A DNA stretch of 64,000 nucleotides from Phaeodactylum tricornutum CCAP 1055/1 (taxonomy: Eukaryota; Bacillariophyta; Bacillariophyceae; Surirellales; Neidiaceae), in assembly GCF_000150955.2 (NCBI RefSeq), contig NC_011686.1, forward strand, positions 248,001 through 312,000. Direction: 5' to 3'. Both the position numbers and the translations under genes were made by a program. Positions 1 to 64,000 of this stretch are shown piece after piece (position 1 is the first letter of the stretch; the number at the start of each line of letters is the position of its first letter). The notes under the pieces are model-generated. The model ran no database searches, was not told the origin of the DNA, and worked only from the letters and a program-made list of their open reading frames with translations.

Positions 1-454
1 TGTTGTAGTCCTAGTGTTTCCAGATCCCGTTGTACTATACAATAGGTGAGAATGTGTTGGATGGCGTTGCGCATTAGCTTTGTCGTCTTGTCGGCGACCC
101 TCAACATTACACGGACAAGTACTTACATTCTTCCTGCGTGATCTTTAGCGCGTTCATTTGCGCAAGCTCATGCGATTGTTGCTGTTGCTCAATGGGTGCC
201 AAAGAAGCCCGCGCCATTAGTTGGGTATGCCCGCCGTTGCTGTGATCGAGTTTCTTTTTACGCATTCCTAAACCCAACCCGCTGCTCAATTTGGAAATGT
301 GTGACGGCCGCGACCCCAATCGCGAATGAAACACACCGCCTGGTTTCTTTCCTGGAGGTTGTAGAAACATGGTTGCTTGTGTCAATGCTCTTCTGTATAT
401 GTAAAGTGTAATGAAGGAAAATGAACGCGATCGATCGAGCTCTCGACTCTTCAA
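1..454 (-). CDS. unknown protein, N-terminal part, runs off left edge
   Basis: Minus-strand reading frame with two exons visible. The long exon runs from 454 (or from the internal Met at 370) down to 127. A donor (gtaagt on the minus strand) opens an intron at 126-35 that ends in tatag, and a second exon continues in frame from 34 off the window. The protein is basic and low in complexity at first, with a KKPGG and a GMRKKK stretch. It then becomes Gln/Glu-rich and helix-prone (IEQQQQSHELAQ, then LQRDLETLG across the splice), which suggests a coiled coil. No family is recognised. The first 28 residues are Arg-rich and may be untranslated, so Met at 370 is an equally good start. Confidence 0.5.
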
Positions 455-806
455 GCTTTAGGAGGCAATGCCGGGCTTGGCGGCAATTCCATTTGGCCTT
501 GCGATGACCGGCATGCGTACGCTGTAGAAATGCTGAGGACGAATCCGTTTCTGGCTTTGTTCGAGACTGACGTGGAAAACTTAGCTAATTTATAAAGCGG
601 TATTCAAAATATCCGTTTGAGAAGGAAGTAAGGTATTTGCTCCAATTACGATACGGAGACGGAATACCTGCTCCCGACGCCATGGCGATCCATCCAAGTA
701 GACAGAGACTACACCGTATATCACAAATCAGGGTCTGCTTCAACTTTTCTGTTGCATTTTCTCGCCTTTTCCTCTGAAATCACAGCTGCTATCCACGCTG
801 GAGAGC
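455..806. other. intergenic, divergent promoter region
   Basis: This lies between the minus-strand gene ending here and the plus-strand gene that starts at 807. No convincing ORF, RNA gene or repeat was seen. It presumably holds both promoters. Confidence 0.4.
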
Positions 807-1755
807 ATGATGGAAGGCAACGTGAGTGCCTCCGGGGTAATGCCTCTCAAGGATCTAGCCGCAGACGGTGACGATCAGGACGATAGTCTCTGTAGTCAAC
901 GAACGCTTTGGACGCGTCTTTGGCACGGCATCGCTGGGTCGTCAATCGTGGTCAACGTTGTCGCCATGGCACTTGAAGGATCGGCTGTGGCGATCATTGC
1001 AGGTCTCTTTGCGGCGTGCGTCGCACCCGTTGTGATTCTCCGACAATTTCAGTTGCAGAATACCGATAGTAAGTTGCTTTTTTGATTCTTAGTATTGGAA
1101 ATAATGTGACTCAACGTTGGCAAAATGCAGCGCTTCGTCAGGTACAAAATGCTTTGCGTCATGAAGTCAATCGACTACAGATCGAGAACAATAAGCTTCA
1201 TTCGGAAGTAAACCAGCTTGAAAGTCAAGTTTTCCAGTAAGTACAGAAGCATTCCTCTTTTTCACATTCCTTGAAGAATTCTAAAGGACTATCTGTTCGG
1301 TAGGTTACAAGAAAGAGAGGAAAGACTAGCGATAATTACCAAGGAACAGGGGACCAGTGTGGATACGTTTGTGAAACTCGTGAAAGAGAACAGGCAAACA
1401 ACGGATGAAATGAAGGTAAGCCACTGTAGCCTCTTTTCGCTTGCTGCTGTGTACCCTCTGACTATGTTCCACATTTGTGCAGATGTGCGTCAAAGCGGAT
1501 ACGATGCAAACGCTTGTACAGGCTATTCTTTCGAGCGACTTCGATTCGTCAGCTCACTTTTCCGCTCAAGAAGTGCAAATTCTAAACGTGCGTCTTCGGA
1601 ACATCCCAGGTATACGGGTGAATTCTAAAGCTCTTCAAAAAGCAGTCCAAAGCTCCCAACGCACCTTGGAGGACGTGTTGAGCTTGGTTGAGCACATGGA
1701 TCGCGATGACTTGCCAGAAGAAGAACGTATCTTTCAGCTTCAGCCTAGTCATTAG
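807..1755 (+). CDS. small membrane-hairpin coiled-coil protein (four exons)
   Basis: Exons 807-1068, 1131-1236, 1304-1415 and 1483-1755 join to 753 nt, an exact frame of 250 residues, and all three introns are GT-AG. Residues about 45-80 form two adjacent hydrophobic segments, SSIVVNVVAMALEGSAVAII and then AGLFAACVAPVVIL, compatible with a short membrane hairpin. They are followed by a long charged heptad-like region (exons 2-3, about residues 85-165) typical of a coiled coil, and a helical acidic tail ending in FQLQPSH. The N-terminus is acidic (DGDDQDD) with no signal peptide. This layout is common in diatoms, but I cannot assign a function. The gene is bounded by a 0.35-kb gap and the plastid peroxiredoxin-like gene on the same strand. 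Confidence 0.8.
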
Positions 1756-2112
1756 GAATCAATGGCAAAAGAATCCCGTTCAGTAGTGCAGCAAGTTTAT
1801 ATGATAGGTAGTAGGTTTTCGTGAGCTATTTTCTTGTTACAGAGCAGTTGGGTATCCGCTTTTATAGTTAGATGTAGATATGAGCTTTGGACTGGCTAAC
1901 TTTAGCTCGGTCAAACTGTTGGGGGTAGGGTATTTTGGGTACGTTCTCATCACCGCCACTGTCAGTCCGGTTCTCCAAAGGAAGTGCGAGAGGCCACCTC
2001 AGGAAACAATTGTTGACCACTGCTATGGCAACCAAGAGATTGACGATGCCGCTTCTGCCGTAGCATTTTGCACTTTGTGCACCTAGATCTTAGTAGTGGG
2101 AGGACTCTGTGA
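1756..2112. other. intergenic region
   Basis: Spacer between two plus-strand genes. It contains only short open frames and no recognised element. It must hold the terminator of the upstream gene and the promoter of the next. Confidence 0.4.
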
Positions 2113-3300
2113 ATGAGAATCGTTTTGTCACGCGCAGGAATGGTTTTCCCTCTGACGATGTGGTCGGGCTGTACCTTATTCCTCGTTGTTTCTTCCGTGG
2201 CTGGGTTCGCACCGCCGAATGTACATACTGTGAACGTGCGAGTAGCACAATCTTTCAAGAAAGGACTGTATGGTTTGTCGATGTTAAGTACTTCCAGACC
2301 TGCAACCGATGGCGTTTTTGAAATTCTCAAATCGGCAAGCTTGGTATCAGCCGAGAGTGGGAAAGTCTGCAAAGGCCAAGATAAAATAGTGAACACCCAC
2401 GACCCACTCGGCAAACTATTCGGCAAGAACCCGAAAACTTTAGTTGTCGTGATGCCCCAATTAGGAGACTTCGACAGTGGCGAATACACCGAAAATCTCA
2501 TGGCGGTACGGAGCGATCTTCAGAAAGCCGGGATCGCGTTGCGCTTAATTGGCATTGGAAATGCCGCTTCGGCTAGACGATTTGCTTCGTTCAATCATGT
2601 TCCAATGGATTTGCTGTATGCTGATCTGGTAGGCTCTTTGCACCAAAGATTGGGTCTACACGGTGGGCCTAATTGGGATGTACCTGACTTCATACCAAAA
2701 GCCATCTTGAAGTGGTTCGCCGACTACGTAGGTGCCTCGGAGGACCCCGACCATCGGGGCGTAGCACGGTCGTGGCTCAACTACATGGCTATGTGTGCCG
2801 GAATCGCCGCACCCAATACTTTATCCGAAATATTTCGTGGGTACATTGGCGACAAGTCGGCTCCGGAACGATTACGTCCAGAAGAAATTGTTTCCATTGG
2901 AGACAATCTAGTTGCCGTTAGGGGTGTCACCGACGTCAAACTCGGTCCAATTCAATATCAGAGTCTGTGGAAAAATGAATTTGGCTACCAACGACCAGCC
3001 GAGCTGGCAACCGTTCGTCTCCGATACATGGTCGAAGTCTTGTCGAATTTTTCGCAGTACGTGCCGGACCAAAAATACCTTCATTTGCGCGGGGCCACAT
3101 TTTTGTTGGACGCGGACGGTCGCGTACTCTATGAACATCGTGATACTGGCGTACTGGCCTACAGCAAAACCATGGCCCGACCGCTTACCTTTCTACAGCC
3201 GTATATTGGTGACAAGGCCTTGAATCCGTTGCAGCTTGGTGACAATCGTTATCAAACTTCTTTGATCTCTATTTCCGGCGGAACACTTCCTAAAAGGTAG
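2113..3300 (+). CDS. plastid-targeted AhpC/TSA-like (peroxiredoxin-like) protein
   Basis: Single-exon protein of 395 residues. The N-terminus holds a hydrophobic signal (about residues 14-31, ending SSVAG) followed by FAPP, the AxA|F-type motif that sends proteins into the diatom complex plastid. Residues about 105-200 (LVVVMPQLGDFDSGEYTENL onward, then LRLIGIG, ARRF and HQRLGLHGG) match the thioredoxin-fold AhpC/TSA family found in cyanobacteria and plastids. In this subfamily the usual peroxidatic cysteine loop is replaced by LGDFDS, and no Cys lies there, so a classical peroxiredoxin reaction is unlikely. The C-terminal third (about 200-395) includes a beta-rich stretch, LRGATFLLDADGRVLYEHRD, typical of the end of thioredoxin-like folds. 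The family call is firm; the biochemical role is not known. Confidence 0.75.
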   Translation: MRIVLSRAGMVFPLTMWSGCTLFLVVSSVAGFAPPNVHTVNVRVAQSFKKGLYGLSMLSTSRPATDGVFEILKSASLVSAESGKVCKGQDKIVNTHDPLGKLFGKNPKTLVVVMPQLGDFDSGEYTENLMAVRSDLQKAGIALRLIGIGNAASARRFASFNHVPMDLLYADLVGSLHQRLGLHGGPNWDVPDFIPKAILKWFADYVGASEDPDHRGVARSWLNYMAMCAGIAAPNTLSEIFRGYIGDKSAPERLRPEEIVSIGDNLVAVRGVTDVKLGPIQYQSLWKNEFGYQRPAELATVRLRYMVEVLSNFSQYVPDQKYLHLRGATFLLDADGRVLYEHRDTGVLAYSKTMARPLTFLQPYIGDKALNPLQLGDNRYQTSLISISGGTLPKR

Positions 3301-3458
3301 ACCGGTGAGAAATTTTCACAATGCTATTTTATACATCGATAGGACAGCGTCAACATTCACCATAAATAGTTTTAAGATCTAAAATACCAACAACCAATTC
3401 TCCCCACAAAATCACAAACACGATCCTTCCGCAAAGACGGACGATACCTCCCCATACT

Positions 3459-4922
3459 CTACGCCGCCGGAGCGTATCCAGTATCATCGTCTTCGTCGGA
3501 TCCGGCGACAACGTCCCCCGAGTCGTCGGTGTCAGGTGTGGGGTGGCTAGAATGCGTCTCAGACAGCATTTTTTGTACCCGATTGTACCGCTCCACCATA
3601 TCGTTCCCCAAGCGATTAACCGCTTCGCAGAATCCGACCTCTAATTGTTGGACGTGCAGAGCTTGGAGGCGTACCTGAAGGGCCGACGGTCCTTTGGAAG
3701 CAAGCGTGCACTCGAGCGTCTCGGGTAAAGGTGTAGGCGACGCCGTCACGGAAGTCTGATGCCAGGAAACGAGGCGCTTCAGGTCGGTCCGAAAAGTCTC
3801 AACACACCAGGTCTTGACGGCATCCCCGGCCATCCATGTCTCGCTAATGAGTTGCGCCTGCGCAGCCAAGTCGGCAATGGCGCTGCTGCCCGTCAAAGTT
3901 GTGACGGAACGGTTAGAACCGAGGGCCAATCGAAAGACGGGTGTGAGTTTGCGCGTCCGTGATTTGCGGGGTGCGTTGCGGACATCGTCAACAATGGCTT
4001 GGTCTGTAGCAATGGCGTAGGGGCCCTTGTCTGCGCGGTGGGGCAGGTACCGATGCGACGATCCCGGCTGGATTTTCCCATGTAACCGTGCGGCTGCCTT
4101 GACGCTATACCAGAAGGTGGGACCTTCGGGGATGTTGTTGTGGTGTACCGAGTAGGGCAAGTTGTGGCCGCTGTTGTTGGCTTCCGCGGTTTTGGCCAGC
4201 AAAATTTGTTGCTGGACCTTGTGCTTGAGTTGGGCAAGCTCGTGTGGTTTGATACGTCGCTTGGCGTATTCCTGTCGGACCTGACGGTACACTTCAGTAG
4301 CGAAGGTTGGTGTGTGTGTGTCGCCCAGTACTACGTCGTACTCGGAAATCATCGCGGTTACCGTGTCGTTCGGTACATCGGCGGTCCGGCCGACCGCCCG
4401 TTGCCTGGCGGGCACCGAGTTTCCTTTCGTGGACGTCAGGCAGTGAGCACTGGTACCGTTACGAAGCAGAGTCGCCGTTGAAACCTTCCCGTGCTTGGCA
4501 CTACTACGTGGGGCTTTGGCCGGGAGCTGCTTGGCGGCTCGCAAAGGCGACGGATGCGGCAAACTCGTGGTGGGGTTACCGCCGGTAGTCTGCGGAATAG
4601 GGAGCGGGCGAAGAGCCGGGTTCCATTGGTGTCCCGAGTGCAGAGATAACTGTTGCTGCTGTTGTTGTTGGTATTGATGTTCCAAGGCTGTATTGAGGGC
4701 AAAGCAAGGAAAACCTTCCTTGTCTTTGAACGAAATGGGTTCGGCCCAAGAGCTTTCGTTGTCTTGATGTACGAGTTCGTTGTAGAACTGATCAAAGAGT
4801 TTTTCAATCTCAGGGTCCTCGTCCGTTAAGCCGTTGACCGAAAGAAGCGACGTCATGTCCTCTTGATTCGGGGGAACAGTGGCCAAAGTCGAGGATTCCG
4901 TTCCGTAGTCGCGTCCATTCAT
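3459..4922 (-). CDS. unknown Gln-rich nuclear-type protein
   Basis: Single-exon frame of 487 residues. The N-terminus is acidic (DEDPEIEKLFDQFYNEL); a poly-Gln tract lies near residue 85, and Pro/Ser/Lys-rich disordered sequence follows to about 190. A more conserved-looking block (about 190-260, with DVVLGDTHTPTFATEVYRQV and AKRRIKPHELAQLKHKVQQQ) is next, then basic sequence (RKSRTRKL) and a helical C-terminal domain (about 330-450). It ends in an acidic tail, GSDEDDDTGYAPAA. The mix of poly-Q, basic patch and acidic tail suggests a nuclear regulatory protein, but this is inference from composition; no domain is recognised. The 3' end lies 158 bp from the convergent peroxiredoxin-like gene. 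Confidence 0.65.
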   Translation of the reverse strand: MNGRDYGTESSTLATVPPNQEDMTSLLSVNGLTDEDPEIEKLFDQFYNELVHQDNESSWAEPISFKDKEGFPCFALNTALEHQYQQQQQQQLSLHSGHQWNPALRPLPIPQTTGGNPTTSLPHPSPLRAAKQLPAKAPRSSAKHGKVSTATLLRNGTSAHCLTSTKGNSVPARQRAVGRTADVPNDTVTAMISEYDVVLGDTHTPTFATEVYRQVRQEYAKRRIKPHELAQLKHKVQQQILLAKTAEANNSGHNLPYSVHHNNIPEGPTFWYSVKAAARLHGKIQPGSSHRYLPHRADKGPYAIATDQAIVDDVRNAPRKSRTRKLTPVFRLALGSNRSVTTLTGSSAIADLAAQAQLISETWMAGDAVKTWCVETFRTDLKRLVSWHQTSVTASPTPLPETLECTLASKGPSALQVRLQALHVQQLEVGFCEAVNRLGNDMVERYNRVQKMLSETHSSHPTPDTDDSGDVVAGSDEDDDTGYAPAA

Positions 4923-5656
4923 AGCGAATCTTCAAAGTCTCTGAATCCAACACAACCAACAAGTCTTCCGCTTCACTGGAAGTAAAGGTCATACAATGCC
5001 CAAGCGAGCTCTTCTGCACTCTCTGCGCTACTTTTGTTAGCGAGCTTCACCCTGGACCGAAATCAGGTGGAGTCGAACGGCTATACGATACACGCAGGTC
5101 TTTTGTAGCAAGCAAACTGGTAGCGGGGAAGAGGTCTCGTCCCGTTCAATTTCTTGCGGGGATGGGCGTATATAATTTGCGAACGTGATCGCTTGTTTGG
5201 TCTCTTATGCTTCCGAGCGAACGGAAACCATTTTCTTGAGTGACGCATGCGACAGCAAGTATATTCATTCAGATGTCGTAACATCTGATCTTTCTTAACA
5301 ATATCTCGAGGAAGATGACACCTATGACGTGTCACGGGGAGCCGGGCTGAGAAACACCTCCGACGGTACTACGCCATGGCAGCCCGACCCGAACCGTTCC
5401 GTCAGACCGATCAATACGTGATCTACTACGTATGCACTGACTGTGAGTACCGGTTGATTTTGATGTCTGTCAGCCTGCAGAGATTGCAAAAACCAGCCGA
5501 CAGATTGGGCAACCGTCCGTCGTTTGCCACTGCACGGACCCAAAGACTAAACAAAGCAAGAGGGCAGAGTACCGAAGGTGCTTTCTCAGAGTCCCATGTC
5601 TCATAAACCAGATCTGTTCACACCGTTTCAATATTAGTCCACTAGGAACCAGAACA
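4923..5656. other. intergenic region upstream of the Gln-rich gene
   Basis: Only short, unconvincing open frames. It is the likely promoter of the minus-strand gene that starts at 4922. The right end runs into the duplicated block that starts at 5657. Confidence 0.35.
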
Positions 5657-6224
5657 AGACTTACACTGTTACCGCTAGCTACCTCTAGTGCTATACCGGG
5701 GCCTGCTCCCGTTGAAATTATGGGTACGTACTGTCTCCTCGTGTTTGAACTGGAGATAGGGTGGATTTCTACCGGCGCTCGAGTTTTCCGATCTTGAGCG
5801 TTGGTTTGAGAAGCCCAAGAACAATGGATAATGATTGGAATGTCAACCCAACACACAGTGTTGGCTGGTGTTTTGGCCGTTTAGTGGAAGTCTTAGGACA
5901 CTTCTGCCCGCATGCTTACAACAGCCGCTGGCGTACCGTTTCGTCGCTCGGTATTAGGCTGTGCCTGTGTGCTACAATTGCAAATGTTAAAGTCCGGTAC
6001 CGTAGCACCGTACTTTCTCAACCGGATTACGGGCGGTTGTGATGGCAAGATCTCGTAGAGGACTAAGGCGTCTCGTAGCCAGTAGCCGAATACTCACGAA
6101 TGGGCACTCTTCGTTTTGTTGCGATTCCTTACAGATTCGGATTTGATGGCGACCCTCGGTGGTGTCCAACCGAGAGGACATAGTCCTATTGTTACGCCAA
6201 AATAGAACGAGTTGATCTTTACCG
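5657..6224. repeat. 568-bp direct repeat, copy A (3' flank of first Cys-repeat gene)
   Basis: Matches 8891-9458 in the same orientation over 568 bp with no indels and about nine substitutions counted by eye. Open frames of 93 codons (plus strand, 5761-6042) and 64 codons (minus strand, 5987-6181) survive in both copies, but neither resembles a known protein. It is part of a larger tandem duplication that includes the adjacent gene. The remaining 0.4 kb to the stop codon at 6637 is also related to copy B but has drifted and carries indels. Confidence 0.85.
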
Positions 6225-6636
6225 CGTCCGGTTTGTTGCGCTGGAAATTTCGCTTTGGCTTTATTGCTAGTAGAAACGCAGCATGGCCTCCACGGATGCC
6301 TCGCAAAGTTTCGTCTTGCACTCTAGCTATAGAGATACAGAGCCTATAGTCTACAGTTAGCATTCTTCTGCAATGGTCATCTACAAGGAAAGAGCAACGC
6401 ATTTCTATAGAATTGGAAGCCTGGCGGGATGTGTTCTCCATTGTCACTTGATATATCTACTATTTGCAGCCTCGGTCGCTCCACAAAATTTCCTGACGGT
6501 GTAAAGGGTTGGCAAAGGATAACAACCAAGCGGAAATTTTCAATCGCGATGTCTGATTTTAGAGTGGTTGTTTTCAAAAACACTGCACAATCGTCGCTGT
6601 TCCAGTTTAGGGGTCAATTTTGATTGTTACAGCTGA

Positions 6637-7878
6637 TCAAACAGGGGAAGGAGAGGCAGCGAATGCAGGGGTAGGCGACGGATCGGCAGCGGGGGAAGGC
6701 GACAGATCGGCAACAGGGGAAGGCGACAGATTGCCACCAGGGGTAGGCGACAGATCGGCAACAGGGGAAGGCGACGGATCGGCAACAGGGGAAGGCGACG
6801 GATCGGCAACAGGGGTAGGCGACAGATCGGCAACAGGGGTAGGCGACAGATCGGCAACAGGAGAAGGCGACAGATCGACAGCAGGGGAAGGCGACAGATT
6901 GGTAGCAGGGGAAGGCGACAGATCGGCAACAGGGGAAGCGGTTGGCGTAACTGGCGTAGGTCCGCCAGCGGGATCGAAACAGTAGTCGGTGCGGCTCGAA
7001 TCAAGCTCGCCGCCGCCACATCCGGGCACGGCCTCTCCACCATCTCGCTGGAAACATTCGAGCATTCCTTCGCAGTCGTCGTCAACATCGCAGTCGCCTT
7101 GGCAAGCCATCAACGGGAATACAGAACTCGGGCCGCCGTTGTTCCCGACAAAAGTCACTGGAGGGCCGGCGGTTGGTTGAGCAACGGTTGGTTGGATAAC
7201 AGGGGTATCAGTTAGTTGGGTAGCAGGGGAAGCGGTTGGCGTGACCGGCGTAGGTCCGCCAGTGGGATCATAGCAGTAGTCGGTGCGGCTTGAATCAAGC
7301 TCTCCGCCGCCACATCCGGGCACAGCCTCTCCGCCATCTCGCTGGAAACATTCGAGCATTCCTTCGCAGTCGTCGTCAACATCGCAGTCACCTTGGCAAG
7401 CCATCAACGGGAATACAGAACTCGGGCCGCCGTTGTTCCCGACAAAAGTCACTGGAGGGCCGGCGGTTGGTTGAGCAACGGTTGGTTGGGCAACAGGGGT
7501 ATCAGTTAGTTGGGTAGCAGGGGAAGCGGTTGGCGTGACCGGCGTAGGTCCGCCAGTGGGATCATAGCAGAAGTCGGTGCGGCTTGAATCAAGCTCTCCG
7601 CCGCCACATCCGGGCACAGCCTCTCCGCCATCCCGATGAAAGCACTCAAGCATTCCTTTGCAGTCGTCGTTAACATCGCAATCTCCTTGGCAAGCAATCA
7701 ACGGAAACGCAGAACCTGGGTTACCGTTGTTGCCGACGACTTGTACCTTTTGCTTCAACACCCGACCACGAAGTTTCGTTGTAAACGAGGTCAATTCAGT
7801 TCTCGCAGCATCAAATTCTCGGATTTCCAAGGAAATGAGAGTCAATCCAAGGTGGAGAGAGGGGAATGTGAACTTCAT
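6637..7878 (-). CDS. secreted six-cysteine repeat protein, copy A
   Basis: 413-residue single-exon protein. After a moderately hydrophobic N-terminus (MKFTFPSLHLGLTLISLEI) come three tandem modules of about 60 residues, each with six cysteines in the order CQGDC, DDDC, LEC, PGC, DYC (FC in one). Thr/Pro linkers of the GGPTPVTPTASP type separate them. The C-terminal third is a low-complexity array of about 14 short units of the form SPSPVADL or SPTPVADP, as in cell-wall or extracellular-matrix linkers. Similar Cys modules are common in secreted proteins of diatoms and other stramenopiles; their function is unknown. The signal peptide is not strong by eye, so secretion is inferred from composition. 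A tandem paralogue lies at 9817-11022. Confidence 0.8.
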   Translation of the reverse strand: MKFTFPSLHLGLTLISLEIREFDAARTELTSFTTKLRGRVLKQKVQVVGNNGNPGSAFPLIACQGDCDVNDDCKGMLECFHRDGGEAVPGCGGGELDSSRTDFCYDPTGGPTPVTPTASPATQLTDTPVAQPTVAQPTAGPPVTFVGNNGGPSSVFPLMACQGDCDVDDDCEGMLECFQRDGGEAVPGCGGGELDSSRTDYCYDPTGGPTPVTPTASPATQLTDTPVIQPTVAQPTAGPPVTFVGNNGGPSSVFPLMACQGDCDVDDDCEGMLECFQRDGGEAVPGCGGGELDSSRTDYCFDPAGGPTPVTPTASPVADLSPSPATNLSPSPAVDLSPSPVADLSPTPVADLSPTPVADPSPSPVADPSPSPVADLSPTPGGNLSPSPVADLSPSPAADPSPTPAFAASPSPV

Positions 7879-8228
7879 TGGAAACGTAGTATTTTTTTAA
7901 GTGCAAGTCAGCTGCTTTTGTATTTTGGAACAAGATATTTGGGTAAAGTTGACAATCTATAAGCTTGCCTTCGCTGGTAAATATAACAGACCGAGAAATG
8001 CTGTGTGCAACCGGCTGTCATCCTTGATATCGATATGAAAATCATACGGTACTGGCAGGGCCAGGCCGAAGATATAAAAATGTTGTTCTTGGTGTCCGTT
8101 ATATAAGGGAAATCAGCAACTCCACCCAGAGACCTCAGAAAGGTCGTTCACATATCCATATATTCGTACTCTTCTAGTTGATAGTGATAAGGGAAAAAGT
8201 CATCCACGGAAGGAATAGTTGTTGTATC
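7879..8228. promoter_or_regulatory. upstream region of copy A, shared with copy B
   Basis: The 5' flank of the first Cys-repeat gene is recognisably related to the flank of the second at about 11040-11530. The shared landmarks are ccgttata near 8095 / 11412, ggtcgttcacat near 8142 / 11459, and a nearby ggaaatcagcgac-like box. A palindromic TATA-like ttatataa sits at 8099-8106. Retention in both copies suggests promoter function, but no specific factor site is claimed. Confidence 0.4.
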
Positions 8229-8333
8229 GCTAGCCTTACCCAAGCGAGCGTTCCCCCCTCCTGACGGGGGGAATGCCCGATGGAGTCACAATCGGGATTC
8301 GATTTTGCCCCTCTGAAGGGCCAAAACACTTCT
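8229..8333 (+). repeat. 105-bp hairpin module, copy 1
   Basis: Direct repeat of 8701-8806. It holds a C-rich run after gcgagcgtt and a short inverted repeat around agtca (arms CCCGATGG / CAATCGGG; one mismatch in this copy). It is non-coding and may be a fragment of a dispersed repeat. Confidence 0.6.
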
Positions 8334-8359
8334 TTACTCTTTTGTCTTTTTGTCAAAAT

Positions 8360-8407
8360 TAACGTGCCATGGAATTGAACCACGGAGCGCTCTCCCCAAG
8401 TCACGTC
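8360..8407 (-). repeat. tRNA-like short sequence, copy 1
   Basis: On the minus strand this 48-nt stretch ends in a good T-arm (CGTGG, loop TTCAATT, CCATG; the core GGTTCAATTCC fits a Pol III B box). A 7-nt 3' strand, GCACGTT, follows, which pairs with the 5' GACGTGA except at one position. There is no room for an anticodon arm. A second copy keeps the same parts at 8616-8663. It is probably a tRNA-derived repeat remnant rather than a working tRNA. Confidence 0.35.
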
Positions 8408-8615
8408 TTATCACCTCGTCACATTTAAGGTATATTAAGCATATTCACTTATATCTTGACATCTTCTCTGCTTGATATTCCTTGGCCCTTGAGCCATCCT
8501 CCCCACTCTGGAGATGACCCCTTCCCCTCCTTTCTTTATCCACCCGAGTAAGGTGTCGACAAATCAAACTTTTTCAAATCGGGTATCGAACTCATGGACG
8601 TTACCATGTCGAAAT

Positions 8616-8663
8616 TAACGTGCCATGGAATTGAACCACGGAGCGCTATCCCCAAATCACGTC
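8616..8663 (-). repeat. tRNA-like short sequence, copy 2
   Basis: Same 48-nt layout as 8360-8407, with the T-arm and the pairing end strands kept and three changes in the middle. Its order relative to the hairpin module is reversed (tRNA-like first, hairpin second), so the two copies did not arise from one simple tandem duplication. Confidence 0.35.
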
Positions 8664-8700
8664 TATTAAGTTGCCCATGCCGGCACGTAGTATGTGTATT

Positions 8701-8806
8701 GCTAGCCTTACCCAAGCGAGCGTTCCCCCCCTCCTGACGTGGGAATGCCCGATTGAGTCACAATCGGGATTCGATGTTGCCCCTCACGAAGGGCCAAAAC
8801 ATTTCT
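8701..8806 (+). repeat. 105-bp hairpin module, copy 2
   Basis: Second copy of 8229-8333. Here the inverted repeat is perfect over 8 bp (CCCGATTG, loop AGTCA, CAATCGGG). It ends about 85 bp before copy B of the 568-bp repeat. Confidence 0.6.
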
Positions 8807-8890
8807 GTACCCTTGTCTTGTTGGCAATCTGTTAATCCCACCCCGTAGTGGATACGTAGGTCCATTTTTACCGTACATTCCATACAGAAC

Positions 8891-9458
8891 AGACTTACAC
8901 TGTTACCGCTAGCTACCTCTAGTGCCGTACCGGGGCCTGCTCCCGTTGAAATTATGCGTACGTACTGTCTCCTCGTGTTTGAACTGGAGATGGGGTGGAT
9001 TTCTACCGGCGCTCGAGTTTTCCGATCTTGAGCGTTGGTTTGAGAAGCCCAAGAACAATGGATAATGATTGGAATGTCAACCCAACACACAGTGTTGACT
9101 GGTGTTTTGGCCGTTTAGTGGAAGTCTTAGGACACTTCTGCCCGCATGCTTACAACAGCCGCTGGCGTACCGTTTCGTCGCTCGGTATTAGGCTGTGCCT
9201 GTGTGCTACAATTGCAAATGTTAAAGTCCGGCACCGTAGCACCGTACTTTCTCAACCGGATTACGGGCGGTTGTGATGGCAAGATCTCGTAGAGGACTAA
9301 GGCGTCTCGTAGCCAGTAGCCGAATACTCACGAACGGGCACTCTTCGTTTTGTTGCGATTCCTTACAGATTCGGATTTGATGGCGACCCTCGGTGGTGTC
9401 CAACCGAGAGGACATAGTCCTATTGTTACGCCAAAATAGAACGAGTTTATCTTCACCG
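8891..9458. repeat. 568-bp direct repeat, copy B
   Basis: Partner of 5657-6224; see there. It forms the 3' flank of the second Cys-repeat gene. The sequence from 9459 to 9816 continues the duplication with lower similarity and indels. Confidence 0.85.
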
Positions 9459-9816
9459 CCTTAAACTCGTAGACTCGCTTTGGTTCTGGTGGAAACGCAG
9501 CATAGCCTCCACAATTGGCTCGCAAAATCCGAGCCAAGTTTTCTCGTACTCTAGCTAGGGAGAAATACAGCGTCTATAGTCTAACGGTAGCATTCTTCTG
9601 CACCAGTCATCGACAAGGAAAGAGCAACGCGTTTTCTATAAATCTTTAGAAGTTTGGAAGCGTTACGCGGCCTGCTCTCCATTGTGTCACTTGTTATATC
9701 TACTATTTGCAGCCTCGGCCGCTGAAAAGAAATTTCCCGAAAGTGCAAAGGGTCAGTAAAGGACGACCACGCGGAAGTGTTTTCATTGTGGACTGCACAA
9801 TTGTCGCTGTTTCAGT

Positions 9817-11022
9817 TTAAGGGCCAATGTTGATTGTTTCTCTCCCTGAGACAGCCGTTCCAACAGGGGAAGGCGAGGCATCGGCAACAGGGGAAGGAGA
9901 GGCATCGGCAACAGGGGAAGGCGACGGATCGGAAACAGGGGTAGGTGAGGGATCGGCAACAGGGGTAGGCGACGGATCAGCAACAGGGGTAGGCGACGGA
10001 TCGGCAACGGGGGTATCAGTCGGTTGGGCAGCAGGGGTAGGCGACGGATCGGCAACAGGGGTATCAGTCGGTTGGGCAGCAGGGGAAACGGTTGGCGTGG
10101 CCGGCGTAGGTCCGCCAGTGGGATCATAGCAATAGTCGGTGCGGCTCGAATCAAGCTCGCCACCACCACATCCCGGCACAGCCTCTCCCCCATCTCGCTG
10201 GAAGCACTCAAGCGTTCCCGCACAGTCACTGTCTACATCGCAGTCACCTTGGCACGCCAACAAGGGGAATACGGAACTCGGGCTGCCGTTGTTGCCGACG
10301 ATAGCCACTGGAGGGCCGTCGGTCGGTTGAGTAACGGGGGTATCAGTTGGTTGGGCAGCAGGGGTATCCGTCGGTTGGGCAGCAGGGGAAACGGTTGGCG
10401 TGGCCGGCGTGGGTCCGCCAGTGGGATCATAGCAATAGTCGGTGCGGCTCGAATCAAGCTCGCCACCACCACATCCCGGCACAGCCTCTCCCCCATCTCG
10501 CTGGAAGCACTCAAGCGTTCCCGCACAGTCACCGTCTACATCGCAGTCACCTTGGCAAGCCATCAACGGAAACGCAGAACCTGGGTTGCCGTTGTTACCG
10601 ACGATAGCCACTGGAGGGCCGTCGGTCGGTTGAGTAACGGGGGTATCAGTTGGTTGGGTAGCAGGGGAAACGGTTGGCGTGGCCGGCGTAGGTCCGCCAG
10701 CAGGATCGTAGCAATAGTCGGTGCGGCTCGAATCAAGCTCGCCACCACCACATCCCGGCACAGCCTCTCCCCCATCTCGCTGGAAGCACTCAAGCGTTCC
10801 CGCACAGTCATCGTCAACATCGCAATCTCCTTGGCAAGCCATCAACGGAAACGCAGAACCTGGGTTGCCGTTGTTACCGACGATTTGGACGCTTTGCTGC
10901 AAAACCCGACCACGAAGTTGCGCGGAAAACGAGATCAATTCACTTCTTGCAGCATCAAATCCTCTGATTTCCAAGGAAATGAGAGTCACCCCAAGGTGGA
11001 GAGAGAGGAACGTAAACTTCAT
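9817..11022 (-). CDS. secreted six-cysteine repeat protein, copy B
   Basis: 401 residues from the ATG at 11022, which matches the start of copy A (MKFTFLSLHLGVTLISLEI). An in-frame upstream ATG at 11124 would add 34 residues with no counterpart and is not preferred. It has three six-cysteine modules like copy A (CQGDC, CAGTLEC, PGC, DYCYDP), joined by Thr/Pro linkers and followed by repeated PVADPSPT-type units. It ends differently from copy A (SPVGTAVSGRETINIGP). The number and length of the linker units differ, as expected of slippage. The two genes are tandem paralogues, presumably with related extracellular roles, which are unknown. Confidence 0.8.
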   Translation of the reverse strand: MKFTFLSLHLGVTLISLEIRGFDAARSELISFSAQLRGRVLQQSVQIVGNNGNPGSAFPLMACQGDCDVDDDCAGTLECFQRDGGEAVPGCGGGELDSSRTDYCYDPAGGPTPATPTVSPATQPTDTPVTQPTDGPPVAIVGNNGNPGSAFPLMACQGDCDVDGDCAGTLECFQRDGGEAVPGCGGGELDSSRTDYCYDPTGGPTPATPTVSPAAQPTDTPAAQPTDTPVTQPTDGPPVAIVGNNGSPSSVFPLLACQGDCDVDSDCAGTLECFQRDGGEAVPGCGGGELDSSRTDYCYDPTGGPTPATPTVSPAAQPTDTPVADPSPTPAAQPTDTPVADPSPTPVADPSPTPVADPSPTPVSDPSPSPVADASPSPVADASPSPVGTAVSGRETINIGP

Positions 11023-12237
11023 TGAAAATGAATTGTTGTAAAGGGCGAAGTAGCTGTTTTTGTGTGTTGAAACTAGATATTTGTGCAAGTTGACAATCTG
11101 CGAATTTCCAATGCTTGTAACCATAACAGTCAGAGAAATGCTGTGAGCAACGGAAATACCGGTATATGGAAAATTCTTTAGTACTGGCAGGGCCGCCCCA
11201 AGCGAGGAATATAGCTATTCTGTGAACCAATCTTCCCAAAAATATACTAAGAACACGTTTACGTTCAATATCATTCCTGCAACGTCTCTGCGCTCAAAAT
11301 CTCATTCAAATCATGAGTTTCTATATCTAGACATTTACACTCCGAGGCCAGAACTCACAAACTATTATCTTTTTTCGCTAAAGTATTACCAAAAAAAGTT
11401 TTTCTTCTGTCCGTTATAAAAAGGAAAATCAGCGACTCTAACCATAGACCTTAGATAGGTCGTTCACATTTCCCGGTATTCGAAATCTCCTATTTCAACG
11501 GGAAAGCAGTCACTCACTGAAGGAACAACATGTGCACCATAGAATTTCACATACAATGGTCTCAATCTATTTAAGAAATGCCTTCCCGAAGAGGATGCAA
11601 TATGCATGCTATGCCCAAACGTAAATTTCACAGCTCTACTAGGAAGGAATAGGTCCTCGCTTTAAAGAGTGATACCAGAGGAAGGCTTTGCACCTATTTT
11701 GACGCGGGACCGTGCGGAAAGCGTGTCTTTAAAAGAATGCGCGGTTTCCGCAGGCCACTTCGCTCGATCGTTTCTAGGTAGGCCAAATCGCGATCCATTG
11801 CTTGTTAGCAAAGTTTGCTTTCCCAGTTAGTGCGAATATTACTTATTGGAACGGTTTCATGACAGAACTGTATTCGGCAAGTAAAAGTGGTCCTTACGCG
11901 TTCCGGGGGAACCCGGTTCCGCTGGCCGATAGTTAACAGAGTTTACTGTCAACTGTAAACCAAAAAACGACATCGAGATACGTCGCAACATTCGGGTGCC
12001 TAATTCGTAGTTAAATGACTTGTGAGCAAAGGGAACGAACCTCGCCACGACAATTTTTAAGACTGTCGACCCACAAACCTTAAGACGAACCCGAAAGCGC
12101 TATCTCTTTCGGGTTCTGATAGTCGTCGCCACCGCACGAAGGTTTCCTATTAAAACGCGTTTATTGGCATAAACTGTGTGGAGACTCGCGTAAACAGATA
12201 CCTTTCGCTAGATACCTTTTCCTAGAATACAGAGAGC
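11023..12237. other. intergenic region
   Basis: The first 0.5 kb is the promoter-side part of the tandem duplication. From about 11540 to 12237 I see no repeat, RNA gene or convincing ORF. The last stretch must contain the promoter of the gene that starts at 12238. Confidence 0.4.
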
Positions 12238-13668
12238 ATGATTGCTGCGTCCGCCCTCAAATGCGCATCCTATGAGGGAAGGAGTGGCGTAGCTGCCGCG
12301 GTCCGGCTGGTGTCGTCAATGCGTACTCGCAACTCCGAGACGATCGGTGCATTGTCGCCGTACTGCTACGATCACACCCACTTGCCATTGTCTACAACAA
12401 GGGCTCAGGCTTTCTCGGCTGCTTCCGCCGTGAGAGACTTTGCAGATCCGCAGGGGGCGGCCCGCAAACACCGTCCGATTTACATCGCGGCGACGAGGCA
12501 GCACGTGGGCAAGACCTCGGTCAGTCTCGCACTGATGAAAGGATTGCAGCGCCGTGTTCCCAAAGTAGGTTTTCTAAAACCCGTTGGACAGCATTCCGTA
12601 CGAATTGCCGAGCTCGACGGCAGTGTCGTGACGGTCGACAAGGACACCGCTTTGATCGTTCAACACTTTGGACTTACACGGCATCAGACATTGCAAGATG
12701 CCAGTCCAGTCCTCATTCCGCCGGGGTACACAAAAGATTACGTTGACGGGAAAATTACGCTCGATACTCAACGTGCCTCCATCGGAAAAAGTTTTCAACG
12801 CGTCGCTTCCTTTGCCGATATTGTCCTCTGCGAAGGAACCGGACATTGCGCCGTCGGTAGCATCGTAGACGCCAGTAACGCCGCCGTCGCGTCTTGGCTC
12901 GGCGCCCGGATGGTCCTTGTGGCCAACGGTGGTCTGGGGAATTCTGTGGACGAACTTGAACTCAATAAGGCCTTGTGCGACAAACATGGGGTTGAGATTG
13001 CCGGCGTTATCATCAACAAGGTCTTGCCCGAAAAGTACGAACAGACAAAATACTATCTGGAGAAAGCATTGCACGATCGGTGGGGTATTCCCTTGCTGGG
13101 ATGCGTTCCGGATCGGGCGTTTTTAGGATGTCCCGCCTTGGCCGATCTAGAGCGTCTCTTCCCCGGCGCGATGTTAGTTTCTGGGCTCGATCATCGACTG
13201 CGACATTATACGGTGCAAGATTTGAACCTCGTCGCCACATCGCTCGAAGTCTTTTTGCGCAATCTGCGAACCGATCCCTCCCGCACGCTTTATGTTTGTC
13301 ACGCTTCCCGAAACGATATCTTGCTCGGCTTCCTTATGGAAAGTCAGCAACGGCCGGACTGGGAAGCCGCGTTAGTTGTCACAGGCTGTCACGATTATCC
13401 CGTCAGTGACCAGGTTTTGCAAATCATCACTTCCATGCCTTCGGCCCCACCGGTGCTCTTGGCATCGCCACCGACGCGACAAGTCATGCACGATATACAC
13501 CACTTTACCCCAAAATTGAATTTTGAGGATGGACACCGCGTCGAAGCCGCTGCCGCTCACTACGAACCCTACATTGACTTCGATCTTCTTTTGTCGAGGG
13601 TCGGAACGACGTCTACTGGCTCCTCGAAATCTACGTCGAAAGCCGGCCTTGCAGTCGCAGTGCCGTAG
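12238..13668 (+). CDS. BioD-like P-loop / DRTGG-domain protein, probably organellar
   Basis: 476 residues, one exon. Residues 1-75 are rich in Ala, Ser and Arg with few acids, like a mitochondrial pre-sequence. Residues about 80-330 form a dethiobiotin-synthetase-like P-loop domain (AAA_26 type): IYIAATRQHVGKTSVSLAL at about 81-99 with GKT at 91-93, FLKPVGQ near 113, CEGTGHCAVGS near 199, and VANGGLGNSVDEL. Residues about 340-450 resemble a DRTGG domain (LYVCHASRNDILLGFL, ALVVTGC, PVLLASPPT). This pair of domains is also found at the N-terminus of some bacterial phosphate acetyltransferases, but here the catalytic PTA domain is absent. The true substrate is unknown; it should not be called a biotin enzyme without further evidence. 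Confidence 0.8.
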   Translation: MIAASALKCASYEGRSGVAAAVRLVSSMRTRNSETIGALSPYCYDHTHLPLSTTRAQAFSAASAVRDFADPQGAARKHRPIYIAATRQHVGKTSVSLALMKGLQRRVPKVGFLKPVGQHSVRIAELDGSVVTVDKDTALIVQHFGLTRHQTLQDASPVLIPPGYTKDYVDGKITLDTQRASIGKSFQRVASFADIVLCEGTGHCAVGSIVDASNAAVASWLGARMVLVANGGLGNSVDELELNKALCDKHGVEIAGVIINKVLPEKYEQTKYYLEKALHDRWGIPLLGCVPDRAFLGCPALADLERLFPGAMLVSGLDHRLRHYTVQDLNLVATSLEVFLRNLRTDPSRTLYVCHASRNDILLGFLMESQQRPDWEAALVVTGCHDYPVSDQVLQIITSMPSAPPVLLASPPTRQVMHDIHHFTPKLNFEDGHRVEAAAAHYEPYIDFDLLLSRVGTTSTGSSKSTSKAGLAVAVP

Positions 13669-13756
13669 ACATAAACACTTGGTCGGGGAGAAGTCCATCG
13701 GAACTTGTACAAACGGAAGCTTTAGAAACGCACAGCAGGAGTAGTAAGAATTGATT

Positions 13757-15105
13757 TCAAGCATCCAGGCTAAGCGTTTGATGCACACATTCTCTATTAT
13801 GTTGCTTTAGATCTCCGCCATCGCGCCAGCACGACAGTACCCTGCCGCTCCGTAGCCATCGGCACCACGTGGCTGTGACGTAGATAACGACATCCCCATC
13901 GAGTTTCCGCAATGTTCGAATCAAGCCATCGATGCGAGCCAACGCTTTAGATACATCACGAATCCGTGCGGGCGGCAGCGGTTTGGCTGTGCCCAGCTCA
14001 ACATACCCACCGTGTTCCACAAGACCTAAAGTCAGCAGTGTTCCCCTTGCCGGCGTATTCCAAACAGCGCTCGCAAAGTTTACATTGCCGTTTCGCAGTC
14101 GACGATATTTGGCTCGGTCCGGGTTTAGCAGAATATTGCGTAAATATGCATGCAATACCGGCCAGTCCAGGTAACAAAGGCGTTGACAGTAAATCAACGT
14201 CCACTCGAGAGCTTCGGATTTTGACGTGAGGTGGTTTGCGGTGGGAAAGGGCAGAATAGGATCGTCCACGATGCAGCTGTAGCAGGCCTGTTCTTGAGTA
14301 GTCGTGTGTATCACGTCCCGTATCGTAAAGCGATGCATGCCCAATGTCGGATCTTCGGGGTGTACTGTAGGCTGTGATGAATTGGTAGGAATAACACGGT
14401 AAGGTATATAATGCAGGATAATGTCGTCAGTGTGGGCGTCCCGAAAGATCCAGGGGTGATCGATCCAAGTCGTCTGGGTCAAAACATGTCCAGGCGCAAT
14501 TTTTTTCCTTCAGGCGCTTCCGCGCCCTTGAAATTGACCCAAAAGACTTGCAAGTACCGGGACGTCGCGTTGGTCACTTGCAAGTACAAGTCAACCTTAC
14601 CACGACGGGATCGAGGATTATATGGCGGAATGACAGGAGTGTCGTCAACCCGACCACGAATGTAAACGCGAAATAGAGAGGCTTCTATGTCGCACCAGCA
14701 TGCAAACCCGGGATGTTCGTCTGTGGCTGTGCGAGCGAATATCGGGGGTCCGGGAGGCTTTGATGTAAGTGAGGAACTACAAAGACTTGAAGAACGCTGT
14801 GTCTTTAATCGCGGCGTAACAGTCTTTTGCCTCCCTGAGAATGGCGCCAGACTACTGCAATCTGCATTCACTTCTGGCTGAACGTCCTTTTGCAGTTTCA
14901 AGGCTTTCGCCAAATCATCCAAAAGAATTCGATTTGGTGTGGATTTTGAGATGAGATGAGCACTTTGGTTGTTGTTCCGAGAAAGCCACCAAAGGTAGGA
15001 GGCAATCGAAATTGCGCAAGTCCACAAAATAGGGACACCTCGCGGCTGGATCGTTTCCTTCCAGATATGCTCAACTGAAGTAGTCCACCAAGGGTCGATG
15101 TACAT
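13757..15105 (-). CDS. membrane-anchored VHL beta-domain / PUB-domain protein, frame-split
   Basis: Two overlapping minus-strand frames read as one protein: 15105-14479 (208 codons) and 14482-13757. The N-terminal part has a single membrane segment (about residues 23-42, ILWTCAISIASYLWWLS). At its end comes a VHL beta domain: VTNATSRYLQVFWVNFKG in the first frame, then PGHVLTQTTWIDHPWIFRDA in the second. The switch occurs at a run of seven A on the minus strand (plus 14500-14506); one more A would make the frame continuous through the domain core. The C-terminal part holds a PUB domain (LRNILLNPDRAKYRRLRNGN, then FASAVW, LLTLGLVEHGGYVEL). VHL domains recruit hydroxyproline substrates to ubiquitin ligases and PUB domains bind the tail of p97/Cdc48, so a proteostasis role is inferred. 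A sequencing error, a real allele difference or recoding could explain the split. Confidence 0.7.
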
Positions 15106-15365
15106 TTACAACAAAAGAGATCCTTCTCAACATTTAACAGAGTTGTTCCGAATTGCAAGCTGTCGACGCAGTTCCGCTTTGGTCTCTGCATATCCAATTA
15201 CTGCAGAGTTTTGTTTTCAGAGAAATTTACAGTACGCTAAGGATGGTCATTCTCGTGAACAGGGTTTTATGTGTTTGCTCTTCACTTTAACTGTCGAATA
15301 ACTTTGAATTTTCAAAATCTCCTCTCGCTGACAGCAAGCAATTGCCCGCTGGCATTGACTATGAG

Positions 15366-15374
15366 TAAAAAAAG
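15366..15374. repeat. 9-bp target site duplication, left (MULE)
   Basis: TAAAAAAAG, repeated exactly at 25696-25704. A 9-bp duplication is typical of Mutator-like elements. Confidence 0.85.
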
Positions 15375-15567
15375 GAGGAAATTCCCTATCCGGGCGACGC
15401 CTAGCCCGCAATTCCCCTATCCGGGCCAAATCCGAGTTTTTCTAAGTAATATTTTTTGAGCGCGAAGTACCTCTTAAGTAACACAACCATTTAGCATTTT
15501 TTCCTTTATATTTGTCTATGATCGTGTAGAGTATATTCCTCATGCATTGGCATCAGTAGCTGTTGGT
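15375..15567 (+). repeat. MULE left terminal inverted repeat (193 bp)
   Basis: Reverse complement of 25503-25695 with no difference seen. Near the outer end a motif, ATTCCCTATCCGGGC, occurs twice (15381-15395 and, with one extra C, 15411-15426), a good candidate for paired transposase binding sites. The inner 100 bp is A+T-rich and may carry the transposase promoter. Confidence 0.93.
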
Positions 15568-15690
15568 GGTAAAAATCAATGCCTCCCATCCATTTGTTGC
15601 CTTTAAAGCAGTTTGCTTGGAACACTTGCTACCAACTCCTACGTGGTACAATCGCACAAAGTTACAAGTACACCAAGAGAATAAACCACC

Positions 15691-17592
15691 ATGAGGCTAG
15701 CAGTCAGTGAAATCTTTCCTTCGTATAATGCTCTCCAGACTGCATGGTTTTCCCACAACCAAGTACTTGAGAAAAACTACAGAATTTTGGAAAACAAATC
15801 TGGAAAGTGCTTTCGAGCCAATTGCATTTCAGCGCCTGAAAGGAACTGGAAACAGAACGAAACAATTTGTCAGTGCCACATCAATGCAAGACCTGTGAAA
15901 AATAGCGACGGTTGCCTCACTGGAGAGTGGAAAATCTGCTCTTTTCATGGTGTGCACACTTGCTCAGATTATGAGTCCACACGAAAACGCAATTATAAGT
16001 GTTCGGTCCTCAATGCGGTTTCTCCGTCATTAAGTGGATATGTTCCAAACCGGAAGAAGCGCATTGGCGCTGCACAACAAGTCAGGGAAATTGCACAAAG
16101 ATCCAATGGAATACACCTTACAAAATCCCATGCCTATAAGGTTGTAACAGCCAAGCGACGCGATGGAATCGAAGTGCACATTGGGCAGTATTTTTTGCTG
16201 ACATCCTACTTCCAGCACTTGAAAAGAGCTGATCCAGAAGGTAGCTTTATACTTGAAACACAGCACAGTTTGTGGCAATCTGAATTTAGGCAGTTTCAGC
16301 GTTGTTATGTTGCATTTTCATTTGCAAAATATGCCTGGAGTGTGGGATCTATTCGTGTTGTTACCAGTGATGGTACATTCACAACTTCTCCAGTTTTTAA
16401 TCACATTATCCTGCTGGCTGTTACTCATGATGGTAACAACCAGCTTGTCCTTTTGGCATATGCTATTTGTGATATTGAGAATGAATCCAATTGGACATGG
16501 TTTGGAGAGCAGATAGGAAAGGACTTTGAGGGAGCTACTGCCTTTGTGGCAGATTTTGACAAGGGCATACAAAGTCATGCATTCCAATCTCTTGTAAGAA
16601 GCATGGGAGCCAAGTTTGGTCGCTGTGTGCGGCACATGATTGCCAATGCACGTGACCATGGCGTCAAACGAAAAATTCCAGATAGTGTTTCTACAGCTGT
16701 TTATGCTTTGGCCAAATGTCGGACAAAGGGTGCATATCAAACATCATTGCAATATCTTGAGCATTTGGACAAGGACATTGCTGATTGGTTCCATGAGCGA
16801 AAAGAGCAGTTTGCAGCATATTTATTTCTTTTGGAAGGGAAGCCAAGATTTGGAAAGCAGCTTAACAATGCTGCTGAGCAAATGAACAGTGTAATTGAGG
16901 AGCTACGACAGCAGCCAATCCTTGATTTGCTTGTTGGATTATCTCAGTGGATGATCAAGAAATTTGTCAAGCATTCTAACCTGTCAAAGCAATGGGCCCA
17001 AGAAGGTCTAACACTGACAGCATTTGCTCAAACAAAACACCTCTCCTGCATGCAAGAGGCTAGTAGACGCTCTGTTTTGATCACTTATCATGAAGGAACT
17101 CTTTGGAGAGCTCAGGTTGCACACCTACACAACAATACTCCTGGATCTAGATTGGATGTTGAGGTCAATGCAGGAACTTTCCAAATTCAATGTCCATGCC
17201 AGTACCAGAATGAGTACGGACGTCCGTGTATCCATGCTATGGCAATTATCATCCATGCTAAGCTTGAACCAAATGACAATAGATGGTACAACTCCCTATA
17301 TCATTTGGTTACATACAGCCAGATGTATAGCTGGCCTATTCCATCAATTTCCTTGTTGGGAAATTTAATGTTGGAAGAGCTTTTGCCACCAGAACACAAG
17401 GTCAGAGGAGGTAGACCCAAGAAAAAACGATATGAATCATCATCAGCAAGGCCAATGACGTGCAGAGCCTGTGGAATAGTTGGTCATACACAGCTTACTT
17501 GCCAAAAGCCGAGCACTCAAATACGATACTTGAATCACCGTCAGCAGGCTTTACAATATGCTGAGTCTGAGGCCAAAATGTCTGTTATGTAA
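15691..17592 (+). CDS. MULE transposase
   Basis: 633 residues, one exon, starting at ACCACCATGA. The N-terminal third has a Cys/His zinc-binding region (GKCFRANC, CQCHINA, CSFHGVHTC), like the FLYWCH/FAR1 domains of these enzymes. The core is an RNase H-fold DDE domain: first Asp in VTSDGTFTTSP (about 226), second in FVADFDKGI (about 287), a C-x2-H pair in GRCVRHMIAN, and the expected Glu in NNAAEQMNSVIEE (about 395). A SWIM zinc finger (CPC, then CIHAMAI, about 505-520) and a zinc knuckle (CRACGIVGHTQLTC, about 590) close the protein. All expected parts are present and there is no break, so the enzyme looks functional. It would cut and join the element's ends. Its low G+C content differs from host genes nearby, which suggests a foreign or horizontally moved element. 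Confidence 0.93.
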   Translation: MRLAVSEIFPSYNALQTAWFSHNQVLEKNYRILENKSGKCFRANCISAPERNWKQNETICQCHINARPVKNSDGCLTGEWKICSFHGVHTCSDYESTRKRNYKCSVLNAVSPSLSGYVPNRKKRIGAAQQVREIAQRSNGIHLTKSHAYKVVTAKRRDGIEVHIGQYFLLTSYFQHLKRADPEGSFILETQHSLWQSEFRQFQRCYVAFSFAKYAWSVGSIRVVTSDGTFTTSPVFNHIILLAVTHDGNNQLVLLAYAICDIENESNWTWFGEQIGKDFEGATAFVADFDKGIQSHAFQSLVRSMGAKFGRCVRHMIANARDHGVKRKIPDSVSTAVYALAKCRTKGAYQTSLQYLEHLDKDIADWFHERKEQFAAYLFLLEGKPRFGKQLNNAAEQMNSVIEELRQQPILDLLVGLSQWMIKKFVKHSNLSKQWAQEGLTLTAFAQTKHLSCMQEASRRSVLITYHEGTLWRAQVAHLHNNTPGSRLDVEVNAGTFQIQCPCQYQNEYGRPCIHAMAIIIHAKLEPNDNRWYNSLYHLVTYSQMYSWPIPSISLLGNLMLEELLPPEHKVRGGRPKKKRYESSSARPMTCRACGIVGHTQLTCQKPSTQIRYLNHRQQALQYAESEAKMSVM

Positions 17593-18824
17593 TGTAAAGA
17601 TAGTTGTTGCATATTCTAGACTATCATGTTAGGTGTCCTCTATATAATATCATTGTTCATCATTAAGTTGTTCTATTTTATAAGTAAAATTCAATGTAAA
17701 GCATGTAAACAAAGGCATCTACCGTAGAGGACCTCCTTCTGGTTTTCTATTTTACTCTGGTTTTCCATGCAAGCATGAGGAGTGTTGCGATTGCGGGGAC
17801 GCCAAAGCCTGGAACACTGCTGGTTGCAAACAACACCGTCCTCCACCAGCGCTACTTTCCGAAAACGCCACGCATTACCCAGGCAATCCTTTTGAAGCCA
17901 TCCACGCCAGCCGCCGCAGATGCACACTGCCACCTTGGCCGTTGTGGTCGGAGCCGCCGTACACAGCCTTTTCAATACCGTCAAGTGCGCCGGGATTGGC
18001 ACCAATCCTGTACAGTGGAGACAACAATGGGCCGTTGAGGTGGTCAAAATTGCCAATGGCATCGTGCATCCCAAAGATTACGCCCGCATCCAACCCAAGG
18101 AGCGTCGCGGCAATGACGACAACAGCAACCCCACAATATTGACCCGCCCGTTTCTCTGTCCACCTTCTGGGTGGAGGTCACCACCACCCCTGCCTTCCCA
18201 ACCGGATTTCATTTGCAACTACAACTCCACAATGATAACGTATCCTCAAGAAGCACAGGCGTCGACCCAACACCGCCACATGCCAAACAACCCCTCCTGC
18301 AGCGGTTGGGTGCCATGGCAAGCATGACTACAGATGGTGCGGACAACACAATGAATTGTGCGGACTGGTGGAAAAAGCGTGCAGAACACGTTGACGGCAT
18401 TGGTGTACGCGTTTGATACCGCTTCGCAGAAACAGCAAGAGGCGGACCGGATCACGTCAAGTCTCTTTCTGCTTTGCTTGCCTGGCTTGCAACTGGTCAG
18501 CGGCGTCGGCACGATTTGTCTGGATCAACTCGAGGCACGTCAGTATGATTTTGAACATACGGCTTCCGGGATGGATGATGCGGAAGAAGATTTCGTCCAT
18601 CAGCCGTCGAACGATAGCTTGTTGCCGGCCTTGACGTACGTGGCGGGAGACCATCCTCTCATGACATCCTTACTAGCGGCTCCGGACGACTGCTTTTGGA
18701 TTCCCGGTCGACCCGTCACAAGCGGCTGCCGCATATGCTGTGCAATTTAGATTACGTTATTGAGACACTCGGTACTGCGATTCGACTTCTCTTACCACGA
18801 CGCTTTCTGGTATATCACGGGCCA
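17593..18824. other. MULE interior of unknown origin (possible captured host DNA)
   Basis: The first 0.18 kb is A+T-rich 3' flank of the transposase. From about 17775 composition shifts to higher G+C and stays so up to the Copia insertion. Several overlapping open frames exist (plus 17920-18327, plus 18171-18416, plus 18358-18750, minus 17691-18074), but none extends through the region or matches a known family. The longest plausible reading is on the plus strand and changes frame near 18400. This could be a decayed gene fragment, spliced sequence or a non-coding filler; I cannot decide. Confidence 0.4.
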
Positions 18825-19292
18825 TGTCAACTGGAATGACAGTTTTGAATACCGGTTCGCGCGATGGCGCGCACTACTTGGGTCGTGGCACCCAAGGCGA
18901 GCCTGTCGAAACTAATCTTGTGTGTTTGGCCACAAATCCCGACACGGATGGTTTTGGACAGGCGCAATCTCAGTTGAGTATTCAGAAACATGATGTGACT
19001 GTTTCGGGACTCGATCGTTACCATGCTAAGAAGCATGGTAACTATGATGAATGTGCCCACGGTGCCGTGTATAACACCGTGGAGAATAGTGAAACGGACC
19101 ACGATGGCGCTTGGCAGATCGTGGGGCCGAATGGAAAGTGAACAGATTAGCTCTTTAGTTTAGAGTTTATAAATCTTAACAACGATTGTGTGAAAACCAT
19201 ATTCGTTAGTTCGTATCTCTTCGTTAGGAGCCAGACGAGTCTTGATCACCTCGTGCTGTCTTCAGAAGCCAGGAGATACTTGACCGTTGTCA
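18825..19292 (+). repeat. Copia 5' LTR (468 bp)
   Basis: Identical by eye to 24916-25383. It contains two clear stem-loops: arms 19017-19027 / 19032-19042 (11 bp perfect, 4-nt loop) and arms 19057-19064 / 19075-19082 (8 bp perfect, 10-nt loop). Confidence 0.95.
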
Positions 19293-19523
19293 GATTAACA
19301 GTCTTGATTTGCTAATCACTTTGCTCCCGTTTGTTGGGTATTGCCTGGTTCTGTGACAGAACGGCAATAAGGCAACCCATTGGGTAAGACCAGTGGCTTT
19401 GTTGTTGTTGTTGTTTCGATCTGCTGACGAGTCGATCGGATAATTGTTGTCTCGCTTGTCCTTGGTGCACGAGATACTGTGTTTGTCTCGTTTGTCCTTG
19501 GTACACGAGATACTGTTGTGTGA

Positions 19524-22500
19524 ATGGCCCGACAGTTGCGTTCGAGAATCATTCCTGCTTTGACCATGGATCCTCTCGAGCATGTCCTTGTGAACCTTTT
19601 GGGAGCGACAACGCTGGATTCGTCGTACCGTCGGTTCTTTGAAGAGTATGGCATTACTCAGGCCAGTGAATTGGCCTCAATCACTGAACATCGTCTTGCA
19701 ACGGTGTCTTACGGCGTCTTGACCCCTGCTGTGGGAGACGGCCCTGCTGCAATTGTTCGTACATTCCTTCCGCCTGCGCAACAGGACCGGATTTTGAAGA
19801 TTGTACAATGGTTCCTTTCGAAAGGCACCAATGTGACAAACGACACCTGGCTTGAACTTACCTCTGATGTTCTCGAGTATTGGCAACCCGCCTCTGCTAC
19901 TGTTGCCCCAGCTACTCCTGTTGGATCGGATGCTCGAAGTTCCTTTGTTGAAAGTGCTGCCGCGAAATTTCGGAAGACGATCAAAAATCATTCCGTCCCG
20001 TATCCAAAGTTCAGTGAAGACCGTTTTTGGGTCACTTGGAATACGAATATTCGTATCAAGCTCCGTATTCATGGTGTTCAGTTGGTACTTGACCCGGATT
20101 ATTTGCCTGAGACCGTCGACGAGACGGATACGTTTGTTGAAATGCAGAACTTTGTCTTTGGCGTTTTCAACGATATTTTGTTGACCCCTCGTGCGCGTGG
20201 AATCCTCCACAAGCATGTGGATGAGCTGGATGCTCAGTCGGTCTACCGCGACCTTGTTGCCTCGTACGGCAAAGGTATTAACGCGCAGATCACGGCCACA
20301 TCCATTGAAACGAAACTTACTTTGTATTCATTTGCGACTTCAAAGAGCAAGACCTGTGTTGCTTTTTTGACGACCTGGCGCAATTTGATTTACGATCTTG
20401 AACGGATCAACGAGTTCCCTTTGCCGGATCACCAGAAGAGCGTACGACTGAAGTCAGCTGTCCGTTCCCATCCGCAATTGAAACTTTTCCTCGGAAATGT
20501 TCAACTTTACTCTCGTACCCATGTGGGTAAGAGTGCTGATGATTCCGATTTCGAGTATGTTTATGATTTGATGCTTGAACATGCAACTGATATTGATCAG
20601 ACCGATTTGGAAGACCGCGGTAACAACCGTGGTGGACGCTCAGCAAACAATGCGAAGTTCCAGTCTTCTTCCAAGAAGAAAACTAACAAACCGATTGGTA
20701 AGAAGCACAAGAATTATGTGCCTCCTGAGAAGTGGAATGCTCTCTCTCCCGAAGAGAAGCGGACCATTATGGATCAACGAGGACCTCGCCCTGCTCCAGC
20801 CCCTGCCCCTGCCTTATCGGTGAACGCCGCTGCCACTCAGCCCCCTCCTACGGTGTATGTCAGTGACTCGACGGCTGTTGACAACCAAAGCCTTGCTTCG
20901 ACCCACGTCCCACCTGCTGCTGGACCTGGTCACCTGCTTCGTTCGCTCATTTCGAATTCAGCTGCCCGCCAGCACTCTGCCCCATCGAATGGAGCCACGT
21001 CTGACTCTTTTTCGGTCAATGGGACCACCTATCGCCGCGAAGTGAACCGTGCTTCTGTGCAGTACCGTCTTTCCACTCACGATGTTTCGTTGAATAAGGA
21101 CTCTTTGGTCGATGGTGGTGCCAACGGTGGCCTTAGCGGCTCAGACGTAACCGTTATTTCGCAATCCCTGTCAGAGGCAACTGTCTCTGGAATTGGAAAT
21201 TCGGAATTGACCAACCTCCGTTTGTCAACAGTGGCCGGACTCATTCACACGACGGATGGTCCCATTATTGGTGTGTTTCACCAGTATGCTCATCTTGGTA
21301 CTGGTAATACCATCCACTCGTGCAACCAAATGCGCTCCTGGGGAGTCACGGTTGACGACGTCCCTCGTACTTTTGGTGGCAAACAGCGTATTGTCACGTC
21401 CGATGGTCGTTTTGTCATCCCGCTTTCGGTTTCTGGCGGACTCACTTACTTGTCTATGCAGGCCCCTACCGAGGAGGACCTGGACACTTTCGAATGGGTG
21501 CCTTTTACCGCTGACAACGAGTGGGATCCAAATAGTCTCTCTTCTCCTGCCGCTGCCGACGATGACCTCAGTTTGCAGCTTCCTGTCGGCCATGTTCCGT
21601 TCCGTGACGAACGCATCAACAACTTTGGTCTCCTTGCGCATTCCGCGGCAGTCAGTCGATCCCCTTTGAATGTCGATGCTTTGCAACCCAATTTTGGATG
21701 GGTTCCCAGTGCTCGTATCGCTCGTACGTTTGAAAATACCACGCAATTTGCTCGTGCCGATGCCCGTTTGCCCTTGCGCAAACACTTCAAATCGCGTTTC
21801 CCTGCTGCCAATGTCTCTCGTCTGAACGAAATTGTGGCAACCGATACTTTTTTCTCGGATACCCCTGCGGCCGATGACGGCATTTTTAACCATGGTGGGG
21901 CTACGATGGCCCAACTTTTCGTTGGAAAAAGTTCGCAAATCACCTCTGTCTTCCCGATGAAGCGCGAGTCTCAGTTTGCCCATACTTTCGAGGATTTTAT
22001 CCGTACCCATGGTGCTCCCGATGCCCTCCTCAGCGACAATGCCCGTGCTCAGATCGGTAAGCAGGCACTTCAGATCTTGCGCATGTATGCGATCGACGAC
22101 ATGCAGTGCGAGCCGCATCATCAGCACCAAAATTACGCGGAACGCCGCATTCAAGAGGTGAAAAAGATGGTGAACACAATCATGGATCGTACAAACACTC
22201 CTCCTGAATATTGGTTGCTCTGCTTATTTTATGTGACCTACTTGCTCAATCGCCTCTCTGTCGAAAGCTTGAATTGGCGTACCCCGCTTCAGGTTGCCCA
22301 TGGACAGCGTCCCGATATTTCTGCTTTGCTCCTTTTTCGTTGGTTTGAGCCCGTTTATTATTACGACCCTGACCATGCGTCTTTCCCATCGCATTCTCGC
22401 GAGAAAACTGGTCGTTGGATTGGTGTCGCCGAACATAAAGGTGATGCGCTGACTTATTGGATTTTGACAGACAATACTCACCAGGCCATTGCTCGTTCTG

Positions 22501-25232
22501 TTGTTCGTCCAGCCAATGTCGATAATGGTTTGAAAAACCATCGTGCTGCGGATTCCTCTCCCGATGGTGGGGAGCCCTCGAATCCTAAGCCCATTGTCTT
22601 GGCTACGAGTGACCTACGCCATGACGCTACGATTGATCCATCTTTTGAGAAATCCCATGCATTCTCTCCTGACGAATTGATCGGCAGATATTTGATTCGT
22701 GAAGCCCCTGACGGCCAGAGCCATCGAGCCCTTGTTGCTCGTAAAATTATTGATGCCGACTCCGATAACCACCAGGCAATCCGCTTCTTGTTGCAAATTG
22801 ATGAAAAGGATGCTGACGAGATCATTTCGTACAATGAACTCTCCGATTTGATGGAAGCCCAACAATCAGAGCCCGCTACGAACGGAAATATCGAAGATCA
22901 TTTCAAGTTTACTAGTATTATTGGACACCAAGGCCCTTTGCAACCGACCGATGCGGGCTACAAGGGATCCTCTTGGAATGTTTTGGTTCAATGGGAAGAT
23001 GGTTCCCAGTCGTACGAACCTCTAATTGAAATGGCAAAGGACGATCCAGTCACACTCGCGATGTACGCGTCTGACAACGATCTTCTTAACGTGCCCGGGT
23101 GGCGCCGCTTCAATCGTCTGCTTCGCAACCGTGATGACTTCAATCGATCTGTTTCGTTAGTGAAACAACGCAAGGGAGACCCAATTTTCAAGTTTGGCGT
23201 CCTTGTCCCTCGTAATTCTCGTGAAGCCCTGAAATTTGACGCTAACGCCGGTAATACTCGTTGGGCCGATGCCATGGAGCTCGAACTGGCTCAGCACCGT
23301 GAGTATAAAACGTACAAGGACCTCGGTCAGGGCGCAGCCAAACCTGGCCCTGGATACCAGCGGATCAATGTTCATTTCGTGTTTGATGTGAAGCAGTCAC
23401 TCAAATACAAGGCCCGGCTCGTCGCCGGTGGACACATGACGGCGCCTCCGAAGGACAGTGTTTATTCCGGTGTTGTATCCCTTCGGTCCATTCGTCTCGC
23501 TCTTCTTGCTGGTGAGGTAAATGGACTGGAAACGTGGGTTGGTGACATTGCGGTCGCCTACTTAGAGGCATACACGAAGGAACAGGTGTATTTTGTTGCC
23601 GGTCCTGAGTTTGGGGAGCTTTCTGGGCATACCTTGCTCATTGACAAGGCCTTGTATGGCCTACGTACTAGTGGAGCCCGTTTCCATGAGCGTCTCTCGG
23701 ACTCCCTCCGTACGATGAATTTTATTCCTTGCAAAGCGGACCCCGACCTCTGGATGCGTGACTGCGATGACCATTGGGAGTATGTATGCGTATACGTCGA
23801 CGATATTGCATGCGTCTCACGAAACCCCAAGGCCTTTTTTGATTCCCTTGTTTCAGACCATCATTACACTCTGAAGGGTGTAGGCCCTCCAACTTACTTT
23901 CTTGGTGGTGATTTTACTCGCGACAGTAAGGACAATACTCTCGCAGTTGGTGCGAAAACATACGTGAAACGTATTATTTCGAACTACAAGACCTCCTTTG
24001 GTACGGAGCCCAAGTTGTACTCGTCTCCTCTCGAGAACGGTGACCATCCGGAAGTCGACGCTTCGCAACTCCTTGATTTCGGTTCGATAAAATTGTATCA
24101 GTCCCTCATCGGTGCCCTCCAGTGGGCCATCACTCTCGGGCGCTTTGACATACAGTGTGCCGTCATGACGATGGGACGCTTTCGTGCTGCCCCTCGTGAA
24201 GGACATTTGAATCGTCTCCGTCGTATCATCGGATACCTCCGTCGATACCCTGATGCTGCCATTCGTTTTCGTACTGGAATTCCCAACCATGAGGCTCGGG
24301 GAGACGTCCCTCAACACGACTGGATGTACTCAGTGTACGGTAAATCGAGTGACGAGGACTCTCCGACAGGCGTTCCTCCTGCTCGTGGTAAGCCCATGCG
24401 CATTACTACCTTTGTTGATGCTAACTTGTACCATGATTTGACTACAGGCCGTGCCACAACTGGTGTCTTGCATTTGGTTAATCAGACTCCTGTGTCTTGG
24501 TTTTCCAAACGGCAGTCTACAGTTGAAACGGCTACGTACGGTTCAGAGTTTGTTGCTGCTCGTTTGGCTACAGAACAAATTATTGACATGCGTCTTACGC
24601 TACGTATGATGGGTATTCCTTTGGACGGTCCCGCTTGGCTCCTTGGCGACAATCAGAGCATTGTTACCAGCTCTACGCTTCCTCATTCCGTTCTTTCTAA
24701 ACGACACAATGCCCTTGCGTACCACCGCGTCCGTGAGGCGATTGCTTTTGGGATCATGCATTTTTTATGGATTGAGGGCAAAGACAACGCTAGCGATGTG
24801 TTGACCAAACCTCTCGGTCATGCAGTTGCTTGGCCTTTGATTCAGCCTTTGTTGTTTTGGAAAGGTGAGACGAAATCTCCCGCTTGTTCTGTCTCGAGTA
24901 CCTCACAGTGGGGAGTGTCAACTGGAATGACAGTTTTGAATACCGGTTCGCGCGATGGCGCGCACTACTTGGGTCGTGGCACCCAAGGCGAGCCTGTCGA
25001 AACTAATCTTGTGTGTTTGGCCACAAATCCCGACACGGATGGTTTTGGACAGGCGCAATCTCAGTTGAGTATTCAGAAACATGATGTGACTGTTTCGGGA
25101 CTCGATCGTTACCATGCTAAGAAGCATGGTAACTATGATGAATGTGCCCACGGTGCCGTGTATAACACCGTGGAGAATAGTGAAACGGACCACGATGGCG
25201 CTTGGCAGATCGTGGGGCCGAATGGAAAGTGA
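19524..25232 (+). CDS. Copia Gag-Pol polyprotein ORF
   Basis: A single 1902-codon frame. From the N-terminus: a Gag-like region (about 1-400), a Lys-rich and then Pro-rich hinge, an aspartic protease region (about 530), an integrase core (about 770-960), the reverse transcriptase with its YVDD motif (about 1410-1430), and RNase H (about 1630-1770). The frame does not stop at the end of the internal region but continues about 105 codons into the 3' LTR. The element's products would copy its RNA and insert the DNA. As a recent, whole-looking insertion it tells of current or very recent Copia activity in this lineage. Confidence 0.92.
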   Translation: MARQLRSRIIPALTMDPLEHVLVNLLGATTLDSSYRRFFEEYGITQASELASITEHRLATVSYGVLTPAVGDGPAAIVRTFLPPAQQDRILKIVQWFLSKGTNVTNDTWLELTSDVLEYWQPASATVAPATPVGSDARSSFVESAAAKFRKTIKNHSVPYPKFSEDRFWVTWNTNIRIKLRIHGVQLVLDPDYLPETVDETDTFVEMQNFVFGVFNDILLTPRARGILHKHVDELDAQSVYRDLVASYGKGINAQITATSIETKLTLYSFATSKSKTCVAFLTTWRNLIYDLERINEFPLPDHQKSVRLKSAVRSHPQLKLFLGNVQLYSRTHVGKSADDSDFEYVYDLMLEHATDIDQTDLEDRGNNRGGRSANNAKFQSSSKKKTNKPIGKKHKNYVPPEKWNALSPEEKRTIMDQRGPRPAPAPAPALSVNAAATQPPPTVYVSDSTAVDNQSLASTHVPPAAGPGHLLRSLISNSAARQHSAPSNGATSDSFSVNGTTYRREVNRASVQYRLSTHDVSLNKDSLVDGGANGGLSGSDVTVISQSLSEATVSGIGNSELTNLRLSTVAGLIHTTDGPIIGVFHQYAHLGTGNTIHSCNQMRSWGVTVDDVPRTFGGKQRIVTSDGRFVIPLSVSGGLTYLSMQAPTEEDLDTFEWVPFTADNEWDPNSLSSPAAADDDLSLQLPVGHVPFRDERINNFGLLAHSAAVSRSPLNVDALQPNFGWVPSARIARTFENTTQFARADARLPLRKHFKSRFPAANVSRLNEIVATDTFFSDTPAADDGIFNHGGATMAQLFVGKSSQITSVFPMKRESQFAHTFEDFIRTHGAPDALLSDNARAQIGKQALQILRMYAIDDMQCEPHHQHQNYAERRIQEVKKMVNTIMDRTNTPPEYWLLCLFYVTYLLNRLSVESLNWRTPLQVAHGQRPDISALLLFRWFEPVYYYDPDHASFPSHSREKTGRWIGVAEHKGDALTYWILTDNTHQAIARSVVRPANVDNGLKNHRAADSSPDGGEPSNPKPIVLATSDLRHDATIDPSFEKSHAFSPDELIGRYLIREAPDGQSHRALVARKIIDADSDNHQAIRFLLQIDEKDADEIISYNELSDLMEAQQSEPATNGNIEDHFKFTSIIGHQGPLQPTDAGYKGSSWNVLVQWEDGSQSYEPLIEMAKDDPVTLAMYASDNDLLNVPGWRRFNRLLRNRDDFNRSVSLVKQRKGDPIFKFGVLVPRNSREALKFDANAGNTRWADAMELELAQHREYKTYKDLGQGAAKPGPGYQRINVHFVFDVKQSLKYKARLVAGGHMTAPPKDSVYSGVVSLRSIRLALLAGEVNGLETWVGDIAVAYLEAYTKEQVYFVAGPEFGELSGHTLLIDKALYGLRTSGARFHERLSDSLRTMNFIPCKADPDLWMRDCDDHWEYVCVYVDDIACVSRNPKAFFDSLVSDHHYTLKGVGPPTYFLGGDFTRDSKDNTLAVGAKTYVKRIISNYKTSFGTEPKLYSSPLENGDHPEVDASQLLDFGSIKLYQSLIGALQWAITLGRFDIQCAVMTMGRFRAAPREGHLNRLRRIIGYLRRYPDAAIRFRTGIPNHEARGDVPQHDWMYSVYGKSSDEDSPTGVPPARGKPMRITTFVDANLYHDLTTGRATTGVLHLVNQTPVSWFSKRQSTVETATYGSEFVAARLATEQIIDMRLTLRMMGIPLDGPAWLLGDNQSIVTSSTLPHSVLSKRHNALAYHRVREAIAFGIMHFLWIEGKDNASDVLTKPLGHAVAWPLIQPLLFWKGETKSPACSVSSTSQWGVSTGMTVLNTGSRDGAHYLGRGTQGEPVETNLVCLATNPDTDGFGQAQSQLSIQKHDVTVSGLDRYHAKKHGNYDECAHGAVYNTVENSETDHDGAWQIVGPNGK

Positions 25233-25383
25233 ACAGATTAGCTCTTTAGTTTAGAGTTTATAAATCTTAACAACGATTGTGTGAAAACCATATTCGTTAG
25301 TTCGTATCTCTTCGTTAGGAGCCAGACGAGTCTTGATCACCTCGTGCTGTCTTCAGAAGCCAGGAGATACTTGACCGTTGTCA
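24916..25383 (+). repeat. Copia 3' LTR (468 bp)
   Basis: Identical by eye to the 5' LTR at 18825-19292. The end of the polyprotein frame overlaps its first 317 bp. It is followed directly by the duplicated GGCCA. Confidence 0.95.
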
Positions 25384-25437
25384 GGCCACGTATGGAGCCA
25401 AAACGACGCGGCACAGTAGAGGCGCGTTGAAAAGTTG

Positions 25438-25466
25438 CCCCCCCCCCCCCCCCACACACACACACA
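25438..25466 (+). repeat. poly-C / CA microsatellite
   Basis: A run of 16 C followed by alternating A and C for 13 bases. It lies in the short MULE interior between the Copia element and the right inverted repeat. Confidence 0.9.
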
Positions 25467-25502
25467 TTGTGATTCACTTGTGCCAAGTACTGACTGCATC
25501 AA

Positions 25503-25695
25503 ACCAACAGCTACTGATGCCAATGCATGAGGAATATACTCTACACGATCATAGACAAATATAAAGGAAAAAATGCTAAATGGTTGTGTTACTTAAGAGG
25601 TACTTCGCGCTCAAAAAATATTACTTAGAAAAACTCGGATTTGGCCCGGATAGGGGAATTGCGGGCTAGGCGTCGCCCGGATAGGGAATTTCCTC
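25503..25695 (-). repeat. MULE right terminal inverted repeat (193 bp)
   Basis: Reverse complement of the left end. It is followed at 25696-25704 by the second copy of the 9-bp duplication. Confidence 0.93.
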
Positions 25696-25704
25696 TAAAA
25701 AAAG
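25696..25704. repeat. 9-bp target site duplication, right (MULE)
   Basis: TAAAAAAAG, the exact copy of 15366-15374. Confidence 0.85.
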
Positions 25705-25939
25705 GTACCGGTGTGTTTTTACCATTAACAGTAACATCGCATTGCTACATGCAGCTAATACCCCCGCATTCCAAACCGATTGATTAGGTAAAGCATAGCT
25801 GCAATTTTTGAATGGCATTTTATAAATCCCTTTGATGGCCGAATGTACGAAACTAAGTGTAAGACGTCAAAGGATCAGCTCTTCCCCATCATTCACTGTC
25901 AAGCCACACTTCAATCAAAGATACAGAACTACCATGGGA

Positions 25940-26557
25940 CTATACTTGTTTTGATCGAGAAAAATCCTGATACTTATCCATTGATCGATTCTGCAAGACC
26001 GTCATGGTGCCAGGTGGGAGCTCTACGCAGGCCGGGGCAATCCACCGGAACTCAGGTCGACGGGGAACATCCAAACGGGTAAAGGGGGGAATCACGGTGT
26101 CGGGGCCTAGTGTCACGTTATCGGCAATCACGCAGCAATCTTTAACAATTACACGTTCTCCTATCGTGACGTTGTTACCTATACAGCAAAAACTACCGAT
26201 AGCAGCCGCCTGAATCATGCAATTACTTCCAATGATTGTGTGAGAACCAATTATCATAGGAATGTAAGTAGTTGATGAGTCAATGGGGATCATTAGCTGT
26301 GGTTGGGGAGCAGGCCTCAGCGTTGTACCGGATTCGACATAAACGTAACGGCCGATGCGCACCAGAGCGAGGTCTCCATGAATTGCTGTCTCGGCTTCCA
26401 ATACCGTTCGACCTTTTATTTCTACTTGTCTCGATCCGTGAATGGTTGCACTTCGACTAATATGGTTGTGTGTTGTTGTCTTGATATATCCAACCTGCGT
26501 CGAGACTTCCGCTGGCGGTGTCGCATCATAAGCAGATCCAGCATTGACGTTGGCCAT
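25940..26557 (-). CDS. DCTN5: dynactin subunit p25 (left-handed beta-helix)
   Basis: 205 residues, one exon. The order of conserved pieces follows dynactin p25: GYIKTTTHNHISRSATIHGS near the start, GDLALVRIGRYVYVESGTTL, RPAPQPQ, then the hexapeptide repeats IIGSHTIIGSNCMIQAAAIG, CCIGNNVTIGERVIVKDCCV and IADNVTLGPDTVIPPFTRLD. In animals and fungi p25 caps the pointed end of the dynactin filament and helps dynein bind endosomes. Its presence implies at least a partial dynactin complex in this diatom. The other candidate, a gamma-carbonic anhydrase, is less likely because the DCC and PPFT motifs are p25-specific. The gene is transcribed toward the MULE insertion site, whose edge lies about 245 bp past the stop codon. 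Confidence 0.85.
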   Translation of the reverse strand: MANVNAGSAYDATPPAEVSTQVGYIKTTTHNHISRSATIHGSRQVEIKGRTVLEAETAIHGDLALVRIGRYVYVESGTTLRPAPQPQLMIPIDSSTTYIPMIIGSHTIIGSNCMIQAAAIGSFCCIGNNVTIGERVIVKDCCVIADNVTLGPDTVIPPFTRLDVPRRPEFRWIAPACVELPPGTMTVLQNRSMDKYQDFSRSKQV

Positions 26558-26898
26558 GGTACATTCAGAGAAGTTGCTTTGTCTTCACAGTCAATATGCG
26601 ACTGATAGATGCAGAGATGGAGCGAATTGTTGATGTAACAGTTGGTCGGCTGGACGGGCGGGCAGACCAAGTCGAGAAAAAGTGGTCAGGAGGAAAATTT
26701 TAAATTACAGTTAGTACCTATTTAACTTTTGAAATCGTACCCGAATCCTCATTCCCAAGATGTATTTTCTGATGAACCAGCTACTAGCTCTAGATGGACG
26801 AGTGAAAAACTGCATCGCCTCGACAGATACTTTTCGGGGGCTTGACTTCGTCTACAAGGATAAGGAGCTTTACTTGACCGACCTTAATCCGTATCTCT

Positions 26899-27357
26899 AT
26901 GATAATGCCTCATTCGCTTTTCGTGTACGGCACGCTGATGGCACCTGAAGTAGTCAAGACCCTGATTGGTCGCGTGCCGCCCTCAATGCCGGCCATATTA
27001 AAAGGCTACATAAGGCATCCTGTCATCGGCCACGTATTTCCCGGTCTGATTAAATGCAGGGACGACAACGTGTGCACCGAAGGGCTGATGTACCATGAAT
27101 TAGACTACAAAGAAATGAGAGTGCTCGATTGGTTTGAAGATGTCGAATACACGCGAACAAATATCGAGGTTCAACTCGTTGGCGATGACAGCTTGAATAT
27201 CGAAACCACACAAGTGTACGTTTGGACCAACCCTGGATCAGATCTAGATGTAGCGAAATCATGGGTCTATCGAGAGTTTAGGGAAAATAGGTTGGATTGG
27301 TATTTGAAAAATACGGTAAAGCCCTGTCGTCACGGCTTGGATGAACTTAATTACTAA
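26899..27357 (+). CDS. AIG2 / gamma-glutamylcyclotransferase-like protein
   Basis: 152 residues, or 150 from the second Met at 26905, which gives the typical start MPHSLFVYGTLM. Family marks are VYGTLM (substrate loop), the GYIRHPV and FPGLIK stretches, EGLMYHEL, and LDWFEDVEYTR, which matches the LDxFEGxxYxR motif of AIG2-like enzymes. The fold releases 5-oxoproline from gamma-glutamyl compounds in GGCT/GGACT enzymes. The exact substrate in the plant-type AIG2 branch is not established. No targeting signal is seen, so it is probably cytosolic. It is divergent from DCTN5 with about 340 bp between starts. Confidence 0.8.
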   Translation: MIMPHSLFVYGTLMAPEVVKTLIGRVPPSMPAILKGYIRHPVIGHVFPGLIKCRDDNVCTEGLMYHELDYKEMRVLDWFEDVEYTRTNIEVQLVGDDSLNIETTQVYVWTNPGSDLDVAKSWVYREFRENRLDWYLKNTVKPCRHGLDELNY

Positions 27358-27503
27358 AGAGGCAAGATAGCGCTGAGAGGGGGGAAGTCGTCTCTCAGGC
27401 CCTCATTAAAAATACTGCGATGCATTGATGAACTTCATTCATTTGGGTCCATGTTCCGCTAGGTTGACAACCTCAAGCGCTAGAAAAGGCCGCCCATTCT
27501 ACT

Positions 27504-27914
27504 CTATTTGACTCGCTTTTTCGTGGCCAGTCCCGCACCCAACAAATCGTCCAAATTGTCTTTCTTTTTGGCGGGGACTTTCTTACCAGCAACTGTGCTC
27601 CCAACTGTTGCAGTGCATTGACTCTGTGAGTCTTGTTCCTTAGCCTTTTTCGCGGCAACCTTGGCCTGCAATTTCGCCGCGTCATCCATATTTCGTTGCA
27701 ATGGATTACCGCCCTGAAAAGGAGCAGCAAAGTTAGCATCATCTGCGTTACAGTTATCCACTGAATTCTATCTGAAAAAGGTTTTGTATTACAAGCACTC
27801 GCGCAGTTCAATACTTAAGGGATGCCAGCTTACCCGAGCTTCTTGTCTGGCCTTGTCTTGTAATTTTTTCTGGTTTTTTTCTCGATCACGTTCTCGCTTG
27901 TCTCCGCGTGACAT
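27504..27914 (-). CDS. SERF / 4F5-like small basic protein (two exons)
   Basis: Exons 27914-27834 (27 codons) and 27713-27504 join across a 120-bp GT-AG intron to give 96 residues. The first exon, MSRGDKRERDREKNQKKLQD, fits the SERF/4F5 signature (M-x-RG-x-QR-x2-R-x-KN-x-KK). The second exon is Lys/Ala-rich (KLQAKVAAKKAKEQD) and ends in LLGAGLATKKRVK. Family members are disordered, highly charged nucleic-acid-binding proteins that also speed amyloid formation. The splice sites preserve frame at a codon boundary. A longer open frame that reads through the acceptor would begin within the intron and is not preferred. Confidence 0.75.
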
Positions 27915-28889
27915 TTTTCCGCGTAATGGAGTTGTGCTCTAGGATAAAGTGAAACAAAATGCTAACCGTAGGGAAAGCAAGCCGTCGGAAAGTGAATAAT
28001 GAATGCAAGAGACCCCTCGCTTGATGTGAGCCACAGTTTCATGGATTGACCGTGGAGGTAACTTCCGTCTTGTAATAGAGGGAGGGACAACACCTCCGAC
28101 TATGGGGGGGTTCTCTCGATATGGCTCTTAGAAAGTGTCGAAATGAAGGACATTTACTATTATTTGTACGGAGTCCAGGCTATGTCTAGGGTACGTTTGA
28201 AATGTTTGCTACTTATGACAAAATGCGTGTTTGTTGGGACAATCCTTTTGGCATACCGTGAAATATACGTATATCAAAAATCGTTCTACCCTCATGAATC
28301 ATGTATCATCTCGGGCAACCATTCGCAGTATCGTAAACAATTTCACGAGGCGAGTTTCTTGGTTTGCATATTTGAACACAGTTTTGTATTCATTGCAGCA
28401 GTACGTAATACCTAGAGACTGACAGCCACCGAAGATAGAGATTGGATATAAGACAGAAAAGCGACTAACATAAGCTGAACTGAAACGAGATACCGTTTCA
28501 TCGGAAGGCGTTACCGAGCAGGAACACCGTAGCAATTCCCCAAAGAGGATCAACTATGTATTCAATTACATCAACCAACTCCCCTCCAACTCAACTCATC
28601 CCACCAGCGACCAAAGCAACCGTCCTATAGTGTATCTCGGCCACTTCGTCGTCCAGGGTATAATTTTGCAACAGCGAGATCGAAAGGCCATTGAGGATGG
28701 CAATTTTTACAGATATTCTAGACTGTGGATTGGCGAGCCACTCTAAATGCTTGCCTCCCTTTCCAATTCCCAGTCCGCTTTGCGGGAATTTTCCGTAATT
28801 TTAAATCGCACGTCCGAATGACAAAGAGTTGCACACAGAAATCAAGTTTAAAGAATGGATATATCAGTAAGACAAGGAGAAAACAAACG
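27915..28889. other. intergenic region
   Basis: No convincing gene. Open frames at 28143-28415 and 28718-28958 have no domain and biased composition. The right part leads into the decayed kinase that starts near 28890. Confidence 0.4.
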
Positions 28890-31218
28890 GGTTCAATGGT
28901 AATCACCAAGGAAGATCTGCAATCTGAGCTAGGCAACTGTAATCAGCTGTTGGAATAACTTGACGAGGTTGCTCATGTACAACGGCAGTATCTGCAGTCA
29001 GAAGGGCCAAAAGTTGTGTATGGCTGCTTGCTGGATGTACTTCGTGATCTCGCAAGTTCTGAGTAAGGTTTGATAGGGGAAACTAAGTAGAATCTGATGA
29101 TACGATGTATTTGAAAACACACTCAGCGACAATTATTGATTGGGATAACGAGACGTCGGAGCATGAAGCTAAAGTGCTCAAAATTTACAATTCGAATACG
29201 CTCTTTGGCATGACAACCAAACAAGCGGTCATTTCCAACAAGCCTCGAAATCGATCGTCGTGTAGTTGGTCTTCCAAAAGGGCACCCGCCTTTGCACGCT
29301 GTTTTAGGAATACAAGTTTTTAAGGAAGATGGTTCTATTATAGGAATGCTCGGCATTGTAAACAAACTGAACGCTTACGATGAGCTCGATATCGATTTTC
29401 TGGAGCGGTTTACGGCTACCTGTTGTAAATTGATCCAAGCGTACTGGCAGATTGAAGGGAACCAAGATTTTTAGGGGCACTAGAACAAAGAGTGCAAGAG
29501 CGTACCCAAAAACTTCAGCTGGCAAATCACGATCTGGCCTTGGCCAACCGAAGAGTTCGCAAGGCATAAACTGCGCAACTACATCACTTTGCGTATATAA
29601 GGCGCGAGATACGGACACCACTGAATTGCATCGTTGGACTTTCAAGCTGATGAATGTTCCGGACTTGTCTCCGACGCAAGAAGATTCAGTTCGCATTATT
29701 GTCAGCAGCTCCAATCTGCTACGGACGGTTGATGTCTTGGACTATCCCACCCTCGAAAGCGGATTCATATATATTCAGAAACAAAAATCAGACCTGCAGG
29801 ACACTGCAGCTTCAGTAGTTCACACAATTGAAAGCAAGGGTGAAAGTGACGTGTCGATATTCACATACTATGCTCCGAATGTATCTGAACAGCTGGAAAC
29901 GGATAGTCGAAGGCTCCAACAACTGATGTACAATTTGCTGGGAAATGCTGCCAAATTCAATGGCAAATGGGGTGTCGTTGAGTTTTCTTTAACGATGCAA
30001 ACCTTGTCATCACGTGAGACTGAAGAGGGGCGACGAAAAAAATCTAGACGAAGATAGTGTTTTCGTCCCTTGGTCGACAGTTGCTACGCCTAGCTAGTAC
30101 TTGCCCTTTCTTCGAACGTGTGGGAATATATAGCTGTAAAATATGTCGAATGTTCGGCCTGTCCCCGTCAACGCTGTGTCGCTTCTCGAGCCGTCAAAAG
30201 CACGTTTTCGCGTTTCTATAAAAGATTATGGGAGGAGAATCGAGAAGAAGGTTTTTCAGCGTATTCTTCTTCCGTTTCAACAAGCAAATGTGGAAACGGA
30301 GCGCTTGCCTGGGGGGCCCGGGCTTTACCTCGCAGCTTCCGCCAAGCTGGTTCATGCTTTGGGTGGTTTTGTTTCTGTTGACAGCGTTGTCGATGAAGGG
30401 ACTGAGTTGACAGTAAATTTTGCTTTTGTTGACAATTTTGAACCAGGTCGAACTATTGCAACAGCTTTGAGTGATGCAACGATTTTTTCGTGGGCTCCGA
30501 CATATGGCAAGCGGACCATGTGCAATGCACGCTCCGACATCATCACATTACTTTCGTCTGCTGCAAAGAGCTGACTTAAGTTCTACAAACTGTCGGTGAG
30601 CGTAAGCCTTGTAGTGCTCTTCTCCTAGTACGGGATGACTCCATCAACAATATATTTCTTAGAATTTTGCAGATGCAACCATTCGTATTGGTCCAAATTA
30701 CAGTATTTCTGAAGCTCAGGAACATCGTCGCTCTTTAAAACAGATCTTGCCCTCAGTGCTAATCTGCTCAATGGAAAAGCATGCATGCGAGTTGTCAAGT
30801 TCTTCCAGCTACCCTTACAGCTAATCGCCTACATTGAAGCTCAGTGCCCGCTCAGCTATGCAGTATAAAATTTTGCGAATTCTTATCGCCGAGGCCAAAA
30901 TTTTCAACCAAAAAGTCCTCAACAGACTTCTAACAAGGCTGGTACTTGTATATGTTTCTATAGTAAATAGCGGCCTAAACGCGTTGCGCAAGAGGCGGCA
31001 GGTGGATTCGGTTTTTTCTTACTGATGTGCAGATGCCCGTGATGGGGATCGAGGCTTGTCAAAGGATCTCACAACGAAAGAGTTGCGACAGAAATGCAAA
31101 AATCGTATTTGTAACAGCATGTATATCAAGTGAATTCGACCGCGATTGTCGAAACGTTGGAGCAGAAGCTGTTTTACTCAAACCTTTGAGCACAGAAGAA
31201 TTGGACGCTTTACTCTAA
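28890..31218 (+). pseudogene. decayed hybrid histidine kinase (GAF, kinase, receiver)
   Basis: The pieces of a hybrid sensor kinase lie in order but in several frames and interrupted by stops. They begin with VQRQYLQSEGPKVVYGCLLD (28970-29030) and a GAF domain split over 29105-29474 (KVLKIYNSNTLFGM, then HPPLHAVLGIQVF and GMLGIVNKLN). A coiled linker, QERTQKLQLANHDLALANRR, follows at about 29490. The ATPase N box is RRLQQLMYNLLGNAAKFN (about 29910), and the G-box region is at 30185-30430 (FQRILLPFQQANVE, HALGGFVSVDSVVDEGTELT). The 3' part is a receiver domain with MQMPVMGIEACQRI (31027-) and FVTACISSEF. Introns alone do not restore a frame. It was a two-component sensor and is now almost certainly inactive. 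Confidence 0.8.
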
Positions 31219-31383
31219 GCAATTTGCCTGTAGTTTGTGGTTGCATTTATTGTAAAGCACTCTATCTTTCTGCAACGAGATTCTTCTAGCTTACAGTTAA
31301 GGCTTCATGAAAAGGTCTCAAATGGTAGAGGGTAGATTTTTAGTATTACATTTGACTTGGAGCTTGCCGTCCCGTATTTACTG

Positions 31384-34300
31384 TTAGCTCTGCTTGCATT
31401 CCTGAGTATTCTCCGTGCTGTCAGGAAAATGCTCTCCAAGACCTGGTTTATAGGGCTCCTTTCGGGTGGATCCAAGGCGGGCCTTTGGAACTGACGAAAA
31501 TACCGACTTATGATTGCTCGTGTTCTCCTTCTCTGCTGTGGCGGCCTGACAGTGTACAATTTTGGAGTCGACGCCATCTGTTTTGTTCCGAGGCCGTCTA
31601 CTGCACGAGCGAAGATCTCTATCGTCACCATTTGTCTGCTTCAAGCGCAAAATCGTCAGCTCTGCCTTGGCCTTTTGAAGATTTTTCTTCGACGCCTTGA
31701 GGTCGGTCATCAACTGCAGGTTTTCCTGTTCCAAAAATCGAACTTCTTGGCCCCTTTCCATTTCCGTCGATTCGGTGGCTTTTAAGTTTTCTCTATTACG
31801 AGCTGCGAGCTTTTCCTTGAGCTCAGCTTCCTTCCGAAGGAGCTGATCTAGTTTTGATCGCAAGGAAAGATTTTGTGTTCGTATATTTTCAAGCTCCAGA
31901 AAATTAGATGTAGCTTTGGTCTCAGATTTCGAAAAAGATTCACATTCTTGCTCCAGTGAAGCAAGTTTGTCGCAGATAGAAACAACTGCACGAGAAATAT
32001 CGTCGCCGTCAAGAGCATTGCTTGATCGTAAAACCCCTATCACCTCAGCCTTTTCCTCCTCAAGACGCTGACAGTGTGCAGCATACTTTCGCAATTTACT
32101 CTCAAGTGCTTCCTTCCCAAATCGCAACTCCGCAAGCTCTGACTGGTTTGCCACACTTGGGACAGCCAATTTTTGACGCTCGTGGAAAGCTTTCACCTGT
32201 CTTTCGGTTTTGGCTAACTTTTTCTTGTACTCAAGATTTTCCGCCTAAAATTAGTCAAGCAAAACAAATAAGGACGATGAACTTAACATCACCATACGTA
32301 AGATTGTCTTACCTTCATCTTCTTCAGAGCAGTCACCTGTTCTTTAGTTAGCTTGACAGCTGATAGCTTCTTGATCCGTTCGTCTTTGGACTGTAACTCG
32401 ATTTGAAGCTCAGTCACAAGTTTATGCAAAGTATCAACTTCTGCATTTGCAATGGGCTTCTTGTTCAGCGCTTCTCTTAGCTTTACCCCGAGTACAGCAA
32501 TTTCATTCTCTAGTTCGCGATTTTTGCCGTCTAGGTCCGAGACTCTGTAAGTAAGAGCATCAAGTTCTTGGAAAAGGGACGCATTCTTGGTTTCTAGCTC
32601 TTTTGCTTTGCTCGCCCTTTCATTTCTTTCCAAAAACTCTGTTCGCATCTTCTTTAGTTCACGAGTGAGGATATCAACTTGGGAGTCCACTTCAGCATCA
32701 CGACGTCTTGCTGAACGCTTCAATCGCGCGTTTTCATTTTCAAAAGCAGCAAGCTTACTTTCAACTTGAATGACTTCCTCCAGTCTGAGCTTATGTTGAT
32801 CCCGGAGCTCTTCGTTAGCCTCCCTCGCTGCGTACGCCTCTGCCTCCGACTTCTTTAGTGCCAGTCGTAGTTCTCCACAGTCACGGCGCAGTTGATGCAT
32901 TGTTGCCTCGGCCTCCTGGATCAACGCACGTTGCTCTTCGCCACGAAGCTCTTTCTGCTCAGCTTGGAATTGGACGTGCGCAGACCTTTCGTTTTGAAGT
33001 GTCTGGCGAAGGACAAGTAACTCTTTGTGTTCTTCACCAATGCTCTGGCTGTCTAAGATGGACAAGCTTACCTGCTTTTGCTTCTCCTCTTGTTCGGAAA
33101 GTTCCCGAACCAATTCTTGTATACGTTTGCGACAATTATTCAGCTCAATATCTGAAAGGAGGGAAGATTCTCTAGCTTCGTCTACAGCTGTGTTTGTAGA
33201 AGCCAATAGCTCTTTCAGATCCCTATTTTCTTCTTCCAGCTTAGCAACTCGATCTGACATGGTGACTGATGGATTAGTGTTCATCTCAAAGCGAATGGAG
33301 AGCTTCTCATTGAGTCGTACGACTTCCTCCTCGAGATTTTGAACACACTGAACACAAGAAGAGAGTTTTTGTTCCAGCTCAACCTTTTCTTCTTCATAAG
33401 CTTTTAAGCTTTGTAATAACATACTCTCCTTCGAGTCGAGCTCGTCCTCAAGATTGTTGATGCGCTGTCTCGCTTCAATCAAAAGCGTGTTCGTGGATTC
33501 CAGCATGTCGTGAGTTTGAATAAGCTCGTCCGCATGAGCTTTTCTTTCGTCCAAAGCTTCTAAAAGCTCGGTCCTCAGTTTAGTGTTTTCAATTGTGATT
33601 TCGGCCAACTCTTCTTTCGACTGGTCGGGGGGAGGAATAGTAAGACAAGATAAAAGCTCTCCCTCCAGTGAGCCATCGTCATTCGCTTGCATAAGCCTTT
33701 CCCAGTCGCCCCAAAACGTTGTGTTGGTACCATCCGAAATGAAAAATTGCGGATAATGTGGTCCAAGACCCGAAATATCGAAAAGTTGGCTTCGTTTCTC
33801 CTTGTTAGACGGGTCAGCCCCGTCGACTGTAACATGCCGAATCTTGGAGGCATTTAGGATCGTGAACGCTTTGTCCTGGTTAGCCTTGACTTCTCTTTGG
33901 AAAGACTGACTCGAAAAGAGGACAACAAGCTGCTTTGAAGGAATAGACTGAAGCATCGCCTTTTGTAGTTCAAAAGCATCGAGCTTCATTTCTGATTCTT
34001 CCAATTTTGCTTGGTATTGTCCAGCTTTGTGAGAAACTTGGGCAATTTCTGTATTAAGTTGCTGCATTCTTTCACTTTTTCCAGCAATCTCGTTTCGAAG
34101 ACTTAAAGCTTGTGCTTCGAGTTCCGAACACCTAGTGTCGGTATTGCCCTTGTCTTGCTTTAAAGTCTCCAGCTCCATGACGACCACTTTATATTGACAT
34201 TCGAGTGCGGACAATCTCGTTACAACTTCGTCCTTTTCCGCCTGTAGTGTAGACGCCACCAAGGTTGCATCTCTGCTCAGAGACTCTATAGACGCAACTT

Positions 34301-37300
34301 TGGCCGACAGATCCTCGATCTTGGTCTCTCGTTCATTAATAGTTGCAATAAGACTCACTATTTCCTTCTCGGCAGTACTGTACCGATCATTGACCCGATC
34401 GAGTTCATCGCGAAGGGTCGAAATGCATGTGGCCTGCTCGCGTGATAGTAGTTGATGCTTCCCGAGTTCCGACTTTGAAGCTATGACCACAACATCCCTC
34501 TCGTCTTCAGCAATTGATACAGAGTCCAAGGCCATTCTAGCGTTGGATTCAAAATAAGAGAGTAAGACAACCAGAGCGTCCAGTTTCATATGAACATGAT
34601 CAAGTTGCGTCGTCTTCTCTGTCAACCTAATCGTGAGGTTTCCAACACGCTGCTCGAACTTGACGCATCTATCCTCAGCGGCTTTTCGATGAGTTTGTGC
34701 GGACACGAGATCACCTTTGCTATGCGCCAATTGGCGAGCAAGTCGCTCGGATTCACACACACTCGAATCTCGATCTTTCGTGAGATCCGACAAAGTAGTA
34801 TAGGCTGCCTCATCTTTCGAGAACAAATGCGAAACGACGATTGATAGGGGCAAGACCTGCGATTCTACTCGTTTTAAGCGTTGTGCCAACTTCCTTGCTT
34901 TGTCAACTGCAGCTTCTCGAGCGCTAGAAATGAGACTGATCTCGTCCAAGTGCCTCTCAGTGTCCTTGTCCAGTTCCTCAATTTTTCCGGAAAGCTCCTG
35001 AACCGATAGTTCAAGCTGATCCGATCTCTTAAGTGCATCATCTCGTTCATGTCGAAGTTTTTTGCAGAGATCATTCGATTTTTCAGATGAGGACTGAAAG
35101 AATGCAACTTTGCCTTCTAGGGCGTGGACACTTCCCTGCTCTTGTCGCCAACGATCCTTCGCAGATGTCAGCTCGCTTTGAGCTTCGTCTCTTTCCTTAA
35201 TAAGTAGCGAAACCTCCTCCACTTTCACAGACAGGGCTGAGTCAACAGAGTTCAACTCATTACGCGCAGCCTGAATCTCGTTCGAGCTCCGAGCTAAACA
35301 TTCCTGTAAATCTACAGCCTTCTGATTGCTAATCTCCAACTGACTTTTAAGGTCCAAAATTGTTGTATCTTGCTCCTTTCCTTTCAATAAAGATGACTCC
35401 AACTTTTCTTGCAAGTCAGAAGCTCTCGAATTTGCGTCTTCCAGCAGCGCCTTGGTTCGTTGCATATCCTGGAGTGCATCGTTCATTGCGGATGTTTTCG
35501 TTTCCACAACGGCCTCGAGCTCGACAAGTTTCTCCTCAGCTTTTGCCCCTGATAGTTCGTGCTGGTGAACAATATCTTGTCGATCCACAAGTTGCTTCTC
35601 TAAAGAGCTCACTTTTTCTGTCAACAAAGCTATGGATACAGACCTCTCCTTGACCGTGTTTCGAGACTCGGCGATTTCCTCCATTAAGCCCTGGTTCGTC
35701 GCTGAGAGATGGGTTTGGGCGTCACTGAGAAGGGTTAACTCATCCAGTAGATTTCGGCACTGTGCCTGAAGTTTAGCATTTGCTGACTCAATCTCATTAA
35801 TTTGGTGTGCAGATTCTCTACATAGCTCATCTTTCGCCTTGACATCGTCCCGGACACTAGAGACTTCCACGTGAAGCTGTTCTTTTTCCTGTTCCAATTC
35901 AGCAATGGTTTTCAGGTATTGGTCAGAGAGATTCGACAAACGAGAGAAATCAGCATTCTTCTCCTCAAGCGTCGCCACCGTCGCGTCACGCTTACTGATC
36001 TGTCTATCACGGTCGGCGGTAATGTCGCTCACAAGAGAGAGAGTCTTTTCGTGTTCCGTTTGAAGATTTTCTACTGTCCCCAGTAAATCAAACTTCTCTG
36101 CTTCGGCATTCTCTTTCGCTACTTTGGTGATCTCCAGTTGCGTACGAAGATCATCTCGCTCCAAACTGGTCGTTTCCAATAGGCTTTTGAGTGTGGCATT
36201 CTCATCGGTCACCAGGTTGGCCATTTCTCGCTGTTCTTGTATCTCAGCTTCGTGTTGCTGAAGAAGCAATAATTTTTCATCTTGCAAGGAATCTACCGCA
36301 GCTTCCAAATCTTTACGGTCTTGTAGCTCCTGTTTCAGCTTCACTAGAGCTTTCTGGATGTCACCATCCCTTTCCTTGAGTGCCGCTTCGTGCGCTGCAA
36401 CCGTCTCGGCTAACTCTGCACGGAAGAAGTTTAAAGTTGCGGACATATCAATGACTTCCGACTTACTGGAGTCTCTCTCAGAACGAAGAATGTCATTGGA
36501 GAAGTTCATTGCAGCCAACTCCGACTCCTTCCCTTCCACGGCGCTGACCATTTCGTCTACTTTTTGCTTCAACGATTTTGCGAAGGAATTTTTGATGGTG
36601 AGAGCGTCACGGAGGAGAATCAGCTGTGAGTCTGGCGACAGAGGCCTGGCCACCTCCGCTTTTCCTTTTTTCATGGGTCGGGGCATCGTCTTTGGACTTT
36701 CAAGATTCGCCATATGCTTGGCCGGCGACCGGAATAGAAGATTTCCGTCGGAGAAACGGCGCTTTCGATACTTTGATGTCTTGGAAAAAGTTTGTATGGT
36801 AGATTCATCGTCGTTGTTGAAGAGTACGCCGCTATTAAGGATCGACGACTGGAGACGTTTCAGTCGTTCTTCGGCTTGACGAGCAGCACTTCCAGCGGTT
36901 TCCGCCTTCTGTTCCAACTCTTTCAGATGTTCGGGTGCGGCAGAACCTCCCGTCCTACGCGCCTCTGCCAGCTCCTTTTGTAAACGGCGAATCACGGAAC
37001 GATCGTCGAGGACTTCGTTGACTTGTGCATTTGTTTTGACAAGCTTTGCACGGGATGCAAACTGAAGGGTGGATCGCGTTTCTTCCAGATAAAGCTCCGA
37101 TGGAGTTGCACAGCAAATTACCGCCATTCGAGCGTTTCCCGAAAGGGAAGGCTGGAGAATACGGGTGAGCTTGGAATCCCGAAAGTTGATGTGCGTTTGG
37201 TTTGGCGTGCCCAAGGCAACAATAACGCGCGAAAGGGTCAGTAGACTTTGCCAGAATATTATTAACGAAGAGTAAGTGACATGCTTGCAGCCGAGAGGTT

Positions 37301-38430
37301 TCAAAAGACGAAAGTGCCGAGAACTTGGACGTACCTTTGATTGATCATCCCACCTTCCTTTTGACGATCCCCCGTCGCGCCGGTATGCCGGACACTCTCT
37401 GAACCGGCCAAGTCGACCAAATTGAGTGTCGATATCAAAACGGCACCATCACCGCCATCCGCATCATCGTTTTCTTTGTCACCAGCACTGTCGCCAGAAG
37501 CCTTCAAGCGACTTTCAATCGTGATACGGAAGATCGTGTGTGAGCGCGAAGACCGTTCGTTCATGGCCGTGGACGCAAAAGCCCTCGACTTCTCTCCTCG
37601 GAAGAGAATGGACAACAGAGACTCAAAGTCGGTCACAATTTCTTCGTTAGATTGCACAAAGACTCCTCGGCGAGGGTCTTCGCGAACCGCTAACGTTCGC
37701 GTATGAGGATCATCAGCCAACAAATCACGGACTTCTTCGTTGTAAATCTCCAAAAAGGACGCGCGAACTAAAAAGATGCGATCAGGAGAGTTTTCAATAC
37801 GGTTGAAGATATCCTGCGCTGCCATGTGCACAACACCTCCACCGCCGCTACCGTTGGATCCCTCCTGAATGGTCCCCGAGCCCTGCATCGTAAACGTCTT
37901 TCCCGAAGAAGTCTGACCATAGGCAAAGATAGTACCGTTGAGACCTGTCACAACAGAGTTGACAATGTTTTTGGCTACATCGTCGTAGACTTGCTGGGTC
38001 GTCGAGCTTTCGGAAAAGGCTTTGTCGAACGTAAAAAAAGTCCGCCCCGTGACACGCTCCGGTAGGGGCTTGCCGTCGGGTGTCGTCTGTGCAATCGATG
38101 AGTATTTTGGAAGTACTTTCCAGACCCGCTGGCGAGCGCTTTCGTTGGAGTTTAAGGGACGCATACGAATCGCCACTAGGGTTTGTAAAGCAAGCGTGAG
38201 GGAAAGGATGCGTGCACGAGGAATGTACATCCCGAAGTCAGGAGACGAATTTCCCCGTCGCTAACGAGACACTCACCTTGAATGCCTTCTTCCCCTTGAT
38301 CATTCGGCGTTTTGGCCGGGGACAGTACTTTGCGAGGTGTTCGCCCTCGAGGGGGAAGCCGCGACGGCGTCATGGACCCCTGAGACTTGCTCGGGGTTTT
38401 TCGTGGTGTTTTTCGCGGTGTCGACGGCAT
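31384..38430 (-). CDS. kinesin-7/CENP-E-like kinesin with long coiled coil
   Basis: Four exons: 38430-38277, 38175-37335, 37245-32313 and 32244-31384. They join to 6789 nt, an exact frame of 2262 residues. The first exon is basic and Ser/Thr-Pro-rich (TPRKTPRKTPSKS), with likely CDK-type phosphorylation sites. The motor domain starts at VAIRMRPLN (residue 52): P-loop GQTSSGKT at 138-145, switch I NERSSRSH at 258-265, switch II LNLVDLAGSE at 303-312, then NFRDSKLTRIL and the neck. An N-terminal motor with TIFAYGQTSSGKTFTM is typical of kinesin-7. About 1700 residues of heptad-rich coiled coil follow, ending in a disordered basic tail. A mitotic or cargo-transport role is inferred from the family. 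The promoter region is shared with the divergent ankyrin-HDAC gene. Confidence 0.9.
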
Positions 38431-39003
38431 CGTTCCCGGACACCAACGAAGGCGCAGTACTACTCTTCACCGTCACTCAGCTCCGACAACAACGGTAGCT
38501 ACTAATACGAGTCACCGCAATGAATGGGTATCTCTCGTTCACAATAAAGCAAGATCACAAAAGCCCTTCACCATGGAGCCAAAGAGCGAAAAGACGTGCA
38601 GGGGAGGCTTTCGATACACGGAACGTTGTAAAATGTTCGTTGGGCTCGTCCGGCGTGTTGACGGTTTGAATTTCGAACAGGGAACGGGTGCCTTCATCCG
38701 GCACTCCCAACCGATATTCGTCGGACGCCAAACGAGTGACGCGCGTGCATATTTTCAACCGTCAGGCGGCACGCACTCACCCAATGTCTCTACCGCAATA
38801 ATCTGTACTGGTTCTACGTACGTCCAATCACTACGAGATTGTACGACAAGGCAGGTTGGTTCCAGCCGGTCGAGGCGACCGATTCCGCGCTGCTCTCATT
38901 TTTTGTCCGGGTGCCGAAATCGAACAGGATCGGACATCCGAACCGTATCTTCGGATCCGTCTTGTCCGCAGCGCGTATCCCAGCCCCCCTACCACCAATC
39001 AAG
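38431..39003. promoter_or_regulatory. bidirectional promoter between kinesin and ankyrin-HDAC genes
   Basis: 573 bp between the two divergent start codons. An open frame on the plus strand crosses it but has no domain and shifts composition. No defined motif was singled out. Confidence 0.4.
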
Positions 39004-42000
39004 ATGAACAGCAGTGACGACGAGGATTACGACGGCGCTTTCGATCGTGAAGACGGCGGTCTGGAACGAACGCGCTATCCTATTCACGACGCGTGTGAAC
39101 ACGAAGACGTGGAAACTCTCAGGGTACGTGGATCGGTCCGTAGTGTTTCTTGGATGATCCGGCTCGGCATCGCCATGGTCGCTCGTCAAGCTGGATCATC
39201 CGCGGCTCGACGAGCGTTGGATCGTCCCTCCGTCGTCCGGTACGCAAAGTCTATTTTAGCTACTGCGTATCCAATTTCTCACTCGATTCTTTGTAACTGT
39301 CAAATGCTGTCCACCTCCTATGCACTCTATATTCTTCTACCGACAGAGCCTAATTTACTCCGTACCCAGAGACGACGACGATGATGATGATGCTAGTTCC
39401 GCTGGTCCCGCGGGCATCAATCGGGTCGTAAAAGCCGACGACGATTCCTCCTCCTCCTCGGACGACAACGATTCTACGGCGGCCGCGCACGCCGCGGCGA
39501 TTGGACACTCTCCTCAGCCAATCCCGACAACCCATCGCGGCGGAGACACGACAGTACGAGCGGCACAAGTCCCCGTGAGCGCCGAGGTATCGGCGAGCAC
39601 GATTGCGGAAGCCGATCCCAAGGCGCACGAGCCTCCGTCAGCCGAGGCGACTGAGGATCCGGCAACGACAAAAAACAATGTCCGCGTTGACAATGGAGAG
39701 CCTGCACCATTCCCGCTGGACAACGGAGAGCCTGTCGTAACCACAGAAGCTACCAAAACGGAAGAAGCGCCGACGTTGATGGACGTAGACAGCCCTGATC
39801 TGGCCCCTGGAAAGGATGCTGGTAACGGCGCCCTAGACAACATGCCGAAAACGGAAGCCCGCTATATGGTTCCCTTTGGAGTGAATCTCAACGAGCGGGA
39901 TGATGACGAAAACACCCCACTGCATGTTGCTATTCACTCACGCAAGCTAGAGCACGTTAAGCTGTTGCTAGAGGCCGGAGCATCTTTTCGCATGCGCTGC
40001 GATGGAAGTTGGCCCATACATACCGCCATAAGTTTGGGTGCTCTCCGTCAACACCGCCAGTTTGCCTACGAATGTGTCGTAGTCTTGGCTGAGGCTGGGG
40101 CGGACTTGACGGCCAAGGACGACTCCAACCACACACCGTTGTTCTTGGCCTGTATGGTCAACCTACCGCAGATCGTCTCATACATTCTCAGCGACGGGGA
40201 CGGGGCTTCGACGCTGAACGTGCGTGCCGATCGGGTAGGCAACCGTCCACTTCACGCGGCCGCCAAATTTGATACCACTAGCAACCCCAGTTTCAGTCGG
40301 ACTGCCGCCGCAAATGCGACGGGACAAATACGAGCGAAGTATCATCCCGACGGAACAACGAGCACGGTGAAGCAGATCTCGGGATTCCCGGGCAAACGCG
40401 CGGCGTCACAAGCGAGAGTACCGGCTACCTCCTCGGTCGTCGCAGCCCCCGCGCCGGCGGAACCAACCGAAGCACTCTTGACGCAATTGCTTTTGGGAAC
40501 GCCAGGAATTGAAGTCGACGGTGGCAACGCGTTGGGACAGACTCCTCTGCATATAGCTTGTGTTCGCGGCAATTGGCCAGTCGTCCGTCTACTGCTCCAA
40601 GCCGGCGCCAATCCACAGAATGCTGATAAACGGGGCTTCACTCCGGGTCAACTGGCACACAAACGCGGCATGCCCATTCCCAACGATTTGATGCCGACGC
40701 TGGGGGATGCTCCAGAATCGGGCATTGTACCTCCTCCGCGAGATTTAATCGTCGATCCGGACAATTCGACGCTTGTCATTTCCCATGAACTGTGCTTGTT
40801 GCACCGTACATGCCCACCCATGATACGCGACGGCAGTGACCCGCCACCGGAAAATGTGCGGCGTCTACACGTGTTAGTCGACCAGCACGAAGGCATTTTA
40901 AGAGGAGGTGAATTTGCGAATTGTTCTTGGAAGGATGAAGCTCGGAGAGCAGCAATTGGCGATGTTCTCAAGGTGGGTATAGTGCGCATACCAGTGTAAA
41001 AAAATCGTCCCTCTAGATCCTATCCATTGCTAATGGATCTCTTTGTGTGTTCAGGTACACGACTATCAATATGTTGAGCGGATAAGTCAAGTGATTGCCG
41101 AAATTCCGGATCACCCCAGTGCAATATCGCACCTCGACCCTGATACAGCCATTTCGCACTGGACTTTCGAAGCGGCTATGCGGGCCGCTGGGAGTGTATG
41201 TCAGGCCGTGGACCAGGTGATTGCAGGGGAGAACCGTAACGCCTTTTGTGCAGTGCGCCCTCCTGGGCATCACGCTGGTCCAACGGGGATTGTCAAGTGT
41301 GCCAACGACCCAGAGGGCGGTTCTCACGGATTTTGTCTACTCAATAACGTAGCCATTGGGGCAGCGTACGCCCGAAGCATGTACCGGCACGAAGGAATAC
41401 AAAAAGTCGCCATTGTTGATTTCGATGTTCATCATGGAAACGGAACTGAAGAAATCATTCGTAATTTGGTACCTTTAACGGAGAAGGCAACTATTCGTAC
41501 ACCTTTTGCGGTTGGGGAACTATCGTCGAGTACGTACCGCCCGTGGCTGGACGAGACTGATATCCATAACGTATTCTTTTCATCAACGCATGGATACGGC
41601 CATCGTGGCTTTGAGCAGCCAGGGTGGTTTTATCCCGCTTCCGGGAAGTCCGGTGTGTCGGAGTCTATAACAAACCCAGCTATGGTGGAAAAGCCCAATG
41701 TCCAAGAGTTTTTGTTCAGCCAAACTTGGGCTCGTATGGGGGAAGAATCCCGAGCGAATTGCTGTATGATAATCAACTGCGGACTGGAATTACCCGAACC
41801 GGACGGTGATCCGCAGGGACGTGGCATTAAGCAACGTCTGGAACTCCGGGACACGTATCGGCAAAAGATCTTTCCCCACTTGCGCGAATTCGATCCGGAT
41901 TTGATCTTTATCAGTGCTGGTTTCGACGCTCACCGTAAAGACACCATGAATTTTGGCTACGTAGGCATGGTCGAAGAGGACTACGAGTGGGTGACGGAAC

Positions 42001-42443
42001 AGCTGGTTAAAATTGCGAACACTTGCTGTAACGGGCGGGTTGTTTCGGTATTGGAGGGGGGCTACAAGATTCACGGCGGTATTGTTTCGCCCTTTGCCCG
42101 TTCCGTCGCAAGTCACGTCCGCGCTTTGGCTGATGGTGGACGGTCTCGGGAACTTTACGATACCAAGGACGCCGAGTGGGAATCACAGTACGAACGCCAC
42201 GTGTACGAAAAGCGCGAACGCAAAAAGGAAGAAGAGCGGGAGCGGCTGCGACTTATGCAGCTGGCGACACAGAGCTCGTTACTCGAGCAAATTGCGGGGC
42301 AGAGTTCGTTGGTTGAGCAAATGACGAGTAAAGGTGGCGTTCCGGAAGATCCGGATGCGCCGAGTCGAAAGCGTCGGCGCAACCATGTGGATTACCAAGA
42401 GCTACTACGGCAAATGGAGCAAGAAGGGTTTGCGAATGGGTAG
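39004..42443 (+). CDS. ankyrin-repeat class II histone deacetylase
   Basis: Exons 39004-39123, 39347-40972 and 41055-42443 join exactly in frame to 1044 residues. The first exon is acidic and opens an ankyrin-like unit (YPIHDACEHEDVETLR), followed by a long acidic, Ala/Pro-rich disordered stretch (about 45-200). Ankyrin repeats occupy about 215-470 (TPLHVAIHSRKLEHVKLLLE, NRPLHAAAKFD, TPLHIACVRGNWPVVRLLLQ). The deacetylase domain (about 520-960) has RPPGHHAG with the catalytic His pair at 654-655, the zinc ligands in DFDVHHGNG (704-712), and the active-site loop LEGGY near 938. The tail is coiled with a nuclear-type basic motif, SRKRRRNH. It should remove acetyl groups from lysines of histones or other proteins in the nucleus; the ankyrin part probably selects partners. 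Confidence 0.9.
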
Positions 42444-43063
42444 AAATAAAGGAATCCCTGTATAATAGAATGCGGCGTTAATTTACGATGCGCAGTACCG
42501 ATACAGTCTGTTTTCTGGTGCCGGAATTGGGAGAAGGAAAGGCAGACGCATGACATTCGATGCGACTGCGGAGCTGACCGATCAACGAAAGTGATCTCAA
42601 AAGTAGAGTTAGTTAGCATCGGCGTTCTTTTGCATTCGGACCATGTCAATTCTTCCGACTCCGATTCCAAAGAACAGCGAACAACCAATCTGTAAAGTTA
42701 AAGATCTCTCTCTACTACTCTAGCTAGAGTAGAGAGGAGTACTTGATGAGTTTTGTTCCTGGGGTTTCGATAGCTGCAACAACTCGTTGGGATCCGGCTG
42801 TGAAACGCTAGCTCTAGACTGCACAAAAGTCTGGTTCGAACCCTACTATCTATCGAGGGTTTGCTTGGATCGGGTGACTGACAACTTTTCCCAAGGTTGA
42901 CGTCACCCAAATCTTGGACGTCATCGTGATGCGAGAGACGAGAGGACGGGCTCACACATCATTCTTCGGTTCTCGTCCGTCGACACATCGACAACATCAC
43001 AAAAAAGGAGAAAGCAGTTCTGTAGCAGACTGCCTGGTCTCACCAGATCTGAACCCCTTCAGG
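42444..43063. other. intergenic region
   Basis: No convincing ORF. It holds a near-palindrome around 42708-42738 (CTAG centre with arms rich in CTCT/AGAG) and an isolated B-box-like ggttcgaaccc at 42833-42843 without the rest of a tRNA. Confidence 0.4.
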
Positions 43064-43797
43064 ATGTTGAGCCGAGGATACGCTACGGCGGCTCTGGCCT
43101 TATTAGTGGCAGCGGCTGCCCATCATGCGTCGGCTTTTACTTCGAATTGTAAGTGACGGGAGAGGGGAGCAAAAGTGTTGGATGATGGTTGTTGGCATGT
43201 GCAGGTGTATCTTTGAAATTTGTGGATGGATTCCGTAAGTCCTTTGAATTCTACACGGAACTCAGTAGTGACTCAGTGAGAAAGGGAATTTCAGGATGGT
43301 ATCTTCGGCACTTTCACAAATTTGATCACGCCTTGGACCGTTCCAACAAGATACGGGCAGGATTTCGCACAGAAAGTTGATTGCTGTGTAGACATGATCA
43401 ACAGTATTCGACCCGCCATGGTTGGATCTCTCCCGTCCCCACTCGTCACGTCGTGCACGGATTCTTTTGGCCAGAATCCGGGTGTGATCGACATCACACA
43501 GTCGAGTATTCCGTTGCCTAGATGTGTGGTATGTTTTGCGACACAAGGTTTTGGATGTCGCATTCGGATACCGAATTCCACTTTACTGTTGTGGCTGTTA
43601 ATTCAAAAGGAATCGTGATCTTGCAACGACAATCCGCTTATCGTTTCCGGGTACCTAAACACGTACGCACTATTCAGGAATTGACATCCCCCGACGACAT
43701 CACGATCTACAACGGGCTGCTGGCCGACCGACGAAAAAGTGTGCCCTTTGTTCAGCCCGGTGTCGTCTATATGGGCTGTTTGACGAGCAAAGACTAG
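43064..43797 (+). CDS. plastid-signal exon and small downstream coding pieces, gene model unresolved
   Basis: Exon 43064-43148 encodes 28 residues, an excellent signal with a plastid motif (LALLVAAAAHHASAFTSN; cleavage ASA|F), and is followed by a gtaagt donor. Coding-like stretches follow in two frames: plus 43319-43520 (TPWTVPTRYGQDFAQKVDCC, DMINSIRPAMVGSLPSP) and 43550-43797 (TEFHFTVVAVNSKGIVILQR, ending YMGCLTSKD with a stop at 43797). I could not find one splice pattern that links all three. Alternatively the signal exon belongs to the carboxylase gene: joining it to an acceptor at 43861-43862 keeps that gene's frame. The stop at 43797 lies only 10 bp before the carboxylase ATG. No family is recognised for the downstream pieces. 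Confidence 0.4.
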
Positions 43798-43807
43798 GTG
43801 ATCGATC

Positions 43808-46800
43808 ATGACGAATCGCTTGTTTCGATGTCTCACGCTGTGCCTTTGTTTGCATTCTGCAGCACCCGCCGCCTTTCTTTCGAACGGTCTGGCCAAAGTT
43901 CAGCGTCAAAATGTCGTCGGCGTATCGCGTGAGAACGACCGTGGTCTCGATACGGCACTCTGGTCGACTCTCGACGAGCCCATCACACTCGGCGGCGTCA
44001 AAGCGCTAGAGGACTACGTCAAGGAACGCGGAGGGAACCTCCCTATTCGCAAAGTACTGATTGCCAACAACGGTATGGCTGCGACCAAGTCCATCCTTTC
44101 CATGCGCCAATGGGCCTACATGGAGTTGGGAGATGAACGAGCCATCCAGTTTGTTGCCATGGCGACTCCCGAGGATCTCAAGGCCAATGCCGAATTCATC
44201 CGTCTCGCTGATTCCTTCGTCGAAGTCCCCGGTGGTTCCAGTGCCAACAACTACGGAAACGTCGACGTGATTTGCAAGCTTGCCCAGGAGCAAGGTGTGG
44301 ATGCCGTCTGGCCCGGCTGGGGTCACGCCTCGGAAAAGCCCGCGCTTCCCGATGGGCTCGCCAAGATTGGCGTCAAGTTTATTGGACCTCCGGCTCCAGT
44401 CATGAGCGTGCTTGGAGACAAGATTGCGGCCAATATTTTGGCGCAAACCGCGAACGTCCCCTCTATCCCATGGAGTGGAAGCTTTGGCGGTACCGATGAT
44501 GGTCCCCTCCAGGCTGACTTGACCGACGAAGGTACTATCCCTGATGACATCTTTGAAAAGGCAACTTGCCGCAATGTCGAAGAAGCGATTCAAGCGGCCG
44601 AAAAGATTGGCTACGAGGAAGGTCTAATGATCAAGGCTTCCGAAGGTGGTGGGGGAAAAGGTATCCGATTCGTTGACAACGAAGAGGATCTCCGGAATGC
44701 CTTTATCCAAGTACAGAGTGAGGTTATTGGAAGTCCAATTTTCATCATGCAGCTTTGCAAGAACGCTCGTCACTTGGAAGTCCAGATTGTCGGAGACGAA
44801 CACGGGAATGCTGTCGCTCTGAACGGTCGTGACTGTTCTACCCAACGCCGTTTCCAAAAGATTTTTGAAGAAGGCCCGCCCACCATTGCCAAAGTCGACA
44901 CTTTTGACGAGATGCAGAAGGCTGCGCAACGGTTGACCCAGACAATTGGTTACGTCGGTGCCGGAACTGTTGAGTACCTCTACAACGCCGCCACAGACAA
45001 GTACTTCTTCCTCGAGCTCAACCCGCGTTTGCAAGTTGAGCATCCCGTCACAGAAGGTATCACCGGTGTCAATATGCCCGCAACTCAATTGCAGGTTGCC
45101 ATGGGTATTCCTCTCTACAATATACCTCAGATTCGTCACCTTTACGGCAAGGAGGATATTTACGGGACAGACAAGATTGACTTTATGGTAGAAAAGTACA
45201 AGCCGATTGACACCCACGTGATTGCCGCCCGTATCACTGCTGAGAACCCAGACGAAGGCTTCAAGCCCACTTCCGGTTCGATTGAACGCATCAAGTTCCA
45301 GTCAACAAGCAATGTGTGGGGATACTTCAGCGTGGGAGCCAATGGAGGCATCCACGAGTTTGCTGACAGCCAATTTGGTCACCTCTTCGCCAAGGGAGCT
45401 ACGCGTGAGCAAGCGCGCAAGTCCCTTATTCTCGCTCTAAAGGAAATCGAAGTTCGTGGAGAAATCCGTACCACAGTCGAATACTTGGCTCAGTTGCTAG
45501 AAACGAAGGAGTTCATTGAGAACACTATCGACACATCCTGGTTAGACGGTATCATTAAGTCGAAGAGTGTCCAGATTGAAATGCCGGAAGACCTGACTGT
45601 TATCTCAGCTGCGGTCTTCAAAGCTTTCAAGCACGTTGAAGAGGCCGTCGAAGATGTCAAGGAAAGCTTCCGTAAGGGACAAGTGTCAGTCGGCGGAGTT
45701 CCTGCAATGAACTCGTTTGATATCGAAATCGCCTACAAGGATACCAAATACACTTTCCACGTTGAGCGTACGGCCGAGGATCTTTACCTGTTGAGTTGCG
45801 CTGGAAATACTATTGAAGTGAGACTCACCTTAACGGCAGAGAGCGCCATTTTGGCCACTTTTGGCGGCGAGACCCACCGGATCGACGGTATGGACGAGCC
45901 GCTCGGTTTGCGTTTGGTTCTGGACGGCAACACGATCTTGATGTGAGTTCGTCAATCATACTTGGAAACGAATTTACGCTTCGGACTTCTTCTTACCCGT
46001 CTCTTTCGAATCTTAGGCCTACCATTTTTGATCCCTCGGAACTTCGCACTGATGTCACTGGCAAGGTTGTCCGTTTCTTGCAGGACAACGGTGGAAGTGT
46101 GGAGGCCGGACAACCCTTCGTGGAAGTTGAAGCAATGAAGATGATTATGCCCCTTAAGGCCACCGAGAGCGGGAAAATTACGCATAATCTCTCCCCAGGA
46201 TCTGTCATTTCTGCTGGAGACTTACTCGCTTCTCTGGATCTCAAGGACCCTTCCAAGGTCAAGAAGATTGTGACATTCGAGGGCGAATTCAAGATCCCGT
46301 CGGTTGCTCTTGAAACCGCTGCTACGGATATGATTTCACACATTCTTGCCGGATACCAGGGGGACGCGGAGTTTGCTGCCAATGCTGCGTTTGAGGATAT
46401 TGAAGACGTCGAGACGGCTGCGACTCTAGTAACTGACACACTCAATGAATTCTTGCGAGTCGAGAAAATCTTTAACGGTCGGCTCTTGGACGATGTCGTT
46501 CGTGATCTCACCAAGGCGAATTCCGAAAACCTTGATCACGTGATCGCTGAAATTCAAGCCCATTTGAATGTCCGTCTCCGCAGCCAGCTGATCTTGGCCA
46601 TGCTCCGTCAAGTTGAGACTTTTTCTGACCGTTTTGGTGTTGCGGAAATCTCGGGTGACTTGCTAGCGGCTTTGGAAGAGCTCCAGACTTTGAAGGACAA
46701 GATGTACGGTGAGATCACTCTTGCAGCTGATACCATCATTCGCCAATCGAAGATTCCGTCGTTCGAAAGCCGTGTCGAAGAACTTCGCGCTCAGCTTTCT

Positions 46801-49800
46801 GATACAGAGACCGACTTGGTAAAACTCTCTAAGAGCCCGACTCTTTCTGCTGGTGTCGACTTGTTGACATACCTGTTCACAGATTCTGATGGATTGGTCC
46901 GCTCGGCCGCCGTCGAAGTCTACGTTCGTCGTGTCTACCGGGCCCACCGCATGTTGGATTTGTCGGTGGAGGATAAGAGCGGCCGCCTCACTTGCAGTTT
47001 CACCTTTCAATTTTCTGATGTCCCTGAAAACGAAGCCCCGACTCGACAGGGTCTACTAAGCGTTGTTGCTTCCATGGACTCATTCAAGTCTGACTTTGCC
47101 AACATTCTTGAGGACATGTCCGAGGCGATTGGCGAAAAGCCTGCTACGTCTGATGGTCGGCCGCTTACGGCGCTGCACATCGCCATGGCTGATGGTGAAA
47201 TGGGAGAATTTTCTGTCGTAGAAGGAGTTCTTGCGAGCGAAAAGCCCAAACTGATCGCTATGGGTGTGCGAACAGTAAACTTTGTTGTACCCAACAAGAA
47301 AAAGGAGCCGTCGTACTTTACGTTTCCGCAAGCCGATAATTACAAGGAGGACCGCCTTCGCCGAAATATGCGCCCCACATTCCACCACCTTTTGGAACTT
47401 GCTCGCTTGACAAGTAATTTTGACGCTGAGCGTATTCCTGCAATTGGCAAAAACGCTCAGGTTTATATTGGTACAGAAAAGTCGGAGCGACCTGTCCGTG
47501 GAGGACCGCCTCAGGTTGTTTTCGTCCGTGCCATCTCGCACAGCAGTGGATTGGTCACCGATGTTGGGGCTCTTCGCGCTCTTCAACAAGGTCTGGATGA
47601 ACTCGAAAGAGCGCAGTCGAACTCGAAGGTCAATCTCCAGTCGTCCTCTCGTATCTTCTTGCACTCGCTTCACGAGCTTGAGGGGACAACTCCACAAGAA
47701 GTCTCGGCTCGCTTTAAGGCAGTAATGAGCTCGCTCAAGAGCAAGCTCGCTACCCGTCTTTTGAAATTGCGCGTCGACGAAATTGAAGTAAAGCTTCGTA
47801 TCGCTTCGAAGAGCGAAGACGGGAGCCCGATTGTCCAGAATGTTCGTCTTGTAGGATCTTCGATGGAAGGTGAATGGCTCGGAGCCACAACCTACATTGA
47901 AAAACCCGATCCCGTCACTGGAGTGACAACCGAGTTCTGCGTGTTAGACGAAAGTGGCGAAGCCAACATGTGCTTTCTTGATCCTTACGGTACTTCCAAT
48001 ATTATCCAGACCAAGCGAGCAATCGCCCGTCGCGTCGGATCCACCTACGCATACGATTTCCTCGGTCTTCTGGAGGTTGCCTTGATTGGTGAATGGGAAC
48101 AGCACATCAACAGCCTCGAGCTTGACACTGGAGTCACTATCCCTACTGACTTGTTTGAATCTCAGGAATTGATTGAAGACGAAGACGGGAACCTTGTTCT
48201 TGGTAGTCGGGTTGTCGGAACCAATAAGATAGGTATGGTAACTTGGGTTGTCAAGATGAAGACTCCGGAATACCCCGAAGGACGTGAAGTTGTTGTAATT
48301 GCCAACGACGTTACTGTCCAGAGTGGATCATTCGGTGTGGAAGAGGACGAATTGTATTATAAAGCCTCTGTGTACGCCCGTGAACGCAAACTTCCTCGTG
48401 TCTACATTGCATGCAACGCAGGAGCCCGTATCGGTCTTGTTGACGAGCTGAAGGAGAAGATCAACATCAAATTTAACGATCCTACGAACCCCAACAAAGG
48501 ATTTGAATATTTGTACCTCACGGACGAAGACTACAAAGCTCTCCCCGAAGGAGCTCTTATTGCTAGTAAGGTAAATGAGGGCTGGGCTCTTTCCGATATT
48601 ATCGGAACCAAGCACGGTATTGGCGTGGAGAACTTGCAAGGCAGTGGAAAAATTGCCGGAGAAACATCACGATCGTACGACGAAATCTTTACTCTTAGTT
48701 ACGTCACTGGACGAAGTGTCGGTATCGGGGCGTATCTTGTGCGCCTCGGACAGCGCGTCATTCAAATGAAACAGGGGCCGATTATCCTGACCGGCTTCTC
48801 CGCATTGAACAAGCTTCTCGGACGCGATGTGTACACGTCAAATAATCAGCTCGGAGGACCGCAGGTTATGCAGCCTAATGGTGTATCTCATGACATTGTT
48901 GACGACGATCAGGAGGGAGTCACCTCAATAATGAAATGGTTGAGTTTTGTTCCCAAGACCGTCGGTGCTCTTCCGGCTTGCCGTGAATCTGCTGACCCGG
49001 TGGACCGCCCGGTCGCCTGGCGCCCGACTCCTACTCCCTATGACCCTCGGCTCATGCTTTCCGGCACGGCTGATGTGCCAGGATTCTTCGACAAGGGGAG
49101 CTGGAAGGAATATCTCAGTGGATGGGGTAAGAGTGTTGTCATTGGACGCGGTCGCCTTGGAGGTATCCCTATGGGAGCCATTGCTGTCGAGACTCGCCTC
49201 GTGGACAAAGTCATCCCTGCCGACCCGGCTGACCCCAACTCGCGAGAAGCCATTCTTCCCCAGGCCGGCCAGGTACTCTTCCCTGACTCTTCGTACAAGA
49301 CTGCCCAAGCTCTTCGTGACTTCAACAAGGAAGGCCTTCCGGTTATGATTTTTGCCAACTGGCGGGGATTCTCTGGCGGCAGCCGCGATATGGCTGGTGA
49401 AGTTCTCAAGTTCGGTGCAATGATTGTAGATGCCCTGCGTGAATACGAGAATCCCGTGTACATTTACTTGCCGCCCCACGGAGAACTCCGCGGAGGATCC
49501 TGGGTAGTTGTGGACCCAACCATCAACCAAGAGAAGATGGAAATGTACGCTGACCCCGATTCTCGTGGAGGCATTCTCGAACCTGCCGGTATCACCGAGA
49601 TCAAGTTCCGTACGCCCGATCAACTGAAGGTAATGCACCGTCAGGACCCGCAACTCAAGTTGCTTGACGCTGAACTGGAAATGTGCGAAATGGAAGATGA
49701 CAAGGCCGCTATTAAAGAACAAATTATCGCTCGTGAAGAGCAGCTCAAACCAGTATACTTGCAGGCGGCCACCGAGTTTGCGGATTTACACGACAAGACA

Positions 49801-50130
49801 GGTCGCATGAAGGCCAAGGGTGTGATTCGCGAGGCTGTACCGTGGGAGCAATCCCGCGAATTCTTTTTCTGGCGTGCTAAGCGCCGCATGTTGGAAGACG
49901 CCGCCGCGGGTCAAATGCGCCAGGGTGACGCATCCTTGACTAAGGACTCTGCAACGGACTTGCTCAAGGATGTCTTTTCCGGAGATTGGAATGACGACAA
50001 GGCGGTGGCGGATTTCTTTGAATCAAATGCTTCCGACGTCGCCGACAAGGTCAAGGCCGTCAAGGCTGCTGGTGTGCAGGCGAAGATCGATGCTCTCAAA
50101 AAGGAATTGGACGGGTTGGAATTCATGTAA
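43808..50130 (+). CDS. ACC1: acetyl-CoA carboxylase, multidomain, plastid type
   Basis: Exons 43808-45942 and 46017-50130, split by a 74-bp intron, join to 6249 nt or 2082 residues. It makes malonyl-CoA, the first committed step of fatty acid synthesis. The N-terminus is a signal peptide ending SAAPAA, followed by FLSN, the diatom plastid motif. The biotin carboxylase domain spans about 60-570 (VLIANNGMAATKSI, ASEGGGGKGIRFV, FLELNPRLQVEHPVTEGITG). The biotin site is EAMKM with Lys 753. The central region follows (about 830-1400), then the carboxyltransferase domain (about 1400-2000; VIANDVTVQSGSFG, CNAGARIGL, FANWRGFSGGSRDM). The intron lies just before the biotinyl domain. All catalytic parts are present and length matches the eukaryotic enzyme. 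A second plastid-signal exon at 43064 may provide an alternative N-terminus. Confidence 0.96.
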
Positions 50131-50405
50131 AAATATGATCCTATATTTGAATTTTGTGAATTCTCCACACGGAGATTGCATTTGAATACAATGCGTGATG
50201 ACGATTCAAAAGAAGCAACAATAATACGAATAAAATAAGCTTGATCGTCTACGTGGCTCCACACAAACATTTGCGACCGTGCTGTGCTATCACATGGCAT
50301 TTCGATGCGAGATCTGTAAATAGGTTGGTATTTTACAGCGTGGAGATTGTTAAGCCAGCGCATGAATTTATAGCTACCGTGACGAGTCTGTGTTTTGATT
50401 CACTG

Positions 50406-51329
50406 TCAGTCCAGGGGAATTTGAAACGCCTTAGTGGTTCCGAACGTGCAATGAACGCTGGCTACGCGATGGTAGAGGATTCCTGGACGAGTTTTATCAC
50501 ATCCTGAGTCCAGCCGTAACGTATCTTCCAAACGCTCGCGTATCGTCGACAGATCTCCGGGGAAGCTAGCCACCGAAACGTGAAACGTTGGTGGGTCGTA
50601 GTAGTGTGACAATCGATACAAATCCATGACCTCATCGACTACCTTTACCAACTCACGTAGTATATGGTTTGAGACGACGGACCAGGCGAAGAAAGATCTA
50701 GTCTTCTCCTCGTTGACGAGCACGACAGGTTTTGACGAAACAATCGGGATCAGTGCGGTATGGTTGTTCTCGCCCCGGAAAGCGTCCGCTATGCGGCTCT
50801 CGAGACGTATCCTCAATTGTCTGACGAACGAATCGATACAGGCGATGTGGACGTAAAAGGGCCGAGCCAGCGACACGTGGAATGAAGCCGTAGGGTGGGG
50901 TGCTACCAGTACTCCCGATTGCCCAAATTCTTGCAAAACCCGTCGACAGCGTTCGGCAAAGGCACCGATCTGGTCGTCGGGGTCCGACGGATTCCGGAGG
51001 GTGGACGTGACGTCCAAAAAGACGTGTCCCGCCCAATTGCCTACCCGATGTGGTACCGTTCTGGTAAAAAGGCCCGTCACCGACTCGTTGAGGCGTGTGT
51101 CGTCCGGACCGCTAGCAATAATCGTCACACACCCTAGAGTCTGGGAGGGTATCACGGTGGAGTGCGATTCCGGAGGGGATTCAGCGGAAACCGCGAGTAT
51201 CGCGTCGAGTGGTTGCTGCCCCATTCTATTCTCTCCGCAATCACAGTCGCAGTCATTATGGCTATTGGATGCACAACTGTCGCTGTCGTAACAGGCTAGC
51301 AAATCCATCGCAACTGAACGGGAAGCCAC
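50406..51329 (-). CDS. USB1: U6 snRNA phosphodiesterase Usb1
   Basis: 307 residues, one exon. Two HxS motifs of the 2H phosphoesterase fold are present: FHVSLARP (about 151-158) and FHVSVASF (about 249-256). The start, MDLLACYDSDS, matches the usual short acidic Usb1 leader, so the true start may be the second Met at 51308. Around the first motif lies PHPTASFHVSLARPFYV, and VGNWAGHVFLDV marks the beginning of the fold. Usb1 trims the U tail of U6 RNA and leaves a protected 3' end, in the nucleus. The N-terminal Asn/Asp/Cys-rich stretch (CDCDCG) is low complexity and of unknown use. The gene is convergent with the carboxylase gene, with 275 bp between stops. Confidence 0.85.
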   Translation of the reverse strand: MASRSVAMDLLACYDSDSCASNSHNDCDCDCGENRMGQQPLDAILAVSAESPPESHSTVIPSQTLGCVTIIASGPDDTRLNESVTGLFTRTVPHRVGNWAGHVFLDVTSTLRNPSDPDDQIGAFAERCRRVLQEFGQSGVLVAPHPTASFHVSLARPFYVHIACIDSFVRQLRIRLESRIADAFRGENNHTALIPIVSSKPVVLVNEEKTRSFFAWSVVSNHILRELVKVVDEVMDLYRLSHYYDPPTFHVSVASFPGDLSTIRERLEDTLRLDSGCDKTRPGILYHRVASVHCTFGTTKAFQIPLD

Positions 51330-51699
51330 GCATGTTCCAAAAGCCCATGGTGAGATCTATGCACGAGCGGTAAGAATCGAACGATGAATATTCTCGAACG
51401 TGCATTTACTGCTTGTTTGTGCTTTCAAGTCGACGATACATCCTACGTAAACGATTTATACTTGATCCATTATGGTGTTTTTGAGTCTCTTTGGAGTCGC
51501 CGAGATGTCTTAAAAATATCCTTTCAATATATCGAAGGCTCTAGAAGGATCGTTGGTGAGTCTCATACCTGTCCACTCCAGTAGATGAGAACACAAGCCA
51601 CAACGTTCGTGTTATCTTTCTCTATATCCGTTAACACTCAAGCATTCGACCAAAAGTACAAAACTAACGAACGAGTAACACCTTGCCGTAACATCCAAA
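51330..51699. promoter_or_regulatory. shared upstream region of USB1 and ALG2
   Basis: 370 bp between divergent starts. No clear motif was singled out. Confidence 0.4.
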
Positions 51700-53256
51700 A
51701 TGACCACTGACACTGCCGCTTTGTCGGACACGACGAACAAGCCGCTACAGGTCGTGTTTCTGCATTTGGATTTGGGGATTGGGGGCGCGGAGCAGCTTGT
51801 CCTGCAGTTGGCGCACGCGTCGGCCTCTCCACACGTGGGACACGAGGTGCATCTCGTTACGACCCGGTGCGATCCCACCCACTGCTTTGCATCGGTCCAA
51901 CCGGGAGGCGACCTGCACGATGCCCTGCACGTGAAAGGACAATGGATTCCCGCGGACCTGTGCGGCTACGCTCGCGCCTTTTGCAGTACCCTCCGTGTTC
52001 TCTATCTGAGTTTCTGGATTGCCCGTCGTTGGCCCGACGTGGACCTCATTGTGGTTGACGTGCTGCCCACGCCGCTCCCTTTTTTGCGATATCTTAGTCA
52101 CGCCGCGTTGTTGTTTTACTGCCACTTTCCCGATCAACTGCTCGTTCGACAACCGTCGGCGTCGGGGCGTGTATCGCAGAATCATCGCGCACTCGCGCTG
52201 GCCAAACACTACTACCGACAACTCCTGAATGCAGTGGAAGAGCTGTCTATGCGTCACGCCGACCTGTGTGTGGTAAACAGTTGCTTTACCCAACAAACGG
52301 TCCGAAACACCTTTCCCTCCTCCTTTCCCGAGCCCAATCCATTGCCGGTTCTCTATCCCGCCCTGGATGTTGCCTCTCTCGATCGACAACAACAGCAACA
52401 AGAAAAACTCGAGGGAGCGCCCAGCATTGTCGATTTAATATCTTCCTCCTCAAACAAGAAGAAAAATCTGATAGTTTCGCTCAATCGCTACGAACGTAAA
52501 AAGAATTTGGATTTGTTGATACGTGCCGCAGCTTGGCTGCGACAACACAACCAACCGATGCCCGAAGCCGTCGCGAACCAGACGGAGCAGACCCACTTTG
52601 AAATCGTCATTGCCGGTGGCTACGACGTGCGCAACGTAGAAAATGTGGAATACCGTGCCGAACTGGAACAACTCGCCAACCAGCTCAACGTCCCCGTTAC
52701 CTTTCTGCAATCCATCGACGATGGGACCCGTGCGTCGCTCCTCGCTCATGCTTTGTGCGTGGTATACACGCCGACGGGGGAACATTTTGGCATTGTACCG
52801 CTCGAGGCCATGTATGTGGGTACACCCGTGGTGGCTGTTGATGACGGAGGACCGAAGGAAACGATTCGACACGGAGTCACGGGATTCCTGTGTCAGCCCA
52901 CACCGGCTGACTTTGGTCAAGCCCTACAAACGCTGCTGAACGATCCGGAACATGCGGAGCGCATGGGACGGGCCGGGCGGGAACACGTTCGGGATACCTT
53001 TGGAGAAGAGAGATTATGGCGTGAATGGAATAGCTTGACACAACAAGCCGTACAGAAAGCTCGAAAACGACGATCGGAACACTCCAGATCCCAGTATCGT
53101 ATACTGCACGTACTGTTGTACTTGGGAGAAGCTCTGTTTATTGCAATAGTGTGTCTAATATTGACGTTCGTGTTGCAATATGCCGGTGTTTTGGGACAGA
53201 GCGGTTCAATATTCGGCAGCGTCAAGGACATGATGCGTGGTCGGGATGAGTTCTGA
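51700..53256 (+). CDS. ALG2: alpha-1,3/1,6-mannosyltransferase ALG2
   Basis: 518 residues, one exon, GT4-type glycosyltransferase. N-terminal Rossmann domain: VVFLHLDLGIGGAEQLVLQL (about 15-34) and HEVHLVTTRCDPTHCF; VDVLPTPLPFLRY and LLFYCHFPDQLL are typical of ALG2. The C-terminal domain has SLNRYERKKNLDLLI and the EX7E catalytic element in GEHFGIVPLEAMYVGTPVV (about 360-378). A hydrophobic segment near the C-terminus (about 470-498) could hold it to the ER membrane. ALG2 adds the second and third mannose to the lipid-linked N-glycan precursor on the cytosolic ER face. Poly-Gln and Ser/Lys-rich insertions between domains (about 228-250) look like linker expansion. Confidence 0.88.
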   Translation: MTTDTAALSDTTNKPLQVVFLHLDLGIGGAEQLVLQLAHASASPHVGHEVHLVTTRCDPTHCFASVQPGGDLHDALHVKGQWIPADLCGYARAFCSTLRVLYLSFWIARRWPDVDLIVVDVLPTPLPFLRYLSHAALLFYCHFPDQLLVRQPSASGRVSQNHRALALAKHYYRQLLNAVEELSMRHADLCVVNSCFTQQTVRNTFPSSFPEPNPLPVLYPALDVASLDRQQQQQEKLEGAPSIVDLISSSSNKKKNLIVSLNRYERKKNLDLLIRAAAWLRQHNQPMPEAVANQTEQTHFEIVIAGGYDVRNVENVEYRAELEQLANQLNVPVTFLQSIDDGTRASLLAHALCVVYTPTGEHFGIVPLEAMYVGTPVVAVDDGGPKETIRHGVTGFLCQPTPADFGQALQTLLNDPEHAERMGRAGREHVRDTFGEERLWREWNSLTQQAVQKARKRRSEHSRSQYRILHVLLYLGEALFIAIVCLILTFVLQYAGVLGQSGSIFGSVKDMMRGRDEF

Positions 53257-53476
53257 ATGTTGACGGTATCGAGACTGAAGTGCCATCCTACTGTTTTGAT
53301 GTGGTAAGGGACGAAGTCCACTTCGTTCAACGATTAACACTATACTGTGTAATAACTGTACTATGTAGTATGACAAGATCCCATCAATTACAGTCGCTAT
53401 TGCGCTTTACGTTGATTAAAGCACGTAACTCCTCCTCGTGTGAATTGCGCTCTTCTGCTCTACTTGGCTGAATTTT

Positions 53477-55629
53477 TTATGAAAATGGCTGTGTTGTTGC
53501 ATCCAAAGCCCCCTTTCCCCCCGAATCCTTTGCCAAAGGAATGGACACGTTTGCGGAGAGTCCCACATGCCTTTGAAAATCCCTTGTCTCTTGCCTTTGA
53601 ACAAATTCAAGACCGGGGAGTTCGTTTCGGGCGGCTCCCAATTGCAATTGACGCCGCGCAGCGGGATTACTTTCGAAACACCGATTGCAGCAGGTTGGGA
53701 ACTCGCACTCAATTTCTGCCACCGGACCCGCACAGTCGGCAAACAAGTTATCCAAGATTCCGGTGGAGCGCAAATCGCAAACATTGGCCGGCATACTCCC
53801 GGTCAGCAAATTGGCCTGCAGAACGAACTCGTTCAAGGTAAACAACTCACCAACCGCAATATCCGGGACAGGACCAGTCAAAAGATTGTTGTTCAGGAAG
53901 ATATCTCGAAGTAATGGCGACTTAGAAAAGTTTTCGGGAATGCGACCACTGAACTGATTGTTGTTTAGATAAGCAAGTCGAAGGGTTGCACTGTCAAATA
54001 GTGATGCCGGCAAAGTACCCTCAAAAAAGCAGCTCGAAAGGTCAACTGTATCTAGTTGTGTGAAATCAGTGAACATCGTTGGCGACAAAGAACCAACCAA
54101 AAAATTGGTATTCACTGTAAGGAATCGTAGATTGGTTAAGCTTGCCAGCGAGGCGGGCAGCTCTCCAGTTAAAAAGTTGTTGTTGACGCGCAGATCCGTC
54201 AGCGCTATGAGATCGCCAATAGTGGAGGGAGTAGTTCCGGAAAAAAAGTTGAAGTCCAAGCGCAACGTGGTTAGCGCGGTTAAGGATGGGAAGCCATTCT
54301 GTGGCAGAATTCCCACCAAGACGTTGTTTTGGATTTGGAAATTCGTGAGACCCGTTAAAGATGCTATTTCTGATGGGAGAGTGCCGTCGAGACGGTTGTC
54401 ATACAGAAAGACACTCTTGAGTTCCGTCAGGCTGCCTATGCCTGTCGGAATGCTCCCCATAAGCTCATTACCCGCAATCCAGAATTCTTCCAGAAGTGTC
54501 AAGGAACCGATATCAGATGGGATGCTGCCAGTAAAGCTGTTGCTCGACAAGAAAACTTGTTTGAGTATTGGTAAGTCAAGAAGTCCGTTTCCAAAGGGAT
54601 TTCCCGTCAAATTGTTCGCCTCTAAATCCAACACGACGAGTTTTGTAAGGTTGGCTATCGTCGAAGGAATGGAGGACACAAGACCATTCACTGCAAGCTC
54701 CAACCGATCCAGTTCGGGCAGAGTGGATATTTCGTTTGGGATGGACCCCACGAGATTATTTTCTTCTGTGATGACCAATAAAGGAAAACTTCATTAGAAT
54801 GCATTTGGACCTGAACTCTCCATCACTGCATAAACGCAAAAATTGACTTACCAAGAGTGACATTCGTCGCAACCACGTTATCGTTGCAAATGACACCAAG
54901 CCACTCACATTCAGGCGTTGGCCCTAGCCAACCAGAGTTGTTTGTCCAGATGCCTCCATTTGTTGCAAAGTACAATGTACTCAGGCCATAACGCTGCTCA
55001 AGTGTTGGATAGGTGCAGAGATCTGGGTCCAAAGGATCTTCATTGGCCAAGAACTGCACCGCCTGACCCTGCGGTGTAGCCACATCGGCCAAAAGAACAG
55101 GGTCAGTGATAGAACTGAGTCTGGAGATCAAGTACGATTCAGGTGTCGTGCCGTTCAAACACGAAGAGTCCACAGACGGAGCAAAGGTGACGCCTCCTGA
55201 TTGAGTTGGAGCATCCGTGGAATTGTAACCACTGGGAGCCAGCGTGTCCGTTGCACCGGCTGGAGCCAGCGTAGGTGCACCATCTACAATGGGGGTTTGA
55301 GTGATGGGAGCAGAGGATGGTCCAATGAATGCCGGTGCTTGTGTGATGACGGGCCCTCGGCTTGGTGCAATAGTTGGAAAACTTAAAAGCCCTCCATTCT
55401 GTAGTAAGCGCCCAGTTTCACGTTCGGCAAGGAGAGCCTCTTGCTGCAGTAGCTCTTCCAAAAGAGCGTTTTTCGTAGCTGCTTCCGTACTACGGAAACG
55501 GTTCGTTCGACGTCTCGGGTTTTCGTCTAGAGCATGCGCAGTAATAGCAACGCTAGCTACTAAAAAGGTAGTCAGGATTCGTCGAAACGAAGCGTATCCT
55601 TTTCGTTGCATCACTTGCATCATGGTCAA
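53477..55629 (-). CDS. secreted leucine-rich-repeat protein (minus-strand partner)
   Basis: Exons 55629-54852 and 54765-53477 join across an 86-bp intron to 688 residues in frame. After a basic start and a hydrophobic signal (ILTTFLVASVAITAHALD) comes a disordered Thr/Pro-rich region (to about 150), and a cap domain with NGGIWTNNSGWLG and CEWLGVICND. About 14 plant-type LRRs of 24 residues follow (e.g. LPELDRLELAVNGLVSSIPS, TLRLDFNFFSGTTPSTIGDL). A Cys-rich end with CEFPTCCNRCF closes the solenoid. The last 60 residues beyond that look unconserved, so a further intron near 53680 is possible. No membrane segment or kinase is visible, which implies a secreted or wall-associated protein. A related gene lies head-to-head at 56403. 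Confidence 0.8.
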
Positions 55630-56402
55630 TTACTATCACTTGTGGGAAGCCTGGCGGTTCGGAACTGCTCCGCGGGATTCTTCATAGGGGTCTTGCCAGA
55701 AATTATTGCAAGGTCGACGGTGGCGGTGGGCAATTTTGGCATACCGTGGCCGATTGGTGAATCAAAGGTATCAACAGCTATAATGAATTCAACGGATCGC
55801 TAGACGGAAAATTGAAATTGTGTTGCCAAAATTGGCTCGGTCGGCGTACCAATCAGGCCCATTGTTCGCACACTAAAAATTACGAATCAGACAAACAGCA
55901 TGAATATTTTCTTTGCAGATGTGAGGCATTGTAATTCATTAGGAAGTCTTTGTGAAGTTCCTTTTGAGGCCGTTGGAAACCAAAAGGCAATACAGAGCTT
56001 GTCCACCGCGCCGAAATAGATAAATTTCCGCTCAGATAAAATTAACATCTGCATTTTGATAGTCATAACGACCCGTTGGCTTTTATGTTCAGCAAAGCGC
56101 GCGTAAGTCTCTACTTATGGAAATGTTAAGGCTGCCAAGTTCGCGCCAGATCCAGCCAACCGCTACACTTTTTTCGACAAGTCAACTATCATGTATATCA
56201 AACAAGCGTAATCCTCGACCGCTTGAATGCTTTCGTCTCTGCAAAACTTGATTCGCACGGGGTTGTTGCTTTCTGGTAGACACGCATAAATTGAAAGTCT
56301 CCACTCCACGACGTAGGTTCACTTCGTACTGAAACTGACCAGTCACTACACCAAGAAGTAAAGGCGGGCAACCGGGGCGACCACCATCATCAAGTCTGTG
56401 CA
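55630..56402. promoter_or_regulatory. shared upstream region of the two LRR genes
   Basis: 773 bp between divergent LRR genes, A+T-richer than both. No repeat or clear ORF is seen. It may regulate both genes together. Confidence 0.45.
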
Positions 56403-58693
56403 ATGCGTCGAATAGGTCTTCTTTCAGCGCTATTGCTGTTGAGTGCTGCGTTTGCGGAACAGGGGTTGCGTCGAAAGCGTAATTTGCTCGATATTCAAGT
56501 GGAATCGGAGATCCATCATGAGATGATTTCCCCGTACAACGAGCTTGTCCTTGATGATTTTCTTTGGGGAGGCCGCAAGCTCATGAAGGTGGATGGAAAG
56601 AGCAAATCGAAAGGTACAATGGATTCTTTCAGTGCCATGGCCCTGAAATCAACCAAGAGTCCAAAGAGCACGAAAGCTGGATTGAATTCCCCCCAAATGA
56701 CGACTGTTGGAATCGGATCATTTTCGCCGAAGTCCAAGAAGAAGAGTCAGAAAACAGAAGATTGTTACAGCGACGTTTTTGGGTACTTGTTTTGCGACTC
56801 TTCTATGTCTTTCATGTCGATGTCGGTCTCAATGTCAATGGTAGCGACTCCAACAATGCCAACGAATCCGACGACGCCAACCACTCCAATAGCCCCGCTT
56901 ACTCCAACAGCCCCGTCGACCCCATCAACACCGACGACGCCGACCGCTCCGACAACACCGACCTCTCCAACAGCACCGACGGCACCGACATCGCCAACAG
57001 CACCAACGGCACCGACATCGCCAACAGCACCAACGACACCGACAATTCCAACGGTCCCAACACAAGCGCCGATCGATGGGTGTAGTAGCCTCCCGCGCGA
57101 TGAAGCTTTGAGGACTCTTGTTGGTGCTATTACTGACGAAACTACGCTTGCTGATTCAACCTCTCCGCAAGGACAGGCTTACCAATGGATGCTTAACACT
57201 GACCCTGCCAGTCTCGATCCTTGTACTGACGACAATGTTTTGCCTCGGTATGCTTTGACAACGTTCTACTTTTCCAGCAGTGGAGCTTCCTGGACAAACA
57301 GCTCTGATTGGCTCAGTGGCATTTCGGAGTGTGCGTGGTATGGCGTTGTATGTAGTAGCACCGGAACCGTTACGGAAATTGCTCTGTGTAAGTTGCGGTT
57401 TTTTAAATTTATGTGTGACTTTTCGACTTCCTCACAATATGCATTGCTCTTGCAGTCGAAAACAATCTTGCCGGTACTCTTCCAACCGAACTGGAGGCGC
57501 TGACTGACATGCAAAGGCTGGACGTCTTCGACAATGAGCTCGGAGGACCGATTCCAAATATTCTTTCCAAGTGGCCTTTCCTCGCATTCTTCGATGTTGA
57601 AAAGAACCAGCTCACAGGATCGCCCTTTGTGGACGCGATCGGTCTTTTTAATTTGCAGTCCTATCGTGTCTCGCTGAACGCCTTTGTAGGCGGTACGATC
57701 CCAGCTGATTTGGTTGATAAGTTCCCAAACCTGGTCGAGCTTTGGCTATCCAACAGTACTATGATTGGCAGTATCCCAACAGAGATTGCGCTTATGGACA
57801 ACCTTCGTACGTATCGTGTTGCCGCATGCGACAGGTTTTATTTTGGTGTCTCTCACCCAACAACGTTCTCTTTCCATTTCTATAGAATCTATATTTTTAT
57901 ACGGCAACTCTTTGACTGGAACTCTTCCTTCCGAACTAGGTCAACTCAATCTCGAGCGTTTGCAAGTTCAAGACAACATGTTTGCTGGAAGAATTCCCAC
58001 AGAATTGTTCCGCAGCACCAACCTTGCTGATTTGCGACTTGATACGAACAAACTTGCTGGTCCTATACCTAGCGCGGTAGGCGCCTTGACCAACTTGATC
58101 GACTTGCGATTGAACAACAACGTGCTGACTGGGACACTGACCACCGAAATCTCTCGTCTTTCCAATCTCGGTGCGTTTTTACTAGAAACTTCTTCACTCT
58201 CACTTTTGCTTCGGCATCTAACCTGTTTTCTTTTCGTTATGTATACTTCGTTCTAGTCTTTTTTGTCCTTCAAGACAACCAGCTCACCGGGACGTTCCCG
58301 GACGCGTTCGAGCCGTTCCAAGCCTTGCAGTTCGTCGATGTGTCCGGAAACAACCTGACCGGCCCCTTGCCGCGTACCGTGTTTGACGTTCCCGTGATTG
58401 AGATTCTGTACTTTGACGACAATGCGTTCACGGGAACAATCCCGGGCAACTACGCGAATGCCTCGAGCCTCCGCGATCTGTGGCTCAACGACAACCAACT
58501 GACGGGCACCATCCCGCCAACGCGTCCCGCTGAGCTCGCGAGTCTCGAGGAATTCCGTTTGGACGGGAACAACCTGGTCGGGACTGTGCCGTTATCATTG
58601 TGCGCGCTGCCTTCGAGCACGGCCTTGACGGCCGATTGTGGGGGTCCGTCCCCGGCCGTCGAATGCGTATGCTGTACCTTGTGCGTGGCGTAA
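56403..58693 (+). CDS. secreted leucine-rich-repeat protein (plus-strand partner)
   Basis: Exons 56403-57387, 57456-57806, 57886-58170 and 58257-58693 join to 2058 nt or 685 residues; each intron falls within an LRR unit after a phase-1 base. A signal peptide (LLSALLLLSAAFA, about 5-18) is followed by a basic region and a long repetitive linker of Thr-Pro units (PTTPTAPTS-type, about 155-220). The N-terminal cap is GASWTNSSDWLSG and CAWYGVVCSS. LRRs (about 330-650) include LRLNNNVLTGTLTTEI and LWLNDNQLTGTIPP. The end, CVCCTLCVA, mirrors the Cys-rich cap of the partner gene. The protein is probably secreted or bound to the wall; its ligand is unknown. Confidence 0.85.
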
Positions 58694-58936
58694 ACGCACA
58701 ACCGAATGAGGACGAGAATGAGCCCCACAAGGGACTACTCTATGAAATTAAGGTGAACGAATGAATGGAATGGAACGCAAGGGGCCCGTGTCTGTATTGC
58801 CCCCGTCACGGCCCCGTCACCCGGGAGAACTAGCGTTTGGGGACTATTTCCTTGCGACGTAACTGTAGTAGAAGCTTTTTATGAGTACAGGGAAAGATGC
58901 CAGCGGGCACCTTTGACGGATCGTCGCGTTTACTAG

Positions 58937-59946
58937 CTACGACGTGGCCAATTTCCAAAAGATGGCGAGGAGCACACACTGGAGTGCGGCTCGTCCGTAG
59001 TGTCCTTCGGGATAGGGAATCGGGGGTAACTTGGGTGCCTGGATATCGTGCGTGTACATGTAGGTATTGGCCGGCGTAACGACGAGCGTGAGCGCGAATA
59101 GCAGAGCCGCGGGTATCTGCACGGGCAGCGGGGTGAGTCCCAGTCCACTAGTGAGGAGCAGGAGTCCACCACCGAGTTCGGCCACGCCGGTCCAGTAGAC
59201 GTGGTACTCGGCGTAGGAAAGGTTCCATTCGTCGGCCCCGGGAGCGGGGACTTGCCAGAGTCCTCCCCAAACCCCCTGGGGAGGAACCATGGCAATGAAG
59301 GTATCCTTGAGCGCGAAATGGGCGACTCCGGCGGCGACGAAAATGGCGCCCATGGGGACGGGCCAGGTGTAATCCCTCCACAAGGCGAACCAACCGTTGG
59401 GCAAGATTGCTTCCATTGTATTGAGGACCTGTACCACCGCAAGAGTTCCAACCGTCAAGACGCCACCGACAGCCTGTAAGTTATAAAGGGATATCCCGCA
59501 ATGAAACGTGAGGGACTGTAGGGATACCAGGGTGCGCGTTCGGACACCGCCTCTTGTTTGATTTGACGGTCCATACGGCAGCGGGCGTGACGTACCGCAA
59601 TCGCCAATTTCTGTGAGTCGTCGTCGCGAGCGGCTACCAAGACGGATGGATCTGGTCGCTCGACGATGATTGGCGCACTGTCACGGTCGTCATCACTGCC
59701 GTCATTGTTGTTGCTGTTACCTGCACGCAATCGGGTTGCGGGGTCCGAGACCGGTGGATAGTCCAGCGAACGGGATGGATGGAATCGCGGGGATCGGTCG
59801 AAGGTGTACCGGACGTGGATCTGCGGAATTACCCACGCCTGGGCTAGTCTGATCGTCTTGGACGCCCCACACAATAGCAGGATCAATGCGAATGCGAAAC
59901 CGCGTGCGTAGATCGAATGGAGCGCCATGGTGATGGATATTCGCAC
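58937..59946 (-). CDS. plastid-targeted DoxX-like membrane protein (two exons)
   Basis: Exons 59946-59548 (133 codons) and 59473-58937 join at a codon boundary across a 74-bp GT-AG intron to give 311 residues. An unspliced reading would end about 30 residues past the donor. The N-terminus has a signal ([16 protein letters not shown], ending LAQA) with Trp at the +1 position, a variant of the plastid cleavage motif. A polar, acidic region follows. The second exon has four hydrophobic segments: [53 protein letters not shown] and [15 protein letters not shown]. The pattern with [10 protein letters not shown] fits the DoxX-like family. Function in plastids is unknown. The start may be the Met at 59928. 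Confidence 0.72.
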
Positions 59947-60324
59947 CGTTCGTTGCGAAAAAGTGCGGATCGCGAAAGAAGGGTCGATCGCGGACGCAAT
60001 AGGAGGGAGAGACGATCCGATCCTGTCTACGTCATCATACCATGTACGAAAATGGATATAAGCATCCCGTTTTGTAAGAAAACAAAAGTAGATGTCTGTA
60101 CTTCTTGAACAAAAGGAAACCCGGAGTAATCGGCAATCTCAGATTCATAATGATAGGGGAAGGGGTTCCCTATATTCGGTGCTGGATGAATTGCGACTCC
60201 AAAGGACACTCGGCGGCGGCTCTTCGATCCACGCGCAGTCAACTTCTATCTGTCTATACTTCTTTGCGTCTGTGTGCGTCCTATCCTTTGTTTGGTCCAC
60301 GTGTTCATTGTCATCATCATCATC
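59947..60324. promoter_or_regulatory. divergent upstream region
   Basis: 378 bp between divergent starts of the DoxX-like gene and the RBX1-like gene. No specific element was identified. Confidence 0.35.
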
Positions 60325-61036
60325 ATGTCCTCAATACCACCTGTAGAAGACTCGAAAGACGTGGAGATGGAGGAAACCGTGGAAGGTGCGGACTCCGAAG
60401 AGGTGAGAGTGTCCTTCCCTTTGGCTAGATGCCATACGTTTCCCCACGTAGATATACCGTAGGAGGTGTGCGGCACGACGGTCGTCTATTGGACTCACAA
60501 GCTCGATCACGCTTTCTTTCTACCTTTTACACTTTTTCTCACACACCTCCACTCACGGTATCAGGTGGTGAAACCCAAAGCTTCCGGTAGTGCACCCCGT
60601 TTTGAAATCAAGAAATGGAACGCTGTTGCCATGTGGTCGTGGGATATTTGTGCGGATACGGTACGTGTAGCGTTCCGTCGGATCGGGTCGTCCCTTCTCC
60701 AATTCCTTATTCGGTCACTTTTGTTGAACGCGTGTGATTACGATCCAATCGGCGTTACTGTGATTTTCTCTCACCGCATTCGTGCCTTCGTTCGTTCCTT
60801 GCTAGTGCGCCATTTGTCGCAATTCATTGAACGAACCCTCGATTGAGTACCAGGCCAATCCTTCACCGACCAACGACAACGGTCTCTCCATTGCCTTTGG
60901 AAACTGTGGACACGTCTTTCATTTGGACTGTATCCAGCGATGGCTCAAAACACGCTCCGTCTGTCCACTCTGTAACAAGGAATGGGACTTTGCCAAAATT
61001 GAACGCATTCCCGGATACGGACAACTCGGCCTTTAG
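60325..61036 (+). CDS. RBX1: RBX1-like RING-H2 protein
   Basis: Exons 60325-60402, 60565-60660 and 60806-61036, each splice at a codon boundary, give 134 residues. The N-terminus is acidic. [16 protein letters not shown] (about 39-54) is the strand that enters the cullin core. The RING follows: C59 and C62 in CAIC, C92 in GNCGH, H94, H97, C100, then [16 protein letters not shown] with C111 and C114. RBX1 joins cullins to E2 enzymes in SCF-type ligases. Compared with human RBX1, all four ligands of the third zinc (Cys 53, 56, 68 and His 82) are replaced here by Ser 70, Tyr 73, a non-Cys near 84-85 and Asp 99, and the usual Asp 97 ligand is Cys 114. APC11 is less likely because KKWNAVAxWxWDI is RBX1-type. 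Confidence 0.85.
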
Positions 61037-61466
61037 CCTAGATCCGTTCCTTCCGTGCCCCCCCCCCCCTTTCGGGGCCTCGGCGACGGCAGCACCGCTT
61101 TTGGGGGGAGAATGTGACGCGCGCACCCGAGGTTCGTTGGCGTCTTTTGGACGGTTGTTACGGGGACCGTTTGGCGAGACGCACCACGGGGACTTTGTGG
61201 GTGCCGGGCCTTGACGCCACTGGAATGTGTTCGTGCCGCTTCGTTCGTTGGTACGCGTTTTTGGCGTGCGTCCATTTCTACTACTAATACTACTGTACCG
61301 CCACTGATAATAACCACAAAAAAACAAAGTGCTTTTTTCTATACACACTGGGCGATGTTTGTGACGACTGTCACGAAATTAAGAGACACAAAGACAGGCA
61401 CCATTTCTCGCGTGACCCATGCAGGGGTCGTCTCTAAAAAAGACACCGACATTTCGCGGTGTACTG
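61037..61466. other. intergenic region between convergent genes
   Basis: 430 bp with a C-rich run near 61062 and no convincing ORF. It presumably holds both 3' ends. Confidence 0.4.
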
Positions 61467-62297
61467 TTACAAAATAGCCACGAGCGGTGGTATCACGATA
61501 ATGGCGACGCCGGCCGTGACGGCGGTCCCTAGAATGAGTCCGTATTTGGCGTTTTGCATCATTTTCATGCGTCGCACTTTTTTGGATCGTTGTTGAAAGA
61601 CTGCCGCCATGTCTTGCAACCGGGTCGTCTCTTCGTCCATCCGCTGCAACTGTTCTTCTTGTGCGAGAATGTTGGTAATATTATCCTGCATAATTTGTTT
61701 GGAGGCGTCCAATCGTTCGTGGAGCATACTGAGTTTTCCGAGATAGGTAACTTCCTCCATCCGTTGTAGGAGTATGGGAGCAAAGGTGCTTTGCGCCGCG
61801 AGCGTGGTCCCCGTGGTGTGCCAGAGCGGATCGTTGTCCCGCGGCAATTCGGTAAGTCCGACCACTTTTTCCAAAAAGCTCTGCACCTGGATCCGATCAA
61901 TATCCAACGATGGATTGTAAACGGCCGCAAAGACCCACACGAGTGGTGTCCCATCCGTGTTGTGATGATCGTGCACGTGAAACTTGATTCCCTTCAGTAC
62001 GGAATTGTCGGTCGTGGACCGTCGGACCAGAGTCCGTGGCGTGACGCGGTGGGTGTGGAATTCGTACCCCGGTGTGGCGGGTTTGCGCAACAAGGCCCGG
62101 GCCGTGGCGGCGACGGCTCCGTCCCACGGATCGTCCCCGGCTTCGGCCAACAAGACATCGTTCCGGGCCACGCCACTCCAGAGAATCTTTTGGGCGCGGC
62201 GGTCGCGGAAGATGATGTCGTTGTCGGTGTTGGCGTTGTTACTGTTGTTGTTGTTGTTGTTGTTGGTCGGTGCGGCACGCGGGGGACTCATGGTCAT
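61467..62297 (-). CDS. longin/R-SNARE-like protein (VAMP type)
   Basis: 276 residues, one exon. An Asn-rich leader (about 11-26) is encoded by a trinucleotide repeat. Residues about 36-150 fit a longin fold (KILWSGVARNDVLLAEAG, ALEW-like region absent, GIKFHVHDHHNTDGTPLVWV, FAAVYNPSL). The SNARE motif covers about 190-250 (MLHERLDASKQIMQDNITNI, LQRMDEETTRLQDMA, FQQRSKKVRRMKMM), and a C-terminal membrane anchor is at 252-276. By alignment to VAMP2 the zero-layer Arg is Gln 213 (in LAQEEQL). It should act in vesicle fusion in the endomembrane system, with the SNARE facing the cytosol. The Gln substitution makes its place in a 3Q:1R complex unclear. Confidence 0.78.
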   Translation of the reverse strand: MTMSPPRAAPTNNNNNNNSNNANTDNDIIFRDRRAQKILWSGVARNDVLLAEAGDDPWDGAVAATARALLRKPATPGYEFHTHRVTPRTLVRRSTTDNSVLKGIKFHVHDHHNTDGTPLVWVFAAVYNPSLDIDRIQVQSFLEKVVGLTELPRDNDPLWHTTGTTLAAQSTFAPILLQRMEEVTYLGKLSMLHERLDASKQIMQDNITNILAQEEQLQRMDEETTRLQDMAAVFQQRSKKVRRMKMMQNAKYGLILGTAVTAGVAIIVIPPLVAIL

Positions 62298-63200
62298 GAG
62301 AACAAAAGAAACTGCGGGGTAACTTTACTGATTATGAACGAACCAAGAGCCAAGCAGAAGCAGAATACTAGAGTAACGGTAGTTGGAACGGTAGTTGCTA
62401 GTTGAATGTGTTTGTTCGTTTCTAGTTTGTTCGTTCGTTCTCGAATGTCCTTTGAAAGGCAGGGCCCGACGCCCACAAAACCCGGACACGTTCGGAAGCA
62501 GCCCAGCCTGCCATTGCGTAGTAGTGGAAACTACTGTGGTCCAACGGAACCATTACAATAGGGTTTTACAGTTCGTATGGTAGCTATGTAGTACTGATAC
62601 GCTCTGGTACCCGAATCAGGTAGGGTGAGGGTTGGGGCATTCGAGAAACGGAATCCTCACAGTCAACAACACAGAAAGAACCAATATCAACGTTTCGTGC
62701 CAACACGCTGTGTGTCGCAATTCCTTCTCTAGTGTCATCCGGATACTCACCGTGAGTGCCACTCCGTGTCACACACCCTTGGTTCCTTCCTTTTCGGGAT
62801 TCCGGTTTCGAAACACACACTCACTGTCAGTGAACCGACTTTCTTGCCTACTTGGTTTCCCTTTTTTTTTTCCCAACGAGCCCGACGGACTCCCGAAACC
62901 ATGGATCCCCCCTGATAGTGAACGCTTATTGTGTTTTTGCCTTGCGATACGACGAGACAACCTGCTCGAGTAGAGAGAGAGAGATATTCATATATTGTCA
63001 GGTTTTCTACACCCTACCGTACCATACCTTTGTTGTTGTTGTTGTCAACTGCGGTACAGGCACGGACAGAGTGCGCGAAAAAGGCTCTCGAGGATCCTAC
63101 CTACCTACACACACACACACATTTCCCTACACAGATACACACGCCATGCCGGTGCCCGTGGTGTCCGTACGCGGCGTGTCTCGGATCCCCGCACGCCGTC
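62298..63200. other. upstream/intergenic region with short repeats
   Basis: Low-complexity stretches (poly-T near 62867, GA repeats near 62973, CA repeats near 63108). Open frames here are short and without domain. The right part probably includes the 5' end of the gene at the window edge. Confidence 0.35.
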
Positions 63201-64000
63201 AATCCGTCCGTTCTCTCCCTGGTTGGTGCTTCTACTGTTACTGTTCTTTGCGACCGGTGTAGTGGTGCTGGTACTGATGCTGGGGGACGGCTTTGGGACG
63301 ATACGAACGACCGCCGCCACGCAGGAACCATCTCGTGGTGCATCACACCGTGTGGAAGTCGATGGTGTCCCGTGGATGCCGTCACGAACGAAACAACAAC
63401 GATTCCGAATTATTAGTCATGATGCACCCTCGTCAATGCCCTCTCCTCCACCACCACCGCTGCCCACGTGGACCGACACGGCGTTCGACACCCCTCCTCC
63501 GACACTGTACCGGCCAAAATTCATTCCACCTCCTCCTCCTCGGCCTCCACCGCCACCACGAAATCCTCCCACTCTTCCACTTACCTCCAACACTACAGCA
63601 ACAGTATCAACACCACCAATACTATTACCACCACCACCACCAATAATACCACCACCAACAATGCCGCAATACCCCCTACGCACCGCTACATCGACTCCAC
63701 CGTTATCAACTACAACAACCAGTCCGATTGCCATTCGTGCCGCTCGTTTGTCCGTAACTGCGGCGACCATTCGTCCACCGAGACCCCCGTCGATTACCAT
63801 CACAGCCGTCCATCCCTGGCAGTCCCCGTGGTCGGACCCACCACCACCGCCCCCGCCGCGGCCCACGCCACCCGCACCTCCTGTACCGTCGTCGCCCACG
63901 ACGAACGTATACTTGTCCTTGTTCTGGATGCTGCGGAACGTTGCGATTCGACAATCGAGCCTGGTTGCTCCCGAACGCAGGCTGGTAGACCCACAACTCC
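63200..64000 (+). CDS. partial type II membrane protein with Pro-rich stalk, runs off right edge
   Basis: An open plus-strand frame (codons beginning at positions such as 63277 and 63421) encodes a strong membrane segment (PWLVLLLLLFFATGVVVLVL), then about 40 polar residues and a long Pro-rich region (PPPPPLPTWTDTAFDTPPPT). This resembles the stem of a Golgi type II enzyme. The first in-frame ATG is 63277, inside the membrane segment, so the real start probably lies in an upstream exon; an ATG in another frame at 63146 is a candidate. A second frame on the same strand (from 63423) is also open to the edge and reads Ser/Thr/Asn-rich, so the correct frame past 63420 is not certain. Confidence 0.4.

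Follow-up and report, generated by a model that had tools for sequence, protein, structure and literature searches.

In metazoans, the VHL domain of pVHL chooses substrates for ubiquitin ligases. PUB domains are found in PNGase (NGLY1) and in UBXD1 (UBXN6), where the PUB domain is a binder of the p97 tail. In the available part of PMC6995525, p97 binding by PUB domains is attributed to the motif YxxN(x)9Y, common to UBXD1 and PNGase, together with [KR]xxN, and the tail of human p97 is given as DDDLYG; residues of the PUB pocket were also taken from an excerpt of PMC4017264. The sPUB of SELMA belongs to diatom plastid import, and Table 2 of PMC6610115 lists a PUB protein for P. tricornutum. A pairing of VHL and PUB in one protein was not found described in the literature searched, which was open-access only; the author of a preliminary description did not know of the pairing as a described system either.

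The window, by which we mean the whole stretch of 64,000 nucleotides that was analysed (C18:248001-312000), contains a locus of Phaeodactylum tricornutum in which the two domains follow each other on the minus strand. We put about even confidence in the reading that this nuclear diatom gene encodes a Cdc48/p97 adaptor with a VHL-type head. The VHL-PUB gene is a single-copy locus in the genome contigs searched (27,450,724 bases, 88 contigs). A search for relatives of ORF B gave four pattern-matching stretches in viral contigs and 35 stretches in bacterial and archaeal genome contigs, and none of either set was confirmed. The peptides quoted in the preliminary description were located on the minus strand inside 13757-15105, and the features of this span are listed below.

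14479..15105, minus strand: ORF A (208 aa), comprising the N-terminus, the marginal hydrophobic segment, a linker and the VHL domain for its first two thirds, up to a TGA
14983..15039, minus strand: hydrophobic segment, residues 23-41, a possible single-pass anchor (Kyte-Doolittle)
14414..14610, minus strand: VHL beta domain, positions 3-67 of 82 of PF01847 (Pfam); spans the frame break
14479..14485, minus strand: frame break from ORF A to ORF B, inside the VHL domain (ORF map and codon-usage frame flip)
13757..14482, minus strand: ORF B (241 aa), comprising the remaining third of the VHL domain, a linker, the PUB domain and a tail
14039..14158, minus strand: core of the PUB domain, positions 10-49 of 82 of PF09409 (Pfam; AlphaFold model and Foldseek)
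14084..14146, minus strand: motif of the p97-tail (PIM) pocket in full, YxxN(x)9Y(x)3[KR]xxN (motif scan, after the available part of PMC6995525)
13760..13880, minus strand: C-terminal tail; codon usage in frame B is not coding-like and the true end is uncertain

The span had been taken for one intact protein, and the reference sequence contradicts this, as ORF A ends within the VHL domain and ORF B continues in another frame. No single open frame covers 13757-15105. ORF A starts immediately 3' of an in-frame stop and stops at the TGA within the VHL domain. The VHL domain itself is confirmed by the PF01847 profile: with the two frames joined, it scores 32.8 bits (E 6.9e-8, residues 166-230), above the Pfam cut-off of 21. 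Searched by itself, ORF A gave no Pfam match at E<=1; ORF B by itself gave the PUB domain, a VHL stub of 20.2 bits against the same cut-off, and one irrelevant family far under its own cut-off. NCBIfam gave no family at E<=1 for ORF B and two for ORF A, both far under cut-off. When the genome was searched with PF01847, this locus was the sole match (25.8 bits, read through a stop). A single-sequence search of the PDB returned 23 hits, all of them VHL, with E-values of 0.57-1.2 that are not significant. The alignment with human VHL, weak when taken alone (best E 0.57), runs without a gap over the frame break, which locates the break within one domain.

Codon usage flips frame at the break. In a model whose training set was 17 further long ORFs from the window (11,196 codons, including the 633-aa transposase and a 1902-aa retroelement frame), frame A is preferred over 14700-14485 (6.2 vs -6.4 and -9.2) and frame B over 14480-14250 (4.2 vs -15.5 and -5.8). 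A programmed frameshift was rejected, as inspection of the sequence at the break found no heptamer at which slippage would produce the required shift, and selenocysteine or stop read-through at the TGA was dropped because the frame changes as well. ORF A and ORF B might alternatively be spliced together over an intron or be translated separately as two genes. Of the GT/GC-AG pairs of 20-600 nt, 231 would make the frame continuous between the ATG and the final stop; Pfam scoring was applied to one of them, a 65-nt GT-AG stretch that ends at CCCAG beside the break. Omission of this stretch restores one open frame but removes residues of the VHL consensus, so that the VHL score falls to 20.8 bits (cut-off 21). 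Its codon usage is coding-like in frame A, and its donor reads GTCAAT compared with GTATGT in the one intron read, which lies in a Cdc48 gene (n=1). We regard splicing or separate translation as very unlikely. Separate transcripts for the two halves, named in the preliminary description as grounds for refutation, are nevertheless compatible with the broken frame of this sequence. This leaves three explanations for the break: an error in the reference, a difference between alleles, or genuine damage to the gene. We judge that a defect of the assembly or of one allele, or damage of very recent date, is more likely than two genes.

The PUB domain named in the preliminary description was recovered as a significant match that stays under the Pfam cut-off. 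E-values range from 1.5e-6 to 9.2e-6, but the scores of 30.2 bits (genome search), 28.5 bits (ORF B alone, E 1.5e-6) and 27.2 bits (joined frames) all miss the cut-off of 34.3. The match is partial and ends at position 49 of the 82 positions of PF09409; after the pocket, GL stands in place of the conserved GF, and the alignment has a gap of one column. A profile made from the other ten PUB domains of the genome matched the window sequence over 49 columns with a probability of 86% (E 4.8e-6). The AlphaFold model, which covers 13868-14233 and was computed from an input alignment of the genome's 11 PUB domains that favours a PUB outcome, is of moderate confidence overall (mean pLDDT 71.7, pTM 0.54); in residues 21 to 80, where the pocket lies, block means are 79-92. 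In a Foldseek search of the PDB with this model, the top two hits were 2hpj, the mouse PNGase PUB domain, and 2hpl, its complex with p97, both at E 8.4e-4. Hits 1-17 were PUB-domain proteins (PNGase, UBXD1 and HOIP/RNF31), E<=0.001 being reached in the first 2 only, and the TM-scores with 2hpj, 0.51 by query and 0.61 by target, were moderate. By sequence, the profile of the genome's 11 PUB domains finds UBXD1 as its best match, and PNGase and HOIP. Since the domain lies under the Pfam cut-off, we refer to it as a divergent PUB-like domain, a judgement that rests on the predicted fold and the pocket.

The pocket is complete in the window PUB, where the whole motif Y..N.........Y...R..N is present with all five residues kept. 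In the sequence alignment with PNGase, its best fold match, the pocket residues Y38, N41, Y51, R55 and N58 are identical, in line with the motif in the accessible text of PMC6995525. At Pfam E<=1, the window protein is without the catalytic domain of PNGase and carries a VHL domain, and it also differs from UBXD1 in being without a UBX domain. None of the ten other PUB domains of the genome has the whole pocket motif, and two of the ten have YxxN(x)9Y. Judged by these residues, the window PUB has the most canonical pocket of the 11, despite the lowest Pfam score in the genome search. Among the AAA loci L015-L021, DLYS tails were found on two Cdc48-like proteins, EDLYS in L020 (C11) and DDLYS in L015 (C10). 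The L020 gene, of which L018 is the first exon, passes the CDC48 cut-off of 802.65 with 822.1 bits, whereas L015 falls below it with 750.9 bits. L015 carries a hydrophobic leader and is possibly the plastid-type Cdc48; L016, L017, L019 and L021 have other endings. From the complete pocket, we predict that the window PUB binds a Cdc48 tail. The link to p97 that had been proposed for this protein can be kept as a prediction, supported by the full pocket motif, the fold search and the two DLYS-tailed Cdc48-like proteins.

Alternatively, the locus could be a pseudogene: it would once have been a working VHL-PUB gene, put out of action not long ago by the frame break, with the young Mutator-like element upstream as a possible further cause. 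The TGA within the VHL domain, the partial PUB match and the presence just upstream of a 10.3-kb Mutator-like element with identical terminal inverted repeats are consistent with such a loss. So is the codon usage at both ends: the first 102 codons have no coding signal (frame A -2.4, frame B -0.9), and the last 40 codons, the tail at 13760..13880, score -8.7 in frame B and 1.0 in frame A, which holds one stop there. Because these first 102 and last 40 codons are without codon-usage support, it is uncertain where the gene begins and ends. In the PUB part, frame B scores -0.6 vs -9.9 and -10.8 for the other frames of its own strand, and about equals an opposite-strand frame with 4 stops (-0.7). 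Decay is opposed by the number of lesions, as the VHL-PUB span has only one clear break in about 448 codons, by the preservation of five of five pocket-motif residues, and by VHL similarity and a codon signal that run up to and past the break. We consider a pseudogene the main rival of the adaptor, unlikely but with an appreciable chance of being correct. Either the VHL-PUB gene provides an unusual helper of p97, or it has suffered damage in the recent past.

The role of the VHL domain as a chooser of substrates for a ubiquitin ligase, which the preliminary description had carried over to this protein, was not supported. The beta domain is like that of human pVHL in the Pfam comparison, though not significantly in the PDB single-sequence search. 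However, the joined protein shows only VHL and PUB at Pfam E<=1, with no match to the alpha domain, the part that binds elongin C in pVHL. The hydroxyproline pocket of pVHL is formed by W88, Y98, I109, S111, H115 and W117 in the section of PMC6650433 available, and Tyr98 is emphasised in that of PMC6008493. The window protein retains equivalents of Trp88, His115 and Trp117 (three of six identical), and the other half of the pocket is replaced, Ser111 by Thr, which is conservative, Tyr98 by Glu and Ile109 by Gln. A receptor of the pVHL type, which would read hydroxyproline for a cullin ligase and also bind p97, would agree with the three retained residues in the beta domain and with the elongin C homologue encoded in the genome (L024, E 1.9e-23 vs PDB elongin C). 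The missing alpha domain and the exchanges at Tyr98, Ile109 and Ser111 speak against such a receptor, which we hold to be highly improbable. An elongin C partner is thus available in the genome, while the known VHL contact with it is not visible in the predicted protein. We take the VHL domain to be, most plausibly, a binding module without an assigned ligand.

A membrane segment ahead of the two domains had also been proposed. The hydrophobic stretch is present, but as an anchor it is marginal: the best 19-residue Kyte-Doolittle mean, the highest in the joined protein, is 1.42 against a threshold of 1.5 for membrane segments. The N-terminus shows no convincing signal peptide by eye. The window protein shares a PUB domain with the sPUB of SELMA, and it was considered as the sPUB of the plastid import machinery and rejected for the want of such a peptide, L005 being the better candidate. 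L005 (C13:636011-639214) combines thioredoxin and PUB, and the open frame upstream of it starts with a signal-peptide-like leader; we infer that it is a candidate sPUB. Another PUB protein, L008 (C1:526279-529452), has a clearer N-terminal hydrophobic helix than the window protein (Kyte-Doolittle 2.04 vs 1.42), and this genome may have a class of PUB proteins tethered to membranes.

PF09409 matched 12 places of the genome at E<=0.1, 10 of them over the cut-off and the window copy under it. Our count of 11 PUB domains leaves out C2:928020, which scores 17.8 bits, contains 2 stops and has a 361-aa open frame on the opposite strand. Seven of the ten other PUB domains share their open frame with a further Pfam domain, one of the seven under cut-off. 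These are a ubiquitin-like domain in L002, thioredoxin and UBA in L003, UBX (the one below cut-off) in L004, thioredoxin in L005, PDZ in L009, UBA in L010 and a thioredoxin-like domain in L011, whose PUB domain scores 32.1 bits in the open frame, below the cut-off of 34.3. PUB was found alone in L006, L007 and L008, with the proviso that all these architectures were read from open frames, some of them single exons, so that extra domains may be missed. Since the other PUB frames carry such varied domains, the VHL-PUB pairing is one among a series of PUB combinations and not an isolated oddity. Next to PUB proteins with ubiquitin-like, UBA, thioredoxin and PDZ domains, the window protein seems to be a further Cdc48 adaptor, though its head is unusual. 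A wider proposal is that the diatom PUB domain is a general clamp for Cdc48 tails with many swappable heads, and that a VHL domain without its elongin arm hands clients directly to Cdc48. We find this proposal doubtful. Ten of the 11 PUB domains are without the whole pocket motif, and Cdc48 binding by the whole set is therefore an assumption.

For an adaptor encoded at this locus and expressed, we propose the following mode of action. The PUB domain would clamp the -DLYS tail at the free C-terminus of Cdc48, as its complete pocket suggests, and the VHL-type beta sandwich upstream of it would serve as a head that binds clients or partners. The weak hydrophobic stretch at the N-terminus may keep the adaptor at a membrane, although this localisation is uncertain. 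The adaptor would then deliver clients to the C-terminal side of Cdc48 or hold them there, and would itself be no receptor of a cullin ligase. It would be one of about eleven PUB proteins in which the clamp is paired with different heads. If the gene works, it is a case of a VHL domain that is coupled to the p97 unfoldase and no longer to the machinery of ubiquitin ligases, and the 11 PUB places in one genome point to a diatom set of PUB adaptors. If it is a pseudogene, the locus still records a VHL-PUB fusion.

Two neighbours of the locus were also characterised. The convergent gene at 12238-13668 on the plus strand encodes a 476-aa protein with an AAA_26 domain, and 88 bases separate its end from that of ORF B. 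On the other side, about 270 bp upstream of the ORF A start codon, is the Mutator-like element (window 15375-25695). Its terminal inverted repeats are identical in 193/193 bases, it is flanked by a 9-10-bp target duplication, TAAAAAAAG(G), and it looks young. The frame of its MULE transposase occupies 15691-17592, and two more copies, 100% identical in protein, are present on C9 and C29. The 1902-aa frame at window 19524-25232 has a reverse transcriptase domain (RVT_2) and lies inside the Mutator-like element, so that one mobile element appears to be nested in another.
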